From Bacteroidales bacterium (lineage in GTDB: Bacteria; Bacteroidota; Bacteroidia; Bacteroidales; UBA932), in contig JAFTWQ010000032.1 of NCBI GenBank assembly GCA_017465225.1, positions 17,147 to 81,146 on the forward strand: a stretch of DNA of 64,000 nt. The letters run 5' to 3'. Shown piece by piece: positions 1 to 64,000 of this stretch (positions within the stretch are counted from its first letter, which is position 1; every line of letters begins with the position of its first letter). The position numbers were made by a program, and so were the translations under genes. The notes beneath the pieces are model-generated. The model did no database searches and was not told where the DNA came from. It saw only the letters and a program-made list of their open reading frames with translations.

Positions 1-702
1 ACCATCGCCATCAACCTTCCTAACGACGAGAGGGTGCACGCAGCGAAGGGCGCTCGCCGCCTCCAGCTCTACAACAGCATGATGGCCAAGTTCGACAAGA
101 TCCTCGCCCCTATCGGAGAGGTTCTCATGGTCCCTGAGCAGCAGCAGTATCTCACTGCAGACGCATTCTTCTGGAATGTGACCTTCCACGAGGTTGCACA
201 CGGTCTCGGTGTGAAGCAGACAGTGAACGGCAAGGGTACAGTAGACCAGGCAATGGGCGACCAGAAGACTTCATGGGAAGAGGCTAAGGCTGACATCCTC
301 GGACTTTTCATGGTGAACAGCCTCATCGACATGGGTGAGATCACCGACATCACAAAGGAGGAGTCAGTAGCGACATTCATCGCCGGCATCGTACGTTCTG
401 TCCGTTTCGGTTCCGCTTCATCCCACGGAAAGGCTAACATGATGTGCTACAACTATATGGAAGAGCATGGTGCATTCAGCCGCAACGCCGAGGGTAAGTA
501 TGTGGTAGACTTCGAGAAGGCGCCGGAAGTGATCAACTCATGGGCAAACCTCATCCTCGAGACCCAGGCGACCGGTAACTTCGAGTTCGCACAGAAGTAT
601 GCAGCCGAGAACGCAAGCATCCGCGAGGCCCTCGCAGCCGACATCGCAAAGGTAAACGCTGCAGGCATCCCACGCGACATCGTCTTCGACTTTGCATGGT
701 AA
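1..702 (+). CDS. M49-like (dipeptidyl peptidase III family) zinc metallopeptidase, C-terminal part
   Basis: The reading frame is open to the left edge, so only the last 233 residues are present. Residues 63-67 read HEVAH followed by GLG, and about 30 residues later comes EEAKAD (about residues 93-98), the second zinc motif of the EExxA(E/D) type. This order and spacing fit family M49, whose members are zinc exopeptidases of about 550-700 residues. Most M49 enzymes have a hexapeptide HExxGH; this one has the pentapeptide HExxH, which I recall from some bacterial members. No signal peptide can be judged because the N-terminus is missing. A good intrinsic terminator follows, so the gene ends its transcription unit. 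The family call is fairly sure; dipeptidase activity is an inference, and it could be another hydrolase of the same fold. Confidence 0.75.
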   Translation, partial: TIAINLPNDERVHAAKGARRLQLYNSMMAKFDKILAPIGEVLMVPEQQQYLTADAFFWNVTFHEVAHGLGVKQTVNGKGTVDQAMGDQKTSWEEAKADILGLFMVNSLIDMGEITDITKEESVATFIAGIVRSVRFGSASSHGKANMMCYNYMEEHGAFSRNAEGKYVVDFEKAPEVINSWANLILETQATGNFEFAQKYAAENASIREALAADIAKVNAAGIPRDIVFDFAW

Positions 703-727
703 GCCTCTGACATCCTGAACGATATGG

Positions 728-765
728 AACAGCTCCGACAGTCATTCTGCCGGGGCTGTTTTTCA
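728..765 (+). terminator. Intrinsic terminator after the M49-like gene
   Basis: AACAGCTCCG and CGGGGCTGTT form a 10-bp stem (one G-U pair) with a 13-nt loop, followed directly by a T-run. It starts 25 bp after the stop codon. Confidence 0.75.
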
Positions 766-848
766 AAAGCACGGAAATGACCGTTTTTGTGCTTTTAACC
801 TTGTTTTTCGTGTTCAAAAGCACAAATAAGCCCGTTTTTGTGCTTTTG
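764..848. repeat. Two tandem 34-bp palindromic units upstream of tyrS
   Basis: Unit 1 is 764-797 and unit 2 is 815-848. Both run from CAAAAGCAC to GTGCTTTT(G/A) and share the middle block CCGTTTTTGTGCTTTT. Each can fold on itself through the CAAAAGCAC/GTGCTTTTG arms. They lie between the upstream terminator and the tyrS promoter. No other copy was noticed in the window. Confidence 0.7.
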
Positions 849-883
849 ATTGGAGCGAATGGACTGTGTATGGGAATTTTATG

Positions 884-891
884 TATCTTTG
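884..891 (+). promoter_or_regulatory. Bacteroidetes-type -7 box of tyrS
   Basis: TATCTTTG matches the TAnnTTTG consensus of the primary sigma factor of Bacteroidetes and lies 39 bp before the tyrS start. No TTTG was found at the expected -33 place, so the assignment rests on the -7 box and position only. Confidence 0.5.
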
Positions 892-930
892 TGGGTTACA
901 TATGAATAAAAATATAAAAGATATATAGAT

Positions 931-2220
931 ATGAAGAATTTTGTAGAGGAACTCAGGTGGAGAGGCATGATCCAGGACATCATGCCGGGAACAGAGGAGA
1001 AGCTTATGGAAGGTTCGACTGCGGCTTATGTCGGAATCGACCCTACAGCGGACTCGCTCCACATCGGACATATGGTCAGCATCATGATCCTGAAGCATTT
1101 CCAGAACTGCGGTCACAAGCCGATCGCTCTTGTGGGTGGTGCGACAGGTATGATCGGTGACCCTTCAATGAAGTCACAGGAGCGCAACCTCCTCGACGAG
1201 GAGACCCTCAATCACAATGTTGCATGCATCAAGGCGCAGCTCAGCAAGTTCCTTGACTTCGAGTCAGATGTAGAGAACAAGGCGGAGCTCGTGAACAACT
1301 ACGACTGGATGAAGAACTTCTCGTTCCTCGATTTCACACGCGACATCGGAAAGCACATCACTGTAAACTACATGATGGCAAAGGATTCAGTGAAGAAGAG
1401 ACTTTCGGGAGAGGCTCGCGACGGTATGTCATTCACAGAGTTCACATATCAGCTCCTCCAGGGATATGACTTCCTCTATCTCTATGAGCACAAGGGATGT
1501 ACCCTCCAGATGGGTGGCGCAGACCAGTGGGGCAACATCACCACAGGTTCGGAGCTCATCCGCCGTATCCTCGGCAAGGAGGCTTTCGCTCTTACATGCC
1601 CTCTCATCACAAAGGCTGACGGCGGAAAGTTCGGAAAGACCGAGAAGGGTAACATCTGGCTTGATCCGGAGCGCACTTCTCCATACCAGTTCTACCAGTT
1701 CTGGCTCAACGTATCTGACTCAGACGCAGAGAAATACATCAAGATCTTCACAATGCTTTCAAAGGAGGAGATCGACGCGGCAATCGCACAGCATGCAGAG
1801 GCTCCGGAGCGTCGCGAGCTTCAGAAGCTCCTCGCAAAGGAAGTGACCACAATGGTACACGGCGCTGCAGAGTATGAGAATGCGGTAGCTGCATCGCAGA
1901 TGCTCTTCGGAAACGCAACAAAGGATGCTCTCATGAGCCTTGATGAGAAGACATTCCTCGCAGTGTTCGACGGAGTGCCGACATTCGAGGTGGCTGCAGA
2001 GAAGTTCCCTCTCGGCGTCATCGATCTTCTTGCCGGCGAGTCACAGGTATTCCCTTCAAAGGGAGAGTGCCGCAAGATGATCCAGGCTAACGGCGTGAGC
2101 ATCAACAAGGAGAAAGTCGGCGACATCAATGCGCAGATCGGCTCGGAGTCGTTCATCAATGGCAAATATATCCTTGCGCAGAAGGGAAAGAAGAACTACT
2201 TTATCATAAAGATCGCTTAA
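931..2220 (+). CDS. tyrS: Tyrosyl-tRNA synthetase
   Basis: Class Ic aminoacyl-tRNA synthetase that charges tRNA-Tyr in the cytoplasm. The HIGH motif is seen at residues 44-47 (LHIGHM) and the second signature loop as KFGKT near residue 233, the usual bacterial TyrRS form of [18 protein letters not shown] and [10 protein letters not shown] are typical active-site segments for tyrosine and ATP. The C-terminal 60 residues have the S4 RNA-binding fold ([13 protein letters not shown]). The length of 429 residues is normal for bacterial TyrRS. The ATG is the first in frame after the -7 box. rbfA follows 155 bp later across a large palindrome. Confidence 0.97.
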
Positions 2221-2245
2221 TATCACACGTTTATTTGTGTGATAT
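2219..2245 (+). terminator. Short hairpin at the end of tyrS
   Basis: ATATCACAC and GTGTGATAT form a 9-bp stem with the loop GTTTATTT, starting inside the stop codon. There is no T-run after it, so termination is uncertain. Its right arm is also part of the larger palindrome at 2229-2325, so the two folds exclude each other. Confidence 0.45.
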
Positions 2246-2325
2246 TCCGGAAACCCCCGCCCTCCCGTTGGTCGGGCACCCCCTAGCCGGGGGTGGCATG
2301 TTTCCTCCATATCCACACAAATAAA
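2229..2325. repeat. 97-bp imperfect palindrome between tyrS and rbfA
   Basis: The left end GTTTATTTGTGTG (2229-2241) and right end CACACAAATAAAC (2313-2325) are perfect inverse complements. Further in, GGAAAC (2249-2254) pairs with GTTTCC (2300-2305), and in the right half CACCCCC pairs with GGGGGTG around a short loop. It fills most of the intergenic space and could fold as one long hairpin. Confidence 0.75.
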
Positions 2326-2375
2326 CTTACTGATTACAAATCTTATAATAAAGCACACGGAAACACGCAGGTAAA

Positions 2376-2726
2376 ATGGAAAAGAATATTGAGAGTACAA
2401 GGCAGCTGAAGGTTGCCAAGGAAATACAGAAGGTAATGGCAGAGGTCATCAGAAGCAAGGGAATGGCGGCTTTCGGCGGCGCTCTTGTGTCGGTGAGCGG
2501 CGTGAAGATCAGTCCGGATCTTTCCGTTGCCAAGATCTATGTCAGCGTATTCCCTTCTGACAAGGCGGAAGCCGTGATGGGCGTTCTGGAAGAAAACGCA
2601 CGCGCATTGCGTGGAGAGCTCGGCAGCAAGGTTGCAAAGCAGCTCCGCATCGTGCCGGAGATCAGCTTCTTCCTCGACAGCTCCCTCGACTACGTAGAAC
2701 ACATTGAAGAATTATTGAAGAAGTAG
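2376..2726 (+). CDS. rbfA: 30S ribosome-binding factor A
   Basis: Small KH-fold protein of 116 residues that helps late maturation of the 30S subunit, including 16S rRNA 5' end processing and cold adaptation. The protein shows the family pattern: an N-terminal basic helix (RQLKVAKEIQKVMAEVI), a central strand pair with VSGVKISPDLSVAKIYVSVFP, and the C-terminal LRIVPEISFFLDSSLDYVEHIEELL. Length is normal. The gene is followed with no gap by a family C repeat, and then by a LolC/E permease whose start codon abuts that repeat, so the two genes may share a transcript. Confidence 0.93.
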   Translation: MEKNIESTRQLKVAKEIQKVMAEVIRSKGMAAFGGALVSVSGVKISPDLSVAKIYVSVFPSDKAEAVMGVLEENARALRGELGSKVAKQLRIVPEISFFLDSSLDYVEHIEELLKK

Positions 2727-2759
2727 ATTGCCACGTCGCTACGTTCCTCGCAATGACGT
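2727..2759. repeat. Family C repeat (ATTGCCACG...CGCAATGACG)
   Basis: The element starts at the base after the rbfA stop codon and ends at the base before the ATG of the next gene. Its ends ATTGC and GCAAT are inverted. Other copies are inside tilS at 18336-18371 and 18723-18804. Read on the minus strand it gives the well-known spurious peptide HCEERSDVAI. Confidence 0.85.
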
Positions 2760-3977
2760 ATGAAGCTCGCGCCATTCATAGCAAAGAGATACCTTTTCGC
2801 CAAGAAGTCACACAACGTGATCAACATAATCTCGGCGATAAGTGCCATCGGAATGGCTATCGGAACAGCTGCGCTCATCATCATCATGTCGGTTTATAAC
2901 GGGTTCGACTCGCTCATCAGATCCATGTTGAGCAATGTCGAACCCGATCTTATGATAACCCCTGCCACAGGAAAGGTCTTTGTCCCAGAAGGAGAAACCT
3001 ACGACTGGATATATGACCAGCCGTCCGTAAAGAACATGTGCGGAGTGCTCCAGGAGCAGGTTTTCATCAATTATGACGGTCAGCAGGGCCTTGCCAAAGC
3101 CAAGGGAGTAGACTGGATATATGAGGACGAGACCCCTCTGAAGGATCATATCAGAGACGGGGAATTCAAGCTCCATAGAGGCGACGTACCGCTGGCTTCT
3201 GTCGGAGCCGGCCTTGCCTACAGCATGGGCATCAATCCACGCTTCGTCTCCCCTATCGAGATCTATTTCCCGTCCAGGACCAGAAGACTTTCAATGGCAA
3301 ATCCCATATCGTCCATCGAGTCGATAAAGGTATGGCCGTCAAGCATATTCTCGGTCAACAATGAGGTGGACGCAGAACTCATGATACTCCCGATCGAAAA
3401 GATGAGGGAGCTGCTGGAATATGATGATGAAGTATCTGCCGTTGAAATCAGGCTCGCGGAAGGCACGGACGGAAAGGAGCTGAAACGGCTTCAGAAAGAG
3501 ATCAGCACCATGCTGGGCCCGGACTTCAAGGTAAAGGACAGGTTCCAGCAGAACGAGTCGCTCTACAAGATGATGAGATACGAAAAGGCGGCTATCTACA
3601 TGATCCTTATCTTCATCATCATTATCATCGCATTCAACATTTTCGGCAGTCTCTCGATGCTCATCATCGAAAAGCGCGGGGACATCGAGACATTGCGCAG
3701 CCTCGGAGCGCATGACAGGCTAATAAGGCGCATCTTCGTCCTGGAAGGATGGATGATATCCCTTACCGGCCTTGCTGCAGGCCTTGTCGTCGGAACCGGT
3801 TTCGCCCTTCTCCAGCAGCACTTCGGATTCATAAAAATGCCCGGACAATTCATTGTCCAGGCATATCCCGTCATCCTTTCATGGACTGACATTCTTCTTA
3901 CCGTCATAGGCGTTGCAGCCATCGGCTACATCATTGCCCTGCTACCGGTAGCATCATTCTACAGGAAAGAGAGGTAG
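2760..3977 (+). CDS. LolC/LolE-type ABC transporter permease (FtsX/MacB fold)
   Basis: Inner-membrane protein of 405 residues of the kind that, with LolD ATPase, releases lipoproteins from the inner membrane toward the outer membrane. Four membrane segments are visible: one at about 20-45, then a large periplasmic domain to about 275, then a segment rich in isoleucine near 280-305, one near 325-350 and one near 375-397. The FtsX-type cytoplasmic loop IEKRGDIETLRSLGA, which contacts the ATPase, follows the second segment. The ATPase gene is not next to it. The start ATG is directly against a family C repeat, so the ribosome-binding region lies in the repeat. The window encodes many lipoproteins, which makes a Lol role sensible, but other substrates are possible. 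Confidence 0.82.
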   Translation: MKLAPFIAKRYLFAKKSHNVINIISAISAIGMAIGTAALIIIMSVYNGFDSLIRSMLSNVEPDLMITPATGKVFVPEGETYDWIYDQPSVKNMCGVLQEQVFINYDGQQGLAKAKGVDWIYEDETPLKDHIRDGEFKLHRGDVPLASVGAGLAYSMGINPRFVSPIEIYFPSRTRRLSMANPISSIESIKVWPSSIFSVNNEVDAELMILPIEKMRELLEYDDEVSAVEIRLAEGTDGKELKRLQKEISTMLGPDFKVKDRFQQNESLYKMMRYEKAAIYMILIFIIIIIAFNIFGSLSMLIIEKRGDIETLRSLGAHDRLIRRIFVLEGWMISLTGLAAGLVVGTGFALLQQHFGFIKMPGQFIVQAYPVILSWTDILLTVIGVAAIGYIIALLPVASFYRKER

Positions 3978-4775
3978 CTACATCGTTATGGTCAGGTCTT
4001 CGGACGAATAGACTCCGTCATTCCAATGGCCTTCTCCATCCTCGGTCTGTGTCAGCTTGACCGTCTCCGTCTTCTTTCCGAAATCACCGCCATTCTCCTC
4101 GCCGTCCACATCCTCAAAGCAGATGTCCGCTTCAACTGCAGGGAACCAATCTGGCTGCACAAGATGGAACGAACCGTCTTCAGCCGTAACGGCCTTCTGC
4201 CTCATATGTTCATATATATCTTCGCCGTATACTTCGATTCCTTCAAGAGGATTACCATCTGAATCCACCACCTTGCCTTTGATCTCAAACGTAGCATATG
4301 GTACTCCATATTCAGCGACTGTTTCCACCGGATGCATCTTCACATCTACTCCCAAGGCGCCGAAGAGGCCTAAATACCAACCCTTGCCATCTTCCTGCTT
4401 CTCCAATGCAACGGTCTTCTCCTGTGTTGCGAACCAGCCGCCATTTTCCTCATCATCCACATCCGTGAACCTGACATCTATCGTTTTTTCAGCATAGGAA
4501 AAACCTCCATTAAGCTCATAGCTTCCATCAGCCGAAGTAAAGACAGTATCGGCATATTCATCCGGAACCGTAACGGCAATGCCCTTGATCGGATTGCCTG
4601 CTTCATCTGTAACCTTGCCCTTGACAAAATATTCCGCATAAGGGCTTCCATATTCAGGTGCAGGCACACCATACATCGGAATAGGAGATGCACCCTCTCC
4701 GTCACAGGCACTGACAAAAGAAAAACCCAATATGCCAAGGAGCGTCCTGCAAAGATTTAAAATAAAATTCTTCAT
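3978..4775 (-). CDS. Lipoprotein paired with the radical SAM enzyme, two-domain form
   Basis: Exported lipoprotein of 265 residues with a signal peptide ending FVSAC (Cys24). It contains two similar halves, each opening with an EYG-PY-KGKV-D stretch (about residues 41-56 and 157-172) and continuing as a carboxypeptidase-regulatory-like beta-sandwich (GNPIKGI/GNPLEGI, DGSY/DGSF). The same motif opens its smaller paralog at 5907-6404, with the radical SAM gene between them. I recall this pairing from the TIGRFAM models for a radical SAM protein with an associated lipoprotein. Whether the lipoprotein is the enzyme's substrate is an inference. The gene is the last of the three and converges on the LolC/E gene, with the two stop codons side by side. 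Confidence 0.8.
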   Translation of the reverse strand: MKNFILNLCRTLLGILGFSFVSACDGEGASPIPMYGVPAPEYGSPYAEYFVKGKVTDEAGNPIKGIAVTVPDEYADTVFTSADGSYELNGGFSYAEKTIDVRFTDVDDEENGGWFATQEKTVALEKQEDGKGWYLGLFGALGVDVKMHPVETVAEYGVPYATFEIKGKVVDSDGNPLEGIEVYGEDIYEHMRQKAVTAEDGSFHLVQPDWFPAVEADICFEDVDGEENGGDFGKKTETVKLTQTEDGEGHWNDGVYSSEDLTITM

Positions 4776-4837
4776 ATCTGTATTGTTTACACATATGTAC
4801 CAGAAAAGGCGATATGACTGCGTGTAAAACGGGAATA

Positions 4838-5905
4838 TTACCCGATTCTTTCATAGTGGCACAGAATCAGATTGCCATCATCATCGCGCAGATGCATTCC
4901 ATTGCCTTCGCAATAGCGGAACCACTTGCAGTCACCGCACTTGTCCTTCTTCATCCATGAACGGTCACGATATGGCTGGAAGCGGTTTTCCCATACATCT
5001 ATGAAATCATCCTTGTAGATGTTTCCCTGATGGTAATCTGCGCGTATGCTGCCGCATGCGGATATCGATCCGTCTATGAGTACAGAAGCGATGGACGTGC
5101 CAGCCTGACATGTGTAGAGATGGTCGCGGACTTCCCCTTCGAACTCGCCCAGGAAGCCCTCGCAGCCATAGCTTACCTTTATACGGCCTTCCTTTCTCGT
5201 TTTCCTGATAAACTCCATCAGTCCGCGGAAACGTTCCTTGCTGAGCTGGAGTTCAGGATCATGGGCAGCGCGGCCGACAGGAAAGACAGTGAATATTCGC
5301 CAGCTTTTGAGTCCGAGACTGATGAGGTATTCCTTGAACTGTTCAAGGGAATCATAGTTCCTGTTATTGGCACACGTAACCACATCGAACATGATCGAAG
5401 GCTCTTTGGCTAGTATTTCCACTGCTTGCGATGCATACTTGAATCCGTCAGGCACTCCCCTCATCCAGTTGTGCTGGTCCTCGAACCCGTCCAGACTGAT
5501 GGTTGCCGAATGCAGACCGGACGCAAGCAGCTGGTCGATCTTCTTCGGTGTCATGAGACGCCCGTTCGAGACCATTCCCCAAGGGAACTCCAGATCGTAG
5601 ATCGCACGTCCGCACTTCAGGAGGTCATCCCTCATGAGAGGCTCACCGCCGGACACTATTACCATTATCTTGTGAGAATCATACTTTTCCTTGATCCTGA
5701 CAAGGACGTTCCTGAAATCCTCGAAAGGCATGTCCGGATGAACAGCAGAGACCTTGCAGTCACTTCCGCAATGGCGGCATTTCATGTTGCACCTCAAGGT
5801 ACTTTCCCAGAACAGCTGGCGAAGGGGATGCTTCTCCTGCATATCCTTCACCAGCTGTCTATGTAGTTCAAGCGCTATGCGCTGTCTGATTGATATTCCT
5901 GACAT
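4838..5905 (-). CDS. Radical SAM/SPASM domain protein of a lipoprotein-associated system
   Basis: Iron-sulfur enzyme of 355 residues. The radical SAM cluster motif is at Cys39, Cys43 and Cys46 (CNMKCRHC), followed by the SAM-binding GGEP (VSGGEPLMRDDL). The C-terminal third is a SPASM/twitch region with cysteines in CQAG, ISACGS, KCGDCKWFRYCEG and LCHYE, suited to two auxiliary [4Fe-4S] clusters as in peptide-modifying enzymes. One base separates it from the stop of the upstream lipoprotein gene (TAATATG), so they are translationally coupled; the second lipoprotein gene follows 62 bp later. A role in maturing the lipoproteins or a product linked to them is likely from context but unproven. 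No short precursor-peptide gene was seen. Confidence 0.88.
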   Translation of the reverse strand: MSGISIRQRIALELHRQLVKDMQEKHPLRQLFWESTLRCNMKCRHCGSDCKVSAVHPDMPFEDFRNVLVRIKEKYDSHKIMVIVSGGEPLMRDDLLKCGRAIYDLEFPWGMVSNGRLMTPKKIDQLLASGLHSATISLDGFEDQHNWMRGVPDGFKYASQAVEILAKEPSIMFDVVTCANNRNYDSLEQFKEYLISLGLKSWRIFTVFPVGRAAHDPELQLSKERFRGLMEFIRKTRKEGRIKVSYGCEGFLGEFEGEVRDHLYTCQAGTSIASVLIDGSISACGSIRADYHQGNIYKDDFIDVWENRFQPYRDRSWMKKDKCGDCKWFRYCEGNGMHLRDDDGNLILCHYERIG

Positions 5906-5906
5906 A

Positions 5907-6404
5907 TTAATTCCCGTTGCCGATATTCTTCATCTTCAACTCCAGATCTTCAGCTCCCATGGTCATGTCTTCCAGAAGCCCCGGATCAAGCACATGCAGA
6001 GTGTCCTTATAATGTCCGTCTGCAAGCGGATCCGGATCTGAAAGAAGTATTGCGCCAGGAATGTCGATAAATGATCCTTCTATCAGAAACCCACCGTCAT
6101 CATCCACACCACATCCCGGATCGATTTCTATAAAACTTGTCTTACAGACACCTTGATCTTCATATGGAACAGCCAGTCCCAATGTAGCCTTGACTCCACA
6201 TACAACACCATTATGATCTTCATCAACGACCTTACCCTTGAAACGATACATAGTATAAGGAGCTCCATATTCTGGCGCCGGGACATCATCCTCATATGGG
6301 TCTTTGGTAATATTATCATCCGCTTTCTCGTCACAAGCGTGGAAGGCGGCAAAGCCAAGAAATCCCAGACACCAGCAAGCAATCCTATAGAATGTAAACC
6401 TCAT
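5907..6404 (-). CDS. Lipoprotein paired with the radical SAM enzyme, one-domain form
   Basis: Exported protein of 165 residues from the ATG that starts MRFTFYR; an upstream in-frame ATG (6428) would add a non-signal-like leader. The signal peptide ends near FHAC (about residue 24). After a short acidic spacer it has APEYGAPYTMY-KGKVVD, the same motif as the larger lipoprotein at 3978-4775, then one carboxypeptidase-regulatory-like domain. It is the first gene of the three-gene set and its stop codon is one base from the start of the radical SAM gene. The C-terminal end MGAEDLELKMKN resembles the end of the other lipoprotein (SSEDLTITM), supporting common descent. Confidence 0.78.
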   Translation of the reverse strand: MRFTFYRIACWCLGFLGFAAFHACDEKADDNITKDPYEDDVPAPEYGAPYTMYRFKGKVVDEDHNGVVCGVKATLGLAVPYEDQGVCKTSFIEIDPGCGVDDDGGFLIEGSFIDIPGAILLSDPDPLADGHYKDTLHVLDPGLLEDMTMGAEDLELKMKNIGNGN

Positions 6405-6463
6405 AGCCTTTTTATTATAAAGATACATACTTAACAAAAAGACTGCGTATAGTCAAGAAAAAA

Positions 6464-7849
6464 TTATCTGTTCTGTACGTATTCGTGGATGGCGGCGGCA
6501 GCCTTACGGCCTGCTCCCATCGCGAGGATCACAGTCGCTGCACCTGTCACGGCATCACCACCTGCGAACACGCCCGGACGGGTTGTCGCACCGTTCTCAT
6601 CAGCCACGAGACATCCGCGGCGGTTGGTCTCAAGACCGGCGGTAGTCCTTGCGATAAGAGGATTCGGTGATGTTCCGAGGGACATGATGACAGTCTCTGT
6701 CTCGATCTCGAATTCAGAACCAGGAACAGCCACAGGGCTTCTGCGGCCGCTTTCATCAGGCTCGCCGAGTTCCATGCGGATACATTTCACAGCCTTTACC
6801 CAACCCTTCTCGTCACCGATGATCTCTACTGGATTTGTAAGCATCGCGAACTGGATGCCCTCTTCCTTTGCATGATGAACCTCCTCACGACGTGCAGGAA
6901 GCTCAGTCTCGGTACGACGGTAAACGATTGTTGTCTCCGCTCCAAGTCGGAGAGCTGTACGCGCAGCATCCATGGCTACGTTTCCACCACCTACTACAAC
7001 CACCTTCTTTCCTGCATGGATAGGAGTCATGTAATCGTCCCTGTATGCCTTCATGAGGTTGTTTCTGGTAAGGAACTCGTTTGCAGAGAAAACACCGTTG
7101 AAATTCTCGCCAGGGATGCCCATGAACTTCGGAAGTCCGGCTCCCGAGCCAACGAACACGGCTGCAAAACCTTCTTCGTCAAGGAGTGAATCGATGGTCA
7201 CAGTCCTTCCGGCGATGACATTGGTCTCGATCTTTACGCCAAGCGCCTTTACCGACTCAATCTCCGCAGCCACCACCTTGTCCTTCGGAAGGCGGAATTC
7301 AGGAATACCGTATTCGAGCACTCCGCCCGGACGATGAAGAGCCTCGAAGATAGTAACTTCATATCCGAGTTTTGCAAGGTCTGATGCACATGCTAGACCT
7401 GCAGGACCACTGCCGATGACCGCGATCTTATGACCGTTTGCAGGAGCTACCTCCGGCTTCACACCACCGTTCTCGCGGCTCCAGTCAGCGACGAAACGCT
7501 CGAGCTTTCCGATTGCTACAGGCTCGCCCTTCACACCAAGGATACAGCTTCCCTCGCACTGTGTCTCCTGCGGACAAACTCGGCCGCAGATTGCAGGGAG
7601 TGATGAATCTTCAGCGATGACAGCAGCCGCAGCAGCAAAATTGCCGGCAGCAACCTGAGCTATGAAGTTAGGAATCTTGACGCTTACAGGGCAGGCAGCC
7701 ACACAACGCGGATTCTTGCAATGAAGACATCTGGTAGCCTCAAGCTGGGCCTCCTCAACATTATATCCGTAGCATACCTCCTCGAAATTGGTAGCACGTA
7801 CCTTCGGATCCTGCTCTCTTACAGGAACTCTTGGAATCTTGTTTGCCAT
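6464..7849 (-). CDS. nfnB: NfnB-type large subunit (GltD-like FAD/NAD(P)-binding oxidoreductase)
   Basis: Flavoprotein of 461 residues starting MANKIPRVPV. The N-terminal domain carries two [4Fe-4S] cysteine sets (CLHCKNPRC..ACP and CGRVCPQETQCEGSC). Then come an FAD-binding GSGPAGLACA, an NAD(P)-binding VVVGGGNVAMDAAR near the middle, and a C-terminal GGDAVTGAATVILAMGAGRKAA. These are GltD features, but no large glutamate synthase subunit is near. Instead its start overlaps the stop of an FNR-like gene by one base (TAATG), the arrangement of NfnAB, which by family knowledge uses electron bifurcation to couple NADH, NADPH and ferredoxin. It could be annotated as glutamate synthase small chain by homology alone; the pairing argues for Nfn. 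Confidence 0.82.
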   Translation of the reverse strand: MANKIPRVPVREQDPKVRATNFEEVCYGYNVEEAQLEATRCLHCKNPRCVAACPVSVKIPNFIAQVAAGNFAAAAAVIAEDSSLPAICGRVCPQETQCEGSCILGVKGEPVAIGKLERFVADWSRENGGVKPEVAPANGHKIAVIGSGPAGLACASDLAKLGYEVTIFEALHRPGGVLEYGIPEFRLPKDKVVAAEIESVKALGVKIETNVIAGRTVTIDSLLDEEGFAAVFVGSGAGLPKFMGIPGENFNGVFSANEFLTRNNLMKAYRDDYMTPIHAGKKVVVVGGGNVAMDAARTALRLGAETTIVYRRTETELPARREEVHHAKEEGIQFAMLTNPVEIIGDEKGWVKAVKCIRMELGEPDESGRRSPVAVPGSEFEIETETVIMSLGTSPNPLIARTTAGLETNRRGCLVADENGATTRPGVFAGGDAVTGAATVILAMGAGRKAAAAIHEYVQNR

Positions 7850-8712
7850 TACTTTCCCCTCCCTATTCTGCATTTATGATTCTCGTTCGCCTCTACCTCT
7901 TCTGTCTTATACATGCCCTGACGGCGCATAGCCTCGTCAAAGTCCACGTCATATCCATTGAATTCAGGTCCTTCCACGCATGCGAAACGTGTCTTTCCTG
8001 CCACAGTGACACGGCATGCGCCGCACATTCCGGTACCGTCCACCATCAATGTATTGAGGCTGACGATGACAGGAAGCTCAAGCTTCTTGCATGTAAGGGT
8101 CGCGAACTTCATCATGATCATAGGTCCGATAGCGACGGCCTGGTCATATTTCTTTCCATCCTCGGTAACAAGCTTCTCAAGCATTGCAGTCACAAGGCCC
8201 TTGAAACCTGCAGAGCCGTCATCTGTACAGAGGTAGAGATTGTCGCAGACAGCCTCCACCTCCTCCTTGTAGATCACGAGGTCCTTGGTCTTGGCGCCAA
8301 CGATGACATCAACGGCCACGCCCCTGTCATGGAGCCACTTCACCTGCGGATATACAGGAGCAGTTCCCACGCCTCCGGCTATGAAGATATATCTCTTTCC
8401 CTTGAGCTCATCCTCTGTCATTTCCGTGAAATCAGAAGGTATGCCCAGAGGGCCTACGACGTCAGCGAAAGACTCGCCGGCCTCGAAGGAAATGATTTCG
8501 GATGATGAGGCACCTATCTGCTGGGTCACGATCGTGACTGTACCCGATTCCTTGTCATAATCACTGATTGTGAGCGGAATACGCTCTCCATTCTCGGTGG
8601 CACGCACGATAAGGAACTGTCCCGGAAGAGCCGCAGCCGCAAGACGCGGAGCATGCACCTTCATGCGACAGATCGTCGGCGTGAGCATTTCTTTGGTTTT
8701 AATTTCGTACAT
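7849..8712 (-). CDS. nfnA: NfnA-type small subunit (ferredoxin-NADP reductase-like, [2Fe-2S])
   Basis: Protein of 287 residues starting MYEIKTKEML. An earlier in-frame ATG (8742) exists but the added residues are encoded by a family B repeat, so it is not the start. It has a beta-barrel FAD domain (IPLTISDYD), an NAD-binding domain (FIAGGVGTAPVYPQVKWL), and near the C-terminus the [2Fe-2S] ligands in DGTGMCGACRVTV...FACVEGPEF. This is the layout of the FNR-like partner of dihydroorotate dehydrogenase, sulfide dehydrogenase and NfnA. Coupling to the GltD-like gene by TAATG favours NfnA of a ferredoxin:NADP transhydrogenase. Confidence 0.82.
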   Translation of the reverse strand: MYEIKTKEMLTPTICRMKVHAPRLAAAALPGQFLIVRATENGERIPLTISDYDKESGTVTIVTQQIGASSSEIISFEAGESFADVVGPLGIPSDFTEMTEDELKGKRYIFIAGGVGTAPVYPQVKWLHDRGVAVDVIVGAKTKDLVIYKEEVEAVCDNLYLCTDDGSAGFKGLVTAMLEKLVTEDGKKYDQAVAIGPMIMMKFATLTCKKLELPVIVSLNTLMVDGTGMCGACRVTVAGKTRFACVEGPEFNGYDVDFDEAMRRQGMYKTEEVEANENHKCRIGRGK

Positions 8713-8725
8713 AACAATAAGGTAT

Positions 8726-8804
8726 ATAGATCCCCGGTCCAAGCCGGGGATGACAATTCAACGTCAGGATGACAATTCAACGTCAGGATGACAGTGCAAT
8801 GTCA
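8726..8804. repeat. Family B repeat with a 19-bp tandem tail
   Basis: The core GATCCCCGG...CCGGGGATGACA (8729-8755) is a hairpin. After it, GGATGACA plus an 11-bp spacer repeats with a 19-bp period at 8748, 8767 and 8786. It lies between the HMA protein gene and nfnA, about 10 bp after the HMA stop codon. Confidence 0.85.
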
Positions 8805-8813
8805 GGTGACATT

Positions 8814-9215
8814 CTAATGCTGGTGGTCGTGACCATGATGGTGATGATGGTGCTCCTGACCAGGCTCGAGGACTCCGCTTACCGGATATCCGAGCTTCTC
8901 GATAGCAGCCTTGAGGGTTGCTTCTGAGGTCTTGGCAGCATCATATTTCAGAGCCACGGTCTGATCGTCAAGGGAAACCTTGAGATCCTTCACTCCCTTC
9001 TCGAAGGCGATGTTTTCCTGCACCTTCTTCACGCAGTTCTCGCAATGGAGATGGACAAGGAAGGTAACCTCCTTGACTTCGCCTTTCTTCTTCTTTGAAG
9101 GCTTCTGCTTCTGGGTGAGGGCTGAAGTTTCAGTCATGTCTGCAGCAGACGCATAAAGCGATGACATTGAGAATGTCATGAGCGCTGCAAGTGTCAGGAT
9201 AAGTGTCTTTTTCAT
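8814..9215 (-). CDS. Exported heavy-metal-associated (HMA) domain protein with His-rich tail
   Basis: Protein of 133 residues with a cleavable signal peptide (MKKTLILTLAALMTF...ASA). After a Lys-rich linker it has one HMA domain (about residues 48-112) in which the metal loop is LHCENC, a CxxC site typical of Cu(I) chaperones. The protein ends in a run of His (HHHHHHGHDHQH), which would bind Cu, Ni or Zn. It is the last gene of a minus-strand set with a TonB-dependent receptor and a His/Cys-rich membrane protein. A periplasmic metal-binding role is strongly suggested; the metal is most likely copper but this is not proven. Confidence 0.85.
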   Translation of the reverse strand: MKKTLILTLAALMTFSMSSLYASAADMTETSALTQKQKPSKKKKGEVKEVTFLVHLHCENCVKKVQENIAFEKGVKDLKVSLDDQTVALKYDAAKTSEATLKAAIEKLGYPVSGVLEPGQEHHHHHHGHDHQH

Positions 9216-9249
9216 AATATTGTACAAATATAATAATTATTCTTTATTT

Positions 9250-9277
9250 AGATCCCTCGACAAGCTCGGGATGACAG
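9250..9277. repeat. Family B repeat directly after the TonB receptor stop codon
   Basis: A degenerate copy, GATCCCTCGA...TCGGGATGACAG. It ends at the base before the TGA stop of the receptor gene (minus strand). Confidence 0.75.
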
Positions 9278-11437
9278 TCAGGCTGTTTTCCAAAGGGTGA
9301 AACGGAAACCGACATGAGCCTTGATACCCATGAGAGGTCCCCAGATGCAGCTGGCATCGAATGAAGGGACACGCGGGTTGACGAAGCCGTCAGCTCCCTT
9401 GGTTCCGAGGATCACGTCCTTCTGTCTGAAATTGGTGAGATTCTCAGCACCGATGTATACATCCCAGCCCTTGAAGCGGCGGGTCACCTGGGCATAGAGA
9501 AGCGGATACACAGGAGTACGTCCGTCCTTGTAAAGAAGATTGCCGTCAGCATCCTTGAGGTTTTCCATGAAGTTGTACACGCGGCATGATCCGTTCAAGG
9601 AAGCAGTAAAGTCGAAGATCCATTTGTTAAGGTTAGTAGCGTACTGCAGGTTGAGAACTCCCTTGAAGCGGCTTGTCATAGGCTTCTCTACGAGACCCTT
9701 GTCTGCAAGCTCGATCTTGGCATTTGTATAACGGAATGTCGCTGTGATATTGAAGCGCTCCACAGGATCAACCGAGAAATCCAGCTGATAATTATCTGTG
9801 AAAGAGCGGTTTCCATCAAGAGCATAGAAGTCGATCTGGTTGAGATGGTGCTCATAGTCGACAACCATCTGCTGCGCGAACTGGGTGCGGAAATAATCGA
9901 AGCTCAGATATGTGTTCGATGAAGCTCCGAACGGCATATAGTAAGTGATGTTGCCACCGAATGTCCACGCATCCTCGAGGATATGGTCGTTGTATGCACC
10001 GACGAATTCCTTTCCGGTAGAGAATACGCCGATATTGTCCACAAGCGGAGTCGAGTATCGGAGTCCGCGGCCGCCGTTTGCACGGATCACGATCTCTTCT
10101 ATCGGCATGTACTTCAATGTCACGCGAGGCGACACCTTGAAGCCCTGGCCATAGAACCAGTCGCCCCTCAATCCTGCGATTGCCGAGAACTTGTCACCTG
10201 CATGATATGTATACTCTCCGAACACGCCTGCATTTGCAAGATCGGTGATGCCCTGCTTCTGTGCTGTAACAGGTCCGAGCACCCATACGCTTCTGACGAA
10301 ATCCTCATCATAGCGGTCAAATGTTCCGTTAAGGCCGAGGGTGAATCTGTGCGAATCGTTTATCACGTTCTGGTACAGGAGGTTAGCGAATGCAGAATGC
10401 TGGCCGGCGAGATACTTTGTCGAGCCGAAGTATGAGTCCATGTCCTGATAGCTGTAGTCAGCGATAAGGGCGATGTTCTGCGAATTGTCTTCATTCAACG
10501 GAACTCCTACCTTGAGATATCCGTTGATCGAGCGGTTGAGGATGTCAGAGCCCCATGGGTCGATCTGGCCGGCAGAAGGAGTCAGCGTATATGTGTCCTT
10601 ATTGTAGAATACGCGGCCGCCATCATCATTGTGGAGCATCTGTCCGCCGAGACGGCTGTCCTGAAGGGCACGCACGCCGAAACGCACCTGCACACCATTG
10701 TCGGCCTGATAGAGCCAGCGGTTCGAAAGGTTGAACTGAAGCATCTGCGGCTCATCGAGGAAGCCATCCTTATTCATGTCATGCGGCTCGATGTTGCCGG
10801 AAACATGTCCGAGGATCACCGTGCTCCATTTGTAGCCCATCTGGAGCGATGAAGCGATATTGAGGTCCATCTTTGTATCGCTCATCACAGCCGCGTTGAT
10901 GAAAAGCGGCTTCTCGTCTGTAGGCTTGCGGTGCTCCATGTTGATCTGACCTGTCATGCACTCGACTCCGTTGATCACCGAAGACGATCCCTTGGCGATC
11001 TGGATGCTCTCGAGCCACTGGCCGGGAACGTATGAAAGTCCGAAAGGTGCTGAAAGTCCGCGCATTACAGGGCGGGTCTCGTCAAGCATCTGGGTATATA
11101 CTCCTGAAAGTCCGAGGAGCCTGATCTGACGGGCTCCTGTCACTGCATCAGAATATCCGACTGTAACACTCGCGGAGTTCTCGAAGCTCTCCGCAAGGTT
11201 GCAGCAGGCCATCTTGCAGAGACCTGCGGCAGAAATCACCTCAGTGCGGATTTCCTTGCCTTTTGAAAGATAGTTTCCTGCCTGTCTTGACACGAACACG
11301 GCCGCATCGAGGCTGTCTGCACGCTCGCCGTAGATATCGGATGTATCCACCACATGTCCATGTTCATCTACGACCTGTGCAAATGATGATGTTGCAGCAA
11401 CTACGGCTGCAAATATGGTAATGATTGTCTTTTTCAT
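9278..11437 (-). CDS. TonB-dependent outer-membrane receptor of a metal-handling set
   Basis: Protein of 719 residues with a signal peptide (MKKTIITIFAAVVAATSSFA). A plug domain covers about residues 55-170 and contains GLCKMACCN (Cys74, 78 and 79) and SVTVGYSDAVTGARQIRLLG, and the rest is a 22-strand-type barrel ending in GFRFTLWKTA with an aromatic-rich last strand. No SusD partner is present and there is no CarboxypepD-type N-terminal extension, so it is not a glycan SusC. The neighbours (HMA protein downstream, His/Cys-rich membrane protein upstream) point to a metal or metallophore. The CxxxCC in the plug is unusual for the fold and may be functional. Substrate is unknown; copper is my first guess. 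Confidence 0.88.
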   Translation of the reverse strand: MKKTIITIFAAVVAATSSFAQVVDEHGHVVDTSDIYGERADSLDAAVFVSRQAGNYLSKGKEIRTEVISAAGLCKMACCNLAESFENSASVTVGYSDAVTGARQIRLLGLSGVYTQMLDETRPVMRGLSAPFGLSYVPGQWLESIQIAKGSSSVINGVECMTGQINMEHRKPTDEKPLFINAAVMSDTKMDLNIASSLQMGYKWSTVILGHVSGNIEPHDMNKDGFLDEPQMLQFNLSNRWLYQADNGVQVRFGVRALQDSRLGGQMLHNDDGGRVFYNKDTYTLTPSAGQIDPWGSDILNRSINGYLKVGVPLNEDNSQNIALIADYSYQDMDSYFGSTKYLAGQHSAFANLLYQNVINDSHRFTLGLNGTFDRYDEDFVRSVWVLGPVTAQKQGITDLANAGVFGEYTYHAGDKFSAIAGLRGDWFYGQGFKVSPRVTLKYMPIEEIVIRANGGRGLRYSTPLVDNIGVFSTGKEFVGAYNDHILEDAWTFGGNITYYMPFGASSNTYLSFDYFRTQFAQQMVVDYEHHLNQIDFYALDGNRSFTDNYQLDFSVDPVERFNITATFRYTNAKIELADKGLVEKPMTSRFKGVLNLQYATNLNKWIFDFTASLNGSCRVYNFMENLKDADGNLLYKDGRTPVYPLLYAQVTRRFKGWDVYIGAENLTNFRQKDVILGTKGADGFVNPRVPSFDASCIWGPLMGIKAHVGFRFTLWKTA

Positions 11438-11503
11438 GAATTTGTCCGGTTTACTGATTTACATAAAGATACCTGCTCCGTCCATTTCCCGATGACATTC
11501 CCG

Positions 11504-11580
11504 TCATTCTGACTTTCTTGTCATCCTGACTTTCTTGTCATCCTGACTTTCTTGTCATCCTGAACGAAGTGAAGGATCTT
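11504..11580. repeat. Family A repeat with a 17-bp tandem tail
   Basis: The full element TCATCCTGAACGAAGTGAAG is at 11555-11574. Before it, partial copies (TCATCCTGACTTTCTTG) repeat with a 17-bp period from 11504, 11521 and 11538. It lies directly after the stop codon (11582-11584) of the His/Cys-rich membrane protein gene. Confidence 0.88.
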
Positions 11581-11581
11581 A

Positions 11582-12064
11582 TCAGATTCTCCAGACGCTG
11601 AATACGGCCTGACGGTCGCAGGCCGGCATCACCCCGGAATCGGGCTGATGGATATATGCTGTGATTACACTTGTTTCATAGACGTGGCTGACCTCGCCGG
11701 CATGAAGGTCCAGGCATGGGCAATGGCCACATGCACATTCGTCATAATGGCGATGGTCATCATTAGAAATGGTTCCGGCGATCTCAAGAGCGAGATAATC
11801 ATTTGAACAGCAGGATTTTGCAGAAACAGACACGCCGTCATGATGATGGCAGCAGCAAGAATGCGTTTCATGCTCATCCGCACAACATGCAGCCGGATCG
11901 CAGCTATGTTCAGGATGAATCTCCTCGCAGGTCATCTCCTCGAAGAAAGCCACGACAAAGCTTCTGCCGCTTCCGCTGCATGTGTGCACGTCGAAGCCTA
12001 TGATACCGGCAAGGTACCATACCACCAGCAGCGCTGCAAAAATCTTTGTCACAATTTCTTTCAT
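11582..12064 (-). CDS. His/Cys-rich small membrane protein (HYC_CC_PP-like) of the metal-handling set
   Basis: Protein of 160 residues with one N-terminal hydrophobic segment (about residues 5-24) and an unusually Cys- and His-rich body: HTCSGSG, SCDPAACCADEHE, SCCCHHHDG, SCCSNDY, HRHYDECACGHCPC. Such proteins are found in Bacteroidetes next to metal TonB receptors, and I recall the family name HYC_CC_PP. It most likely binds metal at the outer face of the inner membrane or in the periplasm. It is the first gene of the minus-strand set and is read away from sppA, from a shared 108-bp spacer. The ATG at 12064 is chosen; an upstream TTG would add four residues only. Confidence 0.78.
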   Translation of the reverse strand: MKEIVTKIFAALLVVWYLAGIIGFDVHTCSGSGRSFVVAFFEEMTCEEIHPEHSCDPAACCADEHETHSCCCHHHDGVSVSAKSCCSNDYLALEIAGTISNDDHRHYDECACGHCPCLDLHAGEVSHVYETSVITAYIHQPDSGVMPACDRQAVFSVWRI

Positions 12065-12073
12065 CTCAATCTG

Positions 12074-12122
12074 CAAAGTTACAAAAATGTACCAAAATTG
12101 TAAACTTTTTGTAGTAACTTTG
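12074..12122. promoter_or_regulatory. Divergent TAACTTTG boxes between the metal set and sppA
   Basis: TAACTTTG appears on the minus strand at 12074-12081 and on the plus strand at 12115-12122, both matching the TAnnTTTG -7 box. No clear -33 TTTG was seen for either. The minus box is only about 10 bp from the ATG, so that transcript would have a very short leader. Confidence 0.4.
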
Positions 12123-12172
12123 AACTTTCTGCGTCCAATATGCAGATTTTACGGACTTAAATCAATATTATT

Positions 12173-13948
12173 ATGAAAGATTTTGTAAAGATGACGCTCG
12201 CGACGATTGCGGGTCTTTTCCTTTTCGGATTTGTTGCGATATTCCTCATGATCGCCATGGTAGGTGCCATGGCATCGCTGGGAGACACCCAGCCGGTAAT
12301 GCCGCGCGAGGGCGTACTGCAGATCAACATGTCTACAATGATGCTGTCGGAGCAGACCCAGGAGGCTGACCCGTTCGCATCCCTTCAGGGCAGTGAGGCT
12401 ATCACTCCTGTCGGCATATACAGCGCCATTCAGGCTGTGAACGCCGCTGCGACAGATCCTGCAGTGAAGTTCATCTATATGAAGCCTGACGGAGCTTCAG
12501 GCGGTATCGCGCAGATGGAGGAGTTCAGGGATGCGCTCAGGAATTTCAGGAACAGCGGCAAGGCCATCGTATCATATATCGAGAATCCGAGCAATGCAAG
12601 CTACTATCTTGCATCTGTTTCAGACAAGATCTACATGACCTCATACGAAGGCGGCATGAGCATGCTCAGCGGCCTTTCGTCCCAGATGATATTCCTCAAG
12701 GACATCCTTGACAGGCTCGGAGTGAATGTCCAGCTCATCCGCCATGGAAAATACAAATCAGCCGGCGAGATGTACATCAGGGACTCTGCAAGCCCTGAAA
12801 ACATGGAGCAGAACAGGGAGATGATCGAATCTGTCTGGGACAGCTGGGCAAAGGAGATCGCAGAGTCACGCGAGATCAGCGTTGATGACCTCAACGCCAT
12901 GCTTGACAACCTTGAGCTCAATTTCCCATCGGACTTCCTTGAGAAGGGTCTCGTAGACGAGCTCTTCACCCGCGAGGAGCTCCAGCAGCAGCTCTGCGAC
13001 CTGTATGGCTCGAAGCGTTTCGAGGACATCAAGGCCATCCAGCTTCCGGACTATGCCAAGCTGAAGGATGTAGTCAACTTCAAGGCCAGGAACAAGGTGG
13101 CTGTGATCTATGCGGAAGGAAACATCGTTGACGGAAACGCAAAGCAGGAGGTTGCAGGCGACAGATTCGCCAAGATCATAGCCGACGTAAGGAACGACTC
13201 TACTGTAAAGGCTGTTGTTCTCCGCGTGAATTCTCCGGGAGGAAGCGTTCTCGCATCAGAGAAGATCAAGGCAGAACTCGACCTCATCAAGCAGAGAGGC
13301 ATTCCTGTGATCGCATCATATGGCGATTATGCAGCATCAGGCGGATACTGGATATCAGCAAACTGCGACAAGATCTACTCGAACGCCACCACACTTACAG
13401 GTTCCATCGGAGTATTCAGCATGATCCCTGACATCAGCGGTACCCTCAAGGACAAGGTTCATGTCAATATCACACCTGTGAATTCAAACAAGCATGCAGA
13501 CATGTACAACATGATGAGACCTCTCGACCAGGCAGAGCTCGATTATATGCAGGCTTCTGTAGAGAACATCTACGAAAAGTTCACCGGACTGGTTGCAGAT
13601 GGACGTGGAATGACAGTTCCGGCCGTCGACGAAATAGCGCAGGGACGAGTATGGACCGGAGCTGACGCCCTTGAAATCGGCCTCGTTGACGAGATCGGCA
13701 CCATCGAGGACGCCATCATCTACGCAGCATTCTGCATCAACGGCGTACAGAGCATGAATGACGTGCAGATAGCAGCATATCCGAAGCCGCTCAGCACAAT
13801 CGACATGCTTCTCGAGTCCTTCGGAGGCGGAGAGAGCGTATTCGCTGACACTCCGTTTGAAAGCGTTGAGAATGCATTCAAGGACTGGAGCGCATCGGAA
13901 AGCGGAAAGGTCTATGCACGCATGCCATTTGAATTCAGCATCAGATAA
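12173..13948 (+). CDS. sppA: Signal peptide peptidase SppA, 67K type
   Basis: Inner-membrane serine/lysine peptidase of family S49 that degrades cleaved signal peptides. It has one N-terminal membrane segment (about residues 10-35) and two tandem S49-like halves, the long form of about 590-620 residues. The second half carries the nucleophile region YGDYAASGGYWISANC and RVNSPGGS; the first half carries HGKYKSAGEMYIRDSASPENM, where the general-base Lys lies. The last base of its stop codon is the first base of the cutC start (TAATG), so the two are coupled. A heavy secretion load (many lipoproteins nearby) fits a need for it. Confidence 0.93.
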   Translation: MKDFVKMTLATIAGLFLFGFVAIFLMIAMVGAMASLGDTQPVMPREGVLQINMSTMMLSEQTQEADPFASLQGSEAITPVGIYSAIQAVNAAATDPAVKFIYMKPDGASGGIAQMEEFRDALRNFRNSGKAIVSYIENPSNASYYLASVSDKIYMTSYEGGMSMLSGLSSQMIFLKDILDRLGVNVQLIRHGKYKSAGEMYIRDSASPENMEQNREMIESVWDSWAKEIAESREISVDDLNAMLDNLELNFPSDFLEKGLVDELFTREELQQQLCDLYGSKRFEDIKAIQLPDYAKLKDVVNFKARNKVAVIYAEGNIVDGNAKQEVAGDRFAKIIADVRNDSTVKAVVLRVNSPGGSVLASEKIKAELDLIKQRGIPVIASYGDYAASGGYWISANCDKIYSNATTLTGSIGVFSMIPDISGTLKDKVHVNITPVNSNKHADMYNMMRPLDQAELDYMQASVENIYEKFTGLVADGRGMTVPAVDEIAQGRVWTGADALEIGLVDEIGTIEDAIIYAAFCINGVQSMNDVQIAAYPKPLSTIDMLLESFGGGESVFADTPFESVENAFKDWSASESGKVYARMPFEFSIR

Positions 13949-14679
13949 TGTACAGATTTGAAATATGCGCCAATTCTGTAGCGAGCTGCATAGCCGCACA
14001 GGAAGGCGGAGCAGACAGGGTGGAGCTTTGCGCCGGAATACCTGAGGGAGGCACCACCCCTTCTGTTGGCATGATAAGACAGGCGAGGGCAAGCATCAGC
14101 ATTGGGCTCAACGTGATCATAAGGCCTCGCGGGGGTGACTTTCTTTACTCCGAGAGCGAAATCCAGGAGATGCTTTATGACATCAAGGCAGCCAAGGAAC
14201 TTGGCGCCGACGGTCTGGTATTCGGATGTCTCCTGCCTGACGGAACCGTCGACATGGTCAATATGAAAAGACTCATGGATGCCGCCGGAGACACTCCTGT
14301 GACATTCCACAGGGCATTTGACCACACGTCAGATCCGCTCAAGGCTCTTGAAGACATCATAGAACTCGGCTGCGCCCGCATACTCACATCCGGATGCATG
14401 CCGACCGCCCTTGAGGGCGCTCCACTGCTGGCACAGCTTGTAGAAAAGTCTGCAGGCAGAATCATCATCATGCCAGGCTGTGGCGTAAAGGAAGGCAACA
14501 TCGCTGAAACAGCAAGGCTCTCCGGCGCCAGAGAGTTCCATTTCTCTGCCAGAGAGCCCGTAGAAAGCGGCATGATCTTCCGCAACCCTCAGGTTGCCAT
14601 GGGAAGCGAAGACGACCCATACGGCACCATGCAGACCACAGCCCGCCGGGTCGCCGCCACTATAGCGCCTTTGAAATAA
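13948..14679 (+). CDS. cutC: CutC family protein (PF03932)
   Basis: Cytoplasmic TIM-barrel protein of 243 residues, the usual length. It shows the family segments EICANSVASCIAAQEGGADRVELC, NVIIRPRGGDF, VTFHRAFD, RILTSGC and GCGVKEGNI. It was named for copper tolerance in E. coli, but the role in copper is disputed and no enzyme activity is settled. Here it is coupled to sppA by a TAATG junction and is one gene away from the divergently read metal-handling set, which may or may not be meaningful. Confidence 0.9.
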   Translation: MYRFEICANSVASCIAAQEGGADRVELCAGIPEGGTTPSVGMIRQARASISIGLNVIIRPRGGDFLYSESEIQEMLYDIKAAKELGADGLVFGCLLPDGTVDMVNMKRLMDAAGDTPVTFHRAFDHTSDPLKALEDIIELGCARILTSGCMPTALEGAPLLAQLVEKSAGRIIIMPGCGVKEGNIAETARLSGAREFHFSAREPVESGMIFRNPQVAMGSEDDPYGTMQTTARRVAATIAPLK

Positions 14680-14790
14680 TTTATTCTACAATTCCGCCAT
14701 TGATTCCATGATCTGCTTTTGAGGCAGTGAGCATGCTGTTAAATTCTGCATCCTGAAAAGCGTCCGGCAGAAAAATGACTGATTTTGTGA

Positions 14791-14839
14791 CGGACGGTCC
14801 CCAAAACCGGGCAAAATGCACCGTTTCAGGGACCGTCCG
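14791..14839. terminator. Inverted repeat between convergent genes
   Basis: CGGACGGTCCC and GGGACCGTCCG form a perfect 11-bp stem around a 27-nt loop. It could end transcription from either side, but there is no T-run. Confidence 0.45.
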
Positions 14840-14904
14840 ACAGCTTTTCGGGCGATTTAGTGATGGACGGTATGGAAGAAGGTGATGCCCATTCTGCTCA
14901 TTAT

Positions 14905-14983
14905 GGGATCCCCGGTCGGAGCCGGGGATGACAGTGGGGTCGGAGCCGGGGATGACAGTGGGGGTCGGAGTCGGGGATGACGG
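14905..14983. repeat. Family B repeat with tandem tail
   Basis: The core GGGATCCCCGGTCGGAGCC runs into GGGGATGACAG, and the end GGTCGGAGCCGGGGATGACA is repeated so that GATGAC recurs at 14927, 14951 and 14976 (periods 24 and 25). It is 14 bp beyond the stop codon of the transglutaminase gene. Confidence 0.85.
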
Positions 14984-14997
14984 AGGGCAGGAACCTC

Positions 14998-17646
14998 CTA
15001 TAGCGCCTTTGAGGTCTTGACCAGGGATTCTCCCAGGCCTATGCTGTAGCCTTGAGAGAAGAAGACGACTCGGTTGAAGGTGTCGGCCAGCACGATAAGC
15101 GGCAGGCGGCCTCCCTTGTCGAGTTTCATCTCGGTTGCGATCATGTTCCTCATCTTTCCGTCGATGTCGACGCCGAAGTGCACTGTAGACGGAAGCTTGA
15201 AGTCCTGGGCACGGAACTTCCTGTAGTCATCTTCTGTAGCGAACACCACGAGGATCGGTCTGCCCCACGCCTCGAGCTCGGCAGCAGCGTCCGAGATGTC
15301 CATGAGGGCATGGTTGGTAGGCTCCGTGCCGTAGTCGACCAATGCTACTGCGAAGTAGCCGCGGCCTGTGGTTTCGAGGACGGAGAGATCCTCACGTCGG
15401 GCTCCGCCCTCCTCAGGATGACATGATGAGTATTTGATCTCCGAGTCGAAGCTTCCTATGACGCGAATCTGGTCTTTGATGTCACGCATCACAAGTTCGC
15501 GGACTGTAGTCTTTCCTTCCTCTACTGTGAAGAATTCCACATCTGCAAAGACATTTCCGCCGGACATTCTTGAACCGCTGACAAGCATGTAATATCCGCA
15601 GTCCATCTCCCTTGGCTGACGGAAAAGCTCTGCCCACGAACCATCATAGTTCTGGAGCTGAAACTCTCCGTCTACATACTTCGAGATGCTGAAATGCACT
15701 TCGTATTTAGGGTCATCAAGGAGAGGAATCTCAGTGTAGGTCAGCTGCAGCTTGCCCTTAGGGCCGACAATCTGCTCTTCAGCATCAAAGTCCACATCAT
15801 ATTCCTCGAATGTCTCCATATCGAAATATTTGACCACTCTGGTTACAGGATCCATCCACGCAGGAATCTCAAAGCTGCGGCATACCGCCACAAAGAATAT
15901 CTCTCGCGATCCCTTGTCGGCAAGCCTTGTCTCCCACACACGCTTAGGATCCAGCTGCACATAACGCAGGCTGATGTCGTCATGCATCTGAAGGTTTTCC
16001 TTGCACCATTTCACGAAAAGCGCTGTGTTGTTAACCACTGTATCTGCAAGAGACTGAGGGATATTGGTCTGGAAATACTCACGATACGGCCTGAGGAGCT
16101 CTGTATCGACTCGTGGACATGCCACATGATCAAGTGAACACTCTCCTTCTACTCCGAAATAAAGGTGATCGTCCAGAACCGACTTCGGTGTATCACGGAG
16201 ATCTTTCTGAGCCAATGTCTCAAGCAACTGATATGCACTCGAAAGTCGTCCCTTCTCGTCTGCCTCATGCAGGAAAGCAGTGATTTCATCATGGTTACCT
16301 CTTGAAGAAACAAGAAGGTCTGCAATGCGCTGATCCTGATCAGGGAAGTACTTTTTCTCGAACTTCCCTGCATATTCAAGACCGGTCTGAGAAGTGAAGA
16401 ATGTCGCCACATACGCATTGCGGAGAGAATCTTCATACTCCATACGGCGGGTATTCTCCGCCCTCTGCTCATCTGTAACGTCCGGAAGCTGAGCGTTTTC
16501 CACCGGAGGAACAATCTCCATTTCCATATGCGGAATCTCCGAGCCTTCCTCATATTCAAGGACTATGGACACAGCCTCGTCCTTGCCGTATGTAACCTTT
16601 GCAAATCCGAAGCGGCCGTCCTTTGTTGCATAGACCATCATATCGCCAAGGCCGGCTGTGAGGGCGGTCTTTCCCTGAGCATCGGTGAGTTTGAACGCCA
16701 CACTGTTGAACTCGGAATAGTTATAGATCTTATAGTCTACCTTCGCCGCCTCGACAGGAGCGCCATCTTTGTCCACAACGGTCACATCGACAACCGCAGA
16801 CTCCGGTGCATAATGCTCTATGACATTGATTTCCGTATAGTTTGGAGTCTCACGGACAATCTCCTCCGGTCCGTTGTATCTTCCGAACACATTGGTATGC
16901 ATCAGCATTCCCCTGCTGGCTGGAGCATTGAACCAGCCGAGGTTGAGCACCGGCTCAGGCTCGCATGCACCGAGGAAGTACCACTTGCCGTCAACCCATG
17001 CCTCAACCCATGCGTGGTTGCTGTCTGTGTGGGCCCATCTCGGGGTATATACCTGGCGGGCAGGGATTCCGACCGAGCGGAGAGCCGCTACGAGGAGAGT
17101 AGACTCCTCGCCGCAGCGGCCGTATGCTGTCTTGACAGTCGCAAGCGGAGAGCTTGTGCGTCGGTCTGAAGGCATATAGACGGCCTTTTCATGACACCAG
17201 TGGTTGACCTCCAGCACTGCATCGTGCATAGTCATGTCCTTGATTCTTGGAGCAAGTTCTTCATAGAATACATATCGTGCAGAATCAAGATTTTCGTTGT
17301 TGACGCGCACAGGGAGCACGAAATGCCTCATCTCACGCTCCGGCACATTCTTTCCCCAAGGCATCTCCTTGAGGGCCCTGCGGGTCATCCTGTAATGGTC
17401 CAGGTAATACTCCGGAGCATTGTTGACGATGTCTCCGAGCGGCATGTACGCATATAGGAATTCGAGAGCCTCTTCTTCTTTCTGATTCAGGTCCATAGAG
17501 GCCAGGTCTATGCCTGCCGCCTGCATGATGGAACTGCGGGACTGGAAGTCATCGGCCACGATGCCGCGATACTCTTCGTCGGTGATGAAATGAGATGTGC
17601 AGGCTGTCAGAGCCAGCATAAGAATCAATGAAAATCTTGATTTCAT
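14998..17646 (-). CDS. Exported transglutaminase-like lipoprotein
   Basis: Protein of 882 residues with a lipoprotein signal (MLALTACTSH, Cys16). The transglutaminase core lies at about residues 145-230: GRCGEESTLLVAALRSVGIP holds the catalytic Cys, and DSNHAWVEAWVDGKWY holds the His and part of the third site. A beta-sandwich domain follows (about 290-370), then a long region of unknown fold and a C-terminal thioredoxin-like segment (ILVVFATEDDY, VHFGVD). Related proteins are cysteine peptidase-like rather than cross-linkers in many cases. The start overlaps the tilS stop by ATGA, at the end of the proS operon. A family A repeat is embedded in frame near residues 742-755, encoding SCHPEEGGARREDL. 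Confidence 0.82.
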   Translation of the reverse strand: MKSRFSLILMLALTACTSHFITDEEYRGIVADDFQSRSSIMQAAGIDLASMDLNQKEEEALEFLYAYMPLGDIVNNAPEYYLDHYRMTRRALKEMPWGKNVPEREMRHFVLPVRVNNENLDSARYVFYEELAPRIKDMTMHDAVLEVNHWCHEKAVYMPSDRRTSSPLATVKTAYGRCGEESTLLVAALRSVGIPARQVYTPRWAHTDSNHAWVEAWVDGKWYFLGACEPEPVLNLGWFNAPASRGMLMHTNVFGRYNGPEEIVRETPNYTEINVIEHYAPESAVVDVTVVDKDGAPVEAAKVDYKIYNYSEFNSVAFKLTDAQGKTALTAGLGDMMVYATKDGRFGFAKVTYGKDEAVSIVLEYEEGSEIPHMEMEIVPPVENAQLPDVTDEQRAENTRRMEYEDSLRNAYVATFFTSQTGLEYAGKFEKKYFPDQDQRIADLLVSSRGNHDEITAFLHEADEKGRLSSAYQLLETLAQKDLRDTPKSVLDDHLYFGVEGECSLDHVACPRVDTELLRPYREYFQTNIPQSLADTVVNNTALFVKWCKENLQMHDDISLRYVQLDPKRVWETRLADKGSREIFFVAVCRSFEIPAWMDPVTRVVKYFDMETFEEYDVDFDAEEQIVGPKGKLQLTYTEIPLLDDPKYEVHFSISKYVDGEFQLQNYDGSWAELFRQPREMDCGYYMLVSGSRMSGGNVFADVEFFTVEEGKTTVRELVMRDIKDQIRVIGSFDSEIKYSSCHPEEGGARREDLSVLETTGRGYFAVALVDYGTEPTNHALMDISDAAAELEAWGRPILVVFATEDDYRKFRAQDFKLPSTVHFGVDIDGKMRNMIATEMKLDKGGRLPLIVLADTFNRVVFFSQGYSIGLGESLVKTSKAL
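15385..15423. repeat. Family A repeat inside the transglutaminase gene
   Basis: GATCCTCACGTCGGG...CCTCCTCAGGATGACA lies in the coding sequence and is read in frame as SCHPEEGGARREDL. It is the same variant as the copy at 18432-18471 in tilS, in inverse orientation on the window. Confidence 0.82.
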
Positions 17647-19289
17647 AGTGTTATCCTGATTATTGATGTGGTCCTGTCGGACACTTTATAGTGGTCGTCT
17701 ATTCTTACTCCGAGCAAGGCTGCAACGTGCTGTTTCTCAGCCCTGTCGCCGGTGCAGTCAACCAGAACAAGGGCGTTTTCCTTGTCCTGATAACTGTATT
17801 TGAGGTCAGTGAACATGTCACTGAGTTTCTTCTTACCTTTCATTCCGAAAGGAATCATCCAGTCGCCGCTTCTCCATCCGCGGCAGACAAAAGGGAACTT
17901 CAGTTTGTCAGCATCGAAGATGAGCGTGCCTGCAGGCTGCTGCAGGGGCATTTCTGCCGACCAGGGCAGGACTTCGACAACGAAACGCCTTCCGTTGCAG
18001 TGGTATGCTCCGGCTCCACGCACCGGGACAAAGGGATCCCCGATCAGGTCGGGGATGACGGCAACGTCACGGCCGGTATCAACGGGGACGTCACAGCCGG
18101 GATCGACGGGAGCGTCATGGCCGGCTTGACCGGCCATCTTTGGAACGACCACAAGACTCTGGCGTTCCGTACGCAGGACATAGCCGGCAGACTCGAAGCG
18201 TTTGCCCGAAACGGTCCTGTCAGACATAAGCAGGCTCTCGAGGGATTCGAGGACCGAGGCGTTGAAGCCGTATGGTTCAAGGATATAATATAACAGGTAT
18301 CGCCATTGAGGGATTTCCAGAAGGCGGGGGATGGAGATTGCCACGGCCTCTTCGAAGCCTCGCAATGACGTGTGTAGGGAAGCCTCACAAGGGCCCTTCT
18401 GGTCACTCTGAGGAGTGCGGGAGCCTTCTGGTGTCATCCTGAGGAGGGACAAAGTCCCGACGTGAGGATCTATAACAGCAGAAAGCTGCATACGACACCA
18501 TTCTTCTACAATGGAAGAGGCGTCGGAGAGGTATGTCATTTCTCGGTTGAGCGTACGGACATACGAAGGGTTCATGCGCTCGAAGAGCGGGAAGACTTCG
18601 TGACGGATGCTGTTGCGGCGGTATTCCACCGATGAGTTGGTGCTGTCTTCGCGGTATGGGACTTTCCATGCGAAGACGTGGCCTTCGATCTGCTTGCGGG
18701 TGAAGGTCAGGAGGGGGCGGAGGATTGCCACGTCGCTGCGCTCCTCGCAATGACATGTGGGGCGCTCATCGCAATGACGTGTGGGGTGCTCATCGCAATG
18801 ACGTGACAGATATGGAAGAGGAGAGATGGGTTTCATGCCGGTGAGGCCTTTGAGGCCTGCTCCGCGTACCATGTTGAGAACCAAAGTCTCGGCATTGTCG
18901 TCCGCATGATGCGCAACGGCAACAGCAGCATAGCCATGCTCCTGGCATAATTCTCCGAACCACCTGTATCTCAATTCCCTGGCAGCCATTTCTATGCTCA
19001 GGCCATTCTCTGCAGCATATCCGGCAGTATCAAAATCCACGCGATGCATACGCACGCCGTTCTCCTCGGCCCACCTCGTCACTAGGACCTCATCGCCGTC
19101 GCTTTCCTCTCCACGAAGATGGAAATTACAATGCGCAATGGCGAAACTTCCTGCCCCGAAGCAGCGGAGCCAGAGGTCGGCGAGGCACATCGAGTCGATT
19201 CCGCCGCTGACTGCAAGAAGACAAGGGGCTGACCATTCATTGATCAGCCCCCTCATCTCTTCTATTGTATTTGCAAATCTTCTTTGCAT
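17643..19289 (-). CDS. tilS: tRNA(Ile)-lysidine synthase carrying in-frame repeats
   Basis: N-type ATP pyrophosphatase that changes C34 of tRNA-Ile(CAU) to lysidine so that it reads AUA. The PP-loop SGGIDS is at residues 28-33; HCNFHLRGEESDGDE and VAVAHHADDNAETLVLNMVRGAG follow, and the C-terminal RNA-binding domain has FPFVCRGWRSGDWMIPFGMKGKKKLSDMF. It is 548 residues, about 100 more than usual for this group. The excess maps to three repeat insertions, at about residues 162-190, 273-319 and 387-420, all in frame. The start shares one base with the DUF3078 stop (TAATG) and the end overlaps the transglutaminase start (ATGA). As the enzyme is normally essential, the gene is presumably active. 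Confidence 0.93.
   Translation of the reverse strand: MQRRFANTIEEMRGLINEWSAPCLLAVSGGIDSMCLADLWLRCFGAGSFAIAHCNFHLRGEESDGDEVLVTRWAEENGVRMHRVDFDTAGYAAENGLSIEMAARELRYRWFGELCQEHGYAAVAVAHHADDNAETLVLNMVRGAGLKGLTGMKPISPLPYLSRHCDEHPTRHCDERPTCHCEERSDVAILRPLLTFTRKQIEGHVFAWKVPYREDSTNSSVEYRRNSIRHEVFPLFERMNPSYVRTLNREMTYLSDASSIVEEWCRMQLSAVIDPHVGTLSLLRMTPEGSRTPQSDQKGPCEASLHTSLRGFEEAVAISIPRLLEIPQWRYLLYYILEPYGFNASVLESLESLLMSDRTVSGKRFESAGYVLRTERQSLVVVPKMAGQAGHDAPVDPGCDVPVDTGRDVAVIPDLIGDPFVPVRGAGAYHCNGRRFVVEVLPWSAEMPLQQPAGTLIFDADKLKFPFVCRGWRSGDWMIPFGMKGKKKLSDMFTDLKYSYQDKENALVLVDCTGDRAEKQHVAALLGVRIDDHYKVSDRTTSIIRITL
18033..18131. repeat. Family B repeat with a 24-bp tandem tail inside tilS
   Basis: The core GGGATCCCCGATCAGGTCGG (from 18033) continues as GGATGACGG. 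A tail follows in which CGTCA recurs at 18065, 18089 and 18113, a strict 24-bp period, encoding eight-residue units such as GCDVPVDT on the minus strand. Confidence 0.85.
18336..18471. repeat. Family C and family A repeats inside tilS
   Basis: A family C copy is at 18336-18371 (ATTGCCACGGCC...CGCAATGACG) and a family A variant at 18432-18471 (TCATCCTGAGGAGGGACAAA...). About 60 bp of less clear sequence, including GGGCCCTTCTGG, lies between them. Confidence 0.8.
18723..18804. repeat. Family C repeat with a 24-bp tandem tail inside tilS
   Basis: The full element starts at 18723. GCAATGACGTGTGGGG plus GCTCATC then repeats with a 24-bp period (GCAATGAC at 18747, 18771 and 18795). In the tilS frame it encodes HCDEHPTRHCDERPT and CHCEERSDVAI. 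Confidence 0.88.
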
Positions 19290-20410
19290 TACTTCTTGCT
19301 TGCAATAGTATATGTAAATCCGAAGAGGAGTGACTCCTTGAACTGCACCCTCTGCTTTGTAAGGCCATCAGCCTCATTGAATATCATGACCTTATCATCA
19401 TAGATGAGGTTGGTGGTCAATGTGAGAGAAAAGTACTTCGCGAGCTTCCAGTCGAATCTGTTATCCCAGTTCACACGGAGATTCTCCGGATGATCGAGGT
19501 AGTTCGAGAAGAGGACGAGCTGTGAGGTGTAGGCAAAGTTGTCATTGACCTTCACTGCTATATCCGCCTTTATCTGGGCACCGAATTCGAAGCGGGCCGG
19601 ACGGTAGTACTGTCCCAGTGCTGCACCGCCTTCCTCAACCGCCTTGTTATAATTCTCAAGAGCCTCCGGAGCAAGTTTTGAAATGTCCTTGTAACTGTCC
19701 TTGAGATCCATACCGTAATTCTTCCTGAGCAGAGGATCGGTAACAATCACAAATCCACCAGTCAGAGGTGCGATATTCAATGAAAGCCATTTGAGAGGCT
19801 TTACATCGATACCGACCGCAAGATTGGTATATGCAGGAGCAAGGAAACCAGATTTGATCTTACGTGCATCCTTCCAGTACTTGATCAGTTCGTCACGAGG
19901 GATCTCACCCTCCGGCAATGAAGGAGTAAGATAATCATATCCTGTATTGAACTGTGACTTGAAGTCATAGTTTATCGAAAGAGAGAAGTTCTTCATATTC
20001 ACATTCTTGTATCCGAACTTGCTCTCAAGATAGATTCGGTCATCACTCTTCTGGAGGATAGGCTTCGAAGATGCGTATACGAATCCATAGTCCAGCTGGA
20101 GACGGTTGTTCCAGAACATATCGTTCTTCTTGTAGTTGGCGTTACCATCGATGAAAGCCTGGAGGGTAACGGTGTTGTCACCTCCGGCCGCCCAGTTTGT
20201 AAGCGATGTCTGGCCGAACTTGATGTTTGTCTTGAGAGACTCCTCCCAATACTTTGGCTTCGGCTCCTTCTTCTCCACTTCCGGAGCCTCGGCAACAGCT
20301 GCGGCCGCCGCAGCAGCAGCCTTCTGCGCATCAGTAAGTTCCTGCGCAACAGCGACATGAGTCATTCCCATGCACACAGCGACGACGCATGCAAAAAATA
20401 TCTTCTTCAT
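19289..20410 (-). CDS. DUF3078 family exported protein
   Basis: Protein of 373 residues with a signal peptide (MKKIFFACVVAVCMGMTHVAVAQ), an Ala-rich then charged linker (about residues 28-54), and a body rich in alternating aromatic strands: SLTNWAAGGDNTVTLQAFIDG and DMFWNNRLQLDYGFVY are hallmark segments of DUF3078. The C-terminus LLFGFTYTIASKK ends in a beta strand, so an outer-membrane barrel is likely. Function is unknown. It sits between proS (11 bp upstream) and tilS (one-base overlap), so it is part of that operon. Confidence 0.85.
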   Translation of the reverse strand: MKKIFFACVVAVCMGMTHVAVAQELTDAQKAAAAAAAAVAEAPEVEKKEPKPKYWEESLKTNIKFGQTSLTNWAAGGDNTVTLQAFIDGNANYKKNDMFWNNRLQLDYGFVYASSKPILQKSDDRIYLESKFGYKNVNMKNFSLSINYDFKSQFNTGYDYLTPSLPEGEIPRDELIKYWKDARKIKSGFLAPAYTNLAVGIDVKPLKWLSLNIAPLTGGFVIVTDPLLRKNYGMDLKDSYKDISKLAPEALENYNKAVEEGGAALGQYYRPARFEFGAQIKADIAVKVNDNFAYTSQLVLFSNYLDHPENLRVNWDNRFDWKLAKYFSLTLTTNLIYDDKVMIFNEADGLTKQRVQFKESLLFGFTYTIASKK

Positions 20411-20421
20411 TATAGCTCAGT

Positions 20422-21903
20422 TTAGTATGAAATAGCGAAAAGCACTCTCTGATGAGATGGTTTGCCGGAATAGATACATGTACCTTCCTCCATGCATACA
20501 GCGCTGTCGACAGGGATGCATCGGATGGTAGCCTTTGTCTCTTCCTTGATCTTCTCCTCTGTTTCAGGAGTACCGTCCCAATGGCAGAGAAGGAATCCTC
20601 CCTTTGTGATCTCTTCCTTGAACTCTTCCCAGGTATCCACCTTGCGGATGCTCTCGTCGCGGAACTTGAGCGCCTTCGCATAGATGTTGTCCTGGATCTC
20701 GTCGAGAAGCGCTGCTATCACGTCTGCAACACCTTCCTGAGGATGCGAAGCCTTCTCGCAGGTATCACGGCGTGCAAGCTCCACAGTGCCGTTCTCGAGA
20801 TCACGTCCGCCCATTGCAAGACGTACCGGAACACCCTTGAGCTCCCACTCCGCGAACTTGAAGCCCGGACGGAGAGTATCGCGGCTGTCGATCTTGACAG
20901 TGATGCCCTTTGCCTCAAGCTCCTTCTTGAATGCCGCCATCTTGTCGAGGATCGCGTTGTTCACAGCCTCGTCCTTTCCTGTGATAGGAACCATCACGAC
21001 CTGGATAGGAGCGAGCTTCGGAGGAAGCACAAGACCGTTGTCGTCTCCGTGAGCCATGATGAGAGCACCCATAAGACGGGTAGAGACACCCCATGATGTA
21101 GCCCAGACATACTCCTGCTGGCCTTCCTTGTTGGTGAACATGACGTCGAACGCCTTTGCGAAGTTCTGTCCGAGGAAGTGCGATGTACCTGCCTGCAGAG
21201 CCTTTCCGTCCTGCATGAGGGCTTCGATGGTCATTGTATCGAGGGCACCCGCGAAACGCTCGTTAGGGCTCTTGTGACCCACCACTACAGGCACGCCCAT
21301 GTAGTTACGCGCGAAGTCGGCGTATACATTCACCATCTTCATTGTCTCCTCTTCAGCCTCCTGACGTGTTGCATGAGCGGTATGTCCCTCCTGCCAGAGG
21401 AACTCTGCCGTACGGAGGAAAAGACGCGTACGCATCTCCCAGCGCACTACATTCGCCCACTGGTTGCAGAGGATCGGGAGGTCTCTCCATGAAGTCACCC
21501 AATTCTTGTATGTATTCCAGATGATTGTCTCTGATGTAGGACGTACGATAAGCTCCTCCTCAAGTCTTGCCGAAGGATCGACAACGACGCCGTTTCCGTC
21601 AGGATCAGCCATGAGCCTGTGATGAGTCACGACTGCGCACTCCTTTGCGAATCCCTCAACATGCTCCGCCTCACGGCTGAGGAAAGATTTAGGGATGAAA
21701 AGCGGGAAATATGCGTTCTGGTGGCCAGTTTCCTTGAACATCTTGTCAAGCACGTCCTGCATCTTCTCCCAGATCGCATATCCGTAAGGCTTGATCACCA
21801 TACATCCTCTGACCGCTGAACGCTCTGCCAGATCTGCCTTTACAACGAGGTTGTCATACCACTGCGAGTAATTGTCAGACCTCTTAGTTACCTCTTTTGC
21901 CAT
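20422..21903 (-). CDS. proS: Prolyl-tRNA synthetase, archaeal/eukaryal type
   Basis: Class II synthetase of 493 residues charging tRNA-Pro. Motif 2 is visible as [31 protein letters not shown] and motif 3 as [27 protein letters not shown] is in motif-1-adjacent sequence. There is no editing (INS) domain between motifs 2 and 3, and the C-terminal zinc-binding-like extension ends in ISY, which together define the eukaryote-like form common in Bacteroidetes. The start [15 protein letters not shown] is chosen; an open frame continues 32 codons upstream but lacks family similarity. First gene of the operon running to the transglutaminase gene. Confidence 0.96.
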
Positions 21904-21968
21904 TGTATTTTTGCTTTTTATTGTTTTTATGCGTAATATTGTATTTGAATCCGCAACTCTGCAAGGCC

Positions 21969-22002
21969 GAAATATAACGGTACAGTTATTGCAAGACACA
22001 AA
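21969..22002 (-). promoter_or_regulatory. Possible promoter of proS
   Basis: On the minus strand TTTG (21999-22002) is followed after 22 bp by TATATTTC (21969-21976), one base off the -7 consensus TAnnTTTG. The spacing is a little longer than the 20 bp at rimP. Confidence 0.35.
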
Positions 22003-22050
22003 CAGGTTGCGAAGATACGAAATAATTATAAATAAATGGGAGAAAAGACT

Positions 22051-23331
22051 ATGAAAAAGAGTTCAGCGCTACTTATTGCCGCGGCCCTCATGCTCACGTC
22101 ATGCGGAACCATAGCCCAGATGGCTGATTCCGACAGCGGGCAGCAGTTCCAGGACGGCATCTACAGCAATACCCCGGCGTTCAGGACAAAGGTCGAGAAA
22201 GCCGATTCAAAGACAGAGACACAGGCTCTCATAGAAAAGACCAAGGAATCTCCGATATACCTTTTCGGTGACAAGAAGGACACTGTCATGATCCCTCAGG
22301 ACATGTCAGCAACAATCAGATACGACCAGAAGCTGGGAAGTACCGTTGTGACTGTCGGAGAGAATCCTTATGACTGGAGATACGATCTCGAGAACAACTA
22401 CGGATACTGGTACGGCCCTTACAGCATCGGAAGTTCGTGGTACTGGAGCAGACATTATTCCCCATGGTACTCATGGAATTTCGCGCCATGGAGATATCAC
22501 GGATGGTATGATCCATGGTACTACGGTGCAAACTGGGGATGGTACGACCCATGGTATTACGGAGGATACTGGGGAGGCTGGTATGACCCATGGTACTACG
22601 GAGGATATTGGGGCTGGCATGACCCATGGTACTACCACCATCACGGATGGTACGATCCATACTGGGGACACCATCACCACCATCACGGACCGGGCTATCA
22701 CCCTGACTATCATAAGGATGTATGGTATGGCTCAAGACATCAGACCGGGTCTGAAAGAGTATTCGGAAGCACCTCGTCGATCAGAGGAGGAATCGGCAGC
22801 AGAAGCACTGTCAGCAGGAACGAAAGCACAGGAAGAAGCACGGCTTCCGTTACAAGGACTCCTTCATCAGGAAGATCGGCCGTCAGCAGGACTACAGTTG
22901 CCAGAACAACGCCAACCACAAGGACCGACAGGGTATCTGCAAGACCGGCAGGAAGCGTGACCAAGCCTGCAACAGGAACAGTCAACAGAGGAACAAGCTC
23001 ATCAAGCCGCCCTACCGGAGCTGCAGGACGCACACCTTCATCTGTTTCATCACAGTCCAACCATCGCAGACCTGCAGGCGTGACCACAAACAGAGGAGGC
23101 GGATCTTCATATAGCGGAAGCACTCCTTCATCAGTGAACAGAGGTTCGGGCACGACAAGCAGATCGTCAAGCTACGGAGGATCATCAAGCTACGGCAGAA
23201 GCAGCAGTTCATCCGTAAGCCGCTCATCATCAAGCTATGGCGGCGGTAGCTCAAGCAGAGGAAGCTCCGGCGGAGGATACAGCGGCGGTGGCGGAAGCAG
23301 AAGCGGCGGATCATCCGGAGGAAGAAGATAA
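22051..23331 (+). CDS. Lipoprotein with Trp/Tyr-Asp-Pro repeats and Ser/Arg/Gly-rich tail
   Basis: Protein of 426 residues; the ATG after GGAGAAAAGACT is chosen over one 15 bp earlier. The signal peptide ends LTSCGT (Cys18). Residues about 30-125 form a conserved-looking domain ([19 protein letters not shown]). Then come five units of the type W(Y/H)DPWYY (about residues 151-206), interrupted by a His run (GHHHHHHG), and after residue 235 a long low-complexity region made of Ser, Arg, Gly and Thr. I do not recognise the family. Aromatic repeats of this kind suggest surface binding (glycan or peptidoglycan) or an assembly role. A FadL-like outer-membrane gene follows after 20 bp. Confidence 0.8.
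22501..22668. repeat. Coding tandem repeat (WYDPWYY units)
   Basis: GG(A/C)TGGTA(T/C)GA(T/C)CCATGGTA recurs five times with unit lengths of about 30-40 bp. It encodes three WYDPWYY, one WHDPWYY and one WYDPYW. Confidence 0.85.
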
Positions 23332-23351
23332 GAACATTAAAACGAACGGAA

Positions 23352-24977
23352 ATGAAAAAGACAGCTATCACTATCATACTCTCACTCGCAGCCGTATGCG
23401 CGCATGCCCAGACAGCATATGACGCACAGATGTTCAGCGAGAACGACTATGAGGGAACAGCCAGGACAATGGCAATGGGCAATGCATTCACAGCACTCGG
23501 AGGCGATCTCGGCTCGGTCGTGATCAATCCTGCGGGAAGCGCCGTGGCCAAGTACTCCCAGATCACCCTGACCCCTGCCCTCTCCATATCTACAAGCACC
23601 ACCCAGGGAGTTTCTCCATACACTGACGGGACGCTGCCATATTTCGAGAAGCAGGTAAGAAGCAACATGACCCGGTTTGGAATGCCGAATTTCGGCATGA
23701 CCATCAACTGGGACACCAACAGGAAGAGCGGTCTCAAGAACATGAGCTTCGGCTTTGTTGTCAACAGGACAGCCACATATAATGAGGACGTTTATGCCAG
23801 CGGCACAAACTCATCGACCTCGTTCATGGGTTCAATGGCATACGATGCGACAGTAAACGGATATCTTGGTTCGGAACTCAATGCTGACAATGCCTACAAT
23901 TACATGCCATGGAAGCCTGTGGTAGGCTACCAGAGCGGAATGATCTCCACTTTCGGAGGCTATGACGACCAGTTCGTAGGAGCCAGCGAGATCATCTTCG
24001 ACAATGGAGAAGTAGCAGTTGGAGGTCCTCTTGCACAGTCTTACGGAAGAAGGGCTACAGGCAGCAAGTATGATTATGTATTCAACGTAGGAGCCAACAT
24101 CTCGGATTTCATCTACCTCGGCGCAAACCTTGGCGTGACCTCGATCGAGTATGACTACAACGAGTATTTCATGGAGCGCGCCGTCGATCCTGCAGATTTC
24201 GAGATAATACTTGACAACGGAGATGTCCTGTATTTCAACGACATGCTGTACAAATATTCATACGGTGCCACAGGCAACGGATTCTACGGCAAGTTCGGTG
24301 TCATCGTGACCCCTGGAGCAGGATTCAGGTTCGGTGCCGCCATCCAGACTCCTACAATAAACACGATCACTGAGTACTGGCAGCAGGCCGGCGAGACCAC
24401 ATATACCGATTCTGGTTTCAATGCTTCCGCTACAAGCCCTGAAGGAAGAGGTTCATACACAATGGTATCGCCGTACAGAGCCAATTTCGGACTGGCATAC
24501 GCCATCGGTAAGGCAGGCGTGATCAGCGTGGACTACGAATTCAGCGATTTCGGCCAGATGAAATACAAGTCGGACAACTATACTGACAGAGAGTATTTCG
24601 AGGAAGTGAATGCCGACATCAGAGACAGGTTCGGAGTATCACATATGCTCAGGGCCGGAGCGGAGTTCAAGCCGATGAGCGGCCTCGCGATCAGAGCAGG
24701 ATACGGCCTTACTACTGGTTCGGAGAAATACAACGTATGGGGTGAGGAGCTTCCTGCAAGCATGAAGCACAATGTGGCATTCGGTATCGGTTACAGCTCG
24801 AAAAAGTCATTCTTCACCGACCTGGCCGTAAGAAGGACATTCCTGCCAGGCGAGTACTTCATGCCGTATGACGATTACATGTTCGACAACGACGGAAACA
24901 TAGTGGAGTTCGCTCCTGAGATCCTCAACAACAGAGGGCTCTGGAAGGTTCTCCTCACTTTCGGCTGGAGATTCTGA
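23352..24977 (+). CDS. FadL/OmpP1-like outer-membrane transport protein
   Basis: Protein of 541 residues with a signal peptide (MKKTAITIILSLAAVCAHA). The N-terminal part has ARTMAMGNAFTALGGDLGSVVINPAG, the hallmark of the FadL/OmpP1 (PF03349-like) barrels of Bacteroidetes, whose N-terminus plugs the pore. The last residues KVLLTFGWRF give an outer-membrane terminal strand ending in Phe. By family knowledge these channels pass hydrophobic molecules, but the substrate here is unknown. It is likely cotranscribed with the Trp/Tyr-repeat lipoprotein 20 bp upstream, and a family B hairpin follows the stop codon directly. Confidence 0.87.
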   Translation: MKKTAITIILSLAAVCAHAQTAYDAQMFSENDYEGTARTMAMGNAFTALGGDLGSVVINPAGSAVAKYSQITLTPALSISTSTTQGVSPYTDGTLPYFEKQVRSNMTRFGMPNFGMTINWDTNRKSGLKNMSFGFVVNRTATYNEDVYASGTNSSTSFMGSMAYDATVNGYLGSELNADNAYNYMPWKPVVGYQSGMISTFGGYDDQFVGASEIIFDNGEVAVGGPLAQSYGRRATGSKYDYVFNVGANISDFIYLGANLGVTSIEYDYNEYFMERAVDPADFEIILDNGDVLYFNDMLYKYSYGATGNGFYGKFGVIVTPGAGFRFGAAIQTPTINTITEYWQQAGETTYTDSGFNASATSPEGRGSYTMVSPYRANFGLAYAIGKAGVISVDYEFSDFGQMKYKSDNYTDREYFEEVNADIRDRFGVSHMLRAGAEFKPMSGLAIRAGYGLTTGSEKYNVWGEELPASMKHNVAFGIGYSSKKSFFTDLAVRRTFLPGEYFMPYDDYMFDNDGNIVEFAPEILNNRGLWKVLLTFGWRF

Positions 24978-25003
24978 TGTCATCCCCGGCATGATCGGGG
25001 ATC
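24978..25003. terminator. Family B repeat acting as hairpin between convergent genes
   Basis: ATCCCCG (24982-24988) pairs with CGGGGAT (24996-25002). It fills the whole 25-bp space between the stop codons of the FadL-like gene and wbqC, and CTTTTT follows a few bases later on the plus strand. It may terminate transcription from both sides. Confidence 0.65.
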
Positions 25004-25710
25004 TAAAGCTTTTTCAGATAAAGGATGCTGTCAGGTCCTTCGTTGAAAAGAAGGTCCATGATGGAAAGATTCGGATGGAAGCCGTATTTTCGGGAAAAGA
25101 CCTGGAAATACGGCTTTTCCAGTCCATTGTCAGCAAGGATCGTGTCCGGACGCTTAGGATGGATGACCTCCCTCAAGTCTTCGCAGGATATCATTTCTCC
25201 GCCTGCGCCGGTAAGGATTCCGTCTCTTGAATAGTCTTCAGTCAATCTCAGGTCCACCTTGATTCCGGTCTTATCTATAAAGAAACGCAGCAGAGCCATA
25301 TTCAGGTCGAAGAGCCTTTCCGGCCTGTCTTCAAATATGGCAAAGAACTCATCCTGATAATACTCGAAATAAGCAGAGGTGCGGTAGGCCGACACAATGG
25401 CCCTTTCATGCTGCTGGACCCATGGCTTGGAATAATCCACCTTTATTTCAGAAATCGGAAGCCTGTGGGTGCCGCCCTCGTGTACGATCGGGAAAGAAAG
25501 TGTCTGGACTCCGTCAGCCGCATAGAAACGGCAACGGTTACGATAGGACTGCTTCTGGTAATTCTCGCAGGCCTCTATATATACGACGGACGGAGACAGT
25601 TCCAGAGAACTGCCACCGTCCATTCTATTGCTCAAGCCCTCCATCTCCTCTGCCATTGCGGCAAAATAGGAAACGGGCGGAAGATATGCTGTTGAAAGGA
25701 GCTTCGGCAC
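25003..25710 (-). CDS. WbqC family protein
   Basis: Protein of 235 residues belonging to the WbqC-like family (PF08889), members of which lie in polysaccharide and lipid A regions. STAYLPPVSYFAAM at the N-terminus and NRCRFYAADGVQTLSFPI are typical. The GTG start is one base after the lpxA stop, so it is coupled to lpxA; an internal ATG (FAAMAEEM) would remove the conserved N-terminus. The biochemical role is not known to me. It is the last gene of the lpxD-lpxC-lpxA set. Confidence 0.83.
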   Translation of the reverse strand: MPKLLSTAYLPPVSYFAAMAEEMEGLSNRMDGGSSLELSPSVVYIEACENYQKQSYRNRCRFYAADGVQTLSFPIVHEGGTHRLPISEIKVDYSKPWVQQHERAIVSAYRTSAYFEYYQDEFFAIFEDRPERLFDLNMALLRFFIDKTGIKVDLRLTEDYSRDGILTGAGGEMISCEDLREVIHPKRPDTILADNGLEKPYFQVFSRKYGFHPNLSIMDLLFNEGPDSILYLKKL

Positions 25711-25711
25711 T

Positions 25712-26524
25712 TTAGTCGATGCTGCCCTTGGTCAGAGTATCAGCGCCTCTGATGATACCGCGCTTCGATCCTCTGATGAACTGTATGATGGTATCCCTCT
25801 CTTCAGATTCAGGGAAACCCGACTCGATCTTCGCGAGAGCGTCAGAGAAGTTGTTTCCGCTGCTGTAGATGATGTCATACATATCCTTGATGTTGCGGAT
25901 CTGGTCAGATGTGAATCCTCTTCTGCGGAGACCAACGATGTTCACGCCTGCATATGAGAGAGGCTCGCGGCCGCAGAGAACATATGGAGGTACGTCCTTG
26001 TTGATCTTGCATCCGCCGCCGATGAACGCATGCTTTCCGATCCTTGAGAACTGGTGTGCCACAGAGCTTCCGCCGATAGTAGCCCAGTCGTCAACGTCAG
26101 TCTCGCCTGCGATTCCCACGTAACTTACAAGAATACAGTTGTTTCCGACAGTACAGTCGTGAGCGACATGGGTATATGACATGAGAAGCACGTTGTTTCC
26201 GATCTTGGTCACTCCCCTTCCGCTGGCCTTTGTGCCACGGTTGATGGTCGCGCACTCACGGATGTTCACATTGTCACCGATCTCGACGTATGTGATCTCA
26301 CCGTCGAACTTGAGGTCCTGCGGGATTGCTCCGATTACTGCTCCAGGGAATACCGTGCAGTTCTTACCCATCTTGACATAGTTGAAGACAGTCGCATGAG
26401 GAAGAATCCTTGTTCCGTCTCCGATCTCTACGTGCTCTTCAATATATGCGTAAGGTCCTACTTCTACGTTCTCTCCGAGCTTTGCGTTCGGATGTACTGT
26501 TGCGAGTGGATGTATGTTTGCCAT
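25712..26524 (-). CDS. lpxA: UDP-N-acetylglucosamine O-acyltransferase
   Basis: First enzyme of lipid A synthesis, moving a hydroxyacyl chain from ACP to UDP-GlcNAc. The 270 residues form a left-handed beta-helix from hexapeptide repeats (IHPLATVHPNAKLGENVEVGPY and onward), with MSYTHVAHDCTVGNNC holding the catalytic His, then FIGGGCKINKDVPPYV. A helical C-terminal domain follows. It starts two bases after the lpxC stop codon. Confidence 0.96.
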   Translation of the reverse strand: MANIHPLATVHPNAKLGENVEVGPYAYIEEHVEIGDGTRILPHATVFNYVKMGKNCTVFPGAVIGAIPQDLKFDGEITYVEIGDNVNIRECATINRGTKASGRGVTKIGNNVLLMSYTHVAHDCTVGNNCILVSYVGIAGETDVDDWATIGGSSVAHQFSRIGKHAFIGGGCKINKDVPPYVLCGREPLSYAGVNIVGLRRRGFTSDQIRNIKDMYDIIYSSGNNFSDALAKIESGFPESEERDTIIQFIRGSKRGIIRGADTLTKGSID

Positions 26525-26526
26525 AT

Positions 26527-27432
26527 TTATAATGTTTTACGTACAGCCTTTGCTGCTGTTGTATTGATTCCATGTCCAGCCTTTTCCGCCGTTACCTTTG
26601 CCTTGAGGAAACCTCCGCAGAGTCTCAGGTCACCGATCAGGTCAAGCATCTTGTGTCTTGCACACTCGTTAGGGAATCTGAGGACCAGATTGCTGAGGTA
26701 TCCGTCCTCACGTACCTTCAGAGCCGGAACATTGAAGAGTTTCGACATCCGGTCGATCTGCTCATCGGTCACAGGGTGCTCCACGATCACGATGGCATTG
26801 TCGACATCTCCTCCCTTCACGAGGTTGTTGTTGAAGAGGAACTCGATCTCATGGAAGAACACGAAAGTCCTGCAGACTCCGATCTCCTCCGGATAAAGGA
26901 CGCTTTCATTCCACTGTGCATGCTGGACTCCCAGCACTCTCGAATTGAAATCGATCTTTATGTCATATGAGAACTCTTCCGCAGGCTCGATACGTACCAC
27001 AGAGCCCTTCTCATCGTTTCTGATCTCTACAGTCTCCTTGATCTCTATATATCTGCGCGGAGCGCCCTGCTGCTCGAATCCGTCTTTCCAGATGGCATCG
27101 ATATATGGCTTGGCACTTCCGTCAAGGATCGGCACCTCGACATTGTCAATATCTATGACAGCATTGTCAACTCCCATTCCGGTCAATGCCGAAAGGACAT
27201 GCTCTATAGTCGAGACTGATGCTTCTCCCGAAGATATTGTAGTACTCCTGGCTGTATTGGATACGTTCTCGGCAAGGGCCTCGACTATGGCATCGCTGCC
27301 GAGGTCTGTCCTCACAAAAACAATACCGGTATCAACCGGAGCCGGCTTTATCGTCATCTTTGCTACCCTTCCAGTATGAAGTCCTTTTCCTTCAAATGAA
27401 TAGCTTTTCTTTAAAGTCTGTTGAAACTGCAT
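26527..27432 (-). CDS. lpxC: UDP-3-O-acyl-N-acetylglucosamine deacetylase, not fused to FabZ
   Basis: Zinc deacetylase for the committed step of lipid A synthesis. Zinc ligands are seen as the His of TIEHVLSAL (about residue 80) and the His and Asp of ARHKMLDLIGDL; the later AEKAGHGIN holds the general-acid His. The length is 301 residues, the size of LpxC alone. In most Bacteroidetes the protein is about 460 residues, with a FabZ dehydratase domain fused to its end; here the frame stops right after the LpxC part and lpxA starts two bases later, so there is no room for FabZ. Confidence 0.95.
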   Translation of the reverse strand: MQFQQTLKKSYSFEGKGLHTGRVAKMTIKPAPVDTGIVFVRTDLGSDAIVEALAENVSNTARSTTISSGEASVSTIEHVLSALTGMGVDNAVIDIDNVEVPILDGSAKPYIDAIWKDGFEQQGAPRRYIEIKETVEIRNDEKGSVVRIEPAEEFSYDIKIDFNSRVLGVQHAQWNESVLYPEEIGVCRTFVFFHEIEFLFNNNLVKGGDVDNAIVIVEHPVTDEQIDRMSKLFNVPALKVREDGYLSNLVLRFPNECARHKMLDLIGDLRLCGGFLKAKVTAEKAGHGINTTAAKAVRKTL

Positions 27433-27457
27433 TACTTTTTATGTTCCTTTATTCGTC

Positions 27458-27484
27458 CCGGACGCTCCCTCGCGGCTAGTCCGG
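27458..27484 (-). promoter_or_regulatory. Hairpin in the lpxC leader
   Basis: CCGGAC and GTCCGG form a 6-bp stem with a 15-nt GC-rich loop, between the -7 box and the lpxC start. It might affect translation, but nothing more supports that. Confidence 0.3.
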
Positions 27485-27498
27485 TGCATTTTAGCCTG

Positions 27499-27506
27499 CA
27501 AAGATA
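27499..27506 (-). promoter_or_regulatory. Bacteroidetes-type -7 box of lpxC
   Basis: TATCTTTG on the minus strand is a perfect TAnnTTTG box about 65 bp before the lpxC start. No clear -33 element was found. It suggests that lpxC-lpxA-wbqC can be transcribed apart from lpxD. Confidence 0.5.
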
Positions 27507-27526
27507 GACAATATTTTTGTATATTC

Positions 27527-28513
27527 CTATTTACCAGCTTTTTTAAAGACAGCGTAGCTTCTGAGATAATCCTTGTAAGGGATTGCCGGAGTTCCCATGA
27601 AGACCTTTCCTTCCTCCTTGATGTTTCCGAGGATTCCGGCCTGGGCTCCTATGGTAGTATTGTCAGCGATGGTGATATGTCCGGCGATGCCGACCTGGCC
27701 TGCGATGATACAGTGCTCGCCGATCTTCGCTGAGCCTGCTATGCCGGTCTGGGCAGCCATGACCGTATTCTTTCCCACCTCTACATTATGCGCGATCTGA
27801 CAGAGGTTGTCGATCTTGACGCCCTTGCGGACTACCGTAGACCCCATCTGTGACTTGTCCACGCATGTATTCGCGCCTATCTCCACATCATCCTCAATGA
27901 TGACATTGCCGGTATGTTCGATCTTTTTCCATGTACCGTCCTCAAGCGGTGCGAATCCGAAACCGTCCGCTCCGATTACGGCATTTGCGTGAAGGATCAC
28001 ATTGTTTCCGATCACGCATCCAGGATAGATGCGCACTCCCGGGTAGATGATGCAATGCGAGCCGATGGTCACTCCGTCACCGACATAGACATTCTCATAT
28101 ATCTTCGAGTAATCGCCCACCACGGCATTCTTTCCCACATATGCGAAGTCGCCGATATAGACCTTCTTTCCGATCTTCGAGCTCCAGCGCACCTTGCTGT
28201 GACAGCCGCGGTATCTCTTGTATGAGCGCTTCTTTGCCGTAACATAATCCAGAAGGCTCGCTACAGCCGCATAGGCGTCTTCAACGCGGATCATTGTCGC
28301 AGGCACATTCTGCTTTGGCTCGAATGAATTGTTCACGATGATGATGTCTGACTTGCAGGTATAGACATACTGCTCGTATTTCGGGTTGGCGAAGAAGCTT
28401 ATGGCGCCGGGCTTTCCGGTCTCGATCCTCGCGAACGTAGTGACTGTCGCTTCAGGGTTGCCTTCTACTGTTCCACCCAGTATCTCAGCGATCTCTTTTG
28501 CTTTGAATTCCAT
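27527..28513 (-). CDS. lpxD: UDP-3-O-acylglucosamine N-acyltransferase
   Basis: Third lipid A enzyme, adding the N-linked hydroxyacyl chain. The 328 residues start [14 protein letters not shown]; a seven-residue longer start (28534) has no support. An N-terminal uridine-binding domain ([16 protein letters not shown]) is followed by hexapeptide repeats from about residue 105 ([22 protein letters not shown] and onward). [22 protein letters not shown] contains the catalytic His, and the C-terminal helix ends in VFKKAGK. Read divergently from rimP and separated from lpxC by a 94-bp spacer with its own promoter. Confidence 0.96.
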
Positions 28514-28538
28514 GTTATTGCAGGTTCGGGTCAATTAG

Positions 28539-28570
28539 TTTGCTTATTCTGAATTTAATTCTTACATTTG
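28539..28570 (+). promoter_or_regulatory. Promoter of rimP-nusA-infB
   Basis: TTTG (28539-28542), a 20-bp spacer and TACATTTG (28563-28570) match both boxes of the Bacteroidetes promoter consensus. It is the best promoter in the window. Confidence 0.75.
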
Positions 28571-28587
28571 CACCGTGAGAATGATTC

Positions 28588-28615
28588 AGGGGGCTAGGAA
28601 GCCCCCTTATTTTAT
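28588..28615 (+). promoter_or_regulatory. Terminator-like hairpin in the rimP leader
   Basis: AGGGGGCT and AGCCCCCT form a perfect 8-bp GC-rich stem with a 4-nt loop, followed by TATTTTAT. It lies between the promoter and the rimP start (28631), where an attenuator would be. It cannot be a terminator of lpxD, which is read the other way. Confidence 0.6.
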
Positions 28616-28630
28616 GCATTACCAGGAGCA

Positions 28631-29101
28631 ATGATGAAAGTTTCAGACATATTAGATGCAATCAGCGGCGAAATCGTTGCACGCGGTTGCTTCATTGTTG
28701 ACATTTCAGTCAGCAAAGATAATGATATTGTCCTTACCATCGAATCAGAAAATTCAAAAATCGAGCTGGACGACTGCGTTTCGCTCAGCAGATTCTTTGA
28801 AACGAAGTTCGACAGGGAGGTCGAGGACTATTCTCTTACGGTAAGCTCGGCAGGTCTCGACCAGCCGTTCAAGGTATTCAAGCAGTATCAGAAGGCTCTC
28901 GGCACAAAAGTCGAGGTGTCCCTCAAGGGCGGCAAAAAGATGGTAGCCGTGCTTGAAGCTGCGGACGAGGAGAGCATCACTCTGAAATATTCAGCGAAGG
29001 AAGCGGTCGAGGGAAAGAAGAAGAAAGAACTCGTAGAGCATGTGGACCGCTACACAATGGACCAGGTAAACGCCGTAAGGCCATTTATCGAATTTAATTA
29101 A
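28631..29101 (+). CDS. rimP: Ribosome maturation factor RimP
   Basis: Cytoplasmic protein of 156 residues that helps 30S assembly. DCVSLSRFFETKFD and YSLTVSSAGLDQPFKVFKQYQKALGTKVEV are the conserved parts; the second half is the SH3-like domain. Two adjacent ATG codons (28631 and 28634) are both possible starts. First gene of the rimP-nusA-infB operon, with nusA 15 bp downstream. Confidence 0.94.
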   Translation: MMKVSDILDAISGEIVARGCFIVDISVSKDNDIVLTIESENSKIELDDCVSLSRFFETKFDREVEDYSLTVSSAGLDQPFKVFKQYQKALGTKVEVSLKGGKKMVAVLEAADEESITLKYSAKEAVEGKKKKELVEHVDRYTMDQVNAVRPFIEFN

Positions 29102-29116
29102 ACAAAAAACATAGAA

Positions 29117-30370
29117 ATGGAAAAGATTGAGCTTAAAGACGCTTTTGCTGAGTTCAAGAACCAGAAGAACATCGACAGACCTACAATGATGGGTGTGCTC
29201 GAGGACGTGTTCAGGACTCAGATCACAAAGACTTACGGATCGGCAGACAACTTCGACATCATCATCAACATCGACAAGGGAGACTGCGAGATCTACTGGA
29301 ACAGAGAGGTCGTTGAAGAGGTTGAGGATCCTAACACAGAGATCGCGATCAACGACGAATCACTTGACGACGACTACGAGATCGGCGAGACTTTCGCGAA
29401 GAAGATCGAGCTCAAGGATTTCGGCCGCCGAGGCATCCTGAACATCCGTCAGAACCTCCAGGGCCGCATCATGGACATCGAGAAGGCAAACCTCTACAAC
29501 AAGTATGTGGGCAAGATCGGAGAGATCTTCACAGGCGAGGTTTACCAGACATGGGCAAAGGAAGTGCTCATCCTTGACGAGGACGGCAACGAGCTCCGTC
29601 TTCCGAAGTCAGAGCAGATTCCTGGCGAGCATTTCAAGAAGAACGACACAGTACGCGCGATAATCAAGAGCGTGGAGATGAAGAACAACACTACTCCATA
29701 CATCGTGCTTTCACGTACCACACCTGAGTTCCTCGAGAAGCTTTTCGAGAACGAGGTACCGGAGATCCTCGACGGCCTCATCACTGTAAAGAAGGTCGTA
29801 CGTATCCCTGGCGAGCGTGCGAAGGTTGCCGTAGAGTCATATGACGAGAGGATCGACCCTATCGGAGCATGTATCGGAGTGAAGGGTGCACGTATCATCG
29901 GCATCGTACGCGAGCTCCGCAACGAGAACATCGACGTGCTCCAGTGGACAAACAACACACAGCTCCTCATCCAGAGAGCGCTCAACCCTGCCAAGATCTC
30001 ATCTATCGTTCTCGGAGGAGAAGAGGACAAGATCAAGGTATACATGCTTCCTGACGAGGTCAAGAAGGGTATCGGTAAGGGCGGCTGCAACATCCGTCTT
30101 GCCGGTATGCTCGTAGGAAAGGAGATCGAGGTATGGAGAGAACTTCCGAAGGATGACGTCGATGCAGAGGAAGAGGATGTGCTCCTGAGCGAGTTCGACG
30201 ACGTGATCGACGCATGGGTCATCGAGCGCCTCCAGAGCATCGGATGCGACACAGCGAAGAGCGTGCTTGCACTTTCTTCAGCCGACATCGCCAGGAGGGC
30301 AGACCTCGAGGACGAGACCGTAGAGGAGATCATGGACATCCTCCGTGCGGAATTTGAAGACGAAGAGTAG
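29117..30370 (+). CDS. nusA: Transcription termination/antitermination factor NusA
   Basis: RNA polymerase-binding protein of 417 residues controlling pausing, termination and antitermination. Domains in order: N-terminal RNAP-binding domain (1-125), S1 domain (about 130-205, VGKIGEIFTGEVYQTWAKEV), KH1 and KH2 (about 220-350, DPIGACIGVKGARI and GKGGCNIRLAGMLVGKEIEVW). A C-terminal acidic helix-hairpin domain follows (IERLQSIGCDTAKSVLALS). NusA is known to control its own operon in E. coli; the leader hairpin upstream of rimP may be relevant. Confidence 0.96.
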   Translation: MEKIELKDAFAEFKNQKNIDRPTMMGVLEDVFRTQITKTYGSADNFDIIINIDKGDCEIYWNREVVEEVEDPNTEIAINDESLDDDYEIGETFAKKIELKDFGRRGILNIRQNLQGRIMDIEKANLYNKYVGKIGEIFTGEVYQTWAKEVLILDEDGNELRLPKSEQIPGEHFKKNDTVRAIIKSVEMKNNTTPYIVLSRTTPEFLEKLFENEVPEILDGLITVKKVVRIPGERAKVAVESYDERIDPIGACIGVKGARIIGIVRELRNENIDVLQWTNNTQLLIQRALNPAKISSIVLGGEEDKIKVYMLPDEVKKGIGKGGCNIRLAGMLVGKEIEVWRELPKDDVDAEEEDVLLSEFDDVIDAWVIERLQSIGCDTAKSVLALSSADIARRADLEDETVEEIMDILRAEFEDEE

Positions 30371-30392
30371 AAATCAATAAAGGGGTAATATA

Positions 30393-33251
30393 ATGGCAGA
30401 AATCAGATTAAGTAAACTTACAAAGCAATTCAGCATCGGACTTGCACGACTCGTTGATTTCCTCAACGAGAAGGGAGCCAACGTAGAGATGAATCCGAAC
30501 GCAAAGGTATCGGACGAATATCTGCCGGCTATCGAGGCGAAGTTCGGTGAAGACCTTAAACTTAAGAAGGACTCGGAGAAGGTTACGATCAAGCTCAAGG
30601 AAATCATTGAGATGGGATCGAAGAAGAAGCCGGGCCGTGAAGAAGAGGATGTGCCTGAAAGAGAGGTTGTGATCAAGAGCAATGCGCTCAACACAGAGGC
30701 TCCTAAGGTTCAGCCTGTTGAAGAAAAGACTGTGGCAGAGGTACAGCCGGAGCCTGTAAAGGAAGAACCAGCTCCAGTACAGCAGGAAGGCGGCCTCAAG
30801 ATAGTGGACAAGATTGACCTCTCGCAGTTCGACAAGAAGAAGCCGGCTGCAAAGGAGGAGGAGAAACCAGCACCGGAGCCTGTTGCAGAGCCGGAGACCG
30901 CCCCGACCCCAGCGGTAGAGCCTGCACAGCCGGAAGTGGAGGAGACTCCTGCAGAAGATGTGAAGGTCGCAGAGGAGAAGGTGGAAGAGGTCCAGGCGGA
31001 AGAGAAGCCGCAGCCACGTGAAGTGAAGATCGAGGTAGAACGTCTTGCAGGACCGAAGGTAGTCGACAAGATCGACCTGTCGCAGTTCGACAAGAAGAAG
31101 AAAAAGAAGAAGAGAGAGAGAATCGGCAAGGACGGAAGCCAGAAGGTGGACGTGACCAAGGTCGAGGCTGACAACAAGGTCAAGAAGGACAAGAATAAGG
31201 GCGGCCAGGGCCAGCAGCAGAACAACGGCCAGAAGCAGCAGCGTCCGAATGACCAGCAGCAGGGCAAGAACGGCAAGAAGAACCGCCGCGACCGCGGAGG
31301 CGACAAGTTCAAGCCTATGACTGAGGCCGAGCAGGAAGAGATGCAGAAGGAGATCCAGAAGCAGATCAAGGAGACATATGCAAGAATGAACGAGGGCAAG
31401 AAGCAGAACTTCGGAGCAAAGCACAGAAAGGAGAAGAGAGAGGCAGCCTCACAGAGGATGATGGAGGAGATGGAGATGCAGCAGCTCGAGCAGAAGGTGC
31501 TCAAGGTGACCGAGTTCGTGACTGTAAACGACCTTGCTACGCTGATGAACAACACTCCTGTGACCAAGGTCATCGGAGCCTGCATGAGCCTCGGCATGAT
31601 GGTATCCATCAACCAGCGTCTCGACGCTGAGACTCTCGTGCTTGTCGCCGAGGAGTTCGGATATGAGGTAGAGTTCGTTACAGCGAACCTTACTGACGCT
31701 ATCGCCCAGGGAGAGGCGGAGGATACAGAGGAGGATCTCCTCCCACGTCCACCTGTGATCACCGTGATGGGTCACGTTGACCACGGTAAGACTTCCCTCC
31801 TCGACCACATCCGTAACGCTAACGTGATTGCCGGTGAGGCCGGAGGTATCACACAGCATATCGGAGCATACAACGTACAGCTTCCGGACGGTCAGAGGAT
31901 CACATTCCTCGACACACCTGGTCATGAGGCGTTTACAGCGATGCGTGCCCGTGGTGCGAAGATGACAGACGTCGCCATCATCATTGTGGCGGCCGACGAC
32001 TGCATCATGCCGCAGACAGTCGAGGCTATCAACCATGCGCAGGCTGCAGGCGTGCCTATGGTATTCGCGATCAACAAGATAGACAAGGCCGGAGCTAATC
32101 CGGAGAAGATCCGTGAGCAGCTTTCCAACATGAACATCCTCGTAGAGGACTGGGGCGGCAAGTTCCAGTGCCAGGAGATCTCGGCAAAGAAGGGTATCAA
32201 CGTAGACCAGCTTCTCGAGAAGGTTCTCCTCGAGGCAGAGATGCTCGAGCTCAAGGCCAACCCTAACAAGAGGGCTGCCGGTGCTGTCATCGAATCATCA
32301 CTCGACAAGGGCCGCGGATATCTCGCGACAATCCTCGTTCAGAACGGAACACTCCGCGTAGGTGACGTAATGCTCTCAGGATGCTATACAGGTAAGGTGA
32401 AGGCTATGTTCAACGAGCGTGGACAGAAGGTTGAGGAGGCCGGTCCTTCGACACCGGTTTCAGTGCTCGGTCTTAACGGAGCTCCGACTGCAGGTGAGAC
32501 ATTCGTGGTGATGGCTGACGAGAAGGAGGCAAAGGATATCGCCAACAAGCGTGAGCAGCTCATCCGTATCCAGGGCATCAAGACCCAGAAGCATATGACT
32601 CTCGAGGAGATCGGACGCCGTATCGCTATCGGAAACTTCAAGGAGCTCAACGTCATCGTCAAGGGAGACGTGGACGGATCGGTGGAGGCCCTTTCAGACT
32701 CTATCATCAAGCTTTCTACAGAGGAGGTTCGCGTGAATGTGATCCACAAGGCTGTCGGAGCTATTTCAGAGTCGGATATCCTGCTCGCTGCAGCTTCGGA
32801 TGCGATCATCATCGGTTTTCAGGTACGTCCTATGCCTTCTGCAAGAAAGCTTGCAGAGAAGGAGGAGATCGAGATCCGTCTGTATTCAGTCATCTACGAC
32901 TGCATCAACGAGCTCAAGAGCGGTATCGAGGGTATGCTCGAGCCTGAGCAGAAGGAGGTTGTCACTGCAACCGCCGAGGTTCAGGAGACCTTCAAGATCT
33001 CGAAGGTGGGTACCATCGCAGGATGTATCGTCCGCGAAGGAAAGCTCCAGAGGACTGCGAAGGTGCGCGTTATCCGCGACGGTATCGTTGTCTACACCGG
33101 CGAGCTCGGATCACTCAAGAGATTCAAGGACGATGTCAAGGAAGTTCACATGGGTATGGACTGCGGTCTCAACATCCAGGGCTACAACGACATCAAGATC
33201 GGCGACGTCGTCGAGGCCTACACGATCGAAGAGATCAAGAGGACACTCTAA
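30393..33251 (+). CDS. infB: Translation initiation factor IF-2
   Basis: GTPase of 952 residues that places initiator tRNA on the 30S subunit. The N-terminal IF2N domain ([29 protein letters not shown]) is followed by about 300 residues of Glu/Lys/Pro-rich linker. The linker contains [13 protein letters not shown] twice (near residues 139 and 225). The G domain starts near 455: GHVDHGKTS (P-loop, 460-468), DTPGHEA and NKID. Domain II, III and IV follow, ending in [24 protein letters not shown] strong hairpin follows the stop codon. Confidence 0.97.
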
Positions 33252-33269
33252 TCCTCTTCATCATAAATC

Positions 33270-33307
33270 AAGACCGGCTGTTCCGACGAAACGGAACAGC
33301 CGGTCTT
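33270..33307. terminator. Strong hairpin between infB and the NCS2 permease
   Basis: AAGACCGGCTGTTCC and GGAACAGCCGGTCTT form a perfect 15-bp stem with an 8-nt loop. It lies between two convergent genes and can end transcription from both sides, though the T-run after it is weak. Confidence 0.85.
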
Positions 33308-33325
33308 GGTTTATTCATGCCCCTC

Positions 33326-34618
33326 CTAGATGAAAATGAATTTCAGGATGAAGAGGACGGCAAGTATGTACATTGCAGGTGTTATCTTTCTGAACTTGCC
33401 GCAGATAAGGTTCATCAGAACGTAAGCGATCATGCCAAGAAGGATACCATTTGAAATCGAATATGTGAGAGGCATCATGATCACGCATACGAATGCAGGG
33501 ATCGACTCTGTGAAATCCTCGAACGGAATGTTCCTGATAGGCTCGAGCATCAGGAGACCTACGAGGACAAGAGCTGGAGCAGTAGCTGCCGCCGGAATCG
33601 ACAGGAAGAGTGGCGAGAAGAAGAGCGCAATAAGGAAGCAGCAGGCCACAGCAAATGCTGTCAGGCCGGAACGTCCGCCCTGCGCCACTCCGGCAGCACT
33701 TTCCACATATGTGGTTGTTGTAGATGTTCCGAGCATGGATCCGAATGTAGTGGCAATGGCATCAGCCATGAAAGCCTGCTTCAGTCTGTATATATTACCT
33801 TTCTCGTCTACCATCTTTGCCTTTGTACAGACTCCGACAAGTGTTCCTACCGTATCGAACATGTCGATGAAAAGGAAGGTGAAGACGACTACAAGCATGT
33901 CAAGAGAGAAAATGTTCTCGAACTCGAACTGGCAGAAGATAGGCTTGATCGATTCCGGGCTCGAAAGCACGCCCTGGAACTCTGTGACACCCATAGGGAT
34001 ACCTATGATCATTGTCACGAGGATACCGATGAGGATAGCGCCAGGCACATTGCGCGCATAGAGGAAGCCTGTAATGATGATACCGATGAGGGCGAGAAGT
34101 GCCGAGCCAGAAGTGATGTCGCCGAGAGCCACGAGGGTCGCATCGTCAGGTACAATCACGCCTGCGCTCTCAAGGCCGATGAATGCGATGAAGAGTCCTA
34201 TACCGGCTCCGATCGCATGCCTGAGGCTGAGCGGAATGGCATTTACAATCGCCTCACGCACATTGGTCAGAGTAAGGATAATGAAGATGATTCCTTCGAT
34301 AAGGACAGCCGTGAGGGCGAACTGCCATGTGTATCCCATGCCCATGCATACGCTGTATACGAAGAAGGCGTTGAGTCCCATGCCCGGTGCAAGACCGAAA
34401 GGGAGCTTTCCCCAGAAAGCCATAGCAAGACATCCGATGATGGCAGCGAGAGCCGTTGATGTGAAAACCGCTCCGCCGGGCATGCCGTCAAGCTGGCCGA
34501 ACATCGAAGGGTTCACAGCCAGGATGTATGACATCGTAAGGAATGTCGTTACTCCAGCGATGATCTCCGTCTTCACCGAAGCCTTGGTCGGGTCGAATCC
34601 AAAAAGTTTCTTAAGCAT
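33326..34618 (-). CDS. NCS2-type purine permease (AzgA/PbuG-like)
   Basis: Inner-membrane transporter of 430 residues with about 12-14 hydrophobic segments. FGFDPTKASVKTEIIAGVTTFLTMSYIL at the N-terminus, GLAPGMGLNAFF and GTSTTTTYVESAAGVAQGGRSGLTA are typical of the AzgA/PbuG branch, which brings in adenine, guanine or hypoxanthine with protons. It is downstream of a Tsx-like outer-membrane gene (21 bp), which gives a sensible two-membrane uptake pair. Confidence 0.9.
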   Translation of the reverse strand: MLKKLFGFDPTKASVKTEIIAGVTTFLTMSYILAVNPSMFGQLDGMPGGAVFTSTALAAIIGCLAMAFWGKLPFGLAPGMGLNAFFVYSVCMGMGYTWQFALTAVLIEGIIFIILTLTNVREAIVNAIPLSLRHAIGAGIGLFIAFIGLESAGVIVPDDATLVALGDITSGSALLALIGIIITGFLYARNVPGAILIGILVTMIIGIPMGVTEFQGVLSSPESIKPIFCQFEFENIFSLDMLVVVFTFLFIDMFDTVGTLVGVCTKAKMVDEKGNIYRLKQAFMADAIATTFGSMLGTSTTTTYVESAAGVAQGGRSGLTAFAVACCFLIALFFSPLFLSIPAAATAPALVLVGLLMLEPIRNIPFEDFTESIPAFVCVIMMPLTYSISNGILLGMIAYVLMNLICGKFRKITPAMYILAVLFILKFIFI

Positions 34619-34639
34619 CTCTATAGGTTTTAGTTATTG

Positions 34640-35350
34640 TCAGAAAGTCCATTTGGCAGCTATTGTAGGCATAGCGTGGAATCCCTTGCCGACGAAGTTG
34701 GCCGAAAGCTCAACCTCCGTACCGAGGCTTACATTCACCTTTTCCCATCCCTTGATCCTGTTCATGTTTACCCAAAGCTGGGGCTCGGAGATGAAGATGA
34801 ACTCTGTTCCCTGCCAAGGACGCATTTCACGCCAGAAGTCGAAGAATCCGTTGAACGAGAGCCAATGGTTGAAGAAATCCAGGTTCCATACACCTGTGAT
34901 CTGGAAATTATGCATCTGGCATTCCCCGAAAGTGTCGACCGTGCCCGGAATTGCCTTGTACATGGCAGAAAGAGACCATGTCTTGCTCCAGTCGGCCGAA
35001 TGTCCGGAATACGTAAGACCTCCAAGCCATGCATTGTTGAATGATCCTGCTGCGGTATTCAGTCCGCCGTTGTATTCGAGATGAACGGACATCCAGTCCA
35101 CCTTGCTCTCCTTCCAGAAGCAAAGCTCGCGGGAGATCTCGAAGTATGCACCTGTCACCTTTGGATTGTAATCCATGTCCACAAAGAAATAGGTGCTTCC
35201 GCCATCGTCCGGACGGAACATCTCGACAGTAGAAGTCAGGACATCACGTCCCATGTCATAATGCAGCTGGATATTCTGCCCTTCTGCCTTCATAGGCGTC
35301 AGCATCACCGCAATGAGGGTGGTGCATGCAAGAAAAATCAGTTTTTTCAT
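34640..35350 (-). CDS. DUF5020 family, Tsx-like outer-membrane channel
   Basis: Protein of 236 residues with a signal peptide (MKKLIFLACTTLIAVM...AEG). The rest is a series of amphipathic strands rich in Trp, Phe and Tyr (STYFFVDMDYNPKV, WREMRPWQGTEFIFISEPQLWVNMNR), ending in AAKWTF with terminal Phe, as outer-membrane barrels do. DUF5020 proteins resemble the nucleoside channel Tsx. Placement before a purine permease supports a nucleoside or base channel, by inference. It is read divergently from the amide hydrolase gene. Confidence 0.82.
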   Translation of the reverse strand: MKKLIFLACTTLIAVMLTPMKAEGQNIQLHYDMGRDVLTSTVEMFRPDDGGSTYFFVDMDYNPKVTGAYFEISRELCFWKESKVDWMSVHLEYNGGLNTAAGSFNNAWLGGLTYSGHSADWSKTWSLSAMYKAIPGTVDTFGECQMHNFQITGVWNLDFFNHWLSFNGFFDFWREMRPWQGTEFIFISEPQLWVNMNRIKGWEKVNVSLGTEVELSANFVGKGFHAMPTIAAKWTF

Positions 35351-35429
35351 GATATTGAATTTTGTCTGTTATATCCATATGGCCCGAACATTGCACCGGG
35401 CTATTTTGAATCATTTAAATTTAGAAAAC

Positions 35430-36512
35430 ATGAAGAAGCTTTTGATAACATTTGCCGTGACCCTTCTGGGAGGACTCTTTGCATCACATGCAGATGCATG
35501 CACAGGCATATCACTTACAGCGCAAGACGGAAGCCAGGTTGTCGCCAGAACAGTGGAATGGGCTGCAACTCCGATGCAATGCGGCTATGTTGTTGCTCCC
35601 CGAGGCCACCAGCACCAGTCATACACACCTACAGGCGAGAACGGTCTCAAGTACAGTGCTGCCTACGGATATGTAGGCATATACACCGAATATGAGCCGT
35701 TTGTAGTGGAAGGAGTCAATGAATCCGGCCTGTCAGCCGGTCTCTTCTTCTTCCCTCAATATGGGGAATATGCCCCATACGATTCTGCAGACAACGCCAA
35801 GACACTCTGCGACATGCAGTTCGTATCCTGGGTGCTTTCCCAGTTCTCCACCATAGACGAGGTCAAGTCAGCCATCAACGACATCACCCTTGTCACTTTG
35901 AACCACAAGATAGGCTCTGTCCATTGGAGGATCGCCCAGCCCGACGGTAGGATGGTCGTCCTGGAAGTGGTTGCAGGAGTCCCGCATTTCTACGAAAACA
36001 CTCTCGGCGTACTCACAAATGCTCCGGGATTCCCATGGCATATGACAAACCTGAACAACTACGTCAACCTGAAGCCGGGTTCAGTATCTGAAAACACACT
36101 GAAACCAGACGTCACCCTTCGTCCGCTCGGTCATGGAAGCGGTATGTTAGGGCTTCCCGGAGACTTCACATCTCCTTCAAGATTTGTCCGCGCCACATTC
36201 TACCAGACCACAGCTCCCGTATGGCCTACCGGATTCGAGACCGTGGTACAGGCATTCCATATACTTAACAACTTCGATATCCCGATAGGAAGCCAGCATG
36301 CAAAGGCCGACATCCCGAAAGGTCTCCCAAGTGCTACACAATTCACATCAGCCACCGATCAGACTGCGATGAAGTTCTATTACAGGACAGCCTGGAACAG
36401 CAGCATCAGATGTATAGATCTCAAAGCCATTGATTTCACAGCTGTCAGATACCAGTCGCACCCGTTGGACAAGGTTCAGGAACAACCTGTTGAAATGGTA
36501 AGAATCTGTTAA
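35430..36512 (+). CDS. Exported linear amide C-N hydrolase (choloylglycine hydrolase/penicillin V acylase family)
   Basis: Ntn hydrolase of 360 residues. The start MKKLLITFAVTLLGG gives a signal peptide ending ADA; cleavage would leave Cys24 as the N-terminal nucleophile (CTGISL). VVARTVEW follows, with the Arg near mature position 17 that family members use in catalysis; the next acidic position is Glu rather than the Asp seen in well-studied bile salt hydrolases. NKIGSVHWRIAQPDGRM, LTNAPGFPWHMTNL and RPLGHGSGMLGLPGDFTSPSRFVR are also typical. Substrate could be conjugated bile acids, N-acyl amino acids or N-acyl homoserine lactones. It stands alone between purine-uptake genes. Confidence 0.88.
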   Translation: MKKLLITFAVTLLGGLFASHADACTGISLTAQDGSQVVARTVEWAATPMQCGYVVAPRGHQHQSYTPTGENGLKYSAAYGYVGIYTEYEPFVVEGVNESGLSAGLFFFPQYGEYAPYDSADNAKTLCDMQFVSWVLSQFSTIDEVKSAINDITLVTLNHKIGSVHWRIAQPDGRMVVLEVVAGVPHFYENTLGVLTNAPGFPWHMTNLNNYVNLKPGSVSENTLKPDVTLRPLGHGSGMLGLPGDFTSPSRFVRATFYQTTAPVWPTGFETVVQAFHILNNFDIPIGSQHAKADIPKGLPSATQFTSATDQTAMKFYYRTAWNSSIRCIDLKAIDFTAVRYQSHPLDKVQEQPVEMVRIC

Positions 36513-36537
36513 AAGACTGTACCCCAGACAACAGGTC

Positions 36538-37851
36538 CTATTCCCCCTTGATCCGGATAACCATATTTGAGATGATAGCCGCGAGGCCTCCTGTAGTGAT
36601 GCCTGAAGAGAATATGTTCTTCACTGTTTCAGGGAACTGGGTCAGGATTTCAGGATAAAGCTCGACTCCGAGTCCCATGCTGAAACTGATTGCAATCACC
36701 AGAGTGGCCTTGCGGTCGATCTTCTGGGACGCTATTATCTTCACTCCTGCCGATGCTACGGTACCGAACATCAGGAGAGTGGCTCCTCCAAGCACAGGGT
36801 CAGGCATGAAGGAGAATATGACACCTACTATAGGGAAGAATCCCAGCAGCACGAGGAACAAGGCGATGAAGTAACCGACATAGCGGCTTGCGACTCCTGT
36901 CAGCTGTATCATACCGTTATTCTGCGCGAATATGGAATTAGGGAAGGAGTTGAGCATACCTGCCAGAAATGAATTCACGCCGTCTGCAAGAATTCCGCCC
37001 TGGGCACGCTTAAGGAACTTCTCTCCCTCAACAGGTTCGCCGGATATAAGCGAATTGGCCGTTATGTCTCCGTATGCTTCAATAGCTGTTATCACATACA
37101 CAAGTGCAAAGGCCAGAATCGCCGAAAAGTTGAATGACACTCCGTATTTGAATGGGAGCGGAACATTGAAGAGGGAATAATCCGGCATATTGCTGAAATC
37201 CACCATTCCGCAGAAGTATGACACGACATAGCCGATGGTTATACCGATAATGATCGATCCCATTCGGAGATACCTGTTGGAACTTCTGTTGAAGAGTACT
37301 ATCAGCACCAATACAAGAGCAGCGATCCCGAGGTTCTGGAAGGAGCCGAAAGTGCCGTTCTCAAGGGCTGCCGTACCGCCTCCGCAAGAGGTTATTCCCA
37401 CCTTGATGAGGCTCATGCCGATAAGAGTTACTACAATGCCGGACACCAGAGGTGTTATGATCTTCATTGCATATTTGAGTATCCTGCTGATGAACACCTC
37501 GGCCAGGGCTCCGACCATCGTCGCGCCGAAAATTGCAGGAAGTCCGCCTACGGCACCGGCCATTATGATCGGGCTGATGAACGAAAAGCTTGTTCCCTGG
37601 ACACAGAGAAGTCCGCAGCCTGCCGGGCCGACTTTCCTGCATTGGACGAACGTCGCTATACCTGACACGAACAGTGACATCGAGACAAGGTAGCTCGTGG
37701 TCTGTATGTCAAGTCCAAGCGCGCCGGCGACAATAAGAGGCGGGGTGATGATGGCCACAAATATGGCCAGAAGATGCTGCAGGGCCGCGAACAGAGTATC
37801 TTTCAGAGGCGGTCTTTCTTCCAGACCGTAGATGAGTCCGTTGTCTTCCAT
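36538..37851 (-). CDS. NCS2-type uracil/xanthine permease
   Basis: Inner-membrane transporter of 437 residues with 12-14 hydrophobic segments. LQHLLAIFVAIITPPLIVAGALGL, GPAGCGLLCVQGTSFSFISPI and the transport motif around NSFPNSIFAQNNGMIQLTGVASRYVG place it in the PbuX/UraA branch, of xanthine and uric acid carriers. Its start is 3 bp from the xpt stop codon, so the substrate is most likely xanthine. Confidence 0.93.
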   Translation of the reverse strand: MEDNGLIYGLEERPPLKDTLFAALQHLLAIFVAIITPPLIVAGALGLDIQTTSYLVSMSLFVSGIATFVQCRKVGPAGCGLLCVQGTSFSFISPIIMAGAVGGLPAIFGATMVGALAEVFISRILKYAMKIITPLVSGIVVTLIGMSLIKVGITSCGGGTAALENGTFGSFQNLGIAALVLVLIVLFNRSSNRYLRMGSIIIGITIGYVVSYFCGMVDFSNMPDYSLFNVPLPFKYGVSFNFSAILAFALVYVITAIEAYGDITANSLISGEPVEGEKFLKRAQGGILADGVNSFLAGMLNSFPNSIFAQNNGMIQLTGVASRYVGYFIALFLVLLGFFPIVGVIFSFMPDPVLGGATLLMFGTVASAGVKIIASQKIDRKATLVIAISFSMGLGVELYPEILTQFPETVKNIFSSGITTGGLAAIISNMVIRIKGE

Positions 37852-37854
37852 GGC

Positions 37855-38421
37855 TTATCTCAACTTAATGGTACAATTGTCAAGACTGTCGATTATCGCC
37901 AGGGATTCGACGTGGATTCCGCGGCCTCGAAGTTCATCGCCTCCTGTCTGGAAGCCTTTTTCAATAAGGAAGCCCATTCCTTCCAACGACGCACCAGCCT
38001 GATTTACCAGATCGATGATACCTTTGGCAGCATTGCCGTTGGCCAGGAAGTCATCTACGAAAAGAACTTTATCATCCTTGCACAGATAGTCTCCGCTTAC
38101 ACATACGGAATATGAACGTCCCTTGGTGAAAGAGAACACCTCGGTCACCAGCATATTCTCCATTGTGCTGGGCACTTTCTTCTTGGCGAAAAGAACCGGA
38201 ACGTCAAGAATGGCTCCGACCATGATTGCCGGGGCTATGCCGCTGGCTTCGATAGTTATCACTTTGTTGATCTGATGACCGGAAAACCTTTTCACAAGCT
38301 CCTTGGCCATCTCGCGCATAAGGATCGGATCCATCTGATGATTGATGAAGTTGTCGACCTTCAATATGCCTCCCGGAAAACATTTTCCGTCGCTCAATAT
38401 ACGTTCTTTCAGTTGCTTCAT
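37855..38421 (-). CDS. xpt: Xanthine phosphoribosyltransferase
   Basis: Salvage enzyme of 188 residues that makes XMP from xanthine and PRPP. PRPP-binding [14 protein letters not shown] and the N-terminal [32 protein letters not shown] are those of the Gram-positive-type Xpt family. Coupled to the xanthine permease gene downstream (3-bp spacer) and 30 bp after the PurF-like gene. No purine riboswitch can fit in or was seen in the 30-bp spacer. Confidence 0.95.
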
Positions 38422-38451
38422 AGGGGCTTTATTATTACTGTTACTTTCAGG

Positions 38452-39873
38452 CTACTCCATATAACTGCTGCAATCCCAGCAATGTGTACACAGGTCGCAC
38501 TTCGGGAGTCCGATGGCGGCCACAAGGTCTTCCAGACGCTGGAACTTGAGCGATGTGAGCTGAAGATGCTTCCTCATTATCTCCACCATCTCCTTGTGCT
38601 TCGGACTGTCCGGATCAACATACTGCATACATATCTCGTCCGTGAGATTGTCCGTGCCTTCCATATCCCTGATCACCCTTCGGGTATAGAGGTCGTATGT
38701 ACTTCGGGAAGTCGAGAAGTTAAGGAACTTGCAAGGGAAGATCAGCGGAGGGCAGGCGATCCTCATATGCACCTCCTTGATGCCAGTGTCATGCAATTTC
38801 ACGATATTGTCCTTCAACTGCGTGCCTCTCACTATCGAGTCATCCATGAAGACCACCTTCTGTCCGCGTGTAAGCATCTCGTTAGGCAGCAGCTTCATCT
38901 TTGCCACAAGATCCCTCATCTTCTGGTTCTGCGGCATGAAGCTACGGGGCCATGTCGGGGTATATTTCACGAAAGGCCTCTTATATGGGACGCCCTTTTC
39001 ATTTGCATAGCCGATGGCATGACCGATTCCCGAATCAGGTATACCTGACGCATAGTCGATGTCAATGTCGGTATCCCTCCTTGCCATTGCAGCACCGTTT
39101 TCATATCGGGCATTCTCGACGTTGACGCCTTCGTACCACGCCGACGGATAGCCGTAATACACCCACAGGAAGGAACATATCTGCTTGCGGCATCCCGGCG
39201 GAGTGACCTCACGGACACCATCCGCACTCATCTGGACGATTTCTCCAGGCCCCAGGTCTCTGACGTATGAATACCCGAGATTCGTATAGCTCGAACTCTC
39301 GCTTGCACACACATAGCCCATGTCATTCTTGCCTATCGAAATCGGAGTCCTTCCGAACCTGTCGCGGGCTGCATAGATGGCATAGTCCGTCAAGACAAGC
39401 ATCGAGCAGGAGCCCTTGATCTGGCTCTGCGCATATTCGATGCCTTCCTTGATGGTATTGCCCATACCGATGAGCATAGCCACAAGCTCGGTTGCGTTGA
39501 TGTCGGAACTTGAGAGTTCCGCGAAATGCATCCTCTGCTGCAGAAGGCTTTCGGTCAATTCCTTGATATTGTCTATCCTTGAGACAGTCACCACAGAATA
39601 ACGTCCAAGATGAGACGTTATCGTTATAGGCTGCGATTCGCTGTCGGAGATCACTCCAACACCCATCTTCGACTCTCCGAACCGTGGCAGTTCGTCTTCG
39701 AATTTATTCCTGAAATATCCGTTTTCCAACGAATGGATTGAACGGACGAACTTCGTGCCGTCATAGAAAGCCATGCCGGCACGTTTCGTTCCAAGATGTG
39801 AGTGATAGTCCGTACCATAGAATACGTCACTCACGCACTCCTTACGGGAGATACATCCAAAAAAGCCTGACAT
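38452..39873 (-). CDS. PurF-like amidophosphoribosyltransferase paralog lacking the N-terminal catalytic Cys
   Basis: Protein of 473 residues with an N-terminal class II glutamine amidotransferase-like domain (1-240) and a C-terminal phosphoribosyltransferase domain with the PRPP loop VVFMDDSIVRGTQL (about residue 345). In PurF the mature protein begins with the nucleophile Cys (CGIxG). Here the start is MSGFFGC, so the equivalent position is Ser2, and no other start exists. YGTDYHSHLGTKRAG and the end CDLCTHCWDCSSYME are like a second PurF-type protein that I recall in Bacteroides. Glutaminase activity is therefore doubtful; it may use free ammonia or act in another PRPP reaction. It leads the xpt-permease set and starts 11 bp after the stop of a large lipoprotein gene. 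Confidence 0.85.
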   Translation of the reverse strand: MSGFFGCISRKECVSDVFYGTDYHSHLGTKRAGMAFYDGTKFVRSIHSLENGYFRNKFEDELPRFGESKMGVGVISDSESQPITITSHLGRYSVVTVSRIDNIKELTESLLQQRMHFAELSSSDINATELVAMLIGMGNTIKEGIEYAQSQIKGSCSMLVLTDYAIYAARDRFGRTPISIGKNDMGYVCASESSSYTNLGYSYVRDLGPGEIVQMSADGVREVTPPGCRKQICSFLWVYYGYPSAWYEGVNVENARYENGAAMARRDTDIDIDYASGIPDSGIGHAIGYANEKGVPYKRPFVKYTPTWPRSFMPQNQKMRDLVAKMKLLPNEMLTRGQKVVFMDDSIVRGTQLKDNIVKLHDTGIKEVHMRIACPPLIFPCKFLNFSTSRSTYDLYTRRVIRDMEGTDNLTDEICMQYVDPDSPKHKEMVEIMRKHLQLTSLKFQRLEDLVAAIGLPKCDLCTHCWDCSSYME

Positions 39874-39884
39874 ATCCGGATGCT

Positions 39885-42857
39885 CTATTCATCCCTTCCG
39901 CCAGCATTCAGGAAAAGATCCACAGGGACCTCTACCCTGAACGGTTCATAACAGTTGCCGTCAAGGTCCTGACATACGACAAAGACCTTGTCAATAACCT
40001 CTGTCGTGCTTCCTACTGCATATGGCTGCCTCATCTCTACAGGCTTACCATCATTGATATGGATTTCATTATGGACATCCACCTCAACACCATTGACAAC
40101 AAGCTTGCTCATATGGTTACCGTCACATCCGCACATAGAGTCATGGAATTCCTGACTAGCCCAGATGACAACATTTCCGAACAACGGATTGCCGTGCTCA
40201 TGATGATAGAATTCATAACCGTACGGATATCCTTTCTCTTCCCAAAGGTCGTAGTCTATAGTTATCTGGCTGTCACGTTTCTTATCAACCATCTGAATTA
40301 TCTTGACGATCTCCTCTTCCGGTGTAAGGACAAGGGACTCATCCCCGTCATTAAGATAAGATTCGGTTCCTGCCAACACATAAGCTGTAAATCCGGCCGG
40401 AACAGTGATTGTGAATCCGAACTGACCGGACATCTGTCCGGAAGCCGCATAAGTCTTTTCAGGCAGCCACTCAACTCCAGGAGTCGCTTCCGCCCATTTC
40501 GGATCTGACGAATATACGACATTACCTATAGCGACGGCTCTAGGAACAAATCTGAATTCCGTAGCCTTTGAAAGGCCTCCATCCTTATCCTCGGCCATAG
40601 CTACGATAACATGGTCGACATCCATGTCAAGGTCAGTCAATGAAATGGTGCCGTCAACAATAGGATATCTTTCCATTACTGATGTAATCCTGTACTGGTC
40701 GCGGTTGACAAAGATATACTCCTGGGCATTCTCAGCGTTTCCACCAAGATAGTTCGAGCTCTTCCATGTATTGTCCGATGTCTTGCCGACCCAATAAACG
40801 AAGCCCTCCGCTCCTTCAGCTGAAATGTTGAGGACAACATCATGAGGGTCATTCTTTGCAATTGAGATCTCTACAACCATGTCATTATACTCGATCGAAG
40901 TAGTCGCACAATCATACACCAGAACATCTCCATACTTTCCGTCAGGATCGGATGCCACTGCCATCAGGACATATCTGGTCTCAGGTTTTGTCTTCGCGAT
41001 CACATCAGTAAGTCTGGTCTGAGCGGATGCAGCCTTTACAGAAAGGCCGTTCTCGAAGAGATACATTGCCCTGGACTCGTTATCGGTATACTTCTTCGCG
41101 TTTGATTCTGTAAGGTAAGAATAGTAGATGGTCTCGGCACCCGGAGCCTCAAGCTTTACAGCCACATCTATCGCCGTAGCCTTTACATCAGCTGCAGATA
41201 CTGCCACAGAACTTCCAGCGGAAAGGTTGAGGGTTGAGAACTCGCATACTACGACATCCGCTTCAGTATAAGTCTTGCCTTCTTCCGCCACTGCGATCCA
41301 TGCCACATACTCGGTAGCCTGCTCTGCCTCGACATCATAGAATGAGAATACGGAACCTTCGTAAGAAAGAGGAGAATTCTTCTGCTCATAATATCCAGGG
41401 ATATTCAAGCAATATGCCACATCCTCAAGCATGAAATCAGCCTTAGGGACAAGAGCTGTATAATAAGCATCAACTCCGTTCAGTTCCATAGAAAGATCAG
41501 CATCACGGAAACTCTCGTTTGCGACCTCGAATTTCACTGAAGCGTAATTAAGTTCTGTGGTCACGATTGTACCTTTCTTAAGATAATAACCGGCATCGGT
41601 ATCTGTCACATAGTAAAGTGCAGGTATTGCCCAGAAGATATACTTTTCACCAGCCACAAGTTCAGAACCGGCAATTTCCGAAAGAGGGAGAGACTCGATG
41701 TCATAATCAGCGACTCCGTATCCTGCAGGATAGTCGTAAGCAGTAAGAAGTCCCTCAGCAACAGAGTAGATAGCATCCTCGTCATACTCTGCAGCAGTGC
41801 ATACACCATATACATATTTCTGGAGGCCGTTGTACATCTTCACGTCAGCATTACCAAGAGAAACTCCGAACTCCTTGAAAGGAGAGGTCGAGAGATAAAG
41901 CTTTGCAACCGTTGCCTTGCCGCCCTCGAGGACTGCAACCACCTTGAGATCACCGTCAGCAGCAGCTACTCCGCTCTCTACGAGTTCCTCTGAAGGAGCT
42001 GTGATATCGAAATACTTCGCACCCATGAAAACATCCTCGTACTCCTTCACTCTCCATCCGTCAGGGATCTGAAGCACGTAATCAACCACTCCCCTGGCGT
42101 CGAGCTGCACCCTTTCGGTAAGACCGTTAGCCACATAATAGTCGGAAATCATCACTGTAGACCAGCCTGAAGGCTTCACGAAGAAGAATCCGCTGGCACC
42201 GTCCACGGTCACTGTGAATGACATGCCCTCGCCGAATGTGAATGTCACGGCATAGATCTCTCCTGTGAGTTCATCTGCAATCAGATCGTAGTCAGAGAAA
42301 ACGGAATTTCCTGACAACGGATATTCCTTGCCACCGATTACAAGCCAGGTCTCACCATCCTTCACGATAACTTCCGGAGTCTCTGTCATCACTGGAACCG
42401 GAGCACCGTCCTCATCAAGGAAAAGCTCCTTGCCGCCTTCGTCATTTATGTAAGCCCAGTAATTGACGCCGTCGCTCAATGTGATGTAAGTCACATATGA
42501 CTTCATGTTCTTCTCAGGGTATAGAATCAGTTTGGAGCCGTCAGAAAGTGTAACGGTTGTGACTCCTGTAGCGGCATCTTTACTCACGGAAGTAATCATG
42601 AGCTTTCCGGAAAGCAGTGACCTGAGCGCCTGAATCTCAGTGTTCATGTTCTCCTGAAGATCATAAATGGTCTCGATGATGCCATCGATCTGATCCTGGA
42701 ATCCGTCAAGTCTGTCCTTTATGCCATCGATCTCGTCCCTGAGTCCGCTGTCATCATAAGGATTTTCAACAATCTGCTCCACCACGGTCTCACAAGAGAC
42801 GGCAAAAAGCAGCGAGGCCATCATACAGCCTGCAAGAAGTTTTTTAAAAGTTTTCAT
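39885..42857 (-). CDS. Large DUF4988-like lipoprotein (LipoE)
   Basis: Lipoprotein of 990 residues (signal ending LLFAVSCE, Cys22). A coiled coil follows at about residues 35-85 (DDSGLRDEIDGIKDRLDGF), then a DUF4988-like region (VTTVTLSDGSKLILYPEKN, VNYWAYIN). The remaining 700 residues are beta-sandwich repeats of fibronectin type III-like look with VTAAEY/ATEYVAWIAVAEEGKTY-type segments. It shares its N-terminal plan (DDS-LR-EI coil) with LipoB at 51832-55017. Last gene of the lipoprotein/Omp28 array, 17 bp after the S41 protease gene. No catalytic residues are apparent; a surface binding or structural role is likely. Confidence 0.8.
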   Translation of the reverse strand: MKTFKKLLAGCMMASLLFAVSCETVVEQIVENPYDDSGLRDEIDGIKDRLDGFQDQIDGIIETIYDLQENMNTEIQALRSLLSGKLMITSVSKDAATGVTTVTLSDGSKLILYPEKNMKSYVTYITLSDGVNYWAYINDEGGKELFLDEDGAPVPVMTETPEVIVKDGETWLVIGGKEYPLSGNSVFSDYDLIADELTGEIYAVTFTFGEGMSFTVTVDGASGFFFVKPSGWSTVMISDYYVANGLTERVQLDARGVVDYVLQIPDGWRVKEYEDVFMGAKYFDITAPSEELVESGVAAADGDLKVVAVLEGGKATVAKLYLSTSPFKEFGVSLGNADVKMYNGLQKYVYGVCTAAEYDEDAIYSVAEGLLTAYDYPAGYGVADYDIESLPLSEIAGSELVAGEKYIFWAIPALYYVTDTDAGYYLKKGTIVTTELNYASVKFEVANESFRDADLSMELNGVDAYYTALVPKADFMLEDVAYCLNIPGYYEQKNSPLSYEGSVFSFYDVEAEQATEYVAWIAVAEEGKTYTEADVVVCEFSTLNLSAGSSVAVSAADVKATAIDVAVKLEAPGAETIYYSYLTESNAKKYTDNESRAMYLFENGLSVKAASAQTRLTDVIAKTKPETRYVLMAVASDPDGKYGDVLVYDCATTSIEYNDMVVEISIAKNDPHDVVLNISAEGAEGFVYWVGKTSDNTWKSSNYLGGNAENAQEYIFVNRDQYRITSVMERYPIVDGTISLTDLDMDVDHVIVAMAEDKDGGLSKATEFRFVPRAVAIGNVVYSSDPKWAEATPGVEWLPEKTYAASGQMSGQFGFTITVPAGFTAYVLAGTESYLNDGDESLVLTPEEEIVKIIQMVDKKRDSQITIDYDLWEEKGYPYGYEFYHHEHGNPLFGNVVIWASQEFHDSMCGCDGNHMSKLVVNGVEVDVHNEIHINDGKPVEMRQPYAVGSTTEVIDKVFVVCQDLDGNCYEPFRVEVPVDLFLNAGGRDE

Positions 42858-42874
42858 AATTTTTATATTTGATT

Positions 42875-44719
42875 TTATTCTGTTGCATATATAAGGTTGC
42901 CGGAACGTCCTGCATCATGACCCATCGGCTGGAAATAGTCCGGCACAAGAGATGCAGATGATGACCTTACCGGAGAATGTGTCCAGCGAGGCATGCCGGT
43001 GATGTCGCAATAAGCCCACTGGAGGGCGATATTATAGTCCATGTTACCCCAGTCTGAGAACGAATAAGGGAACACGTTGTCTGCATCATCAGCATAGCTT
43101 GCATTGTCATTGTTGACGAATTCATCCGGTCTGATTCCGTCCGGATAATCGCCGAAATCCTTGGCATTTCTGACCCAGAAAGTCACAGGAGAGAACTGGA
43201 AACGTCTGCCGCTGTAAACTTTTTCAGCCACTTCCATACCTACATTCTTTCCTTCAGTAGTTCCTCCTATGAGCTTGACAGGAAAATCTACACCACGGAG
43301 GGAATTGATCACAAGTTCAGCTGCGGATGCCGTATTGTACGAGCATATCACATACAGACGGTCAAGTCCGAGATATGTCGGCTTTCCAAGATTGTCCGTA
43401 TCATTATCGTATCCGTAATCAAATGTCCAGTTCTCCGTCTTTCCATCATTGTACACCACCTTTGTGAATGTCTTCGAGCCATTGTCCGGACCGGCGATGC
43501 AGCCTGAAAGCCAGCGGCTTTGGGCTACCGCTCCACCTGCATTGAAACGAAGGTCAAGGATCATGTCAGTAATGCCGGCCTCGGCAAAATCAGAGATGGT
43601 TTCCTCAAGGAATTCCTGGGAATTGAGGTCGAACGACTCATACACCAGATAGCCGATCTTTACAGACGGATCATCAGGATCGGTCATGATAGAGGCATGG
43701 AGCACCGGGTCGTACACATGAAGACCTGCCGATGCCGTGCCCGATTCATATGCATTGAGGTCATATCCACCTTTTCCGTTATCCTCGAAACGCAGGAAAG
43801 AGAAGCTGTATGATCCTGAAGGGCTCTGGTACAGGGATGTCATGTAATTGCGGTAGTTGGATGTCGTCAGACGTGTACCGTTCACTGCATACACAAGATC
43901 TCCCCTCCTCATGCCGGCAGCTTCGGCCGGAGATCCGCGACGTACATATGCAGGTGCGATGGCCATGTCCGACCCGTTTGCAGAGAGAGCTGTCGATATG
44001 AAAGGTCCGAAGCCGAGGCCTCCTGTCTGAACCGCTCTGGTAGACTGGATCTCTACGATATTCGTGTATATGAACCTCTGACCCGGATTTTCCTGACTGG
44101 CCTTACGATATCCTCCGTCCGCGACATTCACATCTCCCAATGAAAGCAGATGGGTTGACAGGAAGTCATTGTATGAGACAGTAAGATCTATCTCCTGCGC
44201 ATTGTAGGCATCTGCAAAAAGATAATCCTCCTTCAATATGTCATGCATGAATGTATTGAGGGCCTTGTTGATCCCGGCATCGGCTCCTGCACCGTCGGCA
44301 GCCTGTGTCAGCACAGCCACCAGTTCAGGCTCAAAGCCTTCCACCTCCACCCAAAGCTCAGCGGATCTTTCCTCCGGAGTATCATTTTCCTCAAAGGCGA
44401 TCCTTACATTGCAACCTTGCTTGGCTTCTCCGCTCAATGTACCGGAACTGATTCCAGCCCATTCTTCTTCCGGAGCCGTCTTCAGTTCGAGAGATGCTGT
44501 CCATGCCGCGGCTGCATCAAATTTCACGGATATGGTGGCACCACGGAATGACACTGTCTTTTCCGCATAGGAATTCACCACATTGGATATACCGGACTCC
44601 GGCTTCTCTACGACAGGAGGTTCCGGATCGACCGGATCCTTCACATCGTCGATGTCCTTTTCCGTACATGCAGCAAAGCAGAACAATGCGGCTGCAAAAT
44701 AAATAAGGAAGCGTTTCAT
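42875..44719 (-). CDS. Exported S41 family serine peptidase (C-terminal processing type) lipoprotein
   Basis: Protein of 614 residues; start MKRFLIYFAAALFCF with lipobox FAACTE (Cys17). An N-terminal beta-sandwich (BACON-like, about 50-140) precedes a helical part, a PDZ domain (GSPAEAAGMRRGDLVYAVNGT) and an S41 catalytic domain. DMILDLRFNAGG is the conserved strand, and NTASAAELVINSLRG carries the nucleophile Ser; TEGKNVG and the later segment fit the Lys region. Relatives cleave C-terminal tails. It is the only peptidase in the array, 5 bp after LipoD and 17 bp before LipoE. It might process array members, but this is inference. Confidence 0.87.
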   Translation of the reverse strand: MKRFLIYFAAALFCFAACTEKDIDDVKDPVDPEPPVVEKPESGISNVVNSYAEKTVSFRGATISVKFDAAAAWTASLELKTAPEEEWAGISSGTLSGEAKQGCNVRIAFEENDTPEERSAELWVEVEGFEPELVAVLTQAADGAGADAGINKALNTFMHDILKEDYLFADAYNAQEIDLTVSYNDFLSTHLLSLGDVNVADGGYRKASQENPGQRFIYTNIVEIQSTRAVQTGGLGFGPFISTALSANGSDMAIAPAYVRRGSPAEAAGMRRGDLVYAVNGTRLTTSNYRNYMTSLYQSPSGSYSFSFLRFEDNGKGGYDLNAYESGTASAGLHVYDPVLHASIMTDPDDPSVKIGYLVYESFDLNSQEFLEETISDFAEAGITDMILDLRFNAGGAVAQSRWLSGCIAGPDNGSKTFTKVVYNDGKTENWTFDYGYDNDTDNLGKPTYLGLDRLYVICSYNTASAAELVINSLRGVDFPVKLIGGTTEGKNVGMEVAEKVYSGRRFQFSPVTFWVRNAKDFGDYPDGIRPDEFVNNDNASYADDADNVFPYSFSDWGNMDYNIALQWAYCDITGMPRWTHSPVRSSSASLVPDYFQPMGHDAGRSGNLIYATE

Positions 44720-44724
44720 TATAT

Positions 44725-47061
44725 TTAAAATCTTCTGATTCTGTTTTCTTTCCTGATCTTCATCAGATTGTCTGTGCTGCACCTGCTGTCACCGGTTCTT
44801 CTGTCCTTCTCCACCTTGATTTCCGATTCCGGAAGAGCATATGGTATATCCACTCCGCCCGTCATCGCCGACGACCTGGTGAAGAGATCCTCTATGTCTG
44901 ATGCATTATATTTCTTGAACTGACATTTCTGGCGGAACACCCTGCTGTAACGTCCGTCCTTGTCGATGGCCATTGCAGCGAGCAGCACGGTCTTGTTCCA
45001 TGGCGCTCGGAAATTCACCGTTTCCGCATAGTAGACTCCATAGTAGACAAGGGTCTCATACAGCATGGCATCAGGATAGACTTCAGGATTCTCAAGACCC
45101 GTCACATAGTCTATCATCGTATAGTAATATGACTCATACTCGCCGTCTATCGTAATGGTCACGGGAACCATCGCATATCCCCTGTACTGCGCTCCGGCAT
45201 CAGGATTTATGTCATAGAGGTCATCGCCGTCATAGAACTTGTCATAGGATGCAGTAACCGTTATGTCCGCATAATCAGCTTCCAGAGTGCTGAACGGTCC
45301 GCTGAAGATGACATCCGCAAGGAATTCTCCGGTCTCTTCATCCATGACGACAGCAGCGACCTTATACTCTGTCTCAGGAGCCAGGAAGGATATCTTTCCT
45401 GTAGACTTGCCCTGCGAAAGTTCGTAATAGCTGAACTCATACATATCACCGTAGTATCCTTCGTCAATCAGACGTCTGACATCATCCTTCACTTCATCTG
45501 CAGTAGTCTCCATCGGGTACACATACCAGTAATAGTAATGCGCCGCATCAGTAGGAGACACCGTGATATTCAGTGAATTAGATCCGGCCTCATTCAGGAT
45601 GAATTCAAACCTGCAATCCTCCGCAGGCCCGGCAGGAGCCGTCCTTACAGTGAACTTCTGCATCGGAGTAGTCTGTCTTCCTGCCTTATAGCCGAATACC
45701 ACCATTGTATATTCGGTATCAGGATCAAGCCCTGTCATGCGGCCTGAAAGGCTGCCCTCATAAACGAAGTTCAGGATTCCCCATGTGCCGTAGTCCTCCA
45801 TCAGATGGGCATATATCTCCTCATCATCCATTCCTGCCATGAAACGTGACGGCTCCGCTATCATCACATACGGATCGTTGTTGGTAGTCTGCACATCCAC
45901 AAAGAATGAAGACTGGTCAACATCATCTCCGACGGTCACGGTTATCACATTGTCGGAAGGAGCCACATCGCCTGATGTATGCCATACATAAGCGGCCTCA
46001 CCTGTAAATCTGCAGTCCCCGTCCCATTTGCATGCAAACACGATATAATCGGTAAGCGCCATGCACTCGAACTGGCTGTTGACCTGATTTATGTCACTGT
46101 ACCATTCGAAATACTCGGCACGGCTGGTCAGGTATTCATAGTCGATGAGATCCTGGATATACCAATCCACATAGGCCTGGAAAACAGCCACAGGATCGTC
46201 CCCATGTTCAGCGGCATACTGCTCATATGTAGCCCTGTCCATCAGGTTCCAGTAATAATATACGCCGTCATGGTCCGGGGTCACGGTAATGTCCATGACA
46301 TTGTTCTCTTCCGTCACCTTTATATCGAAGGTTATCGGACCTTCGTACGGAGGCTGGGTCACTGCCGGAGCCGAATATATATCCGTCGTCCTTTCTCCTT
46401 CCGGAGTGATTCCGTATACGTACACCACATATTCGGAACTTGGATCCAGTCCCTTGTACTCGAGATATTCGAACGATCCCTTGTTGAGTACGGTCTTAAG
46501 ATAGTCCTGGAGTGAAACGCCCTGGTCTGCAGCCTGATACGAATAATATGAAAGGTCTTCCTGGAAGATGGCCTCATCGGATTCCATCTCATCGAACCAT
46601 TCCTTGCCGACGACCTGTCCGACCCATGTGAAGTCGTCATCAACGGTCTTTACGGAGAACATGACCTTTGTAGCTTCCGTTCCGAGAATGGTAAGAGTGA
46701 CAGGATCCTGCCATGCCTTCTGCGACACCGACACAACGACATCCTCCACACCGGGACAGGCCACGGTGAACTCCGCCTTTCTTTCGGCACCGGTATCATT
46801 CTTCTCCGCAGACACCTCTATAAGTCTGGCTCTGGCAGTGCTCACTTCAAGCCAGGATGCATCATTAGAAATATTGACGGCAGCATTCTCCGCCACTCCT
46901 ATAAGTTCGTAAACGATCTTATGTTCTCCTCCTTCCGGTCCCAGAACGATTTCAGTCTCGGAAAGATTCATCTGAGACTCCTGCCTTATCTCCTCTTCCA
47001 CACAGGAAACTGCCGCCGCAGCGCAGACGAAGGCCAGAATATATGAAAATATCTTCTTCAT
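44725..47061 (-). CDS. BACON-domain lipoprotein with repeated beta domains (LipoD)
   Basis: Lipoprotein of 778 residues (signal ending AAVSCVEEE, Cys20). The first 130 residues form a BACON-like domain (LGPEGGEHKIVYELIG, DASWLEVSTARARLIEVSA). Then come about four repeats, each opening near a W/Y-rich segment such as DFTWVGQVVGKEWFD or AAHYYYWYVYPMET and closing with a turn like LDPSSEYVVYVYG or APETEYKVAAVV. It is a close paralog of LipoC (48163-50589), sharing domain order and many positions. The start shares one base with the stop of the Omp28-like gene upstream (TAATG). The C-terminal tail is basic and Arg-rich. Substrate or partner unknown. Confidence 0.82.
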   Translation of the reverse strand: MKKIFSYILAFVCAAAAVSCVEEEIRQESQMNLSETEIVLGPEGGEHKIVYELIGVAENAAVNISNDASWLEVSTARARLIEVSAEKNDTGAERKAEFTVACPGVEDVVVSVSQKAWQDPVTLTILGTEATKVMFSVKTVDDDFTWVGQVVGKEWFDEMESDEAIFQEDLSYYSYQAADQGVSLQDYLKTVLNKGSFEYLEYKGLDPSSEYVVYVYGITPEGERTTDIYSAPAVTQPPYEGPITFDIKVTEENNVMDITVTPDHDGVYYYWNLMDRATYEQYAAEHGDDPVAVFQAYVDWYIQDLIDYEYLTSRAEYFEWYSDINQVNSQFECMALTDYIVFACKWDGDCRFTGEAAYVWHTSGDVAPSDNVITVTVGDDVDQSSFFVDVQTTNNDPYVMIAEPSRFMAGMDDEEIYAHLMEDYGTWGILNFVYEGSLSGRMTGLDPDTEYTMVVFGYKAGRQTTPMQKFTVRTAPAGPAEDCRFEFILNEAGSNSLNITVSPTDAAHYYYWYVYPMETTADEVKDDVRRLIDEGYYGDMYEFSYYELSQGKSTGKISFLAPETEYKVAAVVMDEETGEFLADVIFSGPFSTLEADYADITVTASYDKFYDGDDLYDINPDAGAQYRGYAMVPVTITIDGEYESYYYTMIDYVTGLENPEVYPDAMLYETLVYYGVYYAETVNFRAPWNKTVLLAAMAIDKDGRYSRVFRQKCQFKKYNASDIEDLFTRSSAMTGGVDIPYALPESEIKVEKDRRTGDSRCSTDNLMKIRKENRIRRF

Positions 47062-48179
47062 TACAGGTAATCATAGGTTACGGCCTCGCCGACCGGGCAG
47101 AGGACACAGTTTGCAATATCATAGTTTTCGTTCTCATCTGCAGAGGTTACAAATACAAGCACCTCGCAGTTTTCTGCCTTCCAGGCGCCGTCCATAGGTA
47201 TCGAGAACACCTTTCCTGCCTTTTCAGACTCTGAAAGACGGCCCAGCTTCTCGCCGACGAAAGAGAACTGCGAGACAGCGCCTGCCGCATACCTGAGGGC
47301 ATTGTCATGGGTATTGTGCCATGATTCGGACATTCCGGCCTGAAGAGAATATATGCCGTCCTCAAGCAGCCATGCAGCCACACGGTAGTCATTTTCCCTT
47401 GCAGCCTTCACCTCTACATTTACAAGGACATCATTGCCGGAAACCTTTGCGGAAGCCGCAATTCCGACATCCGCCCTGTCTTTCCTGAGGGCATCTATCT
47501 GTGCCTTGATCTCCGAAAGATCGGTACCTGTCGCAACGGTCGTAAGATTGTATGTCAGCATCGGATACAGACCCGATGTATTGTAAGCCATCGAGACATT
47601 TCGGGCAGCCTCCGAATATGCATCGTCAGCCTCGCCTCCATTGTAGGAATGCGACGCCACATGATGGTAAAGGCTGCTGTAATCTTCATCCTCGGATAGT
47701 TTCTTAAGGCTCTCCATCATTCTCGGACAATTCACGCATGTCGCACCGGTATGCTGGATAAGAAGAATCCTGTGGCTGAAGGAGACATTGTCCTCCTGCG
47801 GATCGGCAGGAAGTTCGGGCATATCGTTGAATGCAGTGATGACAAGCTCATTTGAAAGAGAAAGACCATATACTGCATAAAAGAGATAGTCCCCATCCTT
47901 GTCGGTAGAGAATACCGGAGACTGCAGAGGGGTCTTCTGCAAATCAAGATATATCTCCGCATACTCGGTGACATCGTGGACAGCACCTTCGGAATCCGTC
48001 ACGCTGACAGTGAACTCGACCATATCCAGCCCGTCACTCCTCATCTGCTCCGAAGTGGCTGTCAGTGTGATCCTTCCCGGAATCACCGGCACATCCTCCA
48101 CCTGTTCCTGACCTCTGTCACATCCGCACATAGCAGCCAGGACAGCCAGGGAAGCCAACACTTTAAAGATTTGTCTCAT
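47061..48179 (-). CDS. Omp28-like thioredoxin-fold lipoprotein (Omp28e)
   Basis: Lipoprotein of 372 residues; start MRQIFKVLASLAVL with lipobox MCGC. An N-terminal Ig-like domain (about 30-125; RITLTATSEQMRSDGLDMVEF) is followed by a thioredoxin-like domain whose CxxC is CVNC at residues 148 and 151 (IQHTGATCVNCPRMM). SLYHHVASHSYNGG and the end CVLCPVGEAVTYDYL are shared with Omp28d. Translation is coupled with LipoD after it (TAATG) and its start lies 17 bp inside the end of LipoC before it. Confidence 0.83.
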   Translation of the reverse strand: MRQIFKVLASLAVLAAMCGCDRGQEQVEDVPVIPGRITLTATSEQMRSDGLDMVEFTVSVTDSEGAVHDVTEYAEIYLDLQKTPLQSPVFSTDKDGDYLFYAVYGLSLSNELVITAFNDMPELPADPQEDNVSFSHRILLIQHTGATCVNCPRMMESLKKLSEDEDYSSLYHHVASHSYNGGEADDAYSEAARNVSMAYNTSGLYPMLTYNLTTVATGTDLSEIKAQIDALRKDRADVGIAASAKVSGNDVLVNVEVKAARENDYRVAAWLLEDGIYSLQAGMSESWHNTHDNALRYAAGAVSQFSFVGEKLGRLSESEKAGKVFSIPMDGAWKAENCEVLVFVTSADENENYDIANCVLCPVGEAVTYDYL

Positions 48180-50589
48180 AGCTCTTTGCAATCATTTTAT
48201 ATCTGCGCATCTTCGCATCGAAGAATTCCTTCTGCAATCTATCCTTTCTAAGTTCATCCACCATCATTCTTGCCGACTGCTGTTTCTGCTGCATCTCGAT
48301 TGCGCTGATGTGGGATTCATCATGTTTCTTAGTACCGACAGGTATCACAAGGCTGCTACAGTCCTTACGGGCACACACCGCCATTGACGAAGACTTACTC
48401 TGCTGAGCTATGAATTCGCTTACCGGCGACGCTCCGTCCTGAGTAAACCTCAGTACTTCCCTGTAAATCTTGGTCGGATTTCCTTCATAGTCATATGCCA
48501 ACGCTGTCAAAGTCATAGGTTTATCATACTGAACGACAAAGATACTTGACTCATATGGGCAGCCACCTCCCTCAAGCGCGGCATAGAAGGTTTCATCAGT
48601 ATACATCTCCTCATCCGAGAGATCGTTCGCATAAATGTCATAGTAAAAAGCACTGCATTTGCCTATAGGCTTGACAGTGATAGGCATGAGCGCATTTCCT
48701 TGTTCCAGAAGCGGCTCAAACTGTGTCTGGCCGGCCTTGACAAGCTCACCAAGGTCATAGTAAGGACCGAAGTCCATGTCAAAGGTAATTGCAGCATATG
48801 TCTTTGCCGGAGTCACGAAAGGCTCGCTGAAGAACATTTCAGAAAGGAATTCTCCTGAGTCATAATCAACAATGATGGCACAGACCTTATACTCTGTCTC
48901 AGGATAAAGATCCCATACAGTTGTAGCAGCATCTCCCAGTGTAAGTTCCCATGAAGCGTACGAAGGCATATCTCCCTCATACACCTGCTCAATTATCATC
49001 CTGATGTAACTCTTTGCATCGTCCTCCGTATAATATGACGGGCATACAAACCAATGATAGAATTGTCCCTTGTCTGAAGGAGTTACTTCAACCCATGCAT
49101 TATCGACATCGGGCTCTACATGGAATGCGAATGTACAGTCTGCAGGATCTCCCGCCGGCAATGTCTTTATCTGCACCCGTTTCATGTCAGTTGTCATCGT
49201 ACCGGCCTTATATCCGAATGCAAAGAACGTATAATCATTGTCAGGGCGCATCCTCGAATATGTCCTTGTCTTGTTGCCCGTGAATGTATATTCGCTCATT
49301 ATGTAGTCATATCCTGCAACAAGATATGCAAACACCTCATCGTCCGTCATGCCCTCGACCTCGGCTGTTCTTACCGGAATCACCACATAAGGGTCGTCGT
49401 TTGTGACAGTGACCACAGCATCTGCAGACGACTGGGTTATGTTGGTCACCTCAAGGGTGATGTGGTTATCGGAACCTGCCACAGCCGCTGTAGTATGCTC
49501 ATAAGTAGACACCGGATCTGCGAGAATGCAGTTCTCGTCCCATCTGGCGGCAAAGAGGATATACTTTGTGTCGGCAGTTGCCTCATAATATCCCCAGTCC
49601 ACGATATCGGACTCGCCGAACACATCGAAGTATCCGCTCGGACCGGATATCATTCCATAATCCATGAGTTCCTGGATGGAAGGGTCGATCTCGCCCTTCT
49701 GTATGGCGGTCCTGATGTTGTTACCATATTGTGCCTTCCACTGGTCAAGCTGCTCCTCGGTCACTATGCCATAATAATACGGAACACCGGTATGTGAAGG
49801 TATTATGCTGTACTCCAGCACATAATCATTTTCTGTCACCTCAAATGTAAACGTGATGTCTCCTTCGTAAGGGTCATCAGTCCTGAACGGTTCCGACACT
49901 ATGTCAGTTGTTCTTCTTCCATCCGTGGTCACGCCATAGGCATATAGCACATAGTCCGTAGACGGCTGCAGGCCGTCGAGGTACACATCCTCCATCGATC
50001 CGGACGCCACCATCGTTTCAAGGAATTCTGAAAGAGTCTGGTCGTTGATGTCTGCAAGATATTTGAAATACTCGATATCGCTTGCGAACAGTTCGTCCGG
50101 AGTCTCATAATATTCGAATCCTTCCTTGTAAGTCACCATCGGAATCCAGGTGAGGTCAGGCTCGGATGTAGTCACCGAGAATGTAACCCCTGTGGCAGTG
50201 ACACCTGAAAGGGATATCTTGAGCGGATTTACAAAGAAATCCTGACTGACTTCAACGACAACATCGTCCGCATCCCTGTAACTCAGTACGACTTCAGTCT
50301 TACGTACTTCGCCCGTCTCGTTTGTCTGAGCTGAAAGAGTGATGATTCTGGCCTTGTCCGTATTGACCTCAAGCCACTCCGCCTCACATGTCACAGAGAT
50401 CTTTTCTCCTTCAATCTCATTTTCAATGACATATGCTATATTCTCTGAAGCTCCGTCAGAATCAAGGGTGACCTCTGTGGCCTTAAGTCGGATGACCGGT
50501 GCCTCAGCCTCCGGCTCGGGCTTTTCCTGACATGCCGCAAAAACGAGAAGAAGCTGCAGCACCGCCGCAATATAACGCATTGTTCTCAT
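48163..50589 (-). CDS. BACON-domain lipoprotein with repeated beta domains (LipoC)
   Basis: Lipoprotein of 808 residues from MRTMRYIAAVLQ (a start three codons later is also possible), with lipobox FAACQEK. The N-terminal BACON-like domain (LDSDGASENIAYVIENE, AEWLEVNTDKARIITLSA) and the four or so following repeats match LipoD in order. The C-terminus has an extra, charged helical tail (VDELRKDRLQKEFFDAKMRR) that overlaps the beginning of the next gene. It follows Omp28d after 10 bp, so [Omp28d-LipoC] and [Omp28e-LipoD] are two copies of one cassette. Confidence 0.82.
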   Translation of the reverse strand: MRTMRYIAAVLQLLLVFAACQEKPEPEAEAPVIRLKATEVTLDSDGASENIAYVIENEIEGEKISVTCEAEWLEVNTDKARIITLSAQTNETGEVRKTEVVLSYRDADDVVVEVSQDFFVNPLKISLSGVTATGVTFSVTTSEPDLTWIPMVTYKEGFEYYETPDELFASDIEYFKYLADINDQTLSEFLETMVASGSMEDVYLDGLQPSTDYVLYAYGVTTDGRRTTDIVSEPFRTDDPYEGDITFTFEVTENDYVLEYSIIPSHTGVPYYYGIVTEEQLDQWKAQYGNNIRTAIQKGEIDPSIQELMDYGMISGPSGYFDVFGESDIVDWGYYEATADTKYILFAARWDENCILADPVSTYEHTTAAVAGSDNHITLEVTNITQSSADAVVTVTNDDPYVVIPVRTAEVEGMTDDEVFAYLVAGYDYIMSEYTFTGNKTRTYSRMRPDNDYTFFAFGYKAGTMTTDMKRVQIKTLPAGDPADCTFAFHVEPDVDNAWVEVTPSDKGQFYHWFVCPSYYTEDDAKSYIRMIIEQVYEGDMPSYASWELTLGDAATTVWDLYPETEYKVCAIIVDYDSGEFLSEMFFSEPFVTPAKTYAAITFDMDFGPYYDLGELVKAGQTQFEPLLEQGNALMPITVKPIGKCSAFYYDIYANDLSDEEMYTDETFYAALEGGGCPYESSIFVVQYDKPMTLTALAYDYEGNPTKIYREVLRFTQDGASPVSEFIAQQSKSSSMAVCARKDCSSLVIPVGTKKHDESHISAIEMQQKQQSARMMVDELRKDRLQKEFFDAKMRRYKMIAKSYETNL

Positions 50590-50599
50590 ATCTTGTATT

Positions 50600-51694
50600 T
50601 TATAAATATTCGTACTCAATTTCTCCCTCAAGCGGGCATACCGCACAGTTCATAAGGTCATAAGTGCCGTTTCCTGACACTGCGATGACCATCACCTCGC
50701 AATTGTCCAGATTCCATGTCTGTCCGAGATCATCTATAGCCGCTATGAATTCATATGAATCGCCGCCCTTGATCTTGCCTATGTTCTTTCCATAGATGCA
50801 CTCGTTCTTGGTCGCTCCTGACATGGCACGAAGGCAGTTGTCATGCATATGCTGCCATGAAGCAGTCGCTCCGCTCTGTGTCGAACGCACGTTGTCTTCG
50901 AGGAGCCATACGGCAACGCGGACCTTCGAGTCGAATGCAGCCTTGATGCCGACATTGACATAAACGCTGTTGCCGATGACAGTTGCAGCGGCAGATATGC
51001 CTGCATCTGCAACATCCTGGCGATAGCTGTCGATCCTTTTCTTTATATCATCGATGTAATATGCATCGTCGTCAGAGAGGTTGAACGTAAGCCATGGATA
51101 ATAATGCACGTCCAGCTCTCTTGAGAGAGAGGATGCTGCAGAAGAATATGCTGCGTCGCTTGTATTGTATGAATGTGAGGCCACATGATGATAGAGCGGG
51201 CTGTATTCCTCGTCGCCTGCAAGGACCTTGAGAGTCTCCATCATTTTAGGACAATTAGGGCACTCGTTGCCGGTATGCTGGACCAGCAGCATCCTGTGAC
51301 GGAAATCTATGGATGCCTCATCCGGATCAGCCGGAAGTTCGGGAACGCCCTTCACCGCCCTGACAGTGACAGTGTTTGAAATGTCAAAATCACGGACAGC
51401 ATAGAATTCATACTCGCCTTCTTCCGTTGTCCTGAAATCAGCATCATCAATCGGCTTGTCGCCGTTGTTGCAATATATCTCCACTTCCGATGTGACATCA
51501 TGCTCCACACCTGACTTGTCCATGAGCATCACTGTCAGTGGGGACACATATGTTCCGTCCGCCTCGATGACAGACTTTCCTGCATATAATGTTATGTTTC
51601 CTGCAAGGTCACCTGTGGATGACTGATCCGAAGTACCCTCGCAACCAAGCAGGCAGAGCATCATGCAGCCTGCGAGAAAGATAAGTTTTTTCAT
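50600..51694 (-). CDS. Omp28-like thioredoxin-fold lipoprotein (Omp28d)
   Basis: Lipoprotein of 364 residues; start MKKLIFLAGCMMLCLLGCEG. Ig-like domain at about 33-125 (ITLYAGKSVIEADGTYVSPL), then a thioredoxin-like domain with CPNC at residues 145 and 148 (VQHTGNECPNCPKMM). YHHVASHSYNTSD and CAVCPLEGEIEYEYL match Omp28e closely. It is the first gene after the terminator at 51773-51803, with a -7 box in its upstream spacer, so it probably begins the second transcription unit of the array. Confidence 0.83.
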   Translation of the reverse strand: MKKLIFLAGCMMLCLLGCEGTSDQSSTGDLAGNITLYAGKSVIEADGTYVSPLTVMLMDKSGVEHDVTSEVEIYCNNGDKPIDDADFRTTEEGEYEFYAVRDFDISNTVTVRAVKGVPELPADPDEASIDFRHRMLLVQHTGNECPNCPKMMETLKVLAGDEEYSPLYHHVASHSYNTSDAAYSSAASSLSRELDVHYYPWLTFNLSDDDAYYIDDIKKRIDSYRQDVADAGISAAATVIGNSVYVNVGIKAAFDSKVRVAVWLLEDNVRSTQSGATASWQHMHDNCLRAMSGATKNECIYGKNIGKIKGGDSYEFIAAIDDLGQTWNLDNCEVMVIAVSGNGTYDLMNCAVCPLEGEIEYEYL

Positions 51695-51721
51695 ATGAAC
51701 TGACTCTATTATATTAACTAA

Positions 51722-51729
51722 CAAAAATA
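51722..51729 (-). promoter_or_regulatory. Possible -7 box of the second Omp28/lipoprotein unit
   Basis: TATTTTTG on the minus strand fits TAnnTTTG and lies 27 bp before the Omp28d start, after the upstream terminator. No TTTG at -33 was found. Confidence 0.4.
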
Positions 51730-51772
51730 ACAATAATTATTGAAAACATAGCATTCCGGAGGCTGCGAGGAC

Positions 51773-51803
51773 AAAAAAAGGTCCGGCGGAAAACCGCCGG
51801 ACC
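51773..51803 (-). terminator. Intrinsic terminator after LipoB
   Basis: On the minus strand a perfect 10-bp stem GGTCCGGCGG/CCGCCGGACC with a 4-nt loop is followed by seven T. It ends the first unit of the array. Confidence 0.92.
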
Positions 51804-51831
51804 ATAGATGATAGTCACTTTATCTTCTGAA

Positions 51832-54800
51832 TTACTCAGCCATTGGTGCAACACCCTGTGACATGACTGTTACCTTCTCTGTCATAAGCACGGCTTCAAC
51901 ATTGGTGAGCATGAGATCAGCGCAGTTGAATGTGCAAGATGTACCGGTCAGGTCAGAATAAACAATCTGTGCACCTGGAGCGAGTTCACCAGTAACATAG
52001 TCAGCCTGCATGATGGTGATGACACCTGAAGTCCTGTCTTCAGGAGTAACCTCGAAATAACCCTCGAGACCTGCCATCCACATGCCTGCAGCCTCAGGAC
52101 CATACATAGCCTCATAGTCGATACCTGCCATCCAGTATCCCTCTTTTGATACACCGAAGTCAAGACATGCCGGCATTGACTCAACGCCCATCATAGAACC
52201 ATACTCAACCCAGTCGAATGCCCACTGCTTTCCAGCAGGAGTAGGAAGCGGAATCTCCTTTGTTCCGGCAATGTACTCCTTCATGAGGTCAGCATAGTAC
52301 TGGAACTGCTCCTGAAGAGGATACTCTCTGTAATAGTATGTTCCATTTGCATCATACCAGCTTACAACAAGAACGATGTTCGGTGCCGGTGCATTCTCAT
52401 AATGGTTGTAATACTTATGAGAAGGTGAAACCTCCTCCTTTGTAATGACAGTAGCCCAAGATCCATAAGATCCAGACCAAGCGCTTCCTGCCTTCACATT
52501 ATCCTCAGCAGTAAGGTCATAATTGTCAGCATCAACGAGAACTGCACAAACCTCAGTACCCTCGGCTGGAACTACATCAAAGTTGATTTCATAGTAGAAC
52601 TGATACAACTGGTCATAGCTGCTGAATGCATAACCGTAGTATGAAGCATCTCCCCACTCATTATCAGGATAGCACTCAGACTCCTCTGGGAAGTTAACTC
52701 TGATAACAGGAGCAGTAGCATCAAACTCAGCACCCTCAGTCACAACTGCATCCATAGAGAATACGCAGTCATACTCGAGGATAGCTGCAGATGCGCCAGG
52801 ATTTCCTTCAGCATCGATAGGAACGATAGCGAAGTAGTATGGATAGCCATAAGTATGGTCCTCAACATAAAGAACGCCATTGGCAAGTTCCTCTGCAGAG
52901 ATTGTCTTTACAGATGATGAAGTAGAGAAGAAGAGTTCCTCCGCCATCTGTGCATCATCCTTGCCCTCGTACTGGTTGTAGTACTGAGTCTGAGCAAGAA
53001 CATACTTGTATGATGCAGGCTCTGCACCGCCTTCGAACTTAGGAGTGAACTGAAGTGTCTGCGAATTCTTGAGAACGCCATCGATGAGGTTTGTAGTATA
53101 AGGCTCTGTCCACTCGAAGTCAGCCTTCTTAAGCTCTGCTGAAGTAAGTTCAGCGTGTGCAAGCTCGCCATATTTGCCGTCCTTGTCTACGATGAAACCT
53201 ACGAAATGAACTGTTGTAGCAGGGCTAACCTTCTCAGTAAGATACTGAGGCCAAGATGTGATCTCTGTAGGAGTCATACCATATCCCTCAAGGAGGAGGT
53301 CTACCACATCCTCAGTGTATGCACCATAGTCAGCCCACTGCTCAGGAGTGAGGAACTGATAGTAGAATGCAACCCAGTCTGCTGTTGCAGAAGGAGTAAC
53401 CTCTACACCAAGTTCTGTGTAAGGGTCAAGGGTGATGAGCTGGTCAACATAGTCCCAGATCTCATAGCTGTAAACCTTACCCATGTACTCAGTCACCTGC
53501 TTTGCAGTGAGGTTGATAGAACCGCCCGAAGTAAGAGGAGCAGTTGTGAAAGAAGCCGAAACGACATCCTCTGCAGTATAATCCTCCTTTGCACGTCCGT
53601 CAAGCGGAAGGATGAATACGTGTACTTCAGAATCTGGAGAATAGTTGCCTGTCATTGAGTAGGTTGTCTCAGCTGCGATGTCAAGAGCCGAACCTGAGTA
53701 GTTCTCAGTGTAGAGCTGACCATAGTACTGACCCTCATTCATAGCCATTGCCATCTGCTCCTTCTGATATGCCACATCCTCCTCTGTTGCGCAGTATGTA
53801 GCAGGCATTGCTACTGCAACATAACCTTCTGCACCGGTAACCTCAACATTTACAGTCACGTTGTAAGCTGTCTTCTCAGCCTCAACCTCTGTAATGTTTA
53901 CAGCAAGAGGTGAATAGTATGCATATACCATCTCGTCAAGAGTATACTTTGCAAGAGAGTAGTTCTCAGCAACTGCCCATACAACATACTCTACGCCCTG
54001 CTGAGGCTCTTCACCGAGAAGATCAGCGATAGGCTTGACAACCTCGAATTCCTCACCCCAGTTGTTGTCATAGTCATCACCTACATTCCAGTCGCCGTCG
54101 GTCAATCTCTTGAGGAGAGGAGTGACGTCAGCCTCATATGACTCTCTTGTAGAGACGCCATAGTAGAATGTTGGAGGCCATGAAGCTGTTCCTGCTACTG
54201 TAAAGTATGCGTTTCCGCCATAAGCCTTCACAACGAGAGGACGCTCTGAAACCTCGACAGCGAGCTTACCTACCATGCACTTGCCTTCAGCACCGCATGC
54301 GTGAACCTTCACATAACCTGAAGCTGCGTTCTCGCCAGGGATCTCTTCCCAAGTATCATAATTGAGTGTTCCCTGAGTAGACTCATAGTCAGGAGCTGTG
54401 ATCTCAAGCTTTCCTTCTGAGTTGATCTCAGCCCACCAGCCCTTAGGAGCGGCCATCACAGTGATGTCCTCTATGCCTGAAGACTTGATAGCTACGACCT
54501 GAGTACCCTCAGACTCGAAGTAAACCTTACCTGCGCGAATCTCGAAAACGATCTGCTCAGGCTTCTGGATTGTGAACTCAGCGTCACCGATCTTGATGGT
54601 CACACTGTCACCATTGTCAACGAGAGATACCTCAGGACACTCGTGGTCGCAAGGTACATACTGGCATGGAGGGCACTCATGATCACATGGCTCGCAATCA
54701 CACTCTGCTGCGAGGATGATGCCGGTACCCTTCCAGTCCTTTCCGTCGAAAGAGTACTGAAGTTCGTTTGCATCAGACACCTGGAACTGAAGAGTGTAGA

Positions 54801-55017
54801 GAGCATCTACCCTTGCTGTAAGAGCTGCAAGCTGCTCCTTGAGTTCCTCAATTGCCTTGAGACGAGCATCAAGACCGTCAAGTTCACCCTTGACATTCTC
54901 GATCTCCGCCCTCAATGCTGAATCATCGTAACATGATACGACGAGAGAAGACGCGGCAACAAGTGTCATGACACCTGTGCAGAAAGCGCAAAGGCTTTTC
55001 ATAATCTGTCTTTTCAT
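51832..55017 (-). CDS. Large DUF4988-like lipoprotein with Cys-rich segment (LipoB)
   Basis: Lipoprotein of 1061 residues (signal ending LVVSCYDDS, Cys29). A coiled coil (about 33-78, DDSALRAEIENVKGELDGL) is followed by a Cys-rich stretch with seven Cys between residues 106 and 127, in which CDHECP occurs twice. Then comes a region with WEEIPGENAASGYVKVHAC and at least six beta-sandwich repeats (VEYVVWAVAENYSL, EGYVAVAMPATY, YYFAIVPIDAEGNPG). It shares its plan with LipoE but LipoE lacks the Cys stretch. No catalytic motif was seen. A perfect terminator follows 28 bp after the stop codon. Confidence 0.8.
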   Translation of the reverse strand: MKRQIMKSLCAFCTGVMTLVAASSLVVSCYDDSALRAEIENVKGELDGLDARLKAIEELKEQLAALTARVDALYTLQFQVSDANELQYSFDGKDWKGTGIILAAECDCEPCDHECPPCQYVPCDHECPEVSLVDNGDSVTIKIGDAEFTIQKPEQIVFEIRAGKVYFESEGTQVVAIKSSGIEDITVMAAPKGWWAEINSEGKLEITAPDYESTQGTLNYDTWEEIPGENAASGYVKVHACGAEGKCMVGKLAVEVSERPLVVKAYGGNAYFTVAGTASWPPTFYYGVSTRESYEADVTPLLKRLTDGDWNVGDDYDNNWGEEFEVVKPIADLLGEEPQQGVEYVVWAVAENYSLAKYTLDEMVYAYYSPLAVNITEVEAEKTAYNVTVNVEVTGAEGYVAVAMPATYCATEEDVAYQKEQMAMAMNEGQYYGQLYTENYSGSALDIAAETTYSMTGNYSPDSEVHVFILPLDGRAKEDYTAEDVVSASFTTAPLTSGGSINLTAKQVTEYMGKVYSYEIWDYVDQLITLDPYTELGVEVTPSATADWVAFYYQFLTPEQWADYGAYTEDVVDLLLEGYGMTPTEITSWPQYLTEKVSPATTVHFVGFIVDKDGKYGELAHAELTSAELKKADFEWTEPYTTNLIDGVLKNSQTLQFTPKFEGGAEPASYKYVLAQTQYYNQYEGKDDAQMAEELFFSTSSSVKTISAEELANGVLYVEDHTYGYPYYFAIVPIDAEGNPGASAAILEYDCVFSMDAVVTEGAEFDATAPVIRVNFPEESECYPDNEWGDASYYGYAFSSYDQLYQFYYEINFDVVPAEGTEVCAVLVDADNYDLTAEDNVKAGSAWSGSYGSWATVITKEEVSPSHKYYNHYENAPAPNIVLVVSWYDANGTYYYREYPLQEQFQYYADLMKEYIAGTKEIPLPTPAGKQWAFDWVEYGSMMGVESMPACLDFGVSKEGYWMAGIDYEAMYGPEAAGMWMAGLEGYFEVTPEDRTSGVITIMQADYVTGELAPGAQIVYSDLTGTSCTFNCADLMLTNVEAVLMTEKVTVMSQGVAPMAE
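54637..54702 (-). other. Segment encoding seven Cys in 22 residues of LipoB
   Basis: Residues 106-127 hold Cys at 106, 108, 111, 115, 118, 123 and 127, with His in each of two CDHECP copies. The arrangement fits a metal site or a compact disulfide knot. Confidence 0.85.
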
Positions 55018-55066
55018 AATTAATAGGGTTTAGTTAGTAAATAAATGTATATAAAACCTTTTGAGT

Positions 55067-57376
55067 TTATTCTATTCCGAAGATCTCCTCAAGAGTCTGG
55101 GCCTTTCCGTCCTTGCAGATGAGGTGATAAAGCTTGTAGACCGGTGCACCGTCTGCATCTCTTCCGACAGCGATGCAGGCTGCAATAACCGTATGATCGC
55201 CAGCCCAATCCTGAGAAGTGTTGCTTTCAGCACGCATACCGCCTCCATTGTTCTCAAATCCTCCGGCAACCCACTCGTAGATACCGTTGTACCACTCCTC
55301 ATAGCTGAAACCGGAATCCTTGATATTGTTGAAATGTCCCTGATTCAGGCCTGGCATATGAGCCGAAAGGTCAGAAGCCGAATCTGTACGGCAGTACATG
55401 AAATACTCGACATCATGGTCGATGGTATATGTCACTGTCCAGTCATAAGGATTTGTCTTCGCCGGCTGGAGTTTCATGATGACGGTAGGGTCCGGTCCGA
55501 CCTGAACCTCTGAAGTCCTGATGGTCGCGAAATGCATCTGGCTTATATTGCCGTCGAAGTCCTCCGCGCACATGAAGAGCGTATAGTCGGTATCAGGAGT
55601 CATGCCGGTCCATGTAAGGCCGTCTCGTCCGCTAGGCTCTGTAGGCCATGCATTCACGAGCATGTTAGAGGTTCCTGAGCCCAAAATGAAATTGATCCAT
55701 TCGCTCCACGAACTATTCTCGTCAAGGCCCGGATTGTTATCCGCAGTCATATACTGCACATAAACCATTGACACCTTAGACGGGTCGTATGTGATTGTTC
55801 CCCTGAACTGGGTTCTGCCCGGGTTGTCCGCCACAAGCTTGAGTGTGCTGTCGGTAAATCCGTCAGGAGATGTCATGTTTCTCTCATCAGTAGTGAAAGT
55901 CTCGGAGATCTTGAGCTCTGACAGCTGCATCGCTCCGTTACGTCCTACATAAACGACAGCATAAGTCTCACCCGGATAGATCGGACTGTTCTCAACTCCC
56001 ATCGCAGCATAGGCAGATACAGCATCCAGTCTTACGACTGCACCGCTTCCTGTCGCCACCTCTTCTTTCGCATCCCATGCGAAATTAGGATTGTGGCATC
56101 CATATCCGTAATCTCTGAGATAGCGTGCAAAGTCTCTTTTCTCCTTGGCGCTCATAGCCTCGATGGTCTTAAGAGCCGAAGCAGGAACCACATTATAGAA
56201 GACGGTCTGACAATCTGCAGTAAAGTTGACATCAAACTCTACATAAGCGGCCGCCACTCTATCCTCAAGCACATCGACAGAGAGCTCCGGATCCGGAATA
56301 TCTTCCGGAACCTCCTTAAGATGGAAATCCCTGCGTGAATAACCTTCCTGAGGGGTAAGGTTGGCATCAACAGCGACAGCTACTGTCGTACTCATGACAG
56401 AAGCATCAGCGCCATCGCCGTAATTCACTGAATAAGTAAGTGCATCAGGATTGTTCGGATCATTCGGTACCGATGGCGCTGTCACGCGCGTACGTACGAA
56501 ATCACGGAACATTGTATCACCGAATGTATCGATATACTGGTCGATCTCGTTCTGCAGGTATCCGAAGAAATATACTGCCGCAGCATCGGCGTTCAGCTCA
56601 TGGCTCACATTGAAAGCAGTATAACCTGTATTCACCACGATTTCAGCCTGAGGGTCACCTATAAGCGGCTGGCTTGTAGTGTGTACATAACAGAGCGTCA
56701 GATCCTCCTGTGTCACGCTGCTGATTTCTTTATCTGTGCTGGCCACTACTGCGATGACATAGCCGCAATCCGGAATAGCGATTGCAGAAGCCGCCGCATA
56801 TGAAGTGTTCATCCAGTCATACTCGATCTGAAGGAAATCTTCAGGATTATCGAAATCATTGACAGAGAAAGCATATCCGCCGCTTCCGCTTTCGTTGAAG
56901 AGATACTCGCGGATACGTTCGTTCACAGCCCATGACTCCGCAGATGTGAGATTACCGAACGTCTTGTCATTCAAGAGGTTGTTATACAGCTGCGCTACAG
57001 GATACACATCCATCTTGAAAGACTGGACCATCGCGCCCGGACGAAGCTCGAATACGAAATTCATATCCTCGACCTTTGTGACCTCAATAGTCACGCCGAC
57101 ATCAGATCCGTCGGCGATAAGATTGCCGCACTCCAAAGGGAAAGCATCATAGAACGGGAACTCGAACTTCGGAAGATCACCGGTGTTGTCACCGCCCGGA
57201 TTCTCATTTCCGCCAGGGGTCTCGTCTCCGCCTGGATTCTCGTCTCCGCCAGGCTTCTCATTATTGCCAGGATTTTCCTTATCCGGCTCCTTGGTCTCCT
57301 CCTGAGGAGGCTTCTCACATGCAATGAAGCCGAACACAAGAAGAGACGCCAATAAAAGGCTAAAAGTTCTTTTCAT
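55067..57376 (-). CDS. Large surface lipoprotein with Pro/Gly-rich linker (LipoA)
   Basis: Lipoprotein of 769 residues (MKRTFSLLLASLLVFGFIACEKP, Cys20). A linker of six-residue units (DENPGG, DETPGG, NENPGG) spans about residues 34-64 and should hold the rest away from the membrane. The body contains beta-sandwich repeats with segments such as PGETYAVVYVGRNG and TPDTDYTLFMCAEDFDG, and helical inserts. I do not recognise an enzyme family. It follows Omp28c after 23 bp and precedes LipoB by 49 bp. Confidence 0.78.
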   Translation of the reverse strand: MKRTFSLLLASLLVFGFIACEKPPQEETKEPDKENPGNNEKPGGDENPGGDETPGGNENPGGDNTGDLPKFEFPFYDAFPLECGNLIADGSDVGVTIEVTKVEDMNFVFELRPGAMVQSFKMDVYPVAQLYNNLLNDKTFGNLTSAESWAVNERIREYLFNESGSGGYAFSVNDFDNPEDFLQIEYDWMNTSYAAASAIAIPDCGYVIAVVASTDKEISSVTQEDLTLCYVHTTSQPLIGDPQAEIVVNTGYTAFNVSHELNADAAAVYFFGYLQNEIDQYIDTFGDTMFRDFVRTRVTAPSVPNDPNNPDALTYSVNYGDGADASVMSTTVAVAVDANLTPQEGYSRRDFHLKEVPEDIPDPELSVDVLEDRVAAAYVEFDVNFTADCQTVFYNVVPASALKTIEAMSAKEKRDFARYLRDYGYGCHNPNFAWDAKEEVATGSGAVVRLDAVSAYAAMGVENSPIYPGETYAVVYVGRNGAMQLSELKISETFTTDERNMTSPDGFTDSTLKLVADNPGRTQFRGTITYDPSKVSMVYVQYMTADNNPGLDENSSWSEWINFILGSGTSNMLVNAWPTEPSGRDGLTWTGMTPDTDYTLFMCAEDFDGNISQMHFATIRTSEVQVGPDPTVIMKLQPAKTNPYDWTVTYTIDHDVEYFMYCRTDSASDLSAHMPGLNQGHFNNIKDSGFSYEEWYNGIYEWVAGGFENNGGGMRAESNTSQDWAGDHTVIAACIAVGRDADGAPVYKLYHLICKDGKAQTLEEIFGIE
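57185..57277. repeat. 18-bp coding repeat of the LipoA linker
   Basis: Four or more units of 18 bp encode (N/D)E(K/N/T)PGG. The base pattern is also repeated (TCTCGTCTCCGCC), so the units arose by recent duplication. Confidence 0.75.
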
Positions 57377-57399
57377 AGTATAATTATTATTTAACTTGA

Positions 57400-58479
57400 T
57401 CATTTCAAATCATATCCTGAATCTCCACCATCAATATGGCAGACGTTCATATTGTTCACATATCCGTCCTTATCCAGCACTATGGCATAGACCTCAGTAT
57501 TCTCCAGCACCCATCTGCTGTCGATATCCACCGTCCATGTCTTCGAGGCCTCACTGCCGGCAGCAATCCTGCCGTCATCCGTCAGTTTTTCACCTGTGAA
57601 AGTACCTGAATACGATGTCACGACCTTACGTACGACATGGCTGTGGTTATAGTCAGGCTGTCCTTCAGAAAACATAGGAGTCTTCTGCCATCCCTTTATC
57701 CTATCCTGCACCACGAGAATCACGACCCTGTAATCGGAAGTCTTTTCAGACATCACCCTGGCAGTGACTTCCGCCTCGGTACCATCTGGATTCAACGTAG
57801 AGGAAACAGCCACTCCGCAATGAGCCGGACAGTCGTTGAATGATGCCATTATGCTCGGCTGGAAAAGAGATATGCCCTCGGAAGTAAGGACACCCGATTC
57901 CCTGAGATCTGTAGCAAAGGAAGGATATGCAAGTCCATCAAACAGCTTGAACACATCCTGTGTAGCCGGAATCGCAAGTGTATCCGTTCCCTCAAGATCA
58001 GAATGGAAGGCGCAGATATGGATATTCTCCTTGTATTTTGCCATTGAAGGCTTGGAAAGGACTCCCATCATCTTGTCATAGCCTTCCGGACAGTTGATAC
58101 ACCAGGCACCGGTAAACTCTATCACGCACACATGCCTGTCATACTTCGATTCCACGTATTCAGGAGCGGAGTCGATGACGTTTACAGTCACTTCATTGGA
58201 CAGTCTGCCGGAATATTCAGCCACAAAAGTATAGGTGCCTTCCTGCTGCGGCATGAAGACATTTCCCATTACCTCTGCAGTCGGGCTGGAAATGACAGAC
58301 TCTCCGGTAACATCTGCACCGTTATATGTAACGGTAAACTCAGTCCGGGTCTCCGATGCCAGATCGATCTCGACATCGCCTGCCTTGAGCACAGGAAGGG
58401 ACGTATCATCCACATTGCCTGAACATGACAGCAAGACTGCAGCGGATAATGCTGCAAAAGTGTTCTTTAATATCTTCAT
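57400..58479 (-). CDS. Omp28-like thioredoxin-fold lipoprotein (Omp28c)
   Basis: Lipoprotein of 359 residues; start MKILKNTFAALSAAVLLSCSG, one base after the stop of Omp28b. Ig-like domain at about 30-103, then a thioredoxin-like domain with WCINC (Cys127 and Cys130; FTGAWCINCPEGYDKMM). The FTGAWC form is the most thioredoxin-like of the array together with Omp28a. FHSDLEGTDTLAIP and NHSHVVRKVVTSYSG are shared with the Omp28 family. Probably exported to the outer membrane surface or periplasmic face; partners unknown. Confidence 0.83.
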   Translation of the reverse strand: MKILKNTFAALSAAVLLSCSGNVDDTSLPVLKAGDVEIDLASETRTEFTVTYNGADVTGESVISSPTAEVMGNVFMPQQEGTYTFVAEYSGRLSNEVTVNVIDSAPEYVESKYDRHVCVIEFTGAWCINCPEGYDKMMGVLSKPSMAKYKENIHICAFHSDLEGTDTLAIPATQDVFKLFDGLAYPSFATDLRESGVLTSEGISLFQPSIMASFNDCPAHCGVAVSSTLNPDGTEAEVTARVMSEKTSDYRVVILVVQDRIKGWQKTPMFSEGQPDYNHSHVVRKVVTSYSGTFTGEKLTDDGRIAAGSEASKTWTVDIDSRWVLENTEVYAIVLDKDGYVNNMNVCHIDGGDSGYDLK

Positions 58480-58480
58480 C

Positions 58481-59587
58481 TTATTCAGCATATTGATAAC
58501 CGGAGCTTTCGCCCAGACGGCATTCATTTACATTGTTCACTATCCATGTAAAGCCTCCGTCGGTCGAAACGGTGGCAGCCACGACCACACGCAGATTGTC
58601 TTTATTCCAATCCGGAGAAAGGGTGAGGGTTTCTGAAGCCTTCGCCTCAACACCTGTGGTAAGCGGAAGATTGTCATTGATCTTGTCGCCTTTTGCATCA
58701 GTAAGGACTGCACGTACCACATTGTCATGTACATAATCCGGATCTCCTGTCTGATCTGCCACGATACCATCCTCGACGACGAATACAAGGTATCGGTATA
58801 TCGCTGGTATATTGGAAGTTATGCCGATTTCCACAATATCGTTTCCGGCTGTAACCGAAACGCCGCACTGCGGCTGATATGCTGCAGTCTCCTCGTCATA
58901 GCTTTCTGTGAACGTCGGTCCTATGAGCTTTGTGCCCGTACGCATATTCCAGAAAAGTCTCGGAAGTCCGTCAAATCCGCCAAGCACCTTGTTGAATTCC
59001 AATGTCTCGGAAATGGTCATAGGATCGGAAACCGCACCCATATGTGAATGGAAGGCGACTACTGATATCTTGCCGGGATTGGCAGCCTGAAGGCTCTTGA
59101 GGCCTTTAGTGGCCGATGGGCAGCTCGTACATCCGGTGGAAGTGAAATACACTCCGAGGACACGCTGCTCATACGCTCTCTCCTCACCTGAGAAGAACTG
59201 TGTAGCCTCTATCTCGACCGAATTGTCCGTGTAGAATTTGCCGCCGTAATAATATTCCGCCGTGAATCTATATGTGCCGGCTGTAACCGTAGAGAACTTG
59301 TTGGCTCCATAAGCCATGCGCTTCTCCTCGCCGTCATATTCCCTTATGAGCTGGAGAGTCTTCGCATTGCTTACATCCTCTTTTCCGAACATCACGGTGA
59401 ACGTCACCGTCTCACTGCCGTCGGCAGCGATCTCTGTCTTGTCTGCAAAGATCCTGAGGACACCCTCCGGAACCTCTTCCATCGGATTTCCTGCAGGCTC
59501 TTCCGGCTTGACAGAATCCGGGTCAACAGTTCCCGAGCAAGCTGCAAATGCAAGGATCGCAAGAATATATCCAAAAAACTTATTCAT
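58481..59587 (-). CDS. Omp28-like thioredoxin-fold lipoprotein (Omp28b)
   Basis: Lipoprotein of 368 residues; start MNKFFGYILAILAFAACSGT, one base after the stop of Omp28a. Ig-like domain at about 44-130 (RIFADKTEIAADGSETVTF), then a thioredoxin-like domain with CTSC at residues 153 and 156 (FTSTGCTSCPSATKGL). FHSHMGAVSDPMTI and HDNVVRAVLTDAKG are counterparts of the same places in its sisters. The opening FAACSGTVDPD is nearly the same as in Omp28a, showing recent duplication. Confidence 0.83.
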   Translation of the reverse strand: MNKFFGYILAILAFAACSGTVDPDSVKPEEPAGNPMEEVPEGVLRIFADKTEIAADGSETVTFTVMFGKEDVSNAKTLQLIREYDGEEKRMAYGANKFSTVTAGTYRFTAEYYYGGKFYTDNSVEIEATQFFSGEERAYEQRVLGVYFTSTGCTSCPSATKGLKSLQAANPGKISVVAFHSHMGAVSDPMTISETLEFNKVLGGFDGLPRLFWNMRTGTKLIGPTFTESYDEETAAYQPQCGVSVTAGNDIVEIGITSNIPAIYRYLVFVVEDGIVADQTGDPDYVHDNVVRAVLTDAKGDKINDNLPLTTGVEAKASETLTLSPDWNKDNLRVVVAATVSTDGGFTWIVNNVNECRLGESSGYQYAE

Positions 59588-59588
59588 A

Positions 59589-60686
59589 CTAGTCATTCAG
59601 TTGATAATCAACAGATTCTCCGGCCTTTACCTCCACGATATTGTCCATTCTCGCGCCTTCTGCGTCAGGAACGAGAGCGAATGCAACGACAGAAAGGTCT
59701 GAAAGCTTGTAGTTACCCACCGGTATCTGCTGACTGAATGTCATTTTTCCGTCCTTTTCCACCTTGGTGAGACTTTCAGAAGAATACATGAAGAAGTTGC
59801 CTGTCGAAGCGCGTACGATATGTGAATAGCGTCCGCCCTCATTGGTGCCTCCCTGGACAATCTGATTGTTCAGAAGCAGAACCATGCCCATATCATAGCT
59901 TCCGCCTGTCGAAGATGTCAGTTCCGCAGAAGCGTTGATGACTTTCGCATCCGCATCATACTCTGTGGTGAGCTTCAGACCGCATGTAGCCGGATATTCG
60001 GCACGGAGATTCCATATCACGTTTTCAAGAGCGCCTGATGTGTTCTCGATCGTCTTCTCCTTCAGATCCATGACCACGGTAGGGAAACCCTGACCGCCGA
60101 AATATGATACCACAAAAGAGCCGTAGTCGTAATCCCATCCGCCAGGGGTCACCGCAAGTTCATCCTGACCATGCCAGCACAGCTCCACTGAATGAGCCTT
60201 CGCCTCTTCGTTGAGGCCTTCAAGAGCCCTGGTCATTACCGCGCAAGGTCCACACCAGGTAGCTGTAGCCTTGTAGATACCTACATTCTTATGGTACTTT
60301 TCGTATGACGCCCTGTTCCTTGATACGATCTCGACGGTGTTTTCGCAGACCCTTCCCTTGTATTTTGCAGAGAAATGGTATGTACCGTTTGCAATGAAAC
60401 AGATGGTCTTCTCCATTCTTGTCACCCTGATGCCTTCCTCGGAAGTGATGTTCACGCCCTGGAGGATGTTCTTGTCATCAAGCATTTCCCTTCCGTAGGC
60501 ATCCTTCAGGGAGAATGTCACCACATCCTTACCGCTAGCTTCCACCTCGGTCTTGTCAGCCGACAGGGTGAAAGGCTCGGTAAACTCTTCCGGAATCTGT
60601 TCCTGCGGTATCTCGTCATCCGGATCGACGGTTCCTGAACATGCCGCAAAGGCAATCATTGCCGCTATGTATAAAATCTTTTTCAT
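59589..60686 (-). CDS. Omp28-like thioredoxin-fold lipoprotein (Omp28a)
   Basis: Lipoprotein of 365 residues; start MKKILYIAAMIAFAACSGTVDP. Ig-like domain at about 38-122 (LSADKTEVEASGKDVVTF), then a thioredoxin-like domain with the classical WCGPC (Cys145 and Cys148; ATATWCGPCAVMTRAL). A cis-Pro loop is seen as GQGFPTVVMDL. Of the five this is the one best suited to redox work. A family A repeat array fills the space to the DUF6029 gene upstream. Confidence 0.84.
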   Translation of the reverse strand: MKKILYIAAMIAFAACSGTVDPDDEIPQEQIPEEFTEPFTLSADKTEVEASGKDVVTFSLKDAYGREMLDDKNILQGVNITSEEGIRVTRMEKTICFIANGTYHFSAKYKGRVCENTVEIVSRNRASYEKYHKNVGIYKATATWCGPCAVMTRALEGLNEEAKAHSVELCWHGQDELAVTPGGWDYDYGSFVVSYFGGQGFPTVVMDLKEKTIENTSGALENVIWNLRAEYPATCGLKLTTEYDADAKVINASAELTSSTGGSYDMGMVLLLNNQIVQGGTNEGGRYSHIVRASTGNFFMYSSESLTKVEKDGKMTFSQQIPVGNYKLSDLSVVAFALVPDAEGARMDNIVEVKAGESVDYQLND

Positions 60687-60700
60687 TGTCATCATGAACG

Positions 60701-60775
60701 TCCTTCTGTCATCCTTCACTTCCTTCTGTCATCCTGAACTTCCTTCTGTCATCCTGAACGAAGTGAAGGATCTTT
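60701..60775. repeat. Family A repeat with a 20-bp tandem tail
   Basis: TCCTTCTGTCATCCTGAACT-type units start at 60701, 60721 and 60741, a strict 20-bp period. The last runs into the complete element (AACGAAGTGAAGGATCTT). It reaches the stop codon of the DUF6029 gene. Confidence 0.9.
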
Positions 60776-62348
60776 AAAATGATGTAGTTATGCTGAAGTT
60801 CGCACCTGTGTACTGAGGGATCTGACGGCATACTCCGCCCGAGCAGATGAATCCGTCCTTATAGCGGCCGTAACCTGCAGCAAGACGTGTACGTCCCTTG
60901 GTATAGCTGACACCGGCATTGTAATAATGAACCTTTGTCATGCCATGGTTGTACATGTCGCTCGCCCATACGCTCCAATGAGGCGCGAAGTTCACCTCGA
61001 GGAGAGCCGCCATCCAGTCCTTCTTGTCCTCATGAGTGGTCAGATACTGAAGCTCCAGACGTGTCGAGAACCTTGGAGTCCACTTGTAGAGAAGGTCAGC
61101 CACGAAGATGTTGGAAAGCCATGTTGTCTTGTAGTTTCCATATGTAGGGTTGTACTCCTGCATCGAGTAGAGGATAACCATCTTGAACTCCTTTGTCCAC
61201 TGCTTTTCGAGGTCGAAGCTGAAGTCACGGAAAAGAAGATTTCCCGCCTGTGCGGTGCCCTCCTGTGCAAGGGTATAATAAGTAGAGAAGTTCGCATGAA
61301 CCTTCATTCCTCTCTTTCCTCCGAGGGATGTGCCACGACGGAAATTGTAGAATGCGTCGAGCTGTCCTCCTATCTCACCGCTGTTGAACGAGAATGTAGA
61401 CTCGTCACCCACCTGCGGGTTGTAAGGATGGAGGGTTGTAAGCATGTATGTGTACTGCGTGCTCATTGCAGGCACATAAGAGATGAGGTTTGCAGAAGAA
61501 AGCGAGTTTGTCGAGATCTTCTGGCCCATCCACTCGAGACGACGTCCTGTCAATGTCACGCCGAGGCCTCTTCCGTTGTATCCCATCTCGACAAGCTGTG
61601 CGTTTCCTCTCTTCGGAGTAAGTGCGACGAGCTTCTTGCCGAGGTCGACATACTCTCCCTTCACGAAGAAGCCGTCATAGTCGAAGTTGAGTCGTCCCGA
61701 CCATCCGTAGGTATTCGGCTTTCCGCCTGCTTCCTCTGCATCGATGCTGATTCTGGAATATCTGTTGAGCACCGAACCCTCTACAGAAAGCACGATGTCA
61801 TCAAGACCGATGATGTTGGCAAGGGAAACGCTGAGATCAGCTCCTCTTACCTGTGTATCAGAGAATTCCATACCGAGGCGAGGAGTTCCCCAAAGGGCCT
61901 TGAATGCGATCTTGTCATCCCAGTTGTATGCGAAACGGGCACCCATGACGGCATTGTTCAGACCAAGGAGACGGTCCTCCCAGCTGCGGAAGAGAAGTCC
62001 GCTTCCGAACTGGTCATAGAACGTACCTGCAGTGATCTGGAAATCCTCGTCCTTCCAGTTCACATACATGTTGCTGAGCGCATATTTGTTGAGATCATCA
62101 GGATATCCGATGATTGCAGGCATATATGACTCGAGCTGGAGACCTGCCGAGAAGTTGCCGTTGTAATAATCAAGCTTGAGATAGTTGTTCGAGCCGAAAC
62201 GGTCATCATCCGGAGTGAACTTGTTTCCTTCGTCAGCCACATAGAAATGGTCATTGCTCTCGAAGCTGCCGGTAAGATAGCCCCTCTCCTGTGCGGAAAG
62301 GCTGAATGACACTGCGGCAAGAATGCTTAACGCAAGTATTTTCTTCAT
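60774..62348 (-). CDS. DUF6029 family exported protein
   Basis: Protein of 524 residues with a signal peptide (MKKILALSILAAVSFSLSA). The body has many amphipathic strands (NNYLKLDYYNGNFSAGLQLE, FQITAGTFYDQFGSGLLFRSWEDR) and ends in GANFSITTSF with terminal Phe, so an outer-membrane barrel is likely. I recognise it as DUF6029, a Bacteroidetes family of unknown role found beside TlpA- and Omp28-like genes. It follows tlpA after 27 bp. It might be the membrane part for the Omp28 lipoproteins, but this is inference. Confidence 0.83.
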   Translation of the reverse strand: MKKILALSILAAVSFSLSAQERGYLTGSFESNDHFYVADEGNKFTPDDDRFGSNNYLKLDYYNGNFSAGLQLESYMPAIIGYPDDLNKYALSNMYVNWKDEDFQITAGTFYDQFGSGLLFRSWEDRLLGLNNAVMGARFAYNWDDKIAFKALWGTPRLGMEFSDTQVRGADLSVSLANIIGLDDIVLSVEGSVLNRYSRISIDAEEAGGKPNTYGWSGRLNFDYDGFFVKGEYVDLGKKLVALTPKRGNAQLVEMGYNGRGLGVTLTGRRLEWMGQKISTNSLSSANLISYVPAMSTQYTYMLTTLHPYNPQVGDESTFSFNSGEIGGQLDAFYNFRRGTSLGGKRGMKVHANFSTYYTLAQEGTAQAGNLLFRDFSFDLEKQWTKEFKMVILYSMQEYNPTYGNYKTTWLSNIFVADLLYKWTPRFSTRLELQYLTTHEDKKDWMAALLEVNFAPHWSVWASDMYNHGMTKVHYYNAGVSYTKGRTRLAAGYGRYKDGFICSGGVCRQIPQYTGANFSITTSF

Positions 62349-62375
62349 TGTAAAGGTCAGTTTAGTTGTTCAGGT

Positions 62376-62867
62376 TTACTTTGAGCATTTCTTGATGGCC
62401 TCGAAGAGCTCAAGCTCGTTTCCCGGCACATAAGAAGTATGCGAGTAGACGATCTTTCCTTTTCCGTCAAGCACGAACACATGAGGAACCACCGATACGT
62501 TCATAGCCCTCATGAAATCCTGGTTCTTGTCGAAGAGAAGGGTGTAATCCTCGCCCCAGCCACGTCCTTCAGCGAAAGACTTTGCCTTTGCAAGAAGACG
62601 GCTGTCGTCTGTAGAGACTGCCACAACGCGGAAATCAGCCTCCTCAAGCCAGTCAGGAAGTGCATCATAGATAGCGTCAAGCTCACGGATGCATGGCTTG
62701 CATGAAGTAGACCAGAAAGATACGATCATAGGAGTACCCTCCTTGAGAAGAGCCTTGGTGTCGAATGACTCGCCTTTAACGTTTTCTACTGTTACAGACG
62801 GCACCTGGGCAGCACATACTGCCGAGATGAAGAGTGCGATACTCAAAAGAAATGTTCTCATATTCAT
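62376..62867 (-). CDS. TlpA-type exported thiol-disulfide oxidoreductase
   Basis: Protein of 163 residues; start MNMRTFLLSIALFISAVCAA gives a signal peptide (a start two codons later is equal). The thioredoxin domain has SFWSTSCKPCIREL, so the active site is CKPC, and SVVPHVFVLDGKGKIVYSH holds the cis-Pro. Such proteins reduce or exchange disulfides in the periplasm. It is the first gene of the array and has a good promoter in front; the five downstream Omp28 proteins with CxxC sites are plausible partners. Confidence 0.9.
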   Translation of the reverse strand: MNMRTFLLSIALFISAVCAAQVPSVTVENVKGESFDTKALLKEGTPMIVSFWSTSCKPCIRELDAIYDALPDWLEEADFRVVAVSTDDSRLLAKAKSFAEGRGWGEDYTLLFDKNQDFMRAMNVSVVPHVFVLDGKGKIVYSHTSYVPGNELELFEAIKKCSK

Positions 62868-62917
62868 AGTTTTATCGATATTTAAATACACATTAACGCC
62901 AAGTTACAATATCTTGG

Positions 62918-62949
62918 CAAAAGTAAGCAATAAAAATCGCTTTTTCAAT
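62918..62949 (-). promoter_or_regulatory. Promoter of the tlpA-DUF6029-Omp28 unit
   Basis: On the minus strand ATTG (62946-62949, one base off TTTG), a 20-bp spacer and TACTTTTG (62918-62925, perfect TAnnTTTG). The spacing equals that at rimP. Confidence 0.62.
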
Positions 62950-62992
62950 TTTTTTTCAGTGAACAGACGGGAGATATGCCACGGAAGGTCCT

Positions 62993-63799
62993 CTAGGCCA
63001 GCATACGGTATAAAGAAACTGTACGTGCCGCTTCAAGAACGTCATGCACACGAAGTATATCCGCACCGTTCTGCAGCGCCTTGAGATGAAGTACCTGGGT
63101 CGCAGGAAGAGACTCCTCAGGACATATACCCAGATAACGACAGATCATGCTCTTGCGCGAAACCCCCGCCAGAAGCCTTCGGGAAGGGAATTCCTCCTTG
63201 AAGCGGCCTAGTCCGCGCATAAGTTCATAATTCTGTTCCACCGTCTTTGCGAAGCCGAAGCCCGGGTCGACTATCCATTCGGTGATGCCGGCAGCTTCTG
63301 CCTTTCCGGCAAATCCGGAAAAATAGTCGAGCACGTCGGAAACCACATCCTGATAATCAGTCAGATGCTGCATTGTCACAGGATTGCCTCTCTTATGCAT
63401 CGCGACATACGCGAGAGCGAGACTGCCCACGGTTTCGAGCATGAGAGGATCATCCTCCCCAGCCGATATGTCGTTAACGATGAAGTCGCCGATGAGGTCG
63501 AATACCTTCCTGACCACGGAAGCATGATATGTATCCACGGAAATCCTGACATCAGGGAAGGTCTTCCTCACAGAGGCAAGGACCGGCTCAAGCCTCCTCC
63601 ACTCCTCTTCTGGACCGACCGGTACGGAACCCGGCCTGGTAGAGCACGCGCCGAAATCCAGGATCGTAGCACCTTCCTCGATGAGACGGCCTGCAAGGGA
63701 AAGGGCCTTCTCCGGGTCGGCGCAGCGGCTCTGCGCGAAGAATGAGTCATCCGTCAGATTGACGATGCCCATTATGTCTATCTGTCTGTTCTTGTTCAT
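62993..63799 (-). CDS. folP: Dihydropteroate synthase
   Basis: Folate enzyme of 268 residues joining pABA to the pterin pyrophosphate. MGIVNLTDDSFF and GATILDFGACSTRPGS are the two signatures, and IVDPGFGFAKTVEQNY and RRLLAGVSRKSMI complete the TIM-barrel site. The start MNKNRQIDIMG is chosen: an earlier ATG at 63856 gives residues (MFHFVQHDN) that are encoded only by a family A repeat. The Asn-Leu-Thr-Asp form replaces the usual NxTPDSF with TDDSF. Confidence 0.94.
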   Translation of the reverse strand: MNKNRQIDIMGIVNLTDDSFFAQSRCADPEKALSLAGRLIEEGATILDFGACSTRPGSVPVGPEEEWRRLEPVLASVRKTFPDVRISVDTYHASVVRKVFDLIGDFIVNDISAGEDDPLMLETVGSLALAYVAMHKRGNPVTMQHLTDYQDVVSDVLDYFSGFAGKAEAAGITEWIVDPGFGFAKTVEQNYELMRGLGRFKEEFPSRRLLAGVSRKSMICRYLGICPEESLPATQVLHLKALQNGADILRVHDVLEAARTVSLYRMLA

Positions 63800-63832
63800 A
63801 TACGATGCAAAAATAGAAAAAATAATCCAATT

Positions 63833-63858
63833 GTCATGTTGAACGAAGTGAAACATCT
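63833..63858. repeat. Family A repeat upstream of folP
   Basis: TCATGTTGAACGAAGTGAAACATCTTT is a variant copy (GTT for CCT, with the matching change ACATC for GGATC on the other side, so the stem is kept). It is 34 bp before the folP start. Confidence 0.8.
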
Positions 63859-64000
63859 TTTTGCTATATTTCCTCTATAAATCCAGATCACATACTATCT
63901 ATGCACTGTGAGTGGCGTTATGACTTCTCAGAAGTGCGTGAGCTGGCGCCACTACCAATGATAGCGGTGAAGATATGATATAATAATTTCCTCTGCGAAC
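63859..64000. other. Window end with a palindrome, no gene seen
   Basis: AGTGGCG (63911-63917) and CGCCACT (63947-63953) are inverted, and between them ACTTCTCAGAAGT is itself a perfect palindrome. No convincing coding frame is seen in this piece. Confidence 0.55.

Follow-up and report, generated by a model that had tools for sequence, protein, structure and literature searches.

The 64,000-nt stretch of Bacteroidales DNA that we analysed (the window) carries on its minus strand, at positions 17643..19289, a tilS gene coding for tRNA(Ile)-lysidine synthetase (TIGR02432/TIGR02433, PF01171). Its product of 548 amino acids contains three internal repeat-derived inserts. Both TilS domains, the PP-loop ATPase and the C-terminal domain, are present in the window protein, since TIGR02432 matches residues 23-234 with 157 bits and TIGR02433 matches residues 470-509 with 27 bits, both above the profile cut-off. 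The PP-loop motif SGGIDS (residues 28-33 in the translation; 19191..19208, minus strand) is intact, and S28, G29, G30, D32 and S33 are invariant in a 12-row TilS alignment. The host genome is a MAG of 2.35 Mb in 90 contigs that is 78% complete, and the window tilS is its sole match above the TilS cut-off; the other match, with 27 bits over 63 positions, stayed below it. The first-pass annotation of this DNA, which had described the PP-loop and the C-terminal part as intact and presupposed a single intact tilS, was supported in both respects, and a second intact tilS was rejected. Of the named relatives, the best are MAGs of Bacteroidales that come from ruminant guts, and a weaker one carries the name Candidatus Cryptobacteroides; judging from these relatives, the host most likely belongs to that genus or to one closely akin to it.

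The same annotation had reported that three repeat families are present inside tilS, at three sites and in frame with the gene. Indeed, five hairpin repeats were found at three internal sites, all five in frame. In the insert at site 1 (residues ~161-189; 18723..18809, minus strand), two truncated repeat heads (units of 24 bp) accompany a complete family C hairpin, which the signature scan described below places at 18723..18754 (minus strand) and which is read as the peptide HCEERSDVAI; the 24-bp tandem tail of this site covers 18738..18805 (minus strand). At site 2 (residues 274-318; 18336..18470, minus strand) a long B-type and a C hairpin stand head to head with a spacer between them. The left member, of the long B-type (GTCATCCTGAGGAG...GTGAGGATC), lies on the plus strand at 18433..18470, and the right member, of family C (GTCATTGCGAGG...GTGGCAATC; peptide SLRGFEEAVAI), lies on the minus strand at 18336..18369. 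The insert at site 3 (residues 384-419; 18035..18138, minus strand) is formed by two family A hairpins, head to head, that flank a 24-bp tandem tail (18058..18124, minus strand). The left hairpin (18114..18138, plus strand) gives the peptide MAGQAGHD and the right one (18035..18059, minus strand) the peptide VIPDLIGD. Compared to 81 full-length TilS proteins, the three sites hold 37, 50 and 31 residues versus medians of 16, 14 and 4, which amounts to ~84 extra residues, and the whole window TilS is 76 residues longer than the median (548 versus 472 aa). The earlier figure of about 100 added residues was thus slightly high. The TilS proteins of solved structure have fewer residues than the profile where site 1 would lie, and where site 2 would lie the length differs by two residues in 3a2k and 1wy5.

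The repeat families have a common plan, in which a stem and its complement enclose an interior, with GTCAT in front and ATC behind. The palindrome of family A is clean (GTCATCCCCGACCTGATCGGGGATC), with a stem of 8 bp and a loop of 5 in one example, and families B and C have outer stems of 5-6 bp and long interiors. CGTCAT or TGTCAT is present in nearly every repeat copy within tilS genes. A signature scan (GTCAT plus 3 nt, followed by the complement plus ATC) of a 664,065-bp sample of the host genome, including the window, returned 83 copies versus 4 in the reversed sequence, and a family-specific scan of the host genome returned 49 copies versus 1 in the control. The window contains 14 of the signature copies, five of which are in tilS, the highest number for any ORF in the sample; the ORF L101 and metH have three matches each, and one of the latter was judged to be a chance match. 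Next to a full copy, the tandem tails consist for the most part of truncated heads with a linker. Head-to-head pairs were found at tilS sites 2 and 3 and in metH, and many copies are single. No ORF of at least 100 aa that extends 40 aa to each side was found for 42 of the 83 signature copies. Spurious ORFs and chance matches are among the remaining 41, so we do not claim a clean intragenic fraction.

According to the first-pass annotation, the families otherwise lie between genes. Intergenic copies do exist in the window, including a family A hairpin with a 24/25-bp tail (14907..14981, minus strand) and two family B hairpins on the plus strand, with a 17-bp tail (11503..11579) and a 20-bp tail (60687..60773), but the general statement did not hold. 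A long B-type hairpin lies in frame in the transglutaminase-like gene next to tilS (SSCHPEEGGARREDLSVL; 15387..15422, minus strand), and in-frame copies were also found in other genes of the host genome with Pfam support, namely metG, metH, tsaB, birA, two flavoprotein genes and a TMEM260-like gene. This Pfam check covered 10 repeat-bearing ORFs, of which L101 showed weak TPR matches only and two had no match. Since metG, tsaB, metH, birA and others bear repeats too, tilS as a unique target was rejected. When genes were compared in the same 30 genomes, at least one repeat was found in 0 of 29 ProRS, 7 of 27 MetG, 6 of 27 TsaB and 6 of 30 TilS genes, with 0 in each control; two of the seven MetG genes were counted only through native sequence. 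Repeat density was higher in TsaB (13 repeats in 27 genes) than in TilS (9 in 30). All 15 TsaB copies lie at two places in an alignment of 28 rows, and 7 of 9 MetG matches lie at two places, likewise in 28 rows (control 0 in both cases); two MetG matches at SKGMILMARQ were judged to be native sequence and rejected as repeats. The carriers of repeats in tsaB, which functions in tRNA t6A synthesis, are L241, L242, L244, L264, L265, L266 and L112:6905-7651 and involve several families, with an 18-bp tail of 8.6 copies in L265.

To follow the inserts across species, we compared TilS sequences of related genomes. A tilS match was present in 193 of 200 genomes, the host genome counted. The set was made from the best-scoring 89 of the 192 other genomes among the matches listed, to which we added L037, L039 and L040 as well as L049, a more distant locus. 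Left out were L038 and L041, which lie on the contigs of L008 and L013, the partial loci L047 and L048, and the Prevotella-like L042-L046. Of these 93 loci, 13 were not full length, leaving 80 relatives and, with the window, 81 TilS. A scan with longer interiors detected 28 repeats in 13 of these genes. A narrower scan, which missed the long B-type hairpin of the window tilS and of L037 due to its interior limit, gave 26 repeats in 13 genes and 0 in the reversed sequence. The other 68 TilS are without recognisable repeats. As many as 25 of the 28 repeats fall in core columns 143-150 (7), 231-239 (9) and 304-309 (9), out of 435 columns, and the remaining three comprise an N-terminal copy (L040) and two copies in short TilS (L143, L060). 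The alignment that had been suggested as a check revealed species that have, lack or have swapped the family at each insert site. At site 1, family A is found in L040, B in L009, C in the window, L037 and L039, and C in another frame in L010; site 2 holds A, B, C or the long B-type, depending on the species. L037, a goat caecum MAG, has repeats at the same three sites as the window, with different tails. At site 3, L039 keeps GATCAGGTCGG-AGATCCCTTC, which we read as a scar, and L015 has a degenerate A-type hairpin. When the window and L037 are compared to L008, site 1 resembles a replacement of ~15 nt rather than a clean insertion.

In a quick TilS tree, based on columns filled in at least 70% of the rows and labelled from the narrower scan, 11 of the 13 carriers belong to one subclade of 19 rows, and the least number of changes of state is 5, 6 and 2 for sites 1, 2 and 3, respectively. 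For these labels, L143 was assigned to site 2, and no label was given at site 3 to L060, to the scar of L039 or to the degenerate hairpin of L015. Counts of independent gains are soft, because the tree is quick, is made from tilS itself, and tilS recombines. The C copies at site 1 of the window and L037 and of L039 may go back to one ancestral insertion. One subclade of the genus (L053, L060, L068, L072 and L143) has short TilS proteins of about 370-404 aa, without a stretch between the PP-loop and C-terminal domains; a variable linker is found there, with a repeat in two cases. In L037 and L038, an upstream start (MLERFRHK; from 2387) would give TilS an N-terminal insert (SMDQGGSQGCRKNPSHF...) that is unlike the GTCAT repeats.

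The tandem tails speak for selection on the reading frame. All 14 periods of tails in TilS and TsaB genes are divisible by three (18, 21, 24, 27 and 33 bp), compared to none of the five tails that no ORF of 100 aa covers (17, 19, 20, 20 and 31 bp; Fisher P 9e-5). With two further tails counted as intergenic, at 14914 (24/25 bp) and at L110:9140 (17 bp), the latter ratio becomes 1 of 7 (P 1.3e-4). The tail list has 16 rows in TilS and TsaB ORFs, with one array listed twice and an irregular array in L266, and not all arrays are independent. The 21-bp tail of L086 was dropped from the in-gene count since it is upstream of the likely tilS start, and counting it among the outside tails would weaken the contrast somewhat. 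Together with a repeat head it lies directly upstream of tilS, in frame (L086:1858-1934; PTSVILNPTSVIVNPTSVILNEVK), and is possibly an N-terminal extension in the making. Of the arrays in ORFs that were not identified, 16 of 17 have periods divisible by three, some of these being ordinary coding repeats. The proposal that selection for the frame shaped the tails is therefore supported. The accompanying observation of a period of exactly 24 bp is correct for both tails in the window tilS, but as a rule it is refuted by the other in-gene tails of 18, 21, 27 and 33 bp.

At the amino acid level, the insert peptides are under loose constraint, as observed in one species pair, the window and its nearest relative L037, with a dN/dS of 0.52 for the inserts and 0.06 for the core. 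The core values against three relatives are 0.06-0.09. The insert values against L008 (0.35) and L040 (0.42) were set aside because different repeats are aligned there. At the DNA level the inserts are more alike: synonymous differences between the window and L037 affect 5 of 57 sites in the inserts, as against 76 of 281 in the core (P 0.002). Third positions in the site 3 hairpins are also more often alike than those of flanking codons, both between the window and L040 (18 of 19 versus 96 of 191; P 9e-5) and between the window and L023 (16 of 19 versus 105 of 191; P 0.01). In the latter comparison, each of the two hairpins has paired changes that preserve the stem; in L008, the right hairpin has one disrupted stem pair. 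The likeness is compatible with homogenisation at the DNA level, with a recent spread or with selection for the hairpin. The tilS gene of L023 (G039) is a mosaic, in which residues 1-262 are nearest to L058 (88-90% amino acid identity, versus 61-67% to the window) and residues 319-548 are nearest to the window (76-86%, versus 59-66% to L058), and thus an example of recombination within a housekeeping gene. Its site 3 therefore most likely arrived with the transferred 3' half.

The first-pass annotation had suggested that tilS may be a hotspot for such repeats. As worded, this idea was not supported, since other genes bear repeats, TsaB more densely, and the three sites are length-variable in repeat-free TilS as well. 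Among the 68 repeat-free proteins, 9, 6 and 21 have at least 10 extra residues at the three sites, and at the internal places that rank next the count drops to 4, 2, 1 and 1; repeats therefore sit where length varies anyway. After core column 402, at least 5 extra residues occur in 26 repeat-free rows and at least 10 in 4, and no repeat was found there. What looks like a hotspot is most likely tolerance by permissive loops and not targeting, and selection acting on permissive loops is the simplest account for TilS, TsaB and MetG together. As for a carrier, a scan with the family patterns alone detected no repeat in the 96.7 kb surrounding 31 Y1_Tnp genes, taken one per genome from the many matches listed, and the single Y1_Tnp match of the host genome is flanked by GTAG-type palindromes and not by GTCAT repeats. 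Y1_Tnp/RAYT was thus rejected as the obvious carrier (0 of 31 loci), and neither a transposition event nor a target duplication nor a transposase was demonstrated for the repeats.

Several other repeats were encountered along the way. The locus L150 (C80 of the host genome, ~760-2125) has a Y1 transposase-like gene with an open frame of 316 aa, a REPtron-like unit of another repeat class, with GTAG-tagged palindromes with a CACGTG stem on its flanks (CCACGTGC...GCACGTGGGTAG). Another hairpin repeat (TTCAAAAGCAC...GTGCTTTT) lies in the window at 762-847, and near tsaB of another species (L267:480-767) there is a 51-bp array whose core, TTTTTGTGC, is similar. A 36-bp coding tandem repeat at 22501-22635 of the window, in a protein rich in WYDPWYYGG, is unrelated to REPs.

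We consider it likely, with a probability of about 0.8, that the inserts are REP-like hairpins that repeatedly entered tilS and other housekeeping genes and were kept in permissive loops if in frame. The elements would be mobile or once-mobile DNA hairpins (GTCAT...ATC) of the CGTC-tagged class that come single or as head-to-head pairs, some with tails of truncated heads. They would have entered the coding sequence of tilS and of other housekeeping genes in this Bacteroidales genus repeatedly; copies in folded parts or copies shifting the frame would be removed by selection, and copies in three TilS loops or linkers that tolerate indels would survive if the reading frame stays open, after which their tails could lengthen or shorten by units divisible by three. 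The peptide appears to be tolerated filler, and the DNA remains repeat-like. Directly observed are which species have or lack a repeat and how families turn over among them, the frame rule, the relaxed amino acid constraint in one species pair, and the mosaic tilS with its site 3; transposition proper, translation of the inserts and exposure of the loops, for which their variable length offers indirect support, are what we infer. That the whole is an assembly artefact or a pseudogene would be conceivable for a MAG of 90 contigs, but L037, a separate MAG, shares all three repeat-bearing sites and differs in the tails, the core dN/dS is low and both the N- and C-terminal models match, which makes this explanation extremely improbable.

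A history with fewer entries is possible, although we find it doubtful. One old repeat could have been present at each site before the species split, with later families swapped in by recombination and many losses, and the empty loops would then be relics. The shared GTCAT heads and ATC feet would allow recombination between repeats, the insertions occupy the same alignment places across species (an exactness that arises partly from aligners pooling insertions), L039 keeps its scar and L015 its degenerate hairpin at site 3, site 3 of L023 lies within a transferred half gene, and the authors of the R. japonica paper inclined towards a common origin of RPE-4, RPE-6 and RPE-7 (PMC3767692). However, near-perfect copies exist at site 1 beside relatives with short, relic-free loops (L009/L035 and L037/L008), and at least 5 and 6 changes are needed at sites 1 and 2. 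The tight positions in three genes, the lack of repeats in ProRS and the one further length-variable TilS place that is never hit might also be caused by a mobilising enzyme that prefers targets at these loops, so that tilS, tsaB and metG are true hotspots. We regard this as improbable, since length-variable loops account for the TilS positions, and ProRS is far more conserved (78-97% identity) and therefore less permissive. Finally, the added loops might serve TilS, for example in tRNA contact or in regulation via an mRNA hairpin, and be kept for that. The scarcity of synonymous differences, the stem-preserving paired changes and the conserved third positions described above would agree with such recruitment, but gene conversion or recent spread would yield the same DNA conservation, and with the loose amino acid constraint, the variable length and family and the 68 of 81 genes without recognisable repeats, recruitment seems quite unlikely to us. 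We tentatively propose that REP-like hairpins could be a standing source from which essential enzymes of this genus gain new loop sequence, with the long variable loops of TilS, TsaB and MetG acting as landing pads that show copies from fresh to relic, the hairpin DNA being kept or homogenised, by gene conversion or selection, and the peptide drifting. The case also cautions that HCEERSDVAI, HPERSEGS and similar peptides can belong to real proteins.

Head-to-head pairs of GTAG REPs are known as REPINs. The repeats described here share short hairpins and head-to-head pairs with GTAG REPs mobilised by RAYT transposases, as these are outlined in the accessible text of Di Nocera et al. 2013 (PMC3733652), but their tag differs, and it is GTAG palindromes, not these repeats, that flank Y1_Tnp in the host genome. 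The closer match is the class of CGTC-tagged REPs. According to the same text, these have stems of 8-9 bp and loops of 4-5, occur mostly as head-to-head pairs, form four families, have some copies inside ORFs, and have no dedicated transposase (PMC3733652). The likeness includes the CGTC or TGTC tag beside a stem starting with AT, the head-to-head pairs, the occurrence in Bacteroidetes, several families in some genomes, a dispersed multicopy state, intragenic copies, a carrier that was likewise not found, and no tyrosine transposase gene flanked by the repeats (0 of 31 Y1_Tnp loci) (PMC3733652). Family A fits the published stem and loop, whereas B and C have shorter outer stems of 5-6 bp and long interiors, and we therefore file them as REP-like and not in the four published families (PMC3733652). 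Compared to that paper, in whose main text the terms tilS and lysidine are absent, many species are compared here, with the same loops filled or empty and tails that follow a 3n rule (PMC3733652). Intragenic REPs are thus already known, and the present case is a well-resolved new one in Bacteroidota. In a literature search that was thin on subscription journals, we found no paper on palindromic repeats inserted in TilS or in Cryptobacteroides, nor any earlier account that surveys empty and filled, swapped and decayed sites across a genus or gives the 3n tail rule.

The best descriptions of palindromic repeats that lie in frame come from Rickettsia, where palindromic elements were reportedly described by Ogata et al. 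in 2000. CGTC-tagged REPs, in print, include Rickettsia RPE-4 and RPE-6. The accessible text of the R. japonica paper describes RPE-4, RPE-6 and RPE-7 as ATGAC-bearing palindromes, in frame in housekeeping genes including those for tRNA enzymes and biotin ligase, with different groups at the same place of an orthologue and extensions past the typical element (PMC3767692). In 18 orthologue sets every Rickettsia has an insertion, and neither hotspots nor a single old insertion were excluded there (PMC3767692). Compared by description, the Bacteroidales repeats are similar in being in-frame, ATGAC-bearing palindromes in real genes, among them genes for tRNA enzymes and biotin ligase, in the different groups that occupy one place of an orthologue, and in the extensions past the element proper (PMC3767692). 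In contrast to the RPEs in that text, 68 of 81 TilS have no recognisable repeat here, and the host is a gut Bacteroidales and not an obligate intracellular alphaproteobacterium (PMC3767692). Since so many TilS are without recognisable repeats, gains and losses can be placed, and a genus with at least 200 species, in which the same housekeeping-gene loops are empty, freshly filled, swapped or decayed and the tails bear a 3n signature, allows a direct test, in a lineage of the animal gut, of how selfish DNA gives rise to new protein segments.
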